Shown here one piece after another: positions 1 through 37,407 of a DNA stretch of 37,407 bases (its first letter is position 1; each line of letters starts with the position of its first letter). Source of the DNA: Dehalococcoidia bacterium. Lineage in GTDB: Bacteria; Chloroflexota; Dehalococcoidia; GIF9; AB-539-J10. The stretch is from positions 1 to 37,407 of the forward strand of contig JAUWHP010000038.1 in assembly GCA_030605765.1 (NCBI GenBank). Reading direction: 5' to 3'. The position numbers were made by a program, and so were the translations under genes. The notes below the pieces were generated by a model that did not search any database, had not been told where the DNA came from, and was given only the letters and a program-made list of their open reading frames with translations.

Positions 1-177
1 AGGCTCTTTCTTCAGGGCACTGACTTTCAGAATAGAAAACCCTATGACATGCCCTTCTACGTCTACTTTCTCCATTACTTGATCGGAGTTCGTCTCTCGG
101 AAATAGCCTTCCTTCTGCTTAAACATTACCTCAAGGAAAGCTCCTTCAGTGTCATACCAGACCTTTACCCTTTCCAT
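1..177 (-). CDS. DUF2283-family small protein, 3' truncated by window edge
   Basis: Reverse-strand translation from ATG at 177 gives MERVKVWYDTEGAFLEVMFKQKEGYFRETNSDQVMEKVDVEGHVIGFSILKVSALKKEP..., the V.YD.E.D/G.lyi....G..r.t...... pattern of DUF2283. Absent from the ORF track because it runs off the window. Confidence 0.7.
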   Translation of the reverse strand, partial: MERVKVWYDTEGAFLEVMFKQKEGYFRETNSDQVMEKVDVEGHVIGFSILKVSALKKEP

Positions 178-467
178 AGTATCCCTCCTCTTTCAATCTT
201 GCCAGTAAGATACGCAGTGGTAATAAAGGCGTTACCAACCTGGGGATATTTTACCACCACACAGAGATATTTATCCCCCACGATGGTTCCTTTATAAAGG
301 CGGTGGAATAGCCTGACAGCTCTGCCACTCTGTGACTGTATTATTACATCAGGTTCAAGTAGCGTCTCGGCAAGTTTGTCTTTTTGCTCTTTCATTTCAG
401 GGTGTTCTGAAAGGTGTGCTAAACGCTCTTGTGTAAGCCGAACCTCATTCCCCCAGATACCCCTCAA
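165..467 (-). CDS. Small DUF4258/PBECR-like (putative RNase-fold) protein, paired with the downstream DUF2283 gene
   Basis: 100 aa ORF with pattern H...HPE...........E.l..PD.I......gr...lf.r.........lcVVVK......fi.TAYlT; overlaps the DUF2283 start by 13 bp. Confidence 0.55.
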   Translation of the reverse strand: MRGIWGNEVRLTQERLAHLSEHPEMKEQKDKLAETLLEPDVIIQSQSGRAVRLFHRLYKGTIVGDKYLCVVVKYPQVGNAFITTAYLTGKIERGGILWKG

Positions 468-534
468 TACAAGGGTCTCCTTTTAGGTCGTAATATATAG
501 CATTCCAAAGACATTGCCCCCTATGTGGGTTTCA

Positions 535-987
535 TCATGCCTGCTCAAACGGATTAACTGCTTTTATCTCTTCAAATATGGCGAAATCTTGTTCATTCAC
601 AGTATAAATCGTGGTTACTCCGTTATCCAGCATAGTAGCTACTATCTGAGCATCGAAGAAGTCTAAAGCCTTAATTTGATAATGTTTAACCAGTTTTAAA
701 GTTAGTTTCAGGGTGCTCTTTTGGGGGTAGAGCTTCAGCACAGCATCCGCTGACAAAAACCTTTCAACCACATCGGCTGCTTCCTGTGGGGGCAGAGCTC
801 GTTCCAGTTTCCGAGGGTTAGTTATTACAGCGTAGAATTCACCCAACACTTGAGGGGAAAGGCAAACTCGAAGCTCTCCTTTGTTGATTATATCAAGTAT
901 AGCTCTAGCACCAGTGTAATATGGGCTCTTTTCATTGACGGCGTAAACCAGGATGTTGCTGTCGAGGAAAACAGGGCCGTCCATCAT
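535..987 (-). CDS. PIN-domain ribonuclease toxin (VapC-like)
   Basis: 150 aa: VFLDSNILVYAVNE, GEFYAV, ALDFFDAQIVATML, TIYTVNEQDFAIF match PIN acidic motifs; overlaps the upstream HTH gene by 4 bp. Confidence 0.85.
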   Translation of the reverse strand: MMDGPVFLDSNILVYAVNEKSPYYTGARAILDIINKGELRVCLSPQVLGEFYAVITNPRKLERALPPQEAADVVERFLSADAVLKLYPQKSTLKLTLKLVKHYQIKALDFFDAQIVATMLDNGVTTIYTVNEQDFAIFEEIKAVNPFEQA

Positions 988-1262
988 AAGTCCTTATATA
1001 TTTCCCTGCGGCTCAAACTACCTTTAATCACACCGAGGTCATAACTAGGAAGGTCTAACACCCCGGTTTTCCTGGATGCTGCCTGACCTTCAGACACGAC
1101 TTCTCTCCTTAACCAATCATCAATCTGATGTCTATAGAAGCGGTAGCTTCTGTAGCCCATTTTGATTGCCGGGATTTCCCCCTTCCTGGCTTTGCGGAGA
1201 ACAGTCTCTCGATTTAGCCTGAGATATTCAGCAACTTCGTTAACAGTTAACAGTTTGTCCAT
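984..1262 (-). CDS. Excisionase-family HTH antitoxin paired with PIN toxin
   Basis: 92 aa: LLTVNEVAEYLRLNRETVLRKARKGEIPAIKMGYRSYRFYRHQIDDWLRR is an excisionase/MerR-like HTH, followed by tail LDLPSYDLGVIKGSLSRREIYKD typical of VapB-type antitoxins. Confidence 0.8.
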   Translation of the reverse strand: MDKLLTVNEVAEYLRLNRETVLRKARKGEIPAIKMGYRSYRFYRHQIDDWLRREVVSEGQAASRKTGVLDLPSYDLGVIKGSLSRREIYKDL

Positions 1263-1390
1263 TACTCATGCTCCTTTTATTGCTCTATGAGGATTATACT
1301 GGATTAATGTTGACTTATCAAGCATTTACAGGACGATTAAAGGTAAAAGCCTGTCCGAGGACTTTTGGGCTGGAAGCTTCTTCGCCTGAT

Positions 1391-1984
1391 TCAAATAATC
1401 TCTCGTAGCCGGGCTATGTGGCTGTCGAACATCCCCCCGCAGGATTTCTCATGCTCGGCGATGAAAGCTTTCCATTGTGGGCTATTTTTGACGTTGGCCT
1501 CTATTGAACTTTCCACATCAACCTTCAAACCCTGTTTTATTACCTGTTGCGCTACTGCCTGGAGCTGGCCTTCCAGCGCGCTTTTGAGCTGCTCATACGT
1601 TTGTTCTTTGATTTGTGTGTATTCCTGGCATAGGGCTTCAACCGAATTCAGAGCTAGTTCTAAGGTAGAATATTTCCCCTCACCTTTCATCGTTTCTATG
1701 GCTAAAATAGCACTGCGGCGCTGGCCAAAATCTGCCTGGCTCATTTGCAAACGAAGTGTGTCTATCAACTTGCTCTGCGCTTCCTTTATGATAGATTCAT
1801 CGCTTTGTTCTTTGAGGGAGTTCAGCTCTTTCCATAAATCCTCTGAACTCATCTCGCCTTTGAAGTATTGGGAGAGCAAAGAGCCAAGCTTGCTTGATCG
1901 CCTTGCTCTCTCCTTTTCCTGTGGCGATAAATCGCCGATCCTGGCTAATCTTTCTCTTGCCAGCGGAGAAAGTTCCATGTTCAT
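1391..1984 (-). CDS. Conserved hypothetical alpha-helical protein
   Basis: 197 aa ORF, charged/helical composition, colinear with the FmdB-like and mtnA genes. Confidence 0.6.
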   Translation of the reverse strand: MNMELSPLARERLARIGDLSPQEKERARRSSKLGSLLSQYFKGEMSSEDLWKELNSLKEQSDESIIKEAQSKLIDTLRLQMSQADFGQRRSAILAIETMKGEGKYSTLELALNSVEALCQEYTQIKEQTYEQLKSALEGQLQAVAQQVIKQGLKVDVESSIEANVKNSPQWKAFIAEHEKSCGGMFDSHIARLREII

Positions 1985-2004
1985 AACCTCCTGACAGTAT
2001 TTTC

Positions 2005-2214
2005 TTACTTTTTCTGCTCAGCACCCTTTGTCCTGAAAGGCGGCTTTGCTGGTACCTGCAGGTTGTAGCCAATCTTCGATGCGAAAGCGGATATCAGCCT
2101 TTCCCCTTGAGCACCGCAATCAGGGCAGAAGCCAGGTTTATCGAAATCACTCAGCGGCTTCTTAAGCTCAAATTCTCTTTCACATTTTGGACACCAATAC
2201 TCATATGTGGGCAT
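2005..2214 (-). CDS. FmdB-family zinc ribbon protein
   Basis: MPTYEYWCPKCEREFELKKPLSDFDKPGFCPDCGAQGERLIS: two CxxC knuckles and the MPtYeY start. Confidence 0.9.
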   Translation of the reverse strand: MPTYEYWCPKCEREFELKKPLSDFDKPGFCPDCGAQGERLISAFASKIGYNLQVPAKPPFRTKGAEQKK

Positions 2215-2218
2215 CTCC

Positions 2219-3265
2219 TTACCCCCTCGCTATTTTCTTTAGCTCTTTTTCATACGGCTCTTTTATTATACCTCTTTCGGTGATGATAGTGCTTATGTAA
2301 TTATGAGGAGTTACATCGAAAGCAGGATTGGCCGCCTTCACCCCTTCCGGTGCAATGGGAATCCCCTGAATATGAGTTACCTCCCGAGGATTTCGCTCCT
2401 CTATAGGAACCCTATCCCCTGAAGATAGAGAAAAATCAATGGTGCTGCTCGGGGCAGCGACATAAAATGGGATATTGTTTTCTTTAGCCAGAACGGCCAG
2501 GGCATAGGTGCCAATCTTGTTGACCACATCGCCGTTGGTGGCAATCCTATCAGCTCCGACAATGACGCAGTCTACTTTCCCCTGGTGCATAAAATAGCCA
2601 GCCATAGAGTCGGTGATTAAGGTCACTGGAATGTTTTCCTGCCTGAGTTCCCAGGTCGTGAGCCTGGCCCCCTGAAGAAGGGGGCGCGTCTCCGTGGCGA
2701 TAACGCTCACTCCCTTTCCCTGCTCCTTAGCGGCTTTAATTACACCCAGTGCAGTGCCGTAGCCAGCGGTGGCTAAAGGGCCAGCGTTGCAATGAGTAAG
2801 GATGGTAAAGCCATCCTTGATAAGCTCTGCTCCTACCTGGCTGAGGCGCCTGCTGGCTTCCATTTCTTCCTGGTGAATTCGCTTCGCTTCATTAATAAGG
2901 ATCTCCTTCATTTCAGTAATGGTACTACCTGTGGCAGTTATTTTCCTCATCCTGCCAATAGCCTTGAAGAGGTTAATAGCAGTAGGCCTGGAGGCGGAGA
3001 AGGCCTGCAAAATCTGCTCAAACTGGCTGAAAAACTCTGCTTTACTGCTCGATTCTATACCCTGCGCCCCCAGAGCTATGCCATAGGCGGCAGCAACTCC
3101 AATAGCTGGCGCCCCTCGAACCCTCATCTCTTTGATAGCTAAGACTACGTCACGATAATTAGCCAGGTTCATAAAGCTTTGCTCCTGGGGAAGCTTTGTC
3201 TGGTCTAATATTCTTAGCCTATCACCAAGCCAGTATATTGCTTTCGGTTCCATTGCCAATTTCAA
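2219..3265 (-). CDS. mtnA: S-methyl-5-thioribose-1-phosphate isomerase
   Basis: 348 aa; MRVRGAPAIGVAAAYG, LTHCNAGPLATAGYGTALGVI, ETRPLLQGARLTTWEL, VGADRIATNGDVVNKIGTYALAVLA are characteristic of MtnA. Confidence 0.95.
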   Translation of the reverse strand: MKLAMEPKAIYWLGDRLRILDQTKLPQEQSFMNLANYRDVVLAIKEMRVRGAPAIGVAAAYGIALGAQGIESSSKAEFFSQFEQILQAFSASRPTAINLFKAIGRMRKITATGSTITEMKEILINEAKRIHQEEMEASRRLSQVGAELIKDGFTILTHCNAGPLATAGYGTALGVIKAAKEQGKGVSVIATETRPLLQGARLTTWELRQENIPVTLITDSMAGYFMHQGKVDCVIVGADRIATNGDVVNKIGTYALAVLAKENNIPFYVAAPSSTIDFSLSSGDRVPIEERNPREVTHIQGIPIAPEGVKAANPAFDVTPHNYISTIITERGIIKEPYEKELKKIARG

Positions 3266-3397
3266 ATCTTATCAATATAATAGAGGAAATCTGGGAGTAA
3301 AGAAAACAAGCGGAAGGCCGTATTACCAGTTTAAGGAGCGAGCATCTGTAATTGCAAGAGCTTGCAGAGCAAATAACATAAACGGAATGGAAATAAA

Positions 3398-4750
3398 ATG
3401 AAGGTTTGCATAGTAGGTGGCGGGGGAGGCGCAAATAATGCCGCCAATGTTATTCGCCGTTTGGATAAAGAGGCTCAAATCGATATATTTGACAAACGCA
3501 GTGAGATAGGACATGAGCCATGTGAAATCCCCTACGTACTAAGCGGGTTTCTTCCCTCCTGGCAGGATAGCTTTGTGTTCAGGCCGAAATTCTACAACGA
3601 AAGAAATATCAACGTTCACCTGAACACAGAGGTTACCGATATCATTAGAGAGGAAAAACGCCTGATAGCCGGTGGAGAAAGCTACAGTTACGATAAAGCG
3701 ATCTTAGATTTGGGCTCTATCCCCATTATCCCTCCTGTACAGGGCCTGGATGGCCGCAATGAATTCGTTTTGGACACCAGCCTGAGCACCGCCAGAACTC
3801 TGGAGAAAGCCATCCCCAGATATTCCAGCGCAGCCATTGTGGGCGTGGGACAAATTGCTCTGGACCTGGCTGAAGTTCTGCAAGCAAGAAATTATGACAG
3901 GATATATCTTATAGGCAGGGCAGACCGTGTCCTCCGGGCATATCTGGATAAAGATATGGCGGAAATCGTTAAGGCGAGGATAGAACAAAGAGGTATCGAC
4001 CTGATTTTGTCGGCGCAAATCAACAGCATAAAGAGTCGTAAGGGCAAGAAGGTCATATCCCTGCCAGAACGAGAGCTAGAGGTGGACTTAGCCTTGTTCG
4101 CTACCGGTTCCAAGCCCAATGTAGAGCTGGCCAAGAAAGCGGGCATCAAGGTAAGCGAATCAGGGGCCATCGCCGTGAACGAATACCTCCAAAGCAGCGA
4201 CCCAAGTATTTATGCTATAGGGGATTGCATGGAGAATTGGGATAGAATAGCGGGTAGCAAAAGGATCTACCAAACAGCAACTTCTGGAGCAACAACAGGG
4301 AGAATAGCAGCGACAAATCTAGTTCTGGGCAACATTCTTCCCCACCAGGGCACTGTGATGGCCCTGGTTACCGAAGTTTTCGGCTATGAGGTAGGCACGG
4401 TGGGATTCACTGAAACTCACGCCCGAAAACAAGGCTTGGATATCGTCTGTAGCATAACGAGGACTGCCACGCGGCGGCGCTCATATGGAGGTAAACCTAT
4501 CCACATCAAACTTATTGCCGACCACAAGGCTCAATACCTGGTTGGAGCACAAATCATTTCGGAAGAAATGGTGGCAGGGAAAATCGACAGGCTCGCTCTT
4601 GCCATAGCGGAGAAAATACCAGTTCAAAAACTGGCTGTGATTGATACCTGTTATTCCCCCACGGTTGGCTCAGCATACGAGTCAACAGTAATGGCACTGG
4701 ATCAATTAATACCGCAGCTCAGGGAAAAAGGATATGTTGCTAGGTCTTGA
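3398..4750 (+). CDS. FAD-dependent pyridine nucleotide-disulfide oxidoreductase (NADH oxidase / CoA-disulfide reductase-like)
   Basis: 450 aa; N-terminal VCIVGGGGGANNAANVIRR, EPCEIPYVLSG redox-Cys region, AAIVGVGQIALDLAEVL NAD motif, IYAIGDCME FAD motif. Confidence 0.88.
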   Translation: MKVCIVGGGGGANNAANVIRRLDKEAQIDIFDKRSEIGHEPCEIPYVLSGFLPSWQDSFVFRPKFYNERNINVHLNTEVTDIIREEKRLIAGGESYSYDKAILDLGSIPIIPPVQGLDGRNEFVLDTSLSTARTLEKAIPRYSSAAIVGVGQIALDLAEVLQARNYDRIYLIGRADRVLRAYLDKDMAEIVKARIEQRGIDLILSAQINSIKSRKGKKVISLPERELEVDLALFATGSKPNVELAKKAGIKVSESGAIAVNEYLQSSDPSIYAIGDCMENWDRIAGSKRIYQTATSGATTGRIAATNLVLGNILPHQGTVMALVTEVFGYEVGTVGFTETHARKQGLDIVCSITRTATRRRSYGGKPIHIKLIADHKAQYLVGAQIISEEMVAGKIDRLALAIAEKIPVQKLAVIDTCYSPTVGSAYESTVMALDQLIPQLREKGYVARS

Positions 4751-4822
4751 CGGTTATGGCGGCTTACAGTTATCATTGCTTAGCAGCGGAGAGTTGCAAA
4801 TGTTTAGAAAAGGAGGCGTTCT

Positions 4823-6667
4823 ATGCAAGGTATATGGAATAAGGTACTACGTGTAGATTTAAGCAAAAGAACTACACGTGCGGAGGAACTTCCAGAAAGT
4901 TTTTATATGGACTTCATCGGTGGTGATGGGCTGGCGGGGAAAATAATATATGACGAAGTAGGGGCAGATGTTGAACCTTTGGAACCCGAAAACCGGGTTA
5001 TCTTTGCCGTTGGCCCATTTCAAGGAACTGGAATACCGGGAGATGCAAAGTTTTGCATCTCAACTAAATCTCCCCTTACCAGAACTTACGCTAACACTTT
5101 GGCGGGAGCGAACTGGGGGCCCACCTTTAAGAAGACAGGATATGATGCACTGATAGTTCAAGGTAAGGCAGATACTCCAGTATATCTGTGGATTAATGAT
5201 GGAGCTGCGGAAATACGTGACGGGCGCAAGTTCTGGGGAATGGACACATCTGAGATTGTTGAAGCTCTTAAAGAGGATGTTGGTGAAAAACGAGCTTCGG
5301 TGGTAACTATAGGCCCGGCTGGAGAAAAACTAGTTGCCATAGCTTGTGTCGTAGCAGATGGACACAGTTTCGCCGGGAGATGTGGTGTAGGAGCGGTAAT
5401 GGGCTCAAAAAACCTTAAAGCGGTTGTTGTACATGGAACAAAATCCACTCCTATAGCAGACCCCGATGGATTTACCAAGCTGCGGAAGGAGTTAGTACAA
5501 AAAGTTTCAAAGCAGGGTGAGGGTATGCGGCAGTATGGCACGCCAGACCTTGCTGACTATCATTCACATGGGAATATACCTATAAAATATTGGTCCCAGG
5601 ATTCTTTTGAGGAAGGAGCCAAGAACCTTAGCCAACCGCTCTACAATGAGGTTCTAAAAGCCAAGCCGCTACCCTGTTTACACTGCCCGGTGGGTTGCCA
5701 CCGCCATGTTAAGGTTGAAGAACCTGAAAAGTATATCTTTGAGGGAGCTGGACCAGAGTATGAGGCAGTGGGAATGCTTGGCATGTCGAATTTGGTTAGT
5801 GATCTAAAGGCTGTAGCCAAAGCCAATGACTATTGCAATAGAATCGGAATAGATTGTATATCAGCGGGCGCAGCCATAGGTTTTGCTATAGAGTGCTATG
5901 AGCGCGGCTTGATTACGAAAGAAGATACAAAGGGACTGGAGCTCAGGTGGGGAGACGGAGATCTCCAAATAGAGCTGGTTAAACAGATAGGTTTGAGGGA
6001 AGGATTTGGAGCTCTGTTTGCCGAAGGGGCTTTTGAAGCGGCCAAAAAGATTGGAAAGGGAGCAGAGGAAATAGTTGTTCAGGTCAGGGGTTTGGATTTC
6101 CCATGCCACGATCCTCGCATTTCCTGGAGCATGGCGGCAAATTATGCTACATGTACCCGTGGAGCATGCCATTGTAAGGGACTTCCAGGCGATGTGGAGT
6201 TTGGCTTGTACACGGTGCCAGAGCTCGGCTTTCCTGAGAAGACTGAATTTTTCGACCCCCAGGACAAGGCGTACTTGGCCGCTAAATGCCAGGACTTTTC
6301 TACTTTACTGAATTCAATTTCCTTGTGTATGTTCATGACCTACTGTGGAATGACGTTGACCGATATACTGAATGCCTTTAATACAATAACTGGATTGCAT
6401 TGGTCAATAGAACAGCTAATAAAGGTGGGTGAACGTAGCTTCAATCTGCAAAGGCTCATAAATATCAGGGATGGCAAAGGCAGAGAATACGATAGAATGC
6501 CCAAACGTATGTTTGAGCCGGCAAAAAGCGGTTTTCGTCAGGGTAAGGTTCCACCGTTTGGTGCATTAATGGATGATTATTATAAGCTTCGAGAATGGGA
6601 TAAGAAAACAGGTGTTCCGCAGAGAGAAAAACTTGCTGAGCTTGGCATGAGTGAATTGTCTTCATAG
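4823..6667 (+). CDS. Aldehyde ferredoxin oxidoreductase (tungsten enzyme family)
   Basis: 614 aa; GDGLAGKIIYDE, TGIPGDAKFCISTKSPLT, PCLHCPVGCHRHVKV (CxxCxxxC), GPEYEAVGMLGMSNL, CGVGAVMGSKNLKAV. Confidence 0.95.
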   Translation: MQGIWNKVLRVDLSKRTTRAEELPESFYMDFIGGDGLAGKIIYDEVGADVEPLEPENRVIFAVGPFQGTGIPGDAKFCISTKSPLTRTYANTLAGANWGPTFKKTGYDALIVQGKADTPVYLWINDGAAEIRDGRKFWGMDTSEIVEALKEDVGEKRASVVTIGPAGEKLVAIACVVADGHSFAGRCGVGAVMGSKNLKAVVVHGTKSTPIADPDGFTKLRKELVQKVSKQGEGMRQYGTPDLADYHSHGNIPIKYWSQDSFEEGAKNLSQPLYNEVLKAKPLPCLHCPVGCHRHVKVEEPEKYIFEGAGPEYEAVGMLGMSNLVSDLKAVAKANDYCNRIGIDCISAGAAIGFAIECYERGLITKEDTKGLELRWGDGDLQIELVKQIGLREGFGALFAEGAFEAAKKIGKGAEEIVVQVRGLDFPCHDPRISWSMAANYATCTRGACHCKGLPGDVEFGLYTVPELGFPEKTEFFDPQDKAYLAAKCQDFSTLLNSISLCMFMTYCGMTLTDILNAFNTITGLHWSIEQLIKVGERSFNLQRLINIRDGKGREYDRMPKRMFEPAKSGFRQGKVPPFGALMDDYYKLREWDKKTGVPQREKLAELGMSELSS

Positions 6668-6708
6668 TGAGGAAACGATATAGCGGAAAGGGGTTTCAGG
6701 CAACCCGG

Positions 6709-6732
6709 TTAACAAATCTTGAGATTTGTTAA
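6709..6732. terminator. Hairpin downstream of the AOR gene (possible terminator)
   Basis: TTAACAAATC-TTGA-GATTTGTTAA: perfect 10 bp stem, 4 nt loop, 42 bp after the AOR stop; no clear T-tract. Confidence 0.5.
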
Positions 6733-6751
6733 AAGAGATTGGAACGAGCAT

Positions 6752-6856
6752 TCACCATCCTTTCTGCAATCTGAATTCAAGCGCCTCACTCCCTCTCAGA
6801 AATTGTCTGACCTGTTCTATTGTTTGTAGATTCCTATCGTTCATGATCGGTTGCAT
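6752..6856 (-). pseudogene. N-terminal fragment of a transposase/integrase-type protein
   Basis: Reverse-strand 34 aa MQPIMNDRNLQTIEQVRQFLRGSEALEFRLQKGW* resembles the N-terminal segment of a DDE integrase/transposase family (NdRNlqTIEQi.qFL.GsealEF), then stops; no catalytic domain follows. Confidence 0.55.
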
Positions 6857-7004
6857 GCCCCAATCATAAACCAGTTGCCTCTCCTCTCAGGCTCAGCTTG
6901 TATTGGAAGAGACTATCCCTTCCCGCATTAGCCAATATAATATATAATTACCGTATTCATCTTGTAGTAAGCGGTATTTTCCAGGCCGGGAGAAGTATGA
7001 TGCT

Positions 7005-7196
7005 ATGATACCAATGACAATAAATTGGGGTGAGGCAAGTTCACTAGCAGGAAAAGGGGTCGGCACTGTTTTTCTCGTATTAATCATCCTCGCTGCGCTA
7101 ACCTGGCTGCTAGGATTCGCATTTCAAAGGGTTAAGAGGGGAAAGGAAAAAGCTAATCCAGCGGCTAAAATAGAAGAAACCAGGGCGAAAAGATAG
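7005..7196 (+). CDS. OadG-like gamma subunit of a sodium pump decarboxylase
   Basis: 63 aa, one TM helix with charged tail, directly upstream of the beta subunit gene. Confidence 0.7.
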   Translation: MIPMTINWGEASSLAGKGVGTVFLVLIILAALTWLLGFAFQRVKRGKEKANPAAKIEETRAKR

Positions 7197-7249
7197 ATGA
7201 AACCTTTCGCTGTTACGGGGCTATACTCAAGGCAATTTGGAGGCTAATC

Positions 7250-8434
7250 ATGTTTGGCATAGAAGCGGGATTTGCTTACCTAACCTGGCAGCACCTAATA
7301 ATGTGGGGGATGGGAGGCATCCTGATTTACCTGGGCATAGCTAAGAAATGGGAACCGCTACTTTTAGTACCTATAGGCTTTGGCATTATTCTGGTTAATA
7401 TACCTCTGGGCTACCATATTATGGGATTCCAAATGCCCGATGGCACCATGGTGGATTATTTGCCACCTACCTGGTCGGAGCTAATAGAACAGGGAGGGAA
7501 GCCAGTTGGATTTCTATCCCGCATCTTTCAGTATGGCTTTGGCTGGGGGCTAATTCCGCTGTTCATATTCATAGGCATAGGAGCGATGACCGACTTTGGC
7601 CCTCTTATCGCCCGGCCTATCTACTTCCTCTTGGGAGCTGCTGCTCAGTTCGGAGTTTATGCTGCTTTCTTCATGGCTCTAGCCTTGGGATTCAATATCC
7701 CGGAAGCTTGCAGCATAGGGATCATAGGTGGTGCCGATGGGCCCACCACAGTCTACCTTACCACAATGCTATCGCCCTGGCTTGTAGGTGCTACTGCTAT
7801 TGCCGCTTATACCTATATGGCTATGGTGCCGTTAATCCAGCCTCCGATAATCAGGGCGCTTACTTCTGCTAAGGAAAGAAAAATATACATGCCACCAAGA
7901 TTGCGAGAGGTCTCTAAGGCAGAGGAGATAATATTTCCCATTATGGTCACGGTTGTTGTTGGGCTTCTTGTCCCTGAGGCATTGCCCATTGTTGGCTGTT
8001 TTATGCTCGGCAATCTTCTACGTGTAAGTGGTGTTACTGACAGGTTAGGTGCGACCATGGCCGGGGCTTTCGTAGACATAATAACGGTCTTTCTTGGTGT
8101 CTGCGTGGGGGCTTATGTGGCAGCTACATCATTCTTGCTTCCCAAGCCATTAATGGTTTTTGGTTTAGGCATACTCGCCTTTGCCTTCGCTACTATGGGT
8201 GGGGTACTCTTTGCCAAGTTAATGAATCTATTCTTGAAATCAAAGATAAACCCTATGATTGGAGCCGCAGGCGTTTCAGCAGTTCCTATGGCAGCAAGAG
8301 TAGTGCAAACAATGGGAGTGAAAGCCAACCCCAAGAATTTCCTTTTAATGCACGCTATGGGGCCTAACGCTGCTGGCGTTATTGGCACAGCTACTGCAGC
8401 AGGAGTATTTCTAACTATAGCGGCAGGACTTTAA
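7250..8434 (+). CDS. Sodium ion-translocating decarboxylase beta subunit (OadB/MmdB/GcdB family)
   Basis: 394 aa polytopic; GIIGGADGPTTVYLTTMLSP and FLLMHAMGPNAAGVIGTATAAGVFL are family signatures. Confidence 0.93.
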   Translation: MFGIEAGFAYLTWQHLIMWGMGGILIYLGIAKKWEPLLLVPIGFGIILVNIPLGYHIMGFQMPDGTMVDYLPPTWSELIEQGGKPVGFLSRIFQYGFGWGLIPLFIFIGIGAMTDFGPLIARPIYFLLGAAAQFGVYAAFFMALALGFNIPEACSIGIIGGADGPTTVYLTTMLSPWLVGATAIAAYTYMAMVPLIQPPIIRALTSAKERKIYMPPRLREVSKAEEIIFPIMVTVVVGLLVPEALPIVGCFMLGNLLRVSGVTDRLGATMAGAFVDIITVFLGVCVGAYVAATSFLLPKPLMVFGLGILAFAFATMGGVLFAKLMNLFLKSKINPMIGAAGVSAVPMAARVVQTMGVKANPKNFLLMHAMGPNAAGVIGTATAAGVFLTIAAGL

Positions 8435-8438
8435 TCTA

Positions 8439-8921
8439 CTAAAGCGAAGGTTTACCCTCTTTTTCCTGCCACAGAAGAGCCGTTGTGTGCTTTATGACCT
8501 CGTAATTGAAGCCACGATAACTGAGATAGTTCGATAAGCGCCGGTGAAATCCAGGATAATCCAAATGAGCAAATATATGTATCCTTCTACGGCCCAACTT
8601 ACAGGCATTGTCCATATCATCTATGTCTTCGGTTACCTGTTCCACAATCTCCCTGGTTACCTTCTTGTCATTTAGCTCTTTCATGATTAACCTCTTGCTC
8701 CTGGGCCTAAAGGATAACCGATTCTCCTTCCAAAATCGGGCAAAGGCAAGATCATCAATCAAACTCTGTTCTTTAAGTTTGGCGATTGTTTTGTCTACTA
8801 CTTCAGCATCAAAACCACGCTGGTGAAGTCGTTGCTTTACCTCCACTTCGCTGCGTGGGCGATAGCTAAGATAGCGATAAGCTGCATCGAGGCATTGCTG
8901 GAAAGTACTGTTGTTTACCAA
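8439..8921 (-). CDS. recX: Regulatory protein RecX
   Basis: 160 aa; AYRYLSYRPRSEVEVKQRLHQRGFDAEVVDKTIAKLKEQSLIDDLAFARFW; directly downstream of recA. Confidence 0.92.
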   Translation of the reverse strand: MVNNSTFQQCLDAAYRYLSYRPRSEVEVKQRLHQRGFDAEVVDKTIAKLKEQSLIDDLAFARFWKENRLSFRPRSKRLIMKELNDKKVTREIVEQVTEDIDDMDNACKLGRRRIHIFAHLDYPGFHRRLSNYLSYRGFNYEVIKHTTALLWQEKEGKPSL

Positions 8922-8930
8922 CCGACCCTT

Positions 8931-9980
8931 TTATGCTTGAGTGGCGCTATTTTCTACGGAGGCCTCCCCTCCCTCACTCCTGGGTGGTGTAGGAGCAGCC
9001 GCCGAAGCTCTGATTTCACGCTCCAGTTGGGAAACAAGTTCAGGATGTTGTCTCAAGTAATCTTTGGCATTTTCCCTGCCTTGCCCCAACTTTGCCTCAT
9101 TGTAAGTAAAGAATGAGCCAGCTTTCTTGACTATGCCTGCTGGCACCCCTAAGTCAATCAGATCCCCTTCTTTGCTTATGCCATGATTGAACATTATGTC
9201 GAACTCAGCCTTGCGGAAAGGAGGAGCTACCTTATTCTTGACCACCCTGGCTCTCACCCTAGTGCCTATTATTTCAGAGCCCTGCTTAATAGGCTCACCC
9301 CGCCTTAAATCTATCCTCACCGAACTATAGAATTTGAGTGCTCTGCCGCCAGGAGTTACCTCAGGATTACCAAAAATGATGCCCACTTTCTCCCGTAGCT
9401 GATTAATAAAGATTACGGCTGTTCCGGACCTACCGATAGCAGCCGTCAGTTTTCTTAACGCCTGGGACATCAATCTAGCCTGCAAACCAACGTGGACATC
9501 GCCCATCTCACCTTCTATCTCCGCTCTGGGTACCAGGGCTGCCACGCTATCAATCACTATCACATCTACAGCACCACTTCTCACCAGAGTTTCAGTAATC
9601 TCTAAAGCTTGCTCCCCATTATCAGGCTGCGAAATGAGCAAATCATCTACCCCAACTCCGCAATTGGAGGCATATAAGGGGTCAAGAGCATGCTCAGCAT
9701 CGATGTATGCCACAATGCCACCACCCTTCTGAGCCTCAGCAATTATGTGCTGTGCAAGTGTACTTTTACCTGAGGCTTCAGAGCCAAATATTTCTGTAAC
9801 TCGCCCTCTAGGTATGCCACCTATCCCTAAAGCTAAATCAAGAGACAATGACCCGGTCGGAATAGCATTTTCTGACAATCGACAGGCAGTCTCGCCCAAC
9901 TTCATAATCGAACCTTTGCCAAATTGCCTTTCAATTTGCTCAATGGCTAATTCTACTGCCTTTTCTTTCCCCGTGGCCAT
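8931..9980 (-). CDS. recA: Recombinase RecA
   Basis: 349 aa; [13 protein letters not shown] Walker [50 protein letters not shown]; no intein. Confidence 0.99.
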
Positions 9981-10008
9981 TTTGAAATGCCTAAAAGTTA
10001 ACTAACCC

Positions 10009-10037
10009 ATCATACCGCAGGCAACAGGCTAAGTCAA
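10009..10037 (-). promoter_or_regulatory. Predicted sigma70-like promoter of recA
   Basis: Minus strand TTGACT (10037-10032), 17 bp spacer, TATGAT (10014-10009), 29 bp upstream of the recA start. Confidence 0.6.
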
Positions 10038-10066
10038 TGGAGCAAGGGGCAAATCAAATCCCTCCT

Positions 10067-10096
10067 TTGAAGATTGAGCGGGCAACAGGCTATAAT
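10067..10096 (+). promoter_or_regulatory. Predicted sigma70-like promoter of the B12-binding radical SAM gene
   Basis: TTGAAG (10067-10072), 18 bp spacer, TATAAT (10091-10096), 21 bp upstream of ATG 10118. Confidence 0.6.
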
Positions 10097-10117
10097 GCCT
10101 GAACTAAGAAAAACAAG

Positions 10118-11932
10118 ATGAAAAATCTTGATAGCATCTTAAACCAGGTTTCCAAGCCCGCTCGCTATACCGGAGGTGAATGGAATAGCGTTGCAAAAAA
10201 ATGGGTACCAACACACATCCGAATTGCCTTGTGCTATCCGGAGACCTATGAAATCGGCATGTCTAATATGGCACTACCTATTCTCTATGAGATACTGAAC
10301 TCTCAGCCAGATGTGCTGGCAGAAAGAGTCTATGCTCCATGGATAGACATGGAGGCGGTTTTGCGCAAGCAGAATATCCCACTTTTTAGCTTAGAATCTA
10401 AACACCCACTAAAGGAATTTGATATTATTGGCTTTTCCTTAGGCTACGAGCTTACCTATACCAACGTGCTGAATATCCTCGATTTAGCTCAGATTCCTTT
10501 ATTTAGCTCTCAGAGAGAACATTCTCATCCCCTGGTAATAGCCGGAGGGAGCTGCGCCTTTAATCCTGAGCCTATGGCTGATTTCATTGACCTGTTTGTA
10601 ATCGGCGAAGGCGAGGAAATAATACTGGAGCTGCTGGAGGTGCTTCGCGCATATAGGGGCAACAAAGCAGAGCTACTACGACAAGCCGTCAAGCTCGATG
10701 GTATATATGTTCCCAGTTTTTACCAAGTCGATTACAGAAAAAACGGCACTGTAAACAGCATTATGCCCCAGATACCTGAAGCTAAACCGAAGATTCAACG
10801 CCGGATAGTAACTAAACTGCCGCCACCAGTCACTAAGCCAGTTGTCCCTTACATAGCGGCAGTGCATGACCACGGCAGTATAGAAATTCAGCGAGGTTGC
10901 ACCCAGGGCTGCCGCTTCTGCCAAGCAGGAATGATTTACCGACCGGTGAGAGAGAGGCCACAGGAGGAAATAATAGACGCCGTAGGTAAGCTATCAAAAT
11001 ACTGTGGTTATAACGAGGTGTCTTTGCTCTCACTTAGTACTGGCGATTATTCTGCCATCGAGGAACTTGTCGCCAAGCTGTCACACCGGTATTGTGGAGA
11101 TAACTTGACTTTATCCTTACCCAGCCTGCGCCTAAATACAGCCGCAGTAAAGCTAATAGATTTATTAGCTTCACAGCGCAAAATAACGTTGACCTTCGCT
11201 CCTGAGGCTGGAAGTGAGAGGTTACGCCGCGTCATCAATAAAAGTATCTCCGAAGGCACGATATTGAAAATGCTAGCTGCCGCTCTGGACAGAGGCGGGG
11301 CGAACCTCAAGTTATATTTTATGGTGGGGCTGCCCAGCGAAACTACTGACGATATGCACAGCATCGTTGAACTGGTGGCTAAGATACAGCACTTAGGGCG
11401 AAAATTTAAACTACGAATTAGCATCTCTATCCTTATTCCCAAAGCTCATACTCCCTGCCAGTGGTTAGCCCAGGAAACAGAGGAGCAACTACTCCCCAAA
11501 TATGGCATACTAAAGCAAGGTTTGCGCCGAGAACAAGTACAATTTTCATGGTCTGACCCCAAAGCCAGCCAAATTGAAGCAGCCTTATCCCGGGGTGACC
11601 GCCGCTTAGCTAGAGTTATCCACCACGCCTGGCAGTTGGGCTGCAAATTCGATGCTCTGAGCGAACATTTTGATTATCAGAGATGGCTCAACGCTTTTGA
11701 AGAATGTGGACTTGAGCCTGCCTTCTACGCCAATCGGGAACGAGGCTTAGATGAGGTATTACCCTGGGGACATATTGATGCTGGAGTTACTCCCGAGTTC
11801 CTTAAGAGAGAATACCATAATCTCTGGCAAGAAAAGGAGACTTTGGATTGTCGACAGGGAAAGTGCCATGCTTGTGGGCTACAGCGCTGGCAAGTTAGCT
11901 GCCAAAGCGCCCTCGATTCTCTCCCGCTTTAA
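10118..11932 (+). CDS. B12-binding radical SAM protein, TIGR03960-type
   Basis: 604 aa; IEIQRGCTQGCRFCQAGMIYRPVRERP (CxxxCxxC), SLRLNTAAVKLIDLL, TFAPEAGSERLRRVINK, C-terminal LDCRQGKCHACGLQ. Confidence 0.9.
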   Translation: MKNLDSILNQVSKPARYTGGEWNSVAKKWVPTHIRIALCYPETYEIGMSNMALPILYEILNSQPDVLAERVYAPWIDMEAVLRKQNIPLFSLESKHPLKEFDIIGFSLGYELTYTNVLNILDLAQIPLFSSQREHSHPLVIAGGSCAFNPEPMADFIDLFVIGEGEEIILELLEVLRAYRGNKAELLRQAVKLDGIYVPSFYQVDYRKNGTVNSIMPQIPEAKPKIQRRIVTKLPPPVTKPVVPYIAAVHDHGSIEIQRGCTQGCRFCQAGMIYRPVRERPQEEIIDAVGKLSKYCGYNEVSLLSLSTGDYSAIEELVAKLSHRYCGDNLTLSLPSLRLNTAAVKLIDLLASQRKITLTFAPEAGSERLRRVINKSISEGTILKMLAAALDRGGANLKLYFMVGLPSETTDDMHSIVELVAKIQHLGRKFKLRISISILIPKAHTPCQWLAQETEEQLLPKYGILKQGLRREQVQFSWSDPKASQIEAALSRGDRRLARVIHHAWQLGCKFDALSEHFDYQRWLNAFEECGLEPAFYANRERGLDEVLPWGHIDAGVTPEFLKREYHNLWQEKETLDCRQGKCHACGLQRWQVSCQSALDSLPL

Positions 11933-12016
11933 GGGCAAAAGACCCTATTGGCATCTTCACAATAAGGGCAAGAATGTGAAGTCTCTACGGGGAAATCTGG
12001 ACTGAGCTATCTTAAA

Positions 12017-12943
12017 TCAAATCTCAAATTGCATGCCAGTGTGTAAAGGTGAGAATCTTTCTGCAAAGACAAGGTAAAGCTCAACCTGCGCCTCGAACCC
12101 CGTGCAGTGGCCAGCGCACATCCAGGCCGGATTCAGCTTAGAAAGTGCATCAACCGTCCTTTTTATTCGACCGTCAGGTGCCCCAACAAGATGTAATCCA
12201 CCGATAATAGCCTCTATTTTCTCACAACTGGTTAATTTTATAGCATGCCTGGCAATATTAACGATTCCAGCATGGCTGCAACCTGTTACAATTACCAGAC
12301 CTTTCCCTTTAACATTGGCTATAACAGAAATATCGTCGAGCATAGAGTCATCTTTGACTTTCCCGTTTTCTATAGTTTTCAGCCCTATGCCCACTCCCTC
12401 AAAATCAGTCTGTCTCTTCACTTCGCCAGTCGTCGTAATCCCGGGCATGAGCATAACAGGGTCTTTAGTGAGAAAAAGGCTGGCGCCAGTTTTCTTTATT
12501 TCCTCCTCCGAATCTGTCTGCATGACGCCCACATGCTCAATACAGGGGTCCGTGAGGAAATTCAGGCGGAATATGTCTGAATGAGCGATTACAGGAATAT
12601 CACCTTTACCCATCTCCTTGAGCATACTCACCACTCCCTGTGTATGGTCGTAGTGGCAATGAGTTAGCACTATGGCATCAATAGTCGCTGGGGAAATATG
12701 CATAAGCCTCATATTGTTAAGAAGGGCTTGTGAATTTTGACCCACATCAACCAGTATTCTTCTTGTATTCGAGCCCTTTGTTCCTTCAAGAAAGAAGGAA
12801 ACTCCATGTTGTGCTAAATATGGGCTTTCGTAAAGGACAGAATCTTCCACCAGAACTGTAATTCTTAAACCATCCAGTTCGCCAGTTTTCCCCATATTTT
12901 GTTCCGCCATAGAAACTCGACTTACCAGATAGCGTGCTACCAC
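12017..12943 (-). CDS. MBL-fold metallohydrolase
   Basis: 308 aa; VLTHCHYDHTQGV (HxHxDH), VTGCSHAGIVNIA, IGGLHLVGA; true start may be an internal Met (MAEQNMGKTGELDG). Confidence 0.87.
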   Translation of the reverse strand: MVARYLVSRVSMAEQNMGKTGELDGLRITVLVEDSVLYESPYLAQHGVSFFLEGTKGSNTRRILVDVGQNSQALLNNMRLMHISPATIDAIVLTHCHYDHTQGVVSMLKEMGKGDIPVIAHSDIFRLNFLTDPCIEHVGVMQTDSEEEIKKTGASLFLTKDPVMLMPGITTTGEVKRQTDFEGVGIGLKTIENGKVKDDSMLDDISVIANVKGKGLVIVTGCSHAGIVNIARHAIKLTSCEKIEAIIGGLHLVGAPDGRIKRTVDALSKLNPAWMCAGHCTGFEAQVELYLVFAERFSPLHTGMQFEI

Positions 12944-12967
12944 CGTAAAACTGCGATAGCACGCTAT
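12929..12967. repeat. 11 bp inverted repeat at the 5' end of the MBL gene
   Basis: ATAGCGTGCTA (12929-12939) and TAGCACGCTAT (12957-12967) are perfect inverted repeats, 17 nt loop. Confidence 0.75.
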
Positions 12968-13005
12968 TTCCTCTATCTTATATCAAGAACCAAAATTGCT
13001 ATAGT

Positions 13006-14178
13006 TTACATACTCCAGGCAACTGTCTCTATGGCAACGTTTTTATAGCCAGTTTCAGTCGTAGCATCCTTCACCACTTGCCAAATCTCAAAGGTACCGG
13101 CGGTGCGATCGCCTATTTCGTTAAAGGTGATACGGCCTGTAGCACCATCGAATTCAAGCCCGGTCAAAGCAACCCTTATGGCTTCACCATCATAGACGCC
13201 GGCTGCCTCTATTGCCTTAGCGGCTGCCCATACCGCGTCATACATGCTATCGCAGTAGACCTCAGGAGCTTCTCCGAATTCCTCCTCGTATGCCGTCTTA
13301 AAGTGCTCATTCACTGAGCCTGAGCCTACAGTCCTGGTACCAGCAACAAATGTCTTCTCCATAAGTTCAGCAGAGCTCCGTTCTGCAAACAATCCTGAAC
13401 CATAGTTGCCATCACAGCCCATCCAGGCAATCTCATCCAAACCCATATCTAAAGCTTGCTTGAAGACTATGATGCCATCGTCACAGTAAGAACAGCAAAA
13501 AACCACATCTGGACCGCTATCCTTAATTTGCTGTAGCTCAGCGCGATAGTCCTTTCCACCCTCGGCATATCGCACCGCTGCCACATGCTCTCCCTGCCAT
13601 CCCTCCGCTTGGAGCCGACCAACAATCGCTTCCTCTAAACCTTTGCCATAAGTATTATCCAGAACTATGGTGGCCAGCTTAGTATAGCCCTTATCCATGA
13701 TGATATCAGCTAACACGTTACCTTGAGCATCGTCCCGAAGACATGTACGGAAGAACCACTCCGTCCCATCTTTCTCGGAAAGCGGGATTCCCGTGGCCGA
13801 TGGTGTTATCAACGGGACTTTCTGTTCTTTCACATATGGTATCGCCAGCAAAGAAGCGCCTGTGATCATGGGGCCAGCGATCACCTCTACACCGTCTATC
13901 TCCACCATCTTCTTAATTCTAGCAAACCCAGCATCCGCCTCTGTCTTGCCATCCTCTTCCACTAGCTCCACCTGCTTTCCCAACACCCCACCAGCAGCAT
14001 TGATTTCATCAACTGCCAGCCTGGCTCCATTTAGTATCCTGATACCCATGGCACCTAGCCCGCCAGTGGTATCCAACAGGCAGCCTATTTTGATTGTCCC
14101 AGTTTCCGCCGGTGCGCAGGCTACCGCTGGAATTAGAAGACTCAAAACAGCTACCACCAGTAACAGTTTCTTAACCAT
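13006..14178 (-). CDS. Branched-chain amino acid-type ABC transporter substrate-binding protein (LivJ-like)
   Basis: 390 aa with lipoprotein-like signal (LLIPAVACAPAETG), IKIGCLLDTTGGLGAMGIRILNGARLAVDEINAAGG; adjacent to liv transporter genes. Confidence 0.93.
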   Translation of the reverse strand: MVKKLLLVVAVLSLLIPAVACAPAETGTIKIGCLLDTTGGLGAMGIRILNGARLAVDEINAAGGVLGKQVELVEEDGKTEADAGFARIKKMVEIDGVEVIAGPMITGASLLAIPYVKEQKVPLITPSATGIPLSEKDGTEWFFRTCLRDDAQGNVLADIIMDKGYTKLATIVLDNTYGKGLEEAIVGRLQAEGWQGEHVAAVRYAEGGKDYRAELQQIKDSGPDVVFCCSYCDDGIIVFKQALDMGLDEIAWMGCDGNYGSGLFAERSSAELMEKTFVAGTRTVGSGSVNEHFKTAYEEEFGEAPEVYCDSMYDAVWAAAKAIEAAGVYDGEAIRVALTGLEFDGATGRITFNEIGDRTAGTFEIWQVVKDATTETGYKNVAIETVAWSM

Positions 14179-14227
14179 ATCTCACCTCCTTCTAGAAATT
14201 CAATGTTGATTATGCATAAAATGCACG

Positions 14228-14962
14228 CTAGCTGTCAATACTCTTAGTCTCCAAACCTAAAAATCGCTGTTGAGAAGATTCCTCAGCAAATAGGGAATCA
14301 GCATCTCCCTCCATAACACAAGTGCCGTTAACCAGAACATAGCCGCGGCTAGAAACGCTCAAAGCCTTCTTGACGTTTTGCTCCACTATCATTATAGCTA
14401 CGTGATTTTCCTTTATCAGCCCCAGTTTGGACAGGATAACTGAAGCTGGCTTTGGAGATAAAGAAGCCAATGGCTCATCAAGCAACAAGACTTTTGGTTC
14501 CGCCATCATAGCTCTTCCTATAGCTAACATTTGCCTTTCCCCACCACTCAAATTCCCTGCCAAAGCACTTTTCCTTACCTCAAGCTCAGGAAACATCTCA
14601 TATATCTCGGTCATCCCAGCTTTGATAGAAGCTTTACTCTTTCTATGATAAGCCCCCATATCTAAATTTTCGCTTATGGTAAGATTAGGAAAGATATTAT
14701 TGATCTGAGGAACATAGCCTATACCGGAGCTCACCGCCCGATCCGGGGCTATTCCAGTGATGTCCTCGCCTTGGTAAAAAACATCGCCCTGAAACAGCCT
14801 GACAAAGCCGAGAAGGCTTTTGAGCAAAGTTGATTTGCCACTGCCATTGGGCCCCACGATAGCCACAATCTCACCCTCGGCAACCCTCACGGAAACATCA
14901 TGAACAATAACAACATCACCATAACCAGCACTGATATTTTCAGCCGAGAAGATAGGTTTCAT
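14228..14962 (-). CDS. livF: ABC transporter ATP-binding protein LivF-like
   Basis: 244 aa; GPNGSGKSTLLKSLLG, LSGGERQMLAIGRAMM, VLLLDEPLASLSP. Confidence 0.92.
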   Translation of the reverse strand: MKPIFSAENISAGYGDVVIVHDVSVRVAEGEIVAIVGPNGSGKSTLLKSLLGFVRLFQGDVFYQGEDITGIAPDRAVSSGIGYVPQINNIFPNLTISENLDMGAYHRKSKASIKAGMTEIYEMFPELEVRKSALAGNLSGGERQMLAIGRAMMAEPKVLLLDEPLASLSPKPASVILSKLGLIKENHVAIMIVEQNVKKALSVSSRGYVLVNGTCVMEGDADSLFAEESSQQRFLGLETKSIDS

Positions 14963-15838
14963 TTACCCTTCACCCAGATACGCTTGATAAAAAGCGGGGT
15001 CATTCATTACTTGCTGCGGTTCCCCCTGGGTCACTGTCCTCCCTTTATCCATAACATAAACCCAGGAAGCGAACTCAAACAATATCTCCAGCCTGTGCTC
15101 TACAATGAAAAATGTTGTGCCATTACGCGAGAAATCTTGCAATCTCTGAAATATGCTCTTGCCTAACACAGGGTTTATTCCCGCTGCCGGTTCGTCGAGG
15201 AGCAAAAGAGTGGGCTCAGCCATGAGTCCCCTGGCCAATTCCAGAAGCTTCCTCTGCCCTCCAGAAAGCTCACCAGCGGGCGAAAAAGCCAATTTGCCCA
15301 ATTCCACAAGCTCAAGGAGGTCCAGAGCTTCCTCTATCATCCCCCTTTCCTGTTCCTGCCACCCTTTTCGCCAGAAAAGACTATTTAATAACCTGTCACC
15401 CTGGTGACCTCGTGCCGCCACCAGCATGTTATCCAGTACACCCATTTGAAGAAATACCCGCGGTAACTGGAAGACGTTGACCAACCCCAACTTATAAATT
15501 TGGTGAGGAGCTAAATTATTAATGCAATTGCCGTTGAAATAAATAGCCCCCTGGTCAGGCTTGTGAAGACCAAGGATAGTGTTAAACAAGGTTGTCTTGC
15601 CACTGCCATTAGGTCCCACCAAACCACAGATGCCACCCTCTTTAACATCCATATTTACACCGTCGACGGCATAAACACCGCCAAAGTGCTTTCTAACCTC
15701 TCTTATTTTCAGTAGTGTTTCTTCCACAATAAACCGCCCTGTAACTTTTGTCTGTGGGGGGATACATACCAACGAAATTCTGGAAACTATACCGCTAGCA
15801 ATTACTCCTTTTACACGGCCCCTTCGCTCAGTGACCAC
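14963..15838 (-). CDS. livG: ABC transporter ATP-binding protein LivG-like; true start probably GTG at 15727
   Basis: GPNGSGKTTLFNTILG, LSGGQRKLLELARGLM, LLLLDEPAAGINP. The ~37 residues upstream of VEETLLKIREVRKHFGG do not look like LivG. Confidence 0.9.
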   Translation of the reverse strand: MVTERRGRVKGVIASGIVSRISLVCIPPQTKVTGRFIVEETLLKIREVRKHFGGVYAVDGVNMDVKEGGICGLVGPNGSGKTTLFNTILGLHKPDQGAIYFNGNCINNLAPHQIYKLGLVNVFQLPRVFLQMGVLDNMLVAARGHQGDRLLNSLFWRKGWQEQERGMIEEALDLLELVELGKLAFSPAGELSGGQRKLLELARGLMAEPTLLLLDEPAAGINPVLGKSIFQRLQDFSRNGTTFFIVEHRLEILFEFASWVYVMDKGRTVTQGEPQQVMNDPAFYQAYLGEG

Positions 15839-15858
15839 ATAAAGACGAAGATACGCAC

Positions 15859-15900
15859 ACCAAAGCGCTTATTAACTTCCCTTACTCTTAGCAGCGCTTC
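15859..15900 (-). pseudogene. Vestigial duplicate of the livG 5' coding end overlapping the livM 3' end
   Basis: Minus-strand frame EALLRVREVNKRFG parallels livG ETLLKIREVRKHFG 179 bp away; nucleotide differences are largely third-position. Confidence 0.5.
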
Positions 15901-16816
15901 TCTCATAGCGGGCCAGCTCCAATGCCTTTGTCTTAACAGAGCTCTCTTTTAGCAAACCCTGTGGCCTATAGAATAGAACTAGAATAATTAGAGCACCAAA
16001 TAGTATATATTGCAAGTTACTGGGATCAACAGGCAAAATCAAATAATCCTTAGCTATATTTGCCCCCCGATCAAAAACCTCTATCAGCATAGCGCCTACC
16101 AATACTCCCTTATTGTTAGCTGGCCCACCCAGAAGAACCATTATCCATACGGTAAAGGTAACCATCGGCATAAACATACCAGGAAGGATACACTGAAGAT
16201 ACTGAGCATAAAGCCCGCCAGCCACTCCGGCCATGGCAGAGCCTAGCATAAATATTTGAGCTTTGTATTTAGCCCTGTTCTTTCCTAACGCTTCAGCAGC
16301 TATCTCATCTTCCCTTATGGCTCGTATCACTCTGCCATAAGGAGAATTAGTCAATAGCTGAACCAGAAGAAAACAAACAAGTAGGCAGAGATAAACTAAG
16401 CCTATATTCACTAAAGCGTTCACACGAGGAGAAGCGCCCACCAATGAGATAGCGCGGGAAACACTGATTCCCCAATCGCCCCCAGCAATCCAATCCTCAC
16501 TCTTAACAATCAACCTTAAGATTTCACCGAAGGTCAAAACCACTATGGCCAGGTAGTCCGCCCTTAACCTCAAAGCAGGCAGAGAAACAAGCAAGCCAAA
16601 AACAGCCGAGACTAAGGCACCAGCTATAAGGCAAAGGTAAAAGGGGATACCAATTTGAGAAAGAAGAGCATAGGTATAAGCACCGGCGAGGAAGAAAGCT
16701 ACTTTGCCGAAATTGGCAAGCCCAGTAAAGCCAAACTCCAGGTTGAGGCTCAAGGCTACTATGCCAAAGATACCAATATACACAATCAGATCAAAGATAT
16801 AGAGTAACGGATCCAA
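15872..16816 (-). CDS. livM: Branched-chain amino acid ABC transporter permease LivM-like
   Basis: 314 aa polytopic; LGKNRAKYKAQIFMLGSAMAGVAGGLYAQYL, VMVLLGGPANNKGVLVGA. Confidence 0.92.
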   Translation of the reverse strand: MDPLLYIFDLIVYIGIFGIVALSLNLEFGFTGLANFGKVAFFLAGAYTYALLSQIGIPFYLCLIAGALVSAVFGLLVSLPALRLRADYLAIVVLTFGEILRLIVKSEDWIAGGDWGISVSRAISLVGASPRVNALVNIGLVYLCLLVCFLLVQLLTNSPYGRVIRAIREDEIAAEALGKNRAKYKAQIFMLGSAMAGVAGGLYAQYLQCILPGMFMPMVTFTVWIMVLLGGPANNKGVLVGAMLIEVFDRGANIAKDYLILPVDPSNLQYILFGALIILVLFYRPQGLLKESSVKTKALELARYERSAAKSKGS

Positions 16817-16817
16817 A

Positions 16818-17705
16818 CTAAGCCCTCCTAAACAGCATAGCCAACCCTTGCGGCCTCACAATTAAAGTTATTATCAATATCAAGAAAGCGATACCTATAC
16901 GATATGTCGTGGAAAGCCCCAGCATCGTCAAACCCACCACCCCCACATTTTCAGCTAAACCGATGATAAAGGCTGCGGCAATAGCACCATAAAAGTTGCC
17001 GATGCCGCCAAGTATGGCCACAGCAAACATAGGCAATATTACATCCCACCCTGTCATAGGCCAAATCTGGGTATCTGCACCACGAAATATGCCCGCAATT
17101 GCAGCCAGCCCAGCGCCAATGAACCAGGTTATCCATATCACTCTATCAGTGTTGATACCGGAAGCTAAGGCAAGCTCAGGGTTACTGGAAGTCGCCCTGA
17201 TAGCTTTGCCTATCTTGGTTCTCACCAGAAGAAAATGCATGATGAGTGCCAGGGATAAAGCAGTAACTATAAGCCATATCCACAGGGCAGTAACTCTCAA
17301 TCTGCCCACATCAAAGGCAGACCAGGTAGCAGTAAAATATACAGGCTCCCAGCTCCAAATAGCACCAATAGAGTGTCTGAGGATAAAGCCTAAGGCAATG
17401 GAAGTTACCATAAGATGAATTATAGTGGCTCCTCGCTTGGCTAGAGGCTGGAAGATGCCGCGGTAACATAGAAAACCCACAAGGCCGGTGCATAAGAAAG
17501 ACACAACAAAGGCTATTGGTAAGCTTAATCCCAGTTGCTCAGTTAGCAGGTAGCCAATAAAAGCACCTAAGGTGATAAGTTCCGCATGGGCAAAGTTGGG
17601 AAAATTAGACAGCCCATAGGTTAAGGTAAGGCCTACGGCTCCTAGAAGATAGAAACTTCCCGTAATCGCCGAGTTAAATAATACCTGTGCCCAGTTGACT
17701 TCCAT
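16818..17705 (-). CDS. livH: Branched-chain amino acid ABC transporter permease LivH-like
   Basis: 295 aa polytopic; GLTLTYGLSNFPNFAHAELITLGAFIGYLL, ASGINTDRVIWITWFIGAGLAAIAGIFRG. Confidence 0.92.
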   Translation of the reverse strand: MEVNWAQVLFNSAITGSFYLLGAVGLTLTYGLSNFPNFAHAELITLGAFIGYLLTEQLGLSLPIAFVVSFLCTGLVGFLCYRGIFQPLAKRGATIIHLMVTSIALGFILRHSIGAIWSWEPVYFTATWSAFDVGRLRVTALWIWLIVTALSLALIMHFLLVRTKIGKAIRATSSNPELALASGINTDRVIWITWFIGAGLAAIAGIFRGADTQIWPMTGWDVILPMFAVAILGGIGNFYGAIAAAFIIGLAENVGVVGLTMLGLSTTYRIGIAFLILIITLIVRPQGLAMLFRRA

Positions 17706-17707
17706 AA

Positions 17708-18379
17708 CTAAGCTGGTAAACGAGGTTTTAGTTGGGCTAAGTCCGCAAGCGATTCCTGGTGACTGTTCCCGGTTCTATCAAGATAAAACGCATTTATGCC
17801 AATCTGCTTCGGGTTAAGAAAATCAAATTGCCAGTTGTCACCTACATGGACAACTTCGTTAGGCTTGACATTCATTTCCCGACACACCTGGATATAGAAA
17901 TCAGGTGTTTTTAATTGCCTATAATGCGAACTGGAGGAAAAAATACGAGCAAAATAAGGCTCTATATCCTGCAATAGATGATGCAACAGTTCAAGCGGTG
18001 TACCTGAGGCAACTATCAATTCATATTGACTACCTAACAAAGAAAGTATTTCAACCACTTCAGGATAATAACACAGCTTATCCTGGCAGCTTTTTATCAC
18101 CGACTCAGGAGTACCCAAGTGCAAATACCTGAACCAGTAGTTTATATCATACCACTCTATTTTCTGGTCTCCGATTTTGTCATACTCCAGGGCAACAACT
18201 CTTTTAGCCTGGGCAAGTTCGATGCCATTCTTTTGAGCGTAAAAAGCTGGGATAGCTTCATGCCAAACAGTATGGGTAAAGTCCGGCGTCACCAGCGTTC
18301 CCTCAGCATCAAAAGAAATTACTTTAATACACCCTCGCAGGCTTTCACTTTCCACAGGGCCCTGATTAATCTGGCTCAT
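17708..18379 (-). CDS. HAD-superfamily hydrolase
   Basis: 223 aa; VISFDAEGTLV motif I, ELIVASGTPLELL motif II, VVHVGDNWQFDFLNPKQIGINAFYLDR motif IV. Confidence 0.85.
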   Translation of the reverse strand: MSQINQGPVESESLRGCIKVISFDAEGTLVTPDFTHTVWHEAIPAFYAQKNGIELAQAKRVVALEYDKIGDQKIEWYDINYWFRYLHLGTPESVIKSCQDKLCYYPEVVEILSLLGSQYELIVASGTPLELLHHLLQDIEPYFARIFSSSSHYRQLKTPDFYIQVCREMNVKPNEVVHVGDNWQFDFLNPKQIGINAFYLDRTGNSHQESLADLAQLKPRLPA

Positions 18380-18431
18380 TCAAATTGCTAATGTTAGCAT
18401 AACTGGAAGCTAGAAATCTATTTGCTAACTT

Positions 18432-19634
18432 ATGATTAGCAAAAGTAAAATAGCCTCGATGCAACTTGAGTATTATTTGGATGTGAAGAAACTAGCTCAT
18501 AATACTTTTGAACTGGGGCCTATAAGGCCCCCCAGCGAAGCTTATTCCCTGCTGATAAGAGCTACCAGGAATTGCCCCTGGAATAAATGCCTATTCTGCC
18601 ACCTGTATAAAGGGAGTAAATTTGAGCTCAGACCTGTTAAGGAGATCTTAGAAGACATAGAGGCAGCTAAGGCTCTCAGCGAGGGCATCAAAGAAATCGC
18701 CTGGAGGATGAGCTATGGCAACAAAGTCAAAGAAGCAGCAGCCATGTTTTGTAACCAGCCCCAATACGGACAATGCATACACAATGTCGCTCTGTGGCTT
18801 TGTGCCGGAGGCGAGTCAGTATTCCTTCAAGATTCCAATACTCTCGTTATGAGAACCCCCGAGCTAACTCAAGTGATTACCTCCCTGAGAAATGCTTTTC
18901 CTAGCTTAAACAGGGTAACTACATATGCCCGCTCCCGCACCTCATCTAAGAAATCATTATCAGAGTTAAAGGAGCTCAAAGACGCTGGACTTGATAGAAT
19001 TCACACTGGACTCGAGACCGGCTATAACCCTCTGCTGGCTTATATGCAAAAGGGAGCCACTGCGGAGCAGCATATTGTAGGGGGGAGAAAAGTGAAGGAA
19101 GCAGGCATATCTTTATGTGAATATGTCATGCCAGGCCTAGGAGGCAGGAAAATGTCTCAAGAACATGCCAGGGAAACAGCTAGAGTATTAAACGAAATTA
19201 ACGCCGATTACATCAGGCTGCGTAGCCTGCATGTCCACCCAGATATGCCTTTATGGTCTAAGTTAGAAGATGTCGACTTCGAGCTACAAACAGAGTATGA
19301 GGTGGTGATGGAGATAGGTGCCTTTATCGAGAATTTGCAAGTTACCAGTTACCTTAAGAGCGACCATATACTTAACTTACTACCCGAGATAGAGGGTAAG
19401 ATGCCCGAGGATAAGGGAAAATGCCTGGATATCATAAATAAGTATCTATTATTGCCAGCTGAGGAAAGGCTCAATTTCAGGTTGGGGAGGAGGACTGGCT
19501 ATTATGAGAAGCTTTCTGACCTGACTGATAGCTACAAACACAAAAAAATAGATAAGGCGATAAAGCGCGCTAATTCAACAAGTTCAGATAGCATAGATAA
19601 GCTGATACTCAAGCTAAAAAACAGCTTCATTTAG
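18432..19634 (+). CDS. Radical SAM protein (COG1032-like)
   Basis: 400 aa; IRATRNCPWNKCLFCHLYKGSKF (C-x4-C-x2-C), DRIHTGLETGYNPLLAYMQKGAT, SLCEYVMPGLGG. Confidence 0.85.
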   Translation: MISKSKIASMQLEYYLDVKKLAHNTFELGPIRPPSEAYSLLIRATRNCPWNKCLFCHLYKGSKFELRPVKEILEDIEAAKALSEGIKEIAWRMSYGNKVKEAAAMFCNQPQYGQCIHNVALWLCAGGESVFLQDSNTLVMRTPELTQVITSLRNAFPSLNRVTTYARSRTSSKKSLSELKELKDAGLDRIHTGLETGYNPLLAYMQKGATAEQHIVGGRKVKEAGISLCEYVMPGLGGRKMSQEHARETARVLNEINADYIRLRSLHVHPDMPLWSKLEDVDFELQTEYEVVMEIGAFIENLQVTSYLKSDHILNLLPEIEGKMPEDKGKCLDIINKYLLLPAEERLNFRLGRRTGYYEKLSDLTDSYKHKKIDKAIKRANSTSSDSIDKLILKLKNSFI

Positions 19635-19644
19635 TAGAGGAATT

Positions 19645-19761
19645 ATGACGAAGGGTTTCTTGAACTTAAACCGCTTTAAACATGGCAGGGCGATAAAGAA
19701 AAATAGTGAACAAAAAGCTAAGTTGCAGGGGAAGAAGAGGGTTATAAGGAAAAGCGTCTAA
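19645..19761 (+). CDS. Possible 38 aa basic small protein
   Basis: ATG after a purine-rich agagg: MTKGFLNLNRFKHGRAIKKNSEQKAKLQGKKRVIRKSV*; 10 bp after the radical SAM stop. Confidence 0.3.
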   Translation: MTKGFLNLNRFKHGRAIKKNSEQKAKLQGKKRVIRKSV

Positions 19762-19885
19762 ATTGCCACCATGAGCGCTAGCGAAGGCCCTGGATTCCTG
19801 GCGGAGTTTAATCCTGACAAACTACAGTCCTTAACGAAGTGGAGAGGGCATTCTTCGTTCTTACTCATCAACCTGCCAGTTGAAT

Positions 19886-21265
19886 CTAAAGTCTCTTGAC
19901 CATGTAAACACCCTCCAGATGATAGCCAAGTGAGCGGTAATATTCTCTGGCACCAACGCCGCTTAAAACACCTATTTCCCCAACATGAAATTCCTCTCTA
20001 GCAATTCTCTCCGCCTCTCGAAGCAAGTTTGCCCCCAGGCCGCGGTGCTGAGCAGCTTGCTCTCGTTTTTCTCCTAAAGGAACCTCGGGGCCAAAAATAT
20101 GTAGCTCTCTGACCATCACCCTTCCCTCTCCGTTGAAGTTACGGGGTTCAGGTGAGAGCTTACCATTAGCTCTCATCCTCAATAAACCAAACAAAGTCTC
20201 ATTTTCATCCTCGTAGGAAAGAAAAATTTCCCTCCCGCCGTAAGTTTCGTAGTCCACCCTGGTTAGCCATGGCTCGCCAATTGGCCAGCCATCCCTCAAC
20301 CTATGCCCATACTCGCGACAGCGAATACATTTGCAGTGGATGCCCAGCTCGTTCATTCGCTTCCTGATGCTTCCCCTCAGCGCCAGGTCCTTACAACCAG
20401 CAATGATGAATTTGCCTGGAATATCCCGCATCAGCCTGGGCACTCTCACATACTTGGGAATCAAAGTTTTGATATCCACAAGCAGATCTATCATCTCTGC
20501 ATCCTCATAAGGACGGTAGCGTCTATCCCGATACCAGTTTTCCAGCTCACTTCCGGCAACCACCAGGGTAGGGTAAAGTTTAAGCCCATCGGGGCGGAAA
20601 CGTTCATCGTCAAACAAGCTTTGCGATAGCTCCAGGTCATGCTCAGGCGTTGAGCCAGGCAAGCCAGGCATCCAGTGATAGTAAACTTTAAAGCCATAAT
20701 CTCTTAGTAACCGGGTAGCAGAGATAACCTCAGCTACTCCATGACCTCTCCGTGTCAGGCGATGAATGTCATCATCCAGCGTCTGCACTCCAATCTCCAC
20801 TCTGGTAATGCCAAATTCAAGCATTCTGCTTATCTCCTCCTCTCCACACCAATCAGGCCTGGTCTCAATGCACAATCCCACACAGCGATGCTCAGCAGTC
20901 TCATTCAACTTCTTGGCTTCCTCTAAGTCAGCAGCTATAAAGCCATTGAGGGCGTCATAACAAGCTTTGACAAATTGATACTGATACCCCTGGGGGTAAG
21001 CGAGGAAAGTGCCTCCCATAATAATGAGTTCCACTTTGTCCTCAGCATGCCCCATATCGGCCAATGTCTTGAGCCTGAACTCCACTTGCCTTCCAGGCTC
21101 AAAGTTGCACTTTACAGCACGAAGAACTGCCGGAGATTCTATAGTATAGCTTTTTGGCGCTCCAAATGATTCAGGGCAATAGACACACTTGCCGGGGCAA
21201 GGAAATGGCTTTGCCATAACCGCCACCGGCGTTACTCCCGAAATAGTCCGAGTTGCCTTCTTCAT
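19886..21265 (-). CDS. elp3: Elp3-type tRNA uridine(34) 5-carboxymethylation radical SAM/GNAT enzyme
   Basis: 459 aa; TISGVTPVAVMAKPFPCPGKCVYCPESFGAPKSYT, CVGLCIETRPDWCGEEEI, HYHWMPGLPGSTPEHDL-like segment, CIRCREYGHR, C-terminal GNAT EQAAQHRGLGANLLREAE. Confidence 0.95.
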   Translation of the reverse strand: MKKATRTISGVTPVAVMAKPFPCPGKCVYCPESFGAPKSYTIESPAVLRAVKCNFEPGRQVEFRLKTLADMGHAEDKVELIIMGGTFLAYPQGYQYQFVKACYDALNGFIAADLEEAKKLNETAEHRCVGLCIETRPDWCGEEEISRMLEFGITRVEIGVQTLDDDIHRLTRRGHGVAEVISATRLLRDYGFKVYYHWMPGLPGSTPEHDLELSQSLFDDERFRPDGLKLYPTLVVAGSELENWYRDRRYRPYEDAEMIDLLVDIKTLIPKYVRVPRLMRDIPGKFIIAGCKDLALRGSIRKRMNELGIHCKCIRCREYGHRLRDGWPIGEPWLTRVDYETYGGREIFLSYEDENETLFGLLRMRANGKLSPEPRNFNGEGRVMVRELHIFGPEVPLGEKREQAAQHRGLGANLLREAERIAREEFHVGEIGVLSGVGAREYYRSLGYHLEGVYMVKRL

Positions 21266-21295
21266 GCTACACTACAGTTTAACAAAGCATATTCT

Positions 21296-21943
21296 ATGAC
21301 CACAAATAGAGAGGTCTTCGACCAGATAGCTGAAAGCTGGTACCAGGTAAGACATTGGCCTTTGTTACAGCAAGAGCTAGAGGAGCTAGCTCAAAGATGG
21401 CAGGGTGGAAGGTTGCTCAATGTTGGCTGTGGCCATGGTGCTGATTTTTTACCCTTCCAACAAGGATTTGAACTCTGGGGAATAGATTTTTCCCCGCAGA
21501 TGCTCAGGCAGGCTCAGAGATATTCCAGCAAATTCAAGTTTTATGTCAACTTGGCAGTCGCTGATGCGCTTTCCCTGCCCTTTCCCAACGCCACCTTTGA
21601 CTGGACAATTGCAGTGGCCGTTTACCACCATATTAAGGGTCAAAACGAGAGAGAAAGGGCATTCAGGGAACTAAAGCGGGTGCTGAAACCAGGAGGCGAG
21701 GCTTTCTTAACCGTATGGAATCGAGGACAACCAGGGTTCCGCTTAAAATCCCCGGAGCAGCAAATTCCCTGGAGGCTGAGAGGTAAAACAGTCTATCGTT
21801 ATTACCACCTCTTCTCCTGTGGCGAGCTCAAAAGGCTACTTGCCAAAGTTGGCTTCAAGATCCTTAGTGCAACACCAGAGAAATCCTATCACTTCCCCAT
21901 AAAGAGTTTCTCTCGTAATATTTGCGTCCTGGTAAAGAAATAG
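21296..21943 (+). CDS. Class I SAM-dependent methyltransferase, Trm9/ALKBH8-MT-like
   Basis: 215 aa; REVFDQIAESWYQVRHWP, LLNVGCGHGADFLPF (SAM motif I), VADALSLPFPNATFDWTIAVAVYHHIKGQNERERAFRELKRVLKPGGEAFLTVWNR. Confidence 0.82.
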   Translation: MTTNREVFDQIAESWYQVRHWPLLQQELEELAQRWQGGRLLNVGCGHGADFLPFQQGFELWGIDFSPQMLRQAQRYSSKFKFYVNLAVADALSLPFPNATFDWTIAVAVYHHIKGQNERERAFRELKRVLKPGGEAFLTVWNRGQPGFRLKSPEQQIPWRLRGKTVYRYYHLFSCGELKRLLAKVGFKILSATPEKSYHFPIKSFSRNICVLVKK

Positions 21944-22102
21944 CCCGGTAGTGTGCGAACGCATTAAATACTTACGCCAACAAAGATACTAAAGAAATTC
22001 AAATCATAAAAATGCGAATCCCGGAACTATTTTGCTCTCTGTGCTTTATATCCTGGTATTGTTCAGAACCTGGTGCTTTCAGGATAATTCGTGTTATCCG
22101 AA

Positions 22103-25100
22103 TTACGTCTCTTGCTTGCCAGACGGCTCCTGGCCGACTTCTATCTTCTGGGGAAGACCAGCTTTGATGATGCCGAGGAAAGTTTCCACCAACTCGGGGT
22201 CAAACTGCTTACCAGCATCCTGTCTGAGTCGTTTTATCATTGCATTATCGCCTAAGGCACCACGGTAAGGACGGGCAGAACCCATAGCAGCAAAGGCATC
22301 AGCTATAGCCAGAATACGAGCATCCAGGGGGATTTTATCGCCTTCCAATCCCTCAGGATACCCAGTACCGTCCCACCACTCATGATGATATAAGACGCTA
22401 TTCACACAGGGAATTAAACCGGGCACATTCCTGACAATATTCGCGCCCAGTATAGGATGGGACTTAATTGCTATCCAGTCTGTTTCGTCAAGTTTCCCTT
22501 TCTTGGTGAGTACCTTATCCGGAATACCAATCTTGCCAATATCGTGGAGTAAAGCACCAGCGCTTATCCTGGACACCTCTTCAGGTGATAGGCCAATGGC
22601 CTCAGCCAGAGCTACAGCGTAAGTGTTAACTTTCCTGGAATGGCCATAGGTATAGTGGTCCTTAGCATCGACCGCCGCGGCTAAGGCGTAAACGGTGCTT
22701 AAACCAGTTCTTCTGGCATCAATCCCCACCTTGGTTGCTGACTCAGACAAGATTTTAGAGGAAGGGTAAATTCGGTTACCCCCGGTGCTCTTGGCATAAT
22801 AAAGCGCGGTATCAGCCATGGTAACAAGCTCACCGTACATCATTCCGTCGGCTGGATAACTGGACAGGCCCCCACTACAAGTCACCGCAATTCCCTGGGC
22901 CTCCATTGTAGCAGCAATGCACTTCCGAGTTCGTTCAGCTACCATATAAGCATCATCTACAGTCGTCTCGGGCAAAATTACAGCAAATTCGTCACCACCG
23001 TAGCGAAAAGCCTGGTCAGTGCCCCTGATAGAGCTCTTTATGATTTTGCCTATTTTGTTCAGAACCTGGTCACCGGAGGGATGTCCATACATGTCGTTGT
23101 AGGTTTTAAAAGAGTCAAGGTCAAGCATTAAGAAGGAGAGCAGGTTATTATGACGAGCATGTCGCTCAATCTCCTCTCTAAACCGCTCCTCAAGATGGCG
23201 ACGGTTGAATAGCCCGGTGATCTCATCAACGCGAGCCCTCTGCTCAACACCAACATAAAGCCGGGAGTTCTCAATAGGCATGGCAATCTGTAAAGCTAGA
23301 CGCTCCAGAAGCAGTGCCTGCTCGGGAGTATAGGCATCGGGACGGCGGCTAGCTACAATCAAAGTGCCCATAACCTCATCCCTCACAACTAATGGCAGAT
23401 GAAGTATAGAGCGAATTCCCTCCTTAACATAATGCTTGGCAGTTCCAAATTCGCTATGCTTTTCCAGGTCGGCTTGATACAAGCTTTTCTTATGCTCAAC
23501 CACCCATTCAGTAACTGTCTCTTTAAGCTCTAACCTTTCTCCCGATTGACGTGCCGACCTCGCCTGGCTGGATACAGCCAGAACACGAAGCTGTTCTCCT
23601 TCAATTAAAGCAATCGCGGCATAATCAGCGTCAACTACCTCCTTTAACTCTCTGGCAAAATGCTCAAATATCTCAGTAACGTTCACACTGGAGGTTATAA
23701 TCGCACTTAAGCGGTTGATAATAGCTAATTCTTTGCTCTTCTCCTCCACCTGCTCACGGAGATATTCCTTTTCCATACTCACCGCCACCCGTTTGGCAAC
23801 GAACTCTGTTAAATCGAGGTCCTCAACGGTATAAAGTTTGTTGCCTCGTTTACTACCTATTGCCAAAATAGCAATAAGCCTATCACTATGCATCAACGGA
23901 ATGAGCATTTCCACTTCTGACAATTGGATGTCCTTTTTTTCCTCCTGCCACAAACCTTGAAATTCAGGCATGACATCGATTCCCCTCCTGAATAGCCTTT
24001 GACGCTCTCGCTCCATCCAGGTCACAATGGGGCTATCATGCCTCAATCTCATCTCCGCCATAGGATCATGTCTTACAGGTGGATAATTAAATCTGGCAGC
24101 AAGATCTCCGCCTTCCGCCTGGGGTAAAAACAAACAGGCTCTGCTACAATCAATAGACTGAGAAAGCAAGGACACAAGTTGGCTGCCAAAATGTTCCAGA
24201 GTAGGGACATCATATATTCTGTCGATAAAGTCAGCTAACTTACGCCGGGGTTTAATCCTTTCACCTTGAAAGGCTTCCTCCATTTTTTCAGCAAGTATGC
24301 TACGTGTTCGAACTCCAAAAACGATAAATATAGCCATTGTAGACAGCAAAGCTACAAGGACAGGAACAAAGCCTGGTCCCAAATGGAAAAGCCTTTGGAA
24401 CAGAAGCCACCATGATAGACAAATAGATACGAAGAGAACGCCATATATAGTGGAAGTCAAGCCACGCCGAAAAAACACCCTGAAATCCAGCAGGTGACCG
24501 GCCACAACAGCATAGGTTAAGAGACCGGCATTGGCTAGATTGCCAACATGGCTAAAGGGAAATCCTCCCCCAAAGGGAGCAAACGAGATGACAGTGCTGA
24601 CGATCATTATATCGATACCCAGAAATAGATAAACTACCTGGTTACGTAGTATTGGGTCAGCCAAAATCCTGCGCCGGCGTACTAAATAGTATACATCCCT
24701 GCAAATCAAAGCCATGATAAGGAAACCTATAAGACTGAGCCAGATGCCATAGTTGACGTAGATGCCACCGGGGGTAATATCAATGGTCTTTGGAATATAG
24801 CCTAGCGCTGCTAATACAACAGTGGCTCCTGGCAAGGTATAAGCGAATGGTATCTTAAGTGCTTGCGGTTTATAATAGGCCTGCAAGAAATAGTGGAACT
24901 GCACTCCCGACCATATACCCACGCAATTAACGGTTTTGACTAGAAGAAGCTTATCCTCCATTAAGAAATCGCTGCGGAAGAAAATATCACTTAAGCTCCA
25001 GAGGAATGCGGAAATCAGGTACAGAAAGAAAAGCTTCTGCTTTCTATCCCAGGGCCGGCTTCCAAGCAGAATGACAGAGAGCGTGATGTAGGCAATACAG

Positions 25101-25132
25101 GCAACTAAGGGCACAAACGCGTGAACATTCAT
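22103..25132 (-). CDS. Membrane-associated GAF-GGDEF-HD-GYP cyclic-di-GMP signalling protein
   Basis: ORF track gives 22103..25144 with a TTG start; ATG at 25132 preferred. N-terminal TM region, GAF-like domains, RGTDQAFRYGGDEF (I-site RxxD plus intact GGDEF), HDIGKIGIPD and HHEWWDGTGYPEGL (HD-GYP). Confidence 0.93.
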   Translation of the reverse strand: MNVHAFVPLVACIAYITLSVILLGSRPWDRKQKLFFLYLISAFLWSLSDIFFRSDFLMEDKLLLVKTVNCVGIWSGVQFHYFLQAYYKPQALKIPFAYTLPGATVVLAALGYIPKTIDITPGGIYVNYGIWLSLIGFLIMALICRDVYYLVRRRRILADPILRNQVVYLFLGIDIMIVSTVISFAPFGGGFPFSHVGNLANAGLLTYAVVAGHLLDFRVFFRRGLTSTIYGVLFVSICLSWWLLFQRLFHLGPGFVPVLVALLSTMAIFIVFGVRTRSILAEKMEEAFQGERIKPRRKLADFIDRIYDVPTLEHFGSQLVSLLSQSIDCSRACLFLPQAEGGDLAARFNYPPVRHDPMAEMRLRHDSPIVTWMERERQRLFRRGIDVMPEFQGLWQEEKKDIQLSEVEMLIPLMHSDRLIAILAIGSKRGNKLYTVEDLDLTEFVAKRVAVSMEKEYLREQVEEKSKELAIINRLSAIITSSVNVTEIFEHFARELKEVVDADYAAIALIEGEQLRVLAVSSQARSARQSGERLELKETVTEWVVEHKKSLYQADLEKHSEFGTAKHYVKEGIRSILHLPLVVRDEVMGTLIVASRRPDAYTPEQALLLERLALQIAMPIENSRLYVGVEQRARVDEITGLFNRRHLEERFREEIERHARHNNLLSFLMLDLDSFKTYNDMYGHPSGDQVLNKIGKIIKSSIRGTDQAFRYGGDEFAVILPETTVDDAYMVAERTRKCIAATMEAQGIAVTCSGGLSSYPADGMMYGELVTMADTALYYAKSTGGNRIYPSSKILSESATKVGIDARRTGLSTVYALAAAVDAKDHYTYGHSRKVNTYAVALAEAIGLSPEEVSRISAGALLHDIGKIGIPDKVLTKKGKLDETDWIAIKSHPILGANIVRNVPGLIPCVNSVLYHHEWWDGTGYPEGLEGDKIPLDARILAIADAFAAMGSARPYRGALGDNAMIKRLRQDAGKQFDPELVETFLGIIKAGLPQKIEVGQEPSGKQET

Positions 25133-25143
25133 AATATGAGTCA

Positions 25144-25172
25144 ATTATCGGCATAAATGCGAAACCTGTCAA
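25144..25172 (-). promoter_or_regulatory. Predicted promoter of the GGDEF/HD-GYP gene
   Basis: Minus strand TTGACA (25172-25167), 17 bp spacer, GATAAT (25149-25144). Confidence 0.55.
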
Positions 25173-25267
25173 GAGGGGCTAAGGAAAGCCCAGAAACGAA
25201 CGAGTGTAGTTATCTGTCTTCGGTGAGAATATAACTCGTTTTGCTTACGCTCTAATGCTACTGGTTT

Positions 25268-26941
25268 TCAAGGAACTGCAGTTCGCTCAGCTTCAGTTGC
25301 CGGCACAATTTCCACTTCGACTCTCCTGGCAGCTCCCAGTAAGGCAAGCACTTCATCAGATGGGTTAATGTGCGGCGGCTTCAAATGGCCCAGGTCAGCC
25401 CCCTCAGCTTGCCTCTGAGAAACATAGCTGGCAAAAGCGCCTTGAGGAAGTAAGCTAACCTCCACTGGCTTCAAGCCAAGCACTGCCTCTGGATCTCCAT
25501 AAGCACTGTAAATATTATAGTGATATATACTGTCTAATTTTAGAAGCTCCTCATACACCGCTGCTGCTGTACTTTTTTCGCTGGCAATATAGTCATCCTT
25601 AAGCTCCAAGTAGAGACGCAGCACTGGCTTATCGCCACTTACTTCCTTGCGCGCTGCCCACTCTACATAAGGAATGCCTGTATTCTCAATTGCCTGCCAG
25701 ATTAGCTTCTCGGTCAGGTGCCCAAAACCAGTAATATCAATAAGGTCATCAGCTCTGCTATAAAATAGCATCTGTGGTATATCAATACGCAAGCGCTCAT
25801 TCCACAGCGAGGTTATCTTGACCATATCACCAAGCCTGAATCTGGTCATAATGCCGCCGTGAAGATTGGTGATAACTATCTCATAATTCTCTCCTGCTTT
25901 TATTTCGTCCAGCAAGATAGTCTTGGGTTGGTAGGAATGGTCTAATTGCCATTTGAACCACTCCCTCTCCGAAATGAACTCAAAGAAATTGAGGTTGGGA
26001 ATAAAAGTCATACCCTCATAATCCCACGTCTGGGTGGCGTAAATGCCACCCTCTGTGCCAACATATAACTCCAGGGGGTACCTCCCCCACATTTCCTTCA
26101 CCCTTGTCTTAAAAACGGCGCTATCTGTACCACCACCACCAATCCCCTTAATCGACCACAAATCTTTAGGCAACATGGGACGATGAGCTAATTTGCTTTT
26201 GGCCAGTCCCTTGCTCACTCGAAATAGCGCTCTGGGGTGAGATAAGAGAGGGCGAATATTCGCCTTCCCCGACCGCTGACTGAACTGCTCCCCCACAGAC
26301 ACCAGAACAGAGGGCAACCCACCAAAGGCATCAAGCCCTTGGTATAGAGCTTCCTCAAAACCAGCCTTTATTTTCTGTTGAAAAGGCATCCCCTCGCCGT
26401 CAGAGGGCAACATGTCATAACCAAGCGACTGCTGTATCAAGCTGCAGAGAAGCCCCGAAGCATACTCCGGAGGCCCTACTGTGTATATCGTCTTTTGATG
26501 CTCCTTAACTTGGGAAACATCACCTCGATCGCCGCACATGGTAAAAATAGCTATGCCACCAGCCACCTTCTCGTATTCTGAAACAAAATCCTTTGACATG
26601 GGCACCCATTTCACATCATACTCACCAGTCTTGCCTGAAGTACGTACCCATCTGGCAACCTTGGCCGGCAAGACATCCTCCCTCTTCTGCCTCAACTCCG
26701 GAAGATAATCACCATAGGTAGTTAATGGCGCCCGCTCCCGAAATTCCTCCACTGTCTCCGGCATGGCACCACGCATCACCTTCCGACCCAGCTCACAGCC
26801 TTTCAGCAACCCAATCTGCTCCAAAAGCAACCGCTTCTGGATAACCATGAACTGCTCCAACCTTAAGTCAATGAAACCACAGCACATCTGCCACAGCTCC
26901 TCCTTCCTACCCTGCCGCAGTAAATCAATCGGCCTTGTCAT
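25268..26941 (-). CDS. GH3-family (auxin-responsive promoter GH3-like) acyl-adenylating enzyme, copy 1
   Basis: VRTSGKTGEYDVKWVP (P-loop-like), YVGTEGGIYATQ, ADDLIDITGFGHLTEKLIWQAIENTG fit the ANL motifs of GH3. ATG 26941 preceded by AGGAGG; ORF track starts at 26986. Confidence 0.85.
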   Translation of the reverse strand: MTRPIDLLRQGRKEELWQMCCGFIDLRLEQFMVIQKRLLLEQIGLLKGCELGRKVMRGAMPETVEEFRERAPLTTYGDYLPELRQKREDVLPAKVARWVRTSGKTGEYDVKWVPMSKDFVSEYEKVAGGIAIFTMCGDRGDVSQVKEHQKTIYTVGPPEYASGLLCSLIQQSLGYDMLPSDGEGMPFQQKIKAGFEEALYQGLDAFGGLPSVLVSVGEQFSQRSGKANIRPLLSHPRALFRVSKGLAKSKLAHRPMLPKDLWSIKGIGGGGTDSAVFKTRVKEMWGRYPLELYVGTEGGIYATQTWDYEGMTFIPNLNFFEFISEREWFKWQLDHSYQPKTILLDEIKAGENYEIVITNLHGGIMTRFRLGDMVKITSLWNERLRIDIPQMLFYSRADDLIDITGFGHLTEKLIWQAIENTGIPYVEWAARKEVSGDKPVLRLYLELKDDYIASEKSTAAAVYEELLKLDSIYHYNIYSAYGDPEAVLGLKPVEVSLLPQGAFASYVSQRQAEGADLGHLKPPHINPSDEVLALLGAARRVEVEIVPATEAERTAVP

Positions 26942-26997
26942 AACTACGCCTCCTGCTCTTTTCCTCTTATTCTGAACCGCACTCAACTACTCTCACT

Positions 26998-27324
26998 TCA
27001 CCTCACCTCCTCAGAATATCTTTGGGGGGCGCCCAGCGCCTGCAGCTTTTCGCTTAACCGCTCAAACTCGTCATCCCCGGGCTGTTTGCCCAGCTCAAGC
27101 CCATAACTGATAAAAAACTCCAGGAACTTACGCAGCAATTCCTTCGTCCCTTCCTGAAACTGTTCGAATTCCTCCCTGCTTACCCCATCACGCCTCTTGC
27201 TTTCTTCCCTCAATTGGTTATCGATAAGGAAGTTAATGAAATCGGACCGACCCATGTCACCACGGTTATCATCTACCCTGTTCACCACTTCTGCCTCCAC
27301 TATTAACATTCTCTTTTCAGACAT
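26998..27324 (-). CDS. Small ribbon-helix-helix-like protein, copy 1
   Basis: 108 aa; KRMLIVEAEVVNRVDDNRGDMGRSDFINFLIDNQLREE resembles an RHH strand plus G.SRSEFI..LI pattern; C-terminal charged helix. Confidence 0.6.
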   Translation of the reverse strand: MSEKRMLIVEAEVVNRVDDNRGDMGRSDFINFLIDNQLREESKRRDGVSREEFEQFQEGTKELLRKFLEFFISYGLELGKQPGDDEFERLSEKLQALGAPQRYSEEVR

Positions 27325-27395
27325 TTAACACCCTCTTCCTATTCTGAGTCCTCTGTTTCCTGTCACTATAAGCTTAGCTTAGTGAGCTTATTCCT

Positions 27396-27423
27396 CAAGG
27401 GCGAGGCTAGAGCCTCGCCCTTG
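27396..27423. terminator. Perfect GC-rich hairpin between GH3 copy 2 and RHH-like copy 1
   Basis: CAAGGGCGAGGC-TAGA-GCCTCGCCCTTG: 12 bp stem, 4 nt loop, 26 bp past the GH3-2 stop; no T-tract, may be a REP-like palindrome. Confidence 0.6.
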
Positions 27424-27448
27424 GAATTATCTAACTCTTGTGCTCAGT

Positions 27449-29122
27449 TCAGCCAACTACAATACGCTCGGCTCCAGCTTCGGATACAGCTTCTACCTTA
27501 ACCTTCTTAACAGTTCCCAGTAAGGCGAGCACCTCATCAGATGGATTAATATGCGGCGGCTTCAAATGACCCAGGTCAGCCCCCTCAGCTTGTCGCTGGG
27601 CCATATAACTGGAAAAGGCACCTTGGGGAATGAAGGTGACCTGCACAGGTTTTAGACCAAGTACATTCTCCGGGTCACCCCAAGCGGTGTACATATTGTA
27701 GTGATATATCCTGTCTAATTTTATAAACTCGTCATACACGGCCGCTGCCGCGGTTTTCTCACTAACAATGTAGTCATCCTTAAGCTCAACATAGAGACGC
27801 AATGCTGGTTTGTCCCTCATCATCTCTTTACGAGCTACCCAATTCACATAACGAATGCCTGTATTCTCAATTGCCTGCCAGATTACCTTCTCTGTCAAAC
27901 GGCCAAAGCCAGGAATATCAATAAGGTCATCAGCTCGCCTCTCAAATACCATTTGTGGAGTATCAATGTTCAAATTCTCATTTCGCAGTGAAATTATGCG
28001 GACCATATCACCAGGTCTATACCTGGTCATTATGCCACCATGAAGATTGGTGATGATTACCTCATAATTCTCGCCTGCTTTTACTTCGTCCAGCAAGACA
28101 GTTCTGGGCTGGTAGGAACGGTCTAATCGCCATTTGAACCACTCACTTTCAGGAATGAACTCGAAGAAGTTAAGGTAGGGCACAAAGGTCATCCCTTCAT
28201 AATCCCAGGTTTGAATGGCATAAAAGCCACCCTCTGTGCCAGAATACATTTCAAGGAAAGGCCTCCCCCATAATTCCTCTACCTTTTTCCTGAAAATGCT
28301 GCAATCTGTGCCGCTGCCTGCAAGGCCTTTGAGCGGCCACAGGTCTTTGGGCAACATAGGCCGATGAGCCAGTTTGCTCTTCACCAATCCTTTTGTCAGC
28401 CGGATAAACGCCTGGGGATGAGCTAATAAAGGACGAATATCTCTTTTCCCCGACCGCTGTTTGAACTGCTCTCCTACAGCCAGCAAGACAGAAGGAAGAC
28501 TACCCACCATATCAATCCCTCGATACAAACCCTCCGCAAAACCGGCTTTCATTCTTTCCTGAAACGCCATTCCCTCCCCATGAGAAGGCAAGAAATCACA
28601 GCCAATCGCTTGTTGTGTCAAGTCGACGAGAGCACCCGATATGTACTCCGGTGGCCCCATGCTCAATAGCAATTTGAAGTGCTCCTTAACCTTAGAGGTA
28701 TCACCGCGACCGTCACAAGTAGAAAGGAGAACAATAGCCCCTCCAAACCTTTCAGATTCACGAGCGAAATCCTCCGACATGGGCACCCATTTCACATCGT
28801 ACTCACCACCCTTGCCTGAAGTACGTACCCATCTGGCAACCTTGGCCGGCAAGACATCCTCCCTCTTCTGCCTCAACTCCGGAAGATAATCACCATAGGT
28901 AGTTAATGGCACCTGCTCCCGAAATTCCTCCATTGTCTCCGGCATGGCACCGCGCATCACCTTCCGACCTAGTTCACAGCCTTTTAGCAACCCAATCTGC
29001 TCCAAAAGCAACCGCTTCTGGATAACCATGAACTGCTCCAAACTTAAGTCAATGAAACCACAGCACATCTGCCACAGCTCCTCCCTCCTACCCTGCCGCA
29101 ATAAATCAATCGCCCTTGTCAT
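27449..29122 (-). CDS. GH3-family acyl-adenylating enzyme, copy 2
   Basis: Paralog of 25268..26941; VRTSGKGGEYDVKWVP, YSGTEGGFYAIQ, ADDLIDIPGFGRLTEKVIWQAIENTG; ATG 29122 preceded by AGGAGG (ORF track start 29170). Confidence 0.85.
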   Translation of the reverse strand: MTRAIDLLRQGRREELWQMCCGFIDLSLEQFMVIQKRLLLEQIGLLKGCELGRKVMRGAMPETMEEFREQVPLTTYGDYLPELRQKREDVLPAKVARWVRTSGKGGEYDVKWVPMSEDFARESERFGGAIVLLSTCDGRGDTSKVKEHFKLLLSMGPPEYISGALVDLTQQAIGCDFLPSHGEGMAFQERMKAGFAEGLYRGIDMVGSLPSVLLAVGEQFKQRSGKRDIRPLLAHPQAFIRLTKGLVKSKLAHRPMLPKDLWPLKGLAGSGTDCSIFRKKVEELWGRPFLEMYSGTEGGFYAIQTWDYEGMTFVPYLNFFEFIPESEWFKWRLDRSYQPRTVLLDEVKAGENYEVIITNLHGGIMTRYRPGDMVRIISLRNENLNIDTPQMVFERRADDLIDIPGFGRLTEKVIWQAIENTGIRYVNWVARKEMMRDKPALRLYVELKDDYIVSEKTAAAAVYDEFIKLDRIYHYNMYTAWGDPENVLGLKPVQVTFIPQGAFSSYMAQRQAEGADLGHLKPPHINPSDEVLALLGTVKKVKVEAVSEAGAERIVVG

Positions 29123-29201
29123 AGCTACACCTCCTGTTCTTTTCCTCTTATTCGGAACCGCACTCAACAACTCTCACTTCACCTCGCCTCCTCAGAATAT
29201 C

Positions 29202-29358
29202 AAGGAAAATTTATTAACTACAAAACTATGACAGACCTTAGTCGGATTTGGGAAGTGATTATGTTCTAGAAGATAGTTCTATTTGAAGCTGTGATGTGAA
29301 AAGTCTAACTGAAAAGAAAATATGAGTAACTAGTGACCTTGCTAAGAAGTTTTGCCTT
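29202..29358. mobile_element. 157 bp AT-rich segment with imperfect terminal inverted repeats (MITE-like candidate)
   Basis: Present between RHH-like copy 2 and GH3 copy 2, absent from the colinear copy 1 junction (27020/27021). Ends AAGGAAAATTTATTA and (revcomp) AAGGCAAAACTTCTTA pair with one gap and two mismatches. Confidence 0.45.
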
Positions 29359-29662
29359 TTTGGGAGGCGCCCAGCGCCTGCAGCTTTTCGCTTAACTGTT
29401 CAAACTCGTCATCCCTGGGCTGCTTGCCCAGCTCAAGCCCATAACTGATAAAAAATTCCAGGAACTTACGCAGTAACTCCTTCGTCCCTTCCTCAAACTG
29501 TTCGAAGTCTTCCCTGCTTACCCCATCACGCCTCTTGCTTTCTTCCCTCAATTGGTTATCCATAAGGAAGTTAATGAAATCGGAACGACCCATGTCACCA
29601 CGGTTGTCATCTACCCTGTTCACCACTTCTGCCTCCACTATTAACATTCTTTTTTCAGACAT
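29342..29662 (-). CDS. Small ribbon-helix-helix-like protein, copy 2
   Basis: 106 aa, near-identical to 26998..27324 except the C-terminus (GASQKGKTS vs GAPQRYSEEVR); AAGGAG upstream of ATG. Confidence 0.6.
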   Translation of the reverse strand: MSEKRMLIVEAEVVNRVDDNRGDMGRSDFINFLMDNQLREESKRRDGVSREDFEQFEEGTKELLRKFLEFFISYGLELGKQPRDDEFEQLSEKLQALGASQKGKTS

Positions 29663-29774
29663 ATGCCGCTCCTTTCATATTGCAATGCTTCTCACATTTG
29701 TTATGTTAACTAGGAGATAATCCCTACGCCCGTTTCCCCCTCACCCCTGGTAAAACCCCACACATTGCTCAGTT

Positions 29775-30083
29775 CTAGGCTCCGTTACCATCCCTGAACT
29801 CAAGCACTTCCATTACACTATCTATGTTCTTAAGTAGCCCCAGCCCCTTCTCTGTCACATGATAGGTAACTACGGGGTTACCCACCTCTATTTTACTAAT
29901 AAACCCATGGCTCAACAGAAAACCCAGATATTTCTGTATCTGGGTATAGCTCATGTTAGCACTGTACATAATCTCCGTCTTGCCAGCGCCATTTTCCCCT
30001 ACCTTGAGCATGTCAGCTATTATCTCAACATTAGACCGTCTACGATTCATTGTACCCAATCCACTATCCGTTACTATAGTCAC
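29775..30083 (-). CDS. Winged-helix transcriptional regulator (archaeal-type, COG3432-like)
   Basis: MNRRRSNVEIIADMLKVGENGAGKTEIMYSANMSYTQIQKYLGFLLSHGFISKIEVGNPVVTYHVTEKGLGLLKN; start may be the internal Met of MNRRRSN. Confidence 0.85.
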   Translation of the reverse strand: MTIVTDSGLGTMNRRRSNVEIIADMLKVGENGAGKTEIMYSANMSYTQIQKYLGFLLSHGFISKIEVGNPVVTYHVTEKGLGLLKNIDSVMEVLEFRDGNGA

Positions 30084-30176
30084 ATCACCATTCTACCACA
30101 AGGGTGGCACAGGTTGTCAACACACGCACGCACGCATAACATGACAAAATTTGTTTATTTTGCTGCCCTTTTTCCT

Positions 30177-33100
30177 CTACCGGCTGACGAGGCAAAACAC
30201 GATGATGACAATATCCAATAATGCCAGTATGCCAATGATAAGCCATATCCAGAATGGTGTTGGCGGCGTGACGACTGTCGTAGCCAGTGTGGTTGGCTCT
30301 GACACCACGGTAAAGGTGCTTACAGGACTGGGCTCACTAGGAACAGGCTCAACAGCTTTCACCTGCCAGAAATAGGTTGTCTCCCAGTCAAGCTTGCCAC
30401 TGTATATATAAGCCGATACAGGCACTTCCTCTTTGACTACCACCTGAGCCAAATCAACATCTTTGGCTAAAATAAATTCATACTTTGTAGTATGGGGGAA
30501 GCCTATCCAGGAAAAGCCCGGCGACCTGGATACATCCCTGCTGCCACTTTGTGGTGCTTTCAATACAGGTGCAATGTGCATCCCCTCTATCGATGAGCAG
30601 GTTTTCACAGTAAAATGCATTGGTGGCGACCAGCGACTATGAATGCTCTCGCCCTCAGTAGTGCCACAGCCTCTCACTTTCCAGTAGTAAGCCTCACCAC
30701 AAACAAAACGGAATAGAATTTCGTGTGAACACCAGGCGGGGTTGCTAAGGTTAGAGGGACCTACATTCTCCACTTTGGCCACCACATATTTAAACTCTTC
30801 ATCCAGGGCTATCCATAAGTCATATTTCTCAGTCAAAGACAACTGCCGCCAGTGAAAGGAAAATATTCTAGCCTGACAATCACAGGGGTCACAGTGTAGC
30901 AATTCCCCTATGGCCGGTGAAGTTGGCCAGGGCGATTGCAGAGCGAAGCTATCAGAATAGACCCACAGGCATCCCTCGTCCTGCGAAAAATCATAGCTTC
31001 GGCCATCGATGGCCCATAAATCTATAGCTTCATTACTCACTGCCCTTAACGTGCCATCTCTGAAGATAACTCCATTGGCTAGTCCAAAAGTAAGTCTATC
31101 CCAATCACTCTCACTAACAGTTTCCAGGTGCGGGATGAGCGTGCGAGCAACACCTGGCCCATAAATTCCGTAGAGAGCGCCTCCTCTTTGAGCCAGGCCA
31201 TGAAATCCCGAATCGGGGGGATTCAACTTCTGCCACGATGTGCTGCCTTCGATGGTCCATCTGTAAATTTTGCCTTCGCTGCTGGCGGCATAGATAAATC
31301 GGTTGCTATCGAAATCTTCATCGGGTATCACCCATATTTCTCCCGGCTTCGATTCAGGCACCGCTAGTGTCTGCTCAAAAGTAACTCCACCATCAACGGA
31401 ATAAGCAACCTTGCCCTCATCGCCCCCATCTCCAACAAAGACAAATTCTTCACCATTTATAGCCATGGTATGGCCGGAGAGAAGCCCGGTATCCATATCC
31501 ATATCCGTGTCCCATTCCCACGTGTCTGCGTACTCTTCTTCCTCCCAGACACCTTTATTGAGTAGATTATCATCCAGAACATAGAGCACTTGACCACTTA
31601 CCACAGCTAAATCAGTGATGTGAGGACATCCCCAGACCTGCTTCCACGTCTCTCCACCATTCAGCGAACAGCAGGCATAATCGCTGTCCAGGGCAGCAAA
31701 GAAAATAGCCTCCTCTGAACTACCCTCGGGGGTAGGTCTTAAAACTATGTCATTGGTTTTGCCATCAAAGCATAATACTCTTTGCCAGGTTTCCCCCAGT
31801 GCTTCTAACGTTTCACTCTCGCTTCGCCATATACTGTCAAACCCACTGCTTGCTGAAGCTAGATAAAGGGTTGTGTAATCAGCAGACAGGGCATAATCGC
31901 AAAGATGCTCCATATTAGTATCTATGAGAGATAGCTGGTTCCAGGTATCACCATCATCTTCGCTTCGGGAAAAAGCGCTTTCATCAAAGCTAGCGCCGAA
32001 CCAGGGGTGGCTGCTGGATACGTCCATATCTTTCCACTCACTAGCATCTGTTACATGATTAGTGCTTGTCCCACAATAAGCCATCTCACCATCATTGCTC
32101 CAGACCACTTGAGCATTGGCACGACCGGAAACAGCGCCACCGGTAGGTGGCTCGCTCGGCTCTTCCCAATCGGGGCGAGCATCTTCAGGATTGAAACAGA
32201 TGTGAATTAAGGCGTTAGCTGAGTTTGTTTCAGCCAGCACCTCCCCAACCAGGAGCGTGCCTCCGCTACAAGTGCCGTAATAGGCAATGGAAGCTATAGA
32301 AACCTTGCTGCCACGGTTGACATCCAGCCTGAAGACATCAGTATCCTCGATGCGGTAAACATCATCAGCGGTTGTGCTTGAGCCATACGCAGCATAAACA
32401 ACGCGACTGTCAGGTTCATCCCCTGAATAATCAGAAGGCAAGGCTAAATCAGAAAAGATGATTTCGCTTTCTCCCGGTGAATCTCCACTGGATTCGCTGA
32501 TCTCCACTTTAGGTGGATCGGTTTCTTCCCAATCTGTGCTATTCTCGTCGCTATTTCTGATACCAGTGCAGAGATAGGTTTTCTCAGCATCGCTGGCGAT
32601 AACCAGTATCGTTTTGTCGCTGTCATAATCAGGCGAGAAACGAACTGAGGTCACATCCATACCCAGCCCTTGCGCTTCCCAGGTAGCGAGAAACCCCGAT
32701 TCTATCACCCAGACATCACCACCGCTAAAGCTATCTGGATTCCGCGTGCCGATGGCAAAGTCTCTATCGCCACCATATTCTGGAGAAATAGCAATGTCAG
32801 AAATAAGCAGGCTTGCACTCCAGTCCGCGGCGCTCGAAAGATGAGTATCTATCCAGCTATCCCCGCCATCCTCAGAAACGTAAACCTCTTGCCTGCCGTC
32901 GGTAACCACAGCTATTAGTTCTGGGTCACCTGGCGCTATAGTTATATCCCAGGCAGGCAAATTAGCACCTTCACCTTCAAGCGCTTCGGTTAAATCATCC
33001 TCCCAGGTAATCCCCTCATCAATTGATTTATAGATGATTCCATCGGGAATATCCAACGCATAGAAGGCCTCGCCTTCAGAGCCAATGACAAAAGCATTTA

Positions 33101-33275
33101 TTTCGCTGGGATTAACTACAACGTTGCCCTCTTTGCTCGGGCTCTCTACGACAGACCACTCCATCTCATCAGGGCTGGCCAAGGCCAACTCAGTTCCGGC
33201 AAAAGCAAGCAAGCCAGAAAATAACAACAGGACAACCAGCCCTGAACACTGCACCAGGAACTTTCTCCTAACCAT
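30177..33275 (-). CDS. Large secreted, C-terminally membrane-anchored BNR/sialidase-like repeat protein
   Basis: 1032 aa; N-terminal signal peptide, repeated GDSW/GDTW/GETW/GVTF Asp-box-like motifs, FnIII-like C-terminal segments, terminal TM FWIWLIIGILALLDIVIIVFCLVSR. Confidence 0.8.
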   Translation of the reverse strand: MVRRKFLVQCSGLVVLLLFSGLLAFAGTELALASPDEMEWSVVESPSKEGNVVVNPSEINAFVIGSEGEAFYALDIPDGIIYKSIDEGITWEDDLTEALEGEGANLPAWDITIAPGDPELIAVVTDGRQEVYVSEDGGDSWIDTHLSSAADWSASLLISDIAISPEYGGDRDFAIGTRNPDSFSGGDVWVIESGFLATWEAQGLGMDVTSVRFSPDYDSDKTILVIASDAEKTYLCTGIRNSDENSTDWEETDPPKVEISESSGDSPGESEIIFSDLALPSDYSGDEPDSRVVYAAYGSSTTADDVYRIEDTDVFRLDVNRGSKVSIASIAYYGTCSGGTLLVGEVLAETNSANALIHICFNPEDARPDWEEPSEPPTGGAVSGRANAQVVWSNDGEMAYCGTSTNHVTDASEWKDMDVSSSHPWFGASFDESAFSRSEDDGDTWNQLSLIDTNMEHLCDYALSADYTTLYLASASSGFDSIWRSESETLEALGETWQRVLCFDGKTNDIVLRPTPEGSSEEAIFFAALDSDYACCSLNGGETWKQVWGCPHITDLAVVSGQVLYVLDDNLLNKGVWEEEEYADTWEWDTDMDMDTGLLSGHTMAINGEEFVFVGDGGDEGKVAYSVDGGVTFEQTLAVPESKPGEIWVIPDEDFDSNRFIYAASSEGKIYRWTIEGSTSWQKLNPPDSGFHGLAQRGGALYGIYGPGVARTLIPHLETVSESDWDRLTFGLANGVIFRDGTLRAVSNEAIDLWAIDGRSYDFSQDEGCLWVYSDSFALQSPWPTSPAIGELLHCDPCDCQARIFSFHWRQLSLTEKYDLWIALDEEFKYVVAKVENVGPSNLSNPAWCSHEILFRFVCGEAYYWKVRGCGTTEGESIHSRWSPPMHFTVKTCSSIEGMHIAPVLKAPQSGSRDVSRSPGFSWIGFPHTTKYEFILAKDVDLAQVVVKEEVPVSAYIYSGKLDWETTYFWQVKAVEPVPSEPSPVSTFTVVSEPTTLATTVVTPPTPFWIWLIIGILALLDIVIIVFCLVSR

Positions 33276-33294
33276 TAAGGTTATTGTTAGCTAT
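33258..33294. repeat. Direct repeat copy A: start codon and 5' region of the surface-protein gene
   Basis: GAACTTTCTCCTAACCATTAAGGTTATTGTTAGCTAT; matches 33414-33450 with 2 mismatches; weaker similarity continues outward. Confidence 0.85.
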
Positions 33295-33362
33295 TGTTCA
33301 GCGCCTTGTCAATAGCAGAACTGAATATTCTCTTATCATCCTGAATGAAAGTGCGTGAGGTA

Positions 33363-33385
33363 GGGTCGGGGCTCGTCCCCGACCC
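33363..33385. repeat. REP-like palindrome
   Basis: GGGTCGGGG-CTCGT-CCCCGACCC 9 bp stem, followed by a smaller GGCGG...CCGCC hairpin at 33390-33408. Confidence 0.65.
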
Positions 33386-33413
33386 CTAAGGCGGCGATAA
33401 ACCCCGCCACTAC

Positions 33414-33450
33414 GAACTTTCTCCTGGCCATTAAGGTTATTGTTAGCTAT
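33414..33450. repeat. Direct repeat copy B, 156 bp from copy A
   Basis: GAACTTTCTCCTGGCCATTAAGGTTATTGTTAGCTAT; includes a second ATG (33431, minus strand). Confidence 0.85.
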
Positions 33451-33487
33451 CATTCGCCGGCTCGTTAATAGAAGGACTAAAGTGCAA

Positions 33488-33515
33488 TTGACAATATGGC
33501 GGATTATGTTAATAT
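33488..33515 (+). promoter_or_regulatory. Predicted promoter of the pilus gene cluster
   Basis: TTGACA (33488-33493), 16 bp spacer, TAATAT (33510-33515). Confidence 0.45.
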
Positions 33516-33557
33516 TAATCTTAGCTACATTTAGCTATGTAAGATAGTCGAATTGCA

Positions 33558-35882
33558 ATGCAACAGGTAGAACAGAGGCAGGTTGAGCAGCTCAAAAGCC
33601 AATTTATCCAGCGGCTTGAAAGCCAGGGCTATGAAGTCGAACAGGATGTTTCTCTGACAGGCAAATCTGGCGCCCAGCATGCCTTCCATATTCTGGCCCG
33701 TGAAAACAGTGGCTTCATCGCTCATACTATCGCTATAGACATTGCTCCAGGTGAAAATGAGCAAGAAATAGGTCTGGGCAAAATCTTCACCTTCAACGAC
33801 AAATGCTATGACTGTGGCATCCAGGATACAATCCTCATTGGCCTTCCCGGAGTTGATTCTGTGGCCAGCCGCTTCGCCCGGGGACAACGAATAAGAGTTT
33901 TCAATAGCGAAACGTTGAAGGCATTCCTGGCCATGCCCCTCCCGGCCAGACAGATTAAGAAAAACATTCCCTTCAACCCCAAGACAAGAAGCGAAACAAT
34001 AGAAATTCTGCGCCAATCCGGCTATACGATTGAGGAGAACACCAGGATCAGGGGAAAATCGGGGGCAGAATATAGCTTTGACATCCTGGCCTCCCTGGAT
34101 AATGGTTTTGTAACTCATAAGCTAGGTATAGATGACATGACCAGCAGCGAAGTAAGCCTAAACGAGATATCACTGTTTGACACGAAATCTTATGATTGCG
34201 AAATTCAGAAAAAGGCTCTTTTGATTTCTGCCAAACTTGCCCCTGAGATTAAGCAGTTTGCCAAACAACAAAGAATAAACGTCATTGAGCTCAATAACCA
34301 AGCCCAGAAACTGGCTGCAAAAGAGGAGAACCCACCCAGCCTGCAAGATACCATCGAGGAATTGCTCACTTCAGCACCACAGGTGAAACCCAGAGAGAGG
34401 TTGCTCAAACACATAACCCAACCGGAGGTCTTACAGCTAATTCCCGAAACCATGGCCAGGAGATTCAATGTTATGCCCCTGGCTATTGTGGACAATGCCT
34501 TGCAAATAGCTATGGCAAATCCATCTGACATCTTCGCTCTGGAAGCCCTGGCATTGCAGAGCAAGATGAGAATGTATCCTATAACTGCCGGTGAAAAGGA
34601 AATCAGGGAAGCTATCGACTTCAGCTACAAAGGCTTTGGACAAATCGAGGAACAAATATCCCGCATCTCTGTAGATGGTGCGGCACTTGATGAACAAAGC
34701 TTAATCGAGGCTGCCGAGGATACCCCCGTGGCTAGCGCCTTACGCCTCATAGTTGATGAGGCAGTTAAGGCCAGAACCTCTGACATCCATATTGAGCCTG
34801 AAGAAGATAGATTAAAAATCCGTTATCGCATTGATAGTGCTCTCCAGGATATTATGTCCCTCCCCCTGAAAATACACCTCCCTCTCACCTCAAGAATAAA
34901 AATAATGGCTGATATGAATATCGCTGACCACCTCCGCCCCCAGGATGGGCAGTTTTCCACTGTGGCTAAAGGCAGATCCATAGATGTCCGCGTGGCTACA
35001 TCACCCACAGTTCACGGTGAGATGACAGTCTTGCGCCTGCTGGATAAGTCTCTGGGCATTATAGATTTACCTCAGTTAGGCTTCTCTCCCGAAGCCCTGG
35101 CTAAATATGAGAATATGCTCAAGGTTCCCTTCGGCATGATTTTAATTAGCGGTCCTACCGGTGCAGGCAAGACCACCACTCTCTATGCTTCAGTGAATAA
35201 GTTGGATAAGGTATCACGAAACATAGTTACCATTGAAGACCCTGTGGAATATCGCTTCCCAGGTATTAACCAAATTCAGATCAACCCCAGGGCAGGAGTT
35301 ACCTTCGCCAGCGGATTACGCTCCATACTGCGCCTGGATCCCGATATCATACTGGTGGGGGAAATTCGCGATGCTGAGACAGCCAGGATAGCTGTCCAGT
35401 CCGCCCTGACAGGACACCTGGTCTTCTCCTCCATCCACGCCAACGATGCTATCGGCGTCATCCTCCGCCTGCTTGATTTGGGTATAGAACCTTTCCTGGT
35501 ATCATCTGCAGTTATCGGCGTAGTGGCTCAGCGCATGGTACGCCATATTTGCCCCGACTGCTGCACTTATCAAGAAGCCCCGTTAATGGAGCAATTAGCC
35601 TATACCAAGGAAACAGGGGAAAAACGAACCGAGTTTCTCCATGGCACCGGCTGCGAGTTATGCTCCCATACCGGATACAGGGGAAGAACAGGGCTATTCG
35701 AAATTCTGCCCATAAGCGATAAGATAAAGATGCAAATACTAAAAGGCGCCAGCACCGCTGAGATTCGACAACAAGCAATCAAGGAGGGAATGGTGCTCCT
35801 GATTAAGGACGGCATGCTCAAAGTAAAAGCAGGCATCACCACCCCTTCTGAAGTGCTGCGCAGAGCTTACATAATAGAGTAG
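33558..35882 (+). CDS. Type IV pilus / type II secretion ATPase PilB/GspE with two N-terminal Mrr-like domains
   Basis: 774 aa; MshEN-like domain, GPTGAGKTTTLYAS Walker A, ILVGEIRDAETA Walker B, CPDC...CELC zinc motif; tandem GKSGA..(F)DILA domains at N-terminus. Confidence 0.95.
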   Translation: MQQVEQRQVEQLKSQFIQRLESQGYEVEQDVSLTGKSGAQHAFHILARENSGFIAHTIAIDIAPGENEQEIGLGKIFTFNDKCYDCGIQDTILIGLPGVDSVASRFARGQRIRVFNSETLKAFLAMPLPARQIKKNIPFNPKTRSETIEILRQSGYTIEENTRIRGKSGAEYSFDILASLDNGFVTHKLGIDDMTSSEVSLNEISLFDTKSYDCEIQKKALLISAKLAPEIKQFAKQQRINVIELNNQAQKLAAKEENPPSLQDTIEELLTSAPQVKPRERLLKHITQPEVLQLIPETMARRFNVMPLAIVDNALQIAMANPSDIFALEALALQSKMRMYPITAGEKEIREAIDFSYKGFGQIEEQISRISVDGAALDEQSLIEAAEDTPVASALRLIVDEAVKARTSDIHIEPEEDRLKIRYRIDSALQDIMSLPLKIHLPLTSRIKIMADMNIADHLRPQDGQFSTVAKGRSIDVRVATSPTVHGEMTVLRLLDKSLGIIDLPQLGFSPEALAKYENMLKVPFGMILISGPTGAGKTTTLYASVNKLDKVSRNIVTIEDPVEYRFPGINQIQINPRAGVTFASGLRSILRLDPDIILVGEIRDAETARIAVQSALTGHLVFSSIHANDAIGVILRLLDLGIEPFLVSSAVIGVVAQRMVRHICPDCCTYQEAPLMEQLAYTKETGEKRTEFLHGTGCELCSHTGYRGRTGLFEILPISDKIKMQILKGASTAEIRQQAIKEGMVLLIKDGMLKVKAGITTPSEVLRRAYIIE

Positions 35883-35950
35883 AATGACAACTGGGAGGCT
35901 TTGGCCTGGCACTACGAGGTTGACATAATTAAGAGGAGTAAGAGATTGCT

Positions 35951-37162
35951 ATGAATTATCATTATGTGGCCTGCAGCGAAAGCAATAGAATAGTCAAAGG
36001 CAAGCTCTCCGCCCCCAACGAGGAAGCCGCTGCTGGTATGCTGGCTTACAGTGGCTATCGGGTGCTTAGCCTCAAAGAAGCTATACCTTTCTTCGCCGCC
36101 GGGAAATTAGGCGCCCAATTTTCTGCCATAAAGCCAACCGAACTGGTAATGTTTTCTCGCCAGCTAGCTTTGCTGATTGAATCAGGCACCGATGCGGTTA
36201 CTTCCATAGAACTGCTACAGGCTCAAGCGACCAATCGCTCCTTCAAAAAGATACTCGCCGAGGTGCTTTCCGATGTCCGAGGTGGCTCTGCCCTATCAGA
36301 GGCTCTGAGCAGACACCCTCGTGTCTTTCCCCAGGTTTATCATCGGCTGGTATCCGTGGGAGAGCAGACGGGAAATCTTGAAACAGTGTTAAGGCGAGCG
36401 GCTGGTTATATAGAAAGGGTAGCTATAACCCAGAAAAGCGTGAAGAATGCCTTGATCTATCCCATTATCGTTCTTATTGTAGCTATTCTAGTCATTGCCG
36501 TAATGGTCACATTCGTTTTACCCGCTTTCTCTGACCTGTATTCTACATTTGGCGTCGAGTTACCGGCAACAACCAGAGCGCTGCTCGCTATCACTGATTG
36601 GACGCAACATTACGGTCTATGGCTTCTGGCAGCCATGATAATTGCTGTTGTTGCGGGATTTGCCTACACCAGGACTCCAGCAGGTAAGTATCAATGGGGC
36701 AAATTATCCCTTACGCTACCCCAGGTCGGGCGTATTAACCTTCTTAACGAGCTCTCCAGGTGTTGCCGCAATATAGCATTATTGTATGGCAGCGGTTTGC
36801 CTCTGCCCGAAATAATGACTCTGCTTATACAGGGAACCAGAAATAAAGTTATGGCAAAGGCGTTGACTGAAGTTCAGAAGAGCATGATTGCCGGCGCAGG
36901 CTTGTCCGGCCCTATGGCGAAGAACAAGGTTTTTCTGCCTCTCATGGTACAGATGACAGCCGTAGGCGAGCAAACCGGCAACCTGGATAACACTCTAAAC
37001 ACTGTAGCTGAGAGCTACGAAACTGAAGCCGATGACAGGACAAAAACGATGGTGGCCCTTATCACCCCTGGTATGACCCTATTCATTGGCCTAGTAGTTG
37101 GCTTTATTGCTCTAGCTATGATTTCCGCCATGTATTCCATCTATGGACAGGTGGGTTTGTAA
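35951..37162 (+). CDS. Type II secretion system F family / PilC inner membrane protein
   Basis: 403 aa; two GspF-type repeats (FSRQLALLIESGTDAVTSIELLQ; LSRCCRNIALLYGSGLPLPEIM), VGEQTGNLETVL and VGEQTGNLDNTL. Confidence 0.94.
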   Translation: MNYHYVACSESNRIVKGKLSAPNEEAAAGMLAYSGYRVLSLKEAIPFFAAGKLGAQFSAIKPTELVMFSRQLALLIESGTDAVTSIELLQAQATNRSFKKILAEVLSDVRGGSALSEALSRHPRVFPQVYHRLVSVGEQTGNLETVLRRAAGYIERVAITQKSVKNALIYPIIVLIVAILVIAVMVTFVLPAFSDLYSTFGVELPATTRALLAITDWTQHYGLWLLAAMIIAVVAGFAYTRTPAGKYQWGKLSLTLPQVGRINLLNELSRCCRNIALLYGSGLPLPEIMTLLIQGTRNKVMAKALTEVQKSMIAGAGLSGPMAKNKVFLPLMVQMTAVGEQTGNLDNTLNTVAESYETEADDRTKTMVALITPGMTLFIGLVVGFIALAMISAMYSIYGQVGL

Positions 37163-37242
37163 GCCAGGCAAATGCAACAAACGCAGGGATAAGCTTCATT
37201 TGCCAACAGCAATGCTGGCAGTAGTGTAGCAGGTAAACTCGA

Positions 37243-37407
37243 ATGAACCAGAAACTAATGAGAAATCAGAAGGGCATAAGCCTCATTGAGGTGATAATAG
37301 CCCTGGCTATACTGGGCGTAATTGCCGTTGCCTTTCTTGGCGGTCTAATGACATCTCTCAAAGCTGTCTCCATCGCTGATGAGCGCTCCACTGCTCAAAG
37401 CTTATCC
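37243..37407 (+). CDS. Type IV prepilin-like protein, 3' truncated by window edge
   Basis: MNQKLMRNQKG|ISLIEVIIALAILGVIAVAFLGGLMTSLKA: prepilin peptidase site with Glu+5 and hydrophobic helix; not in the ORF track (no stop in window). Confidence 0.9.
   Translation, partial: MNQKLMRNQKGISLIEVIIALAILGVIAVAFLGGLMTSLKAVSIADERSTAQSLS

Follow-up and report, generated by a model that had tools for sequence, protein, structure and literature searches.

What does a Dehalococcoidia bacterium do with a duplicated gene pair that encodes a small ribbon-helix-helix-like (RHH) protein and a GH3-family adenylating enzyme? The locus lies in a window of 37,407 nucleotides, by which we mean the whole stretch of DNA that was analysed (contig JAUWHP010000038.1), from a host genome of 0.95 Mb in 47 contigs with a completeness of 87.6%. 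The initial annotation placed five genes within 25268-30083, on the minus strand in the order wHTH - small(2) - GH3(2) - small(1) - GH3(1), and read them as a self-regulated acyl-conjugation system with two specificities. All five genes were confirmed with these coordinates and in this order; the boundary itself proved too narrow, as a sensor gene at 22103-25144 (SENS) is part of the unit. The reading itself is supported in part: a conserved 7TM GGDEF/HD-GYP sensor and a methyltransferase had been missed, and with them the locus more likely represents a module for production and sensing than conjugation standing alone. The features of the locus are as follows.

21296 to 21943, plus strand: class I SAM methyltransferase, convergent, just past SENS (PF08241, 3.1e-22; homologues adjoin SENS)
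22103 to 25132, minus strand: SENS, HisKA_7TM-like membrane sensor-GAF-GAF-GGDEF-HD-GYP (Pfam; family N-terminus compared with PF16927; motifs)
25268 to 26941, minus strand: GH3(1), the second GH3 enzyme (557 aa), with TSGKTG as its P-loop (Pfam GH3 domains; motif conservation)
26998 to 27324, minus strand: small(1), second copy of the probable RHH protein, 108 aa (its DNA about 95% identical to that of small(2))
27397 to 27422, no strand: perfect inverted repeat with 12-base arms, AAGGGCGAGGCT-CT-AGCCTCGCCCTT, between GH3(2) and small(1) (sequence)
27449 to 29122, minus strand: GH3(2), acyl-adenylating/amide synthetase of the GH3 family (557 aa), with TSGKGG as its P-loop (Pfam GH3 domains; ANL fold; motif conservation)
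29342 to 29662, minus strand: small(2), 106 aa, probably an RHH protein that has two further helices at its C-terminus (AF2 topology; HHalign to RHH_1 proteins; 58-member aligned family)
29775 to 30050, minus strand: wHTH regulator, HTH_45/Sso10a-like (PF14947, 7e-22; NF053610, 5.7e-21, above cut-off)

Both GH3 genes most likely start at an ATG behind AGGAGG, at 26941 and 29122, which gives 557 aa each. The wHTH gene most likely starts at a conserved ATG near 30050, and its open reading frame reaches further, to a GTG at 30083; that of SENS reaches to a TTG at 25144 (1,013 aa for 22103-25144). The convergent methyltransferase gene is probably associated with the cassette. We considered the inverted repeat as a repetitive palindrome and rejected this, as its core occurred once in a pattern search of the host genome. 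Immediately upstream of wHTH, the window encodes an apparently secreted protein of 1,032 aa with Vps10/BNR-type repeats (30177-33275), relatives of which occupy the same position at several loci.

In a survey of 77 loci, where fractions count testable cases, the cassette of the Dehalococcoidia had the order wHTH-RHH-GH3-sensor. The pairing of small protein and GH3 noticed in the window is kept in other genomes, with the RHH gene before GH3 at 57/62 loci, far above chance; wHTH preceded RHH at 55/56, and the sensor lay downstream of GH3 at 58 of the 61 loci where this could be judged. Since the genes flanking the cassette vary between loci, the unit itself is what is kept. Complete single-contig genomes of one family carry wHTH-RHH-[membrane methyltransferase]-GH3-sensor (L143, L144) or this set with the sensor displaced by a few kb, past pilT (L145, L146). 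A second Chloroflexota class encodes a GH3 enzyme in 28 of 298 genomes; RHH is absent there, and the core consists of methyltransferase-GH3-7TM sensor (methyltransferase adjacent at 24/26 loci, sensor at 26/27). Distant GH3-like proteins of the phylum at two loci (L150, L151) are encoded without such neighbours, which we count in favour of a module. A MAG labelled Bacillota (L098) has sensor, membrane methyltransferase and GH3 genes consecutively, with RHH absent, reflecting either a broader spread or a binning error. The GH3-7TM module is widespread and apparently undescribed: the open-licence papers searched held no description of it.

SENS contains GAF, GAF, GGDEF and HD-GYP domains (Pfam) with intact GGDEF, RxxD I-site, HDxGK and HHxxWxGxGYP motifs. 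The window protein itself had no PF16927 (HisKA_7TM) match, and its N-terminus aligns with the sensor family, in which PF16927 matched the N-terminus of 7/20 cassette sensors (best 2.7e-16) and 8/10 more distant sensors. To our knowledge, HisKA_7TM sensors have no established ligand. The 7TM part is constant in these proteins and the output alternates between GGDEF-HD-GYP and HisKA-HATPase, with or without REC; in the second class it is mostly HisKA-HATPase, with HD-GYP in one. Because the enzyme and the membrane sensing domain are constant while the output is exchangeable, we regard the arrangement as that of a synthase/receptor pair. A comparison of positions across 26 related genomes placed half of the HisKA_7TM matches (10 of 20) beside a GH3 gene. 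Three genomes (G025, G028 and G038, with completeness of 98, 92 and 96%) have RHH, sensor and methyltransferase together with no GH3 found, an arrangement that resembles a receptor without its synthase. Variation in the 7TM part correlated strongly with that in GH3 residues 119-280 overall (partial r 0.51) and not among members of the clade to which the window belongs (r 0.03); since the correlation vanishes there, we do not claim that the pair co-evolves.

The assignment of the two large proteins as GH3-type adenylating enzymes with ANL-type motifs held in both copies. Pfam GH3_M (9e-14 and 3e-14) and the GH3 N-domain (5e-7 and 5e-6) matched above cut-off, and GH3_C did so in copy 2 and fell slightly under in copy 1 (22.3 vs 23.6 bits). 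Significant PDB matches of the family profile were to plant GH3 enzymes only (best 4e-18), and an AF2 model (pLDDT 83) adopted the ANL fold, with PaaK-type ligases and plant GH3s as the best structural matches. The two copies, 74% identical to each other, are the only PF03321 matches in the host genome, and a plasmid search returned one weak GH3 match. The core residues G103, E297, R369, R396, E411, W428 and K432 are near-invariant in 148 unique homologues, and nucleotide-binding motifs I-III are kept across the family (S102/G103, T296-E297, R369/D372, R396, K432). Motif I of GH3(2) reads TSGKGG against the usual TSG[K/R][S/T]G, so that the loop Thr/Ser is Gly; some other family members have degenerate P-loops. 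In 19 proteins of one clade (L092, L095 and others) the motif III Asp, D372, is His, and these may have altered chemistry. The plant acyl acid amido synthetases JAR1, GH3.12 and GH3.15 share family, fold and motif positions with the window enzymes at about 15-18% identity in structural alignments; unlike them, the window enzymes are bacterial and linked to sensor genes. From family and active-site residues, we infer that GH3 would use ATP to activate an acyl acid, which it would then couple to an amino acid or another amine.

The genes that accompany the enzyme point to what might be conjugated and how it might be modified. Methyltransferases beside GH3 are of two unrelated kinds, class I (Methyltransf_11/25) and membrane PEMT/ICMT-like, and they recur in Dehalococcoidia loci as well as in the second class; in L092 a membrane methyltransferase and GH3 share a single open frame. 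The class I gene convergent to the sensor is found in the window and at about 20 related loci. A FabF-like ketosynthase gene lies between RHH and GH3 on the opposite strand at seven Dehalococcoidales-type loci (L058, L067, L068, L070, L074, L075 and L110, in the last beside GH3), followed, where checked, by a small HTH_17/excisionase-type gene. Its presence at these loci fits an acyl substrate for GH3.

Together, these data suggest that a small signal derived from an acyl compound is both made and sensed by these bacteria. We put at about one in two the probability that the locus represents, in the form found in one lineage, a conserved module for chemical production and sensing, in which an acyl conjugate made by GH3 is sensed by the neighbouring 7TM protein and RHH and wHTH regulate. 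As the linkage suggests, the adjacent methyltransferase would often tailor the GH3 product, and the HisKA_7TM-like membrane protein would sense this product, possibly methylated, or its acyl precursor. SENS would then alter cyclic di-GMP through its GGDEF and HD-GYP domains, the presumptive output in Dehalococcoidia. In relatives that carry a histidine kinase on the same sensing part, a domain swap that is observed directly, the output would be a phosphorelay. RHH and wHTH would control transcription of the locus. No exporter was found for the module, which counts against this reading, as do the degenerate P-loops and the motif III His of some family members.

The main rival is that the locus makes an aminolipid: an OlsH-like GH3 would form an N-acyl amino-acid lipid, the methyltransferase would N-methylate it, and the 7TM protein would report on membrane state to adjust the pathway. 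The precedent is OlsH, a GH3-like lyso-ornithine lipid synthetase of Planctomycetes that makes N-acyl ornithine and shares its operon with OlsG, which N-methylates ornithine lipid (PMC12493201). As in the window, a bacterial GH3 stands beside a methyltransferase and carries the same three nucleotide-binding motifs; by motif position, S102 of both copies is the counterpart of OlsH S115, a serine found essential (PMC12493201). The membrane methyltransferases at related loci match PEMT, and the NCBIfam OlsH model NF052613 matched the window GH3s weakly (E 4.5e-5). That match, however, reached 22.1 bits against a cut-off of 620, a very low similarity, and this score sets the window enzymes apart from the OlsH equivalogs. 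At the surveyed loci GH3 has no conserved neighbour that resembles OlsI, the second acyltransferase, OlsI was not seen at loci of the window type, and no 7TM sensor, RHH or wHTH is described for the OlsH system. A housekeeping lipid pathway would also not be expected to pair constantly with a sensor of variable output. We consider lipid synthesis unlikely, although it ranks first among the alternatives to a production-and-sensing module.

Less probable still is a role in environmental sensing or detoxification, in which the 7TM protein would detect an aromatic or fatty acid from outside and GH3 would conjugate it, with no signalling between cells. Plant GH3s act on exogenous acids, and they inactivate hormones by conjugation; regulators are present at the locus, and receptors without GH3 occur. 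Against this, the linkage to methyltransferase and ketosynthase genes indicates biosynthesis, and the sensor has c-di-GMP or a kinase as its output instead of controlling GH3 directly.

The production-and-sensing reading gives the small protein the part of a regulator, and its proposed RHH-like nature was borne out in part. The two window copies are 93% identical and belong to a family of 58 aligned members, which combine an RHH-like N-terminal half with a C-terminal helix pair; the C-terminal helix is highly conserved, with F, FF and G invariant. An AF2 monomer (pLDDT 74) had helices at 11-20 and 26-43, preceded by a segment without secondary structure. Against genuine RHH_1 proteins, HHalign gave a modest match (probability 59, E 9e-5; two controls, 0.2 and 0.1), and the top matches in a fold search were mostly RHH proteins, at non-significant values (E > 3). 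Database searches with the small protein returned no significant match and no Pfam RHH match above cut-off. Matches to TipAS, EF-hand and AHSP were under cut-off and were set aside as a coincidence of helices, and PDB sequence matches to designed toroids and triosephosphate isomerase as chance helices. Based on the predicted topology, the modest HHalign match and the mostly RHH fold matches, the small protein is probably an RHH protein plus two added helices.

The initial annotation left the small protein as either a repressor or an enzyme partner, and of these the regulator side is favoured. As a dedicated GH3 subunit rather than a DNA-binding regulator, it would be expected nearly always immediately upstream of GH3, as it is; its C-terminal helix is very conserved, and it was duplicated and homogenised along with the GH3 N-terminus. 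GH3 homologues nevertheless lack an RHH partner throughout the second Chloroflexota class, and the three genomes described above keep RHH beside the sensor with no GH3 found. Because each occurs without the other, a locus regulator fits better than an obligate subunit, and we hold the partner role to be improbable. A toxin-antitoxin-like pair, with an RHH antitoxin first and GH3 as toxin, would suit the gene order and the size of the small protein, but we reject it as extremely improbable given the long gaps, the large enzyme, the vertical-looking conservation over a class, GH3 without RHH, and no PADLOC match to the RHH-GH3 pair.

Searches of the non-coding DNA yielded no convincing operator for RHH/wHTH autoregulation, no defined RNA element in Rfam, and no excess of promoters in a scan (7 vs 6.8 in shuffles). 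Many of the loci L064-L070, L072, L106 and L108, upstream of RHH, and L038-L050 and L100 share an element between wHTH and RHH, either an inverted repeat (GGGGTG..CACCCC) or a T-run hairpin (ACCTGAGGAC..GTCTTCAGGT-TTTT). This element is a possible terminator or attenuator.

The duplication in the window adds a further layer to the module. RHH and GH3 residues 1-118 share about 95% DNA identity between the copies, and past residue 118 there is an abrupt drop: the 160 residues that follow are about 59-70% identical (40-57% at third positions), after which the rest is mostly 70-88% identical. In trees, the N-terminal parts of GH3(1) and GH3(2) are sisters (93/93), whereas in the rest of the enzyme GH3(2) clusters with L035 (100/96) and not with GH3(1). 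These separate branches indicate that the enzymes diverged earlier and that a later homogenisation, or else an exchange, made their 5' parts alike. Together with the abrupt divergence after residue 118, they make the two specificities that had been proposed plausible on sequence grounds. With acyl-handling remainders that differ between the duplicated pairs, the cell would probably make two related products.

Type IV pilus genes recur in the flanks of the cassette, at 16 of the 35 loci whose upstream flank spans 2.5 kb or more and in several arrangements (pilB and pilC at 33558-37162 in the window; pilM, pilD and pilT elsewhere), which makes pili a candidate target of c-di-GMP. The window PilB had an MshEN Pfam match, but the strict c-di-GMP-binding motif, taken from PMC5013675, is absent from it; for this reason an action of c-di-GMP on the neighbouring PilB stays speculation.

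In the CqsA-CqsS and LuxM-LuxN systems, the gene for a signal synthase adjoins that for a multi-membrane-span sensor with kinase output. The GH3 module resembles them in placing a synthase gene next to a multi-span sensor, a likeness drawn here from linkage, and differs in that their synthase chemistry is unrelated to GH3 and its own sensing domain is HisKA_7TM (PF16927). Methyl-ester quorum sensing by PhcB-PhcS in Ralstonia likewise combines a methyltransferase and a membrane sensor kinase with an acyl-derived signal (PMC8578825, PMC11960443). PhcB-PhcS has no GH3, whereas in the GH3 module the methyltransferase is accessory and many of the sensors have GGDEF-HD-GYP at their end. More tentatively than for the module as such, we propose that GH3 and its partner methyltransferase might make a new class of diffusible acyl-conjugate autoinducer in Chloroflexota, with HisKA_7TM proteins as its receptors.

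The literature searched yielded one characterised role for a bacterial GH3, in ornithine lipid synthesis. The tight linkage of GH3 and HisKA_7TM in two classes provides a definite candidate partner for each, and it means that the GH3 gene by itself is the wrong unit of study. In plants, the same enzyme family makes jasmonoyl-isoleucine; if the autoinducer proposal is true, hormone-type chemistry would serve bacterial signalling. Dehalococcoidia are used in the clean-up of chlorinated solvents, and no described quorum sensing was found for them in the literature searched. If the module signals, it would be a first candidate for chemical communication in Dehalococcoidia.
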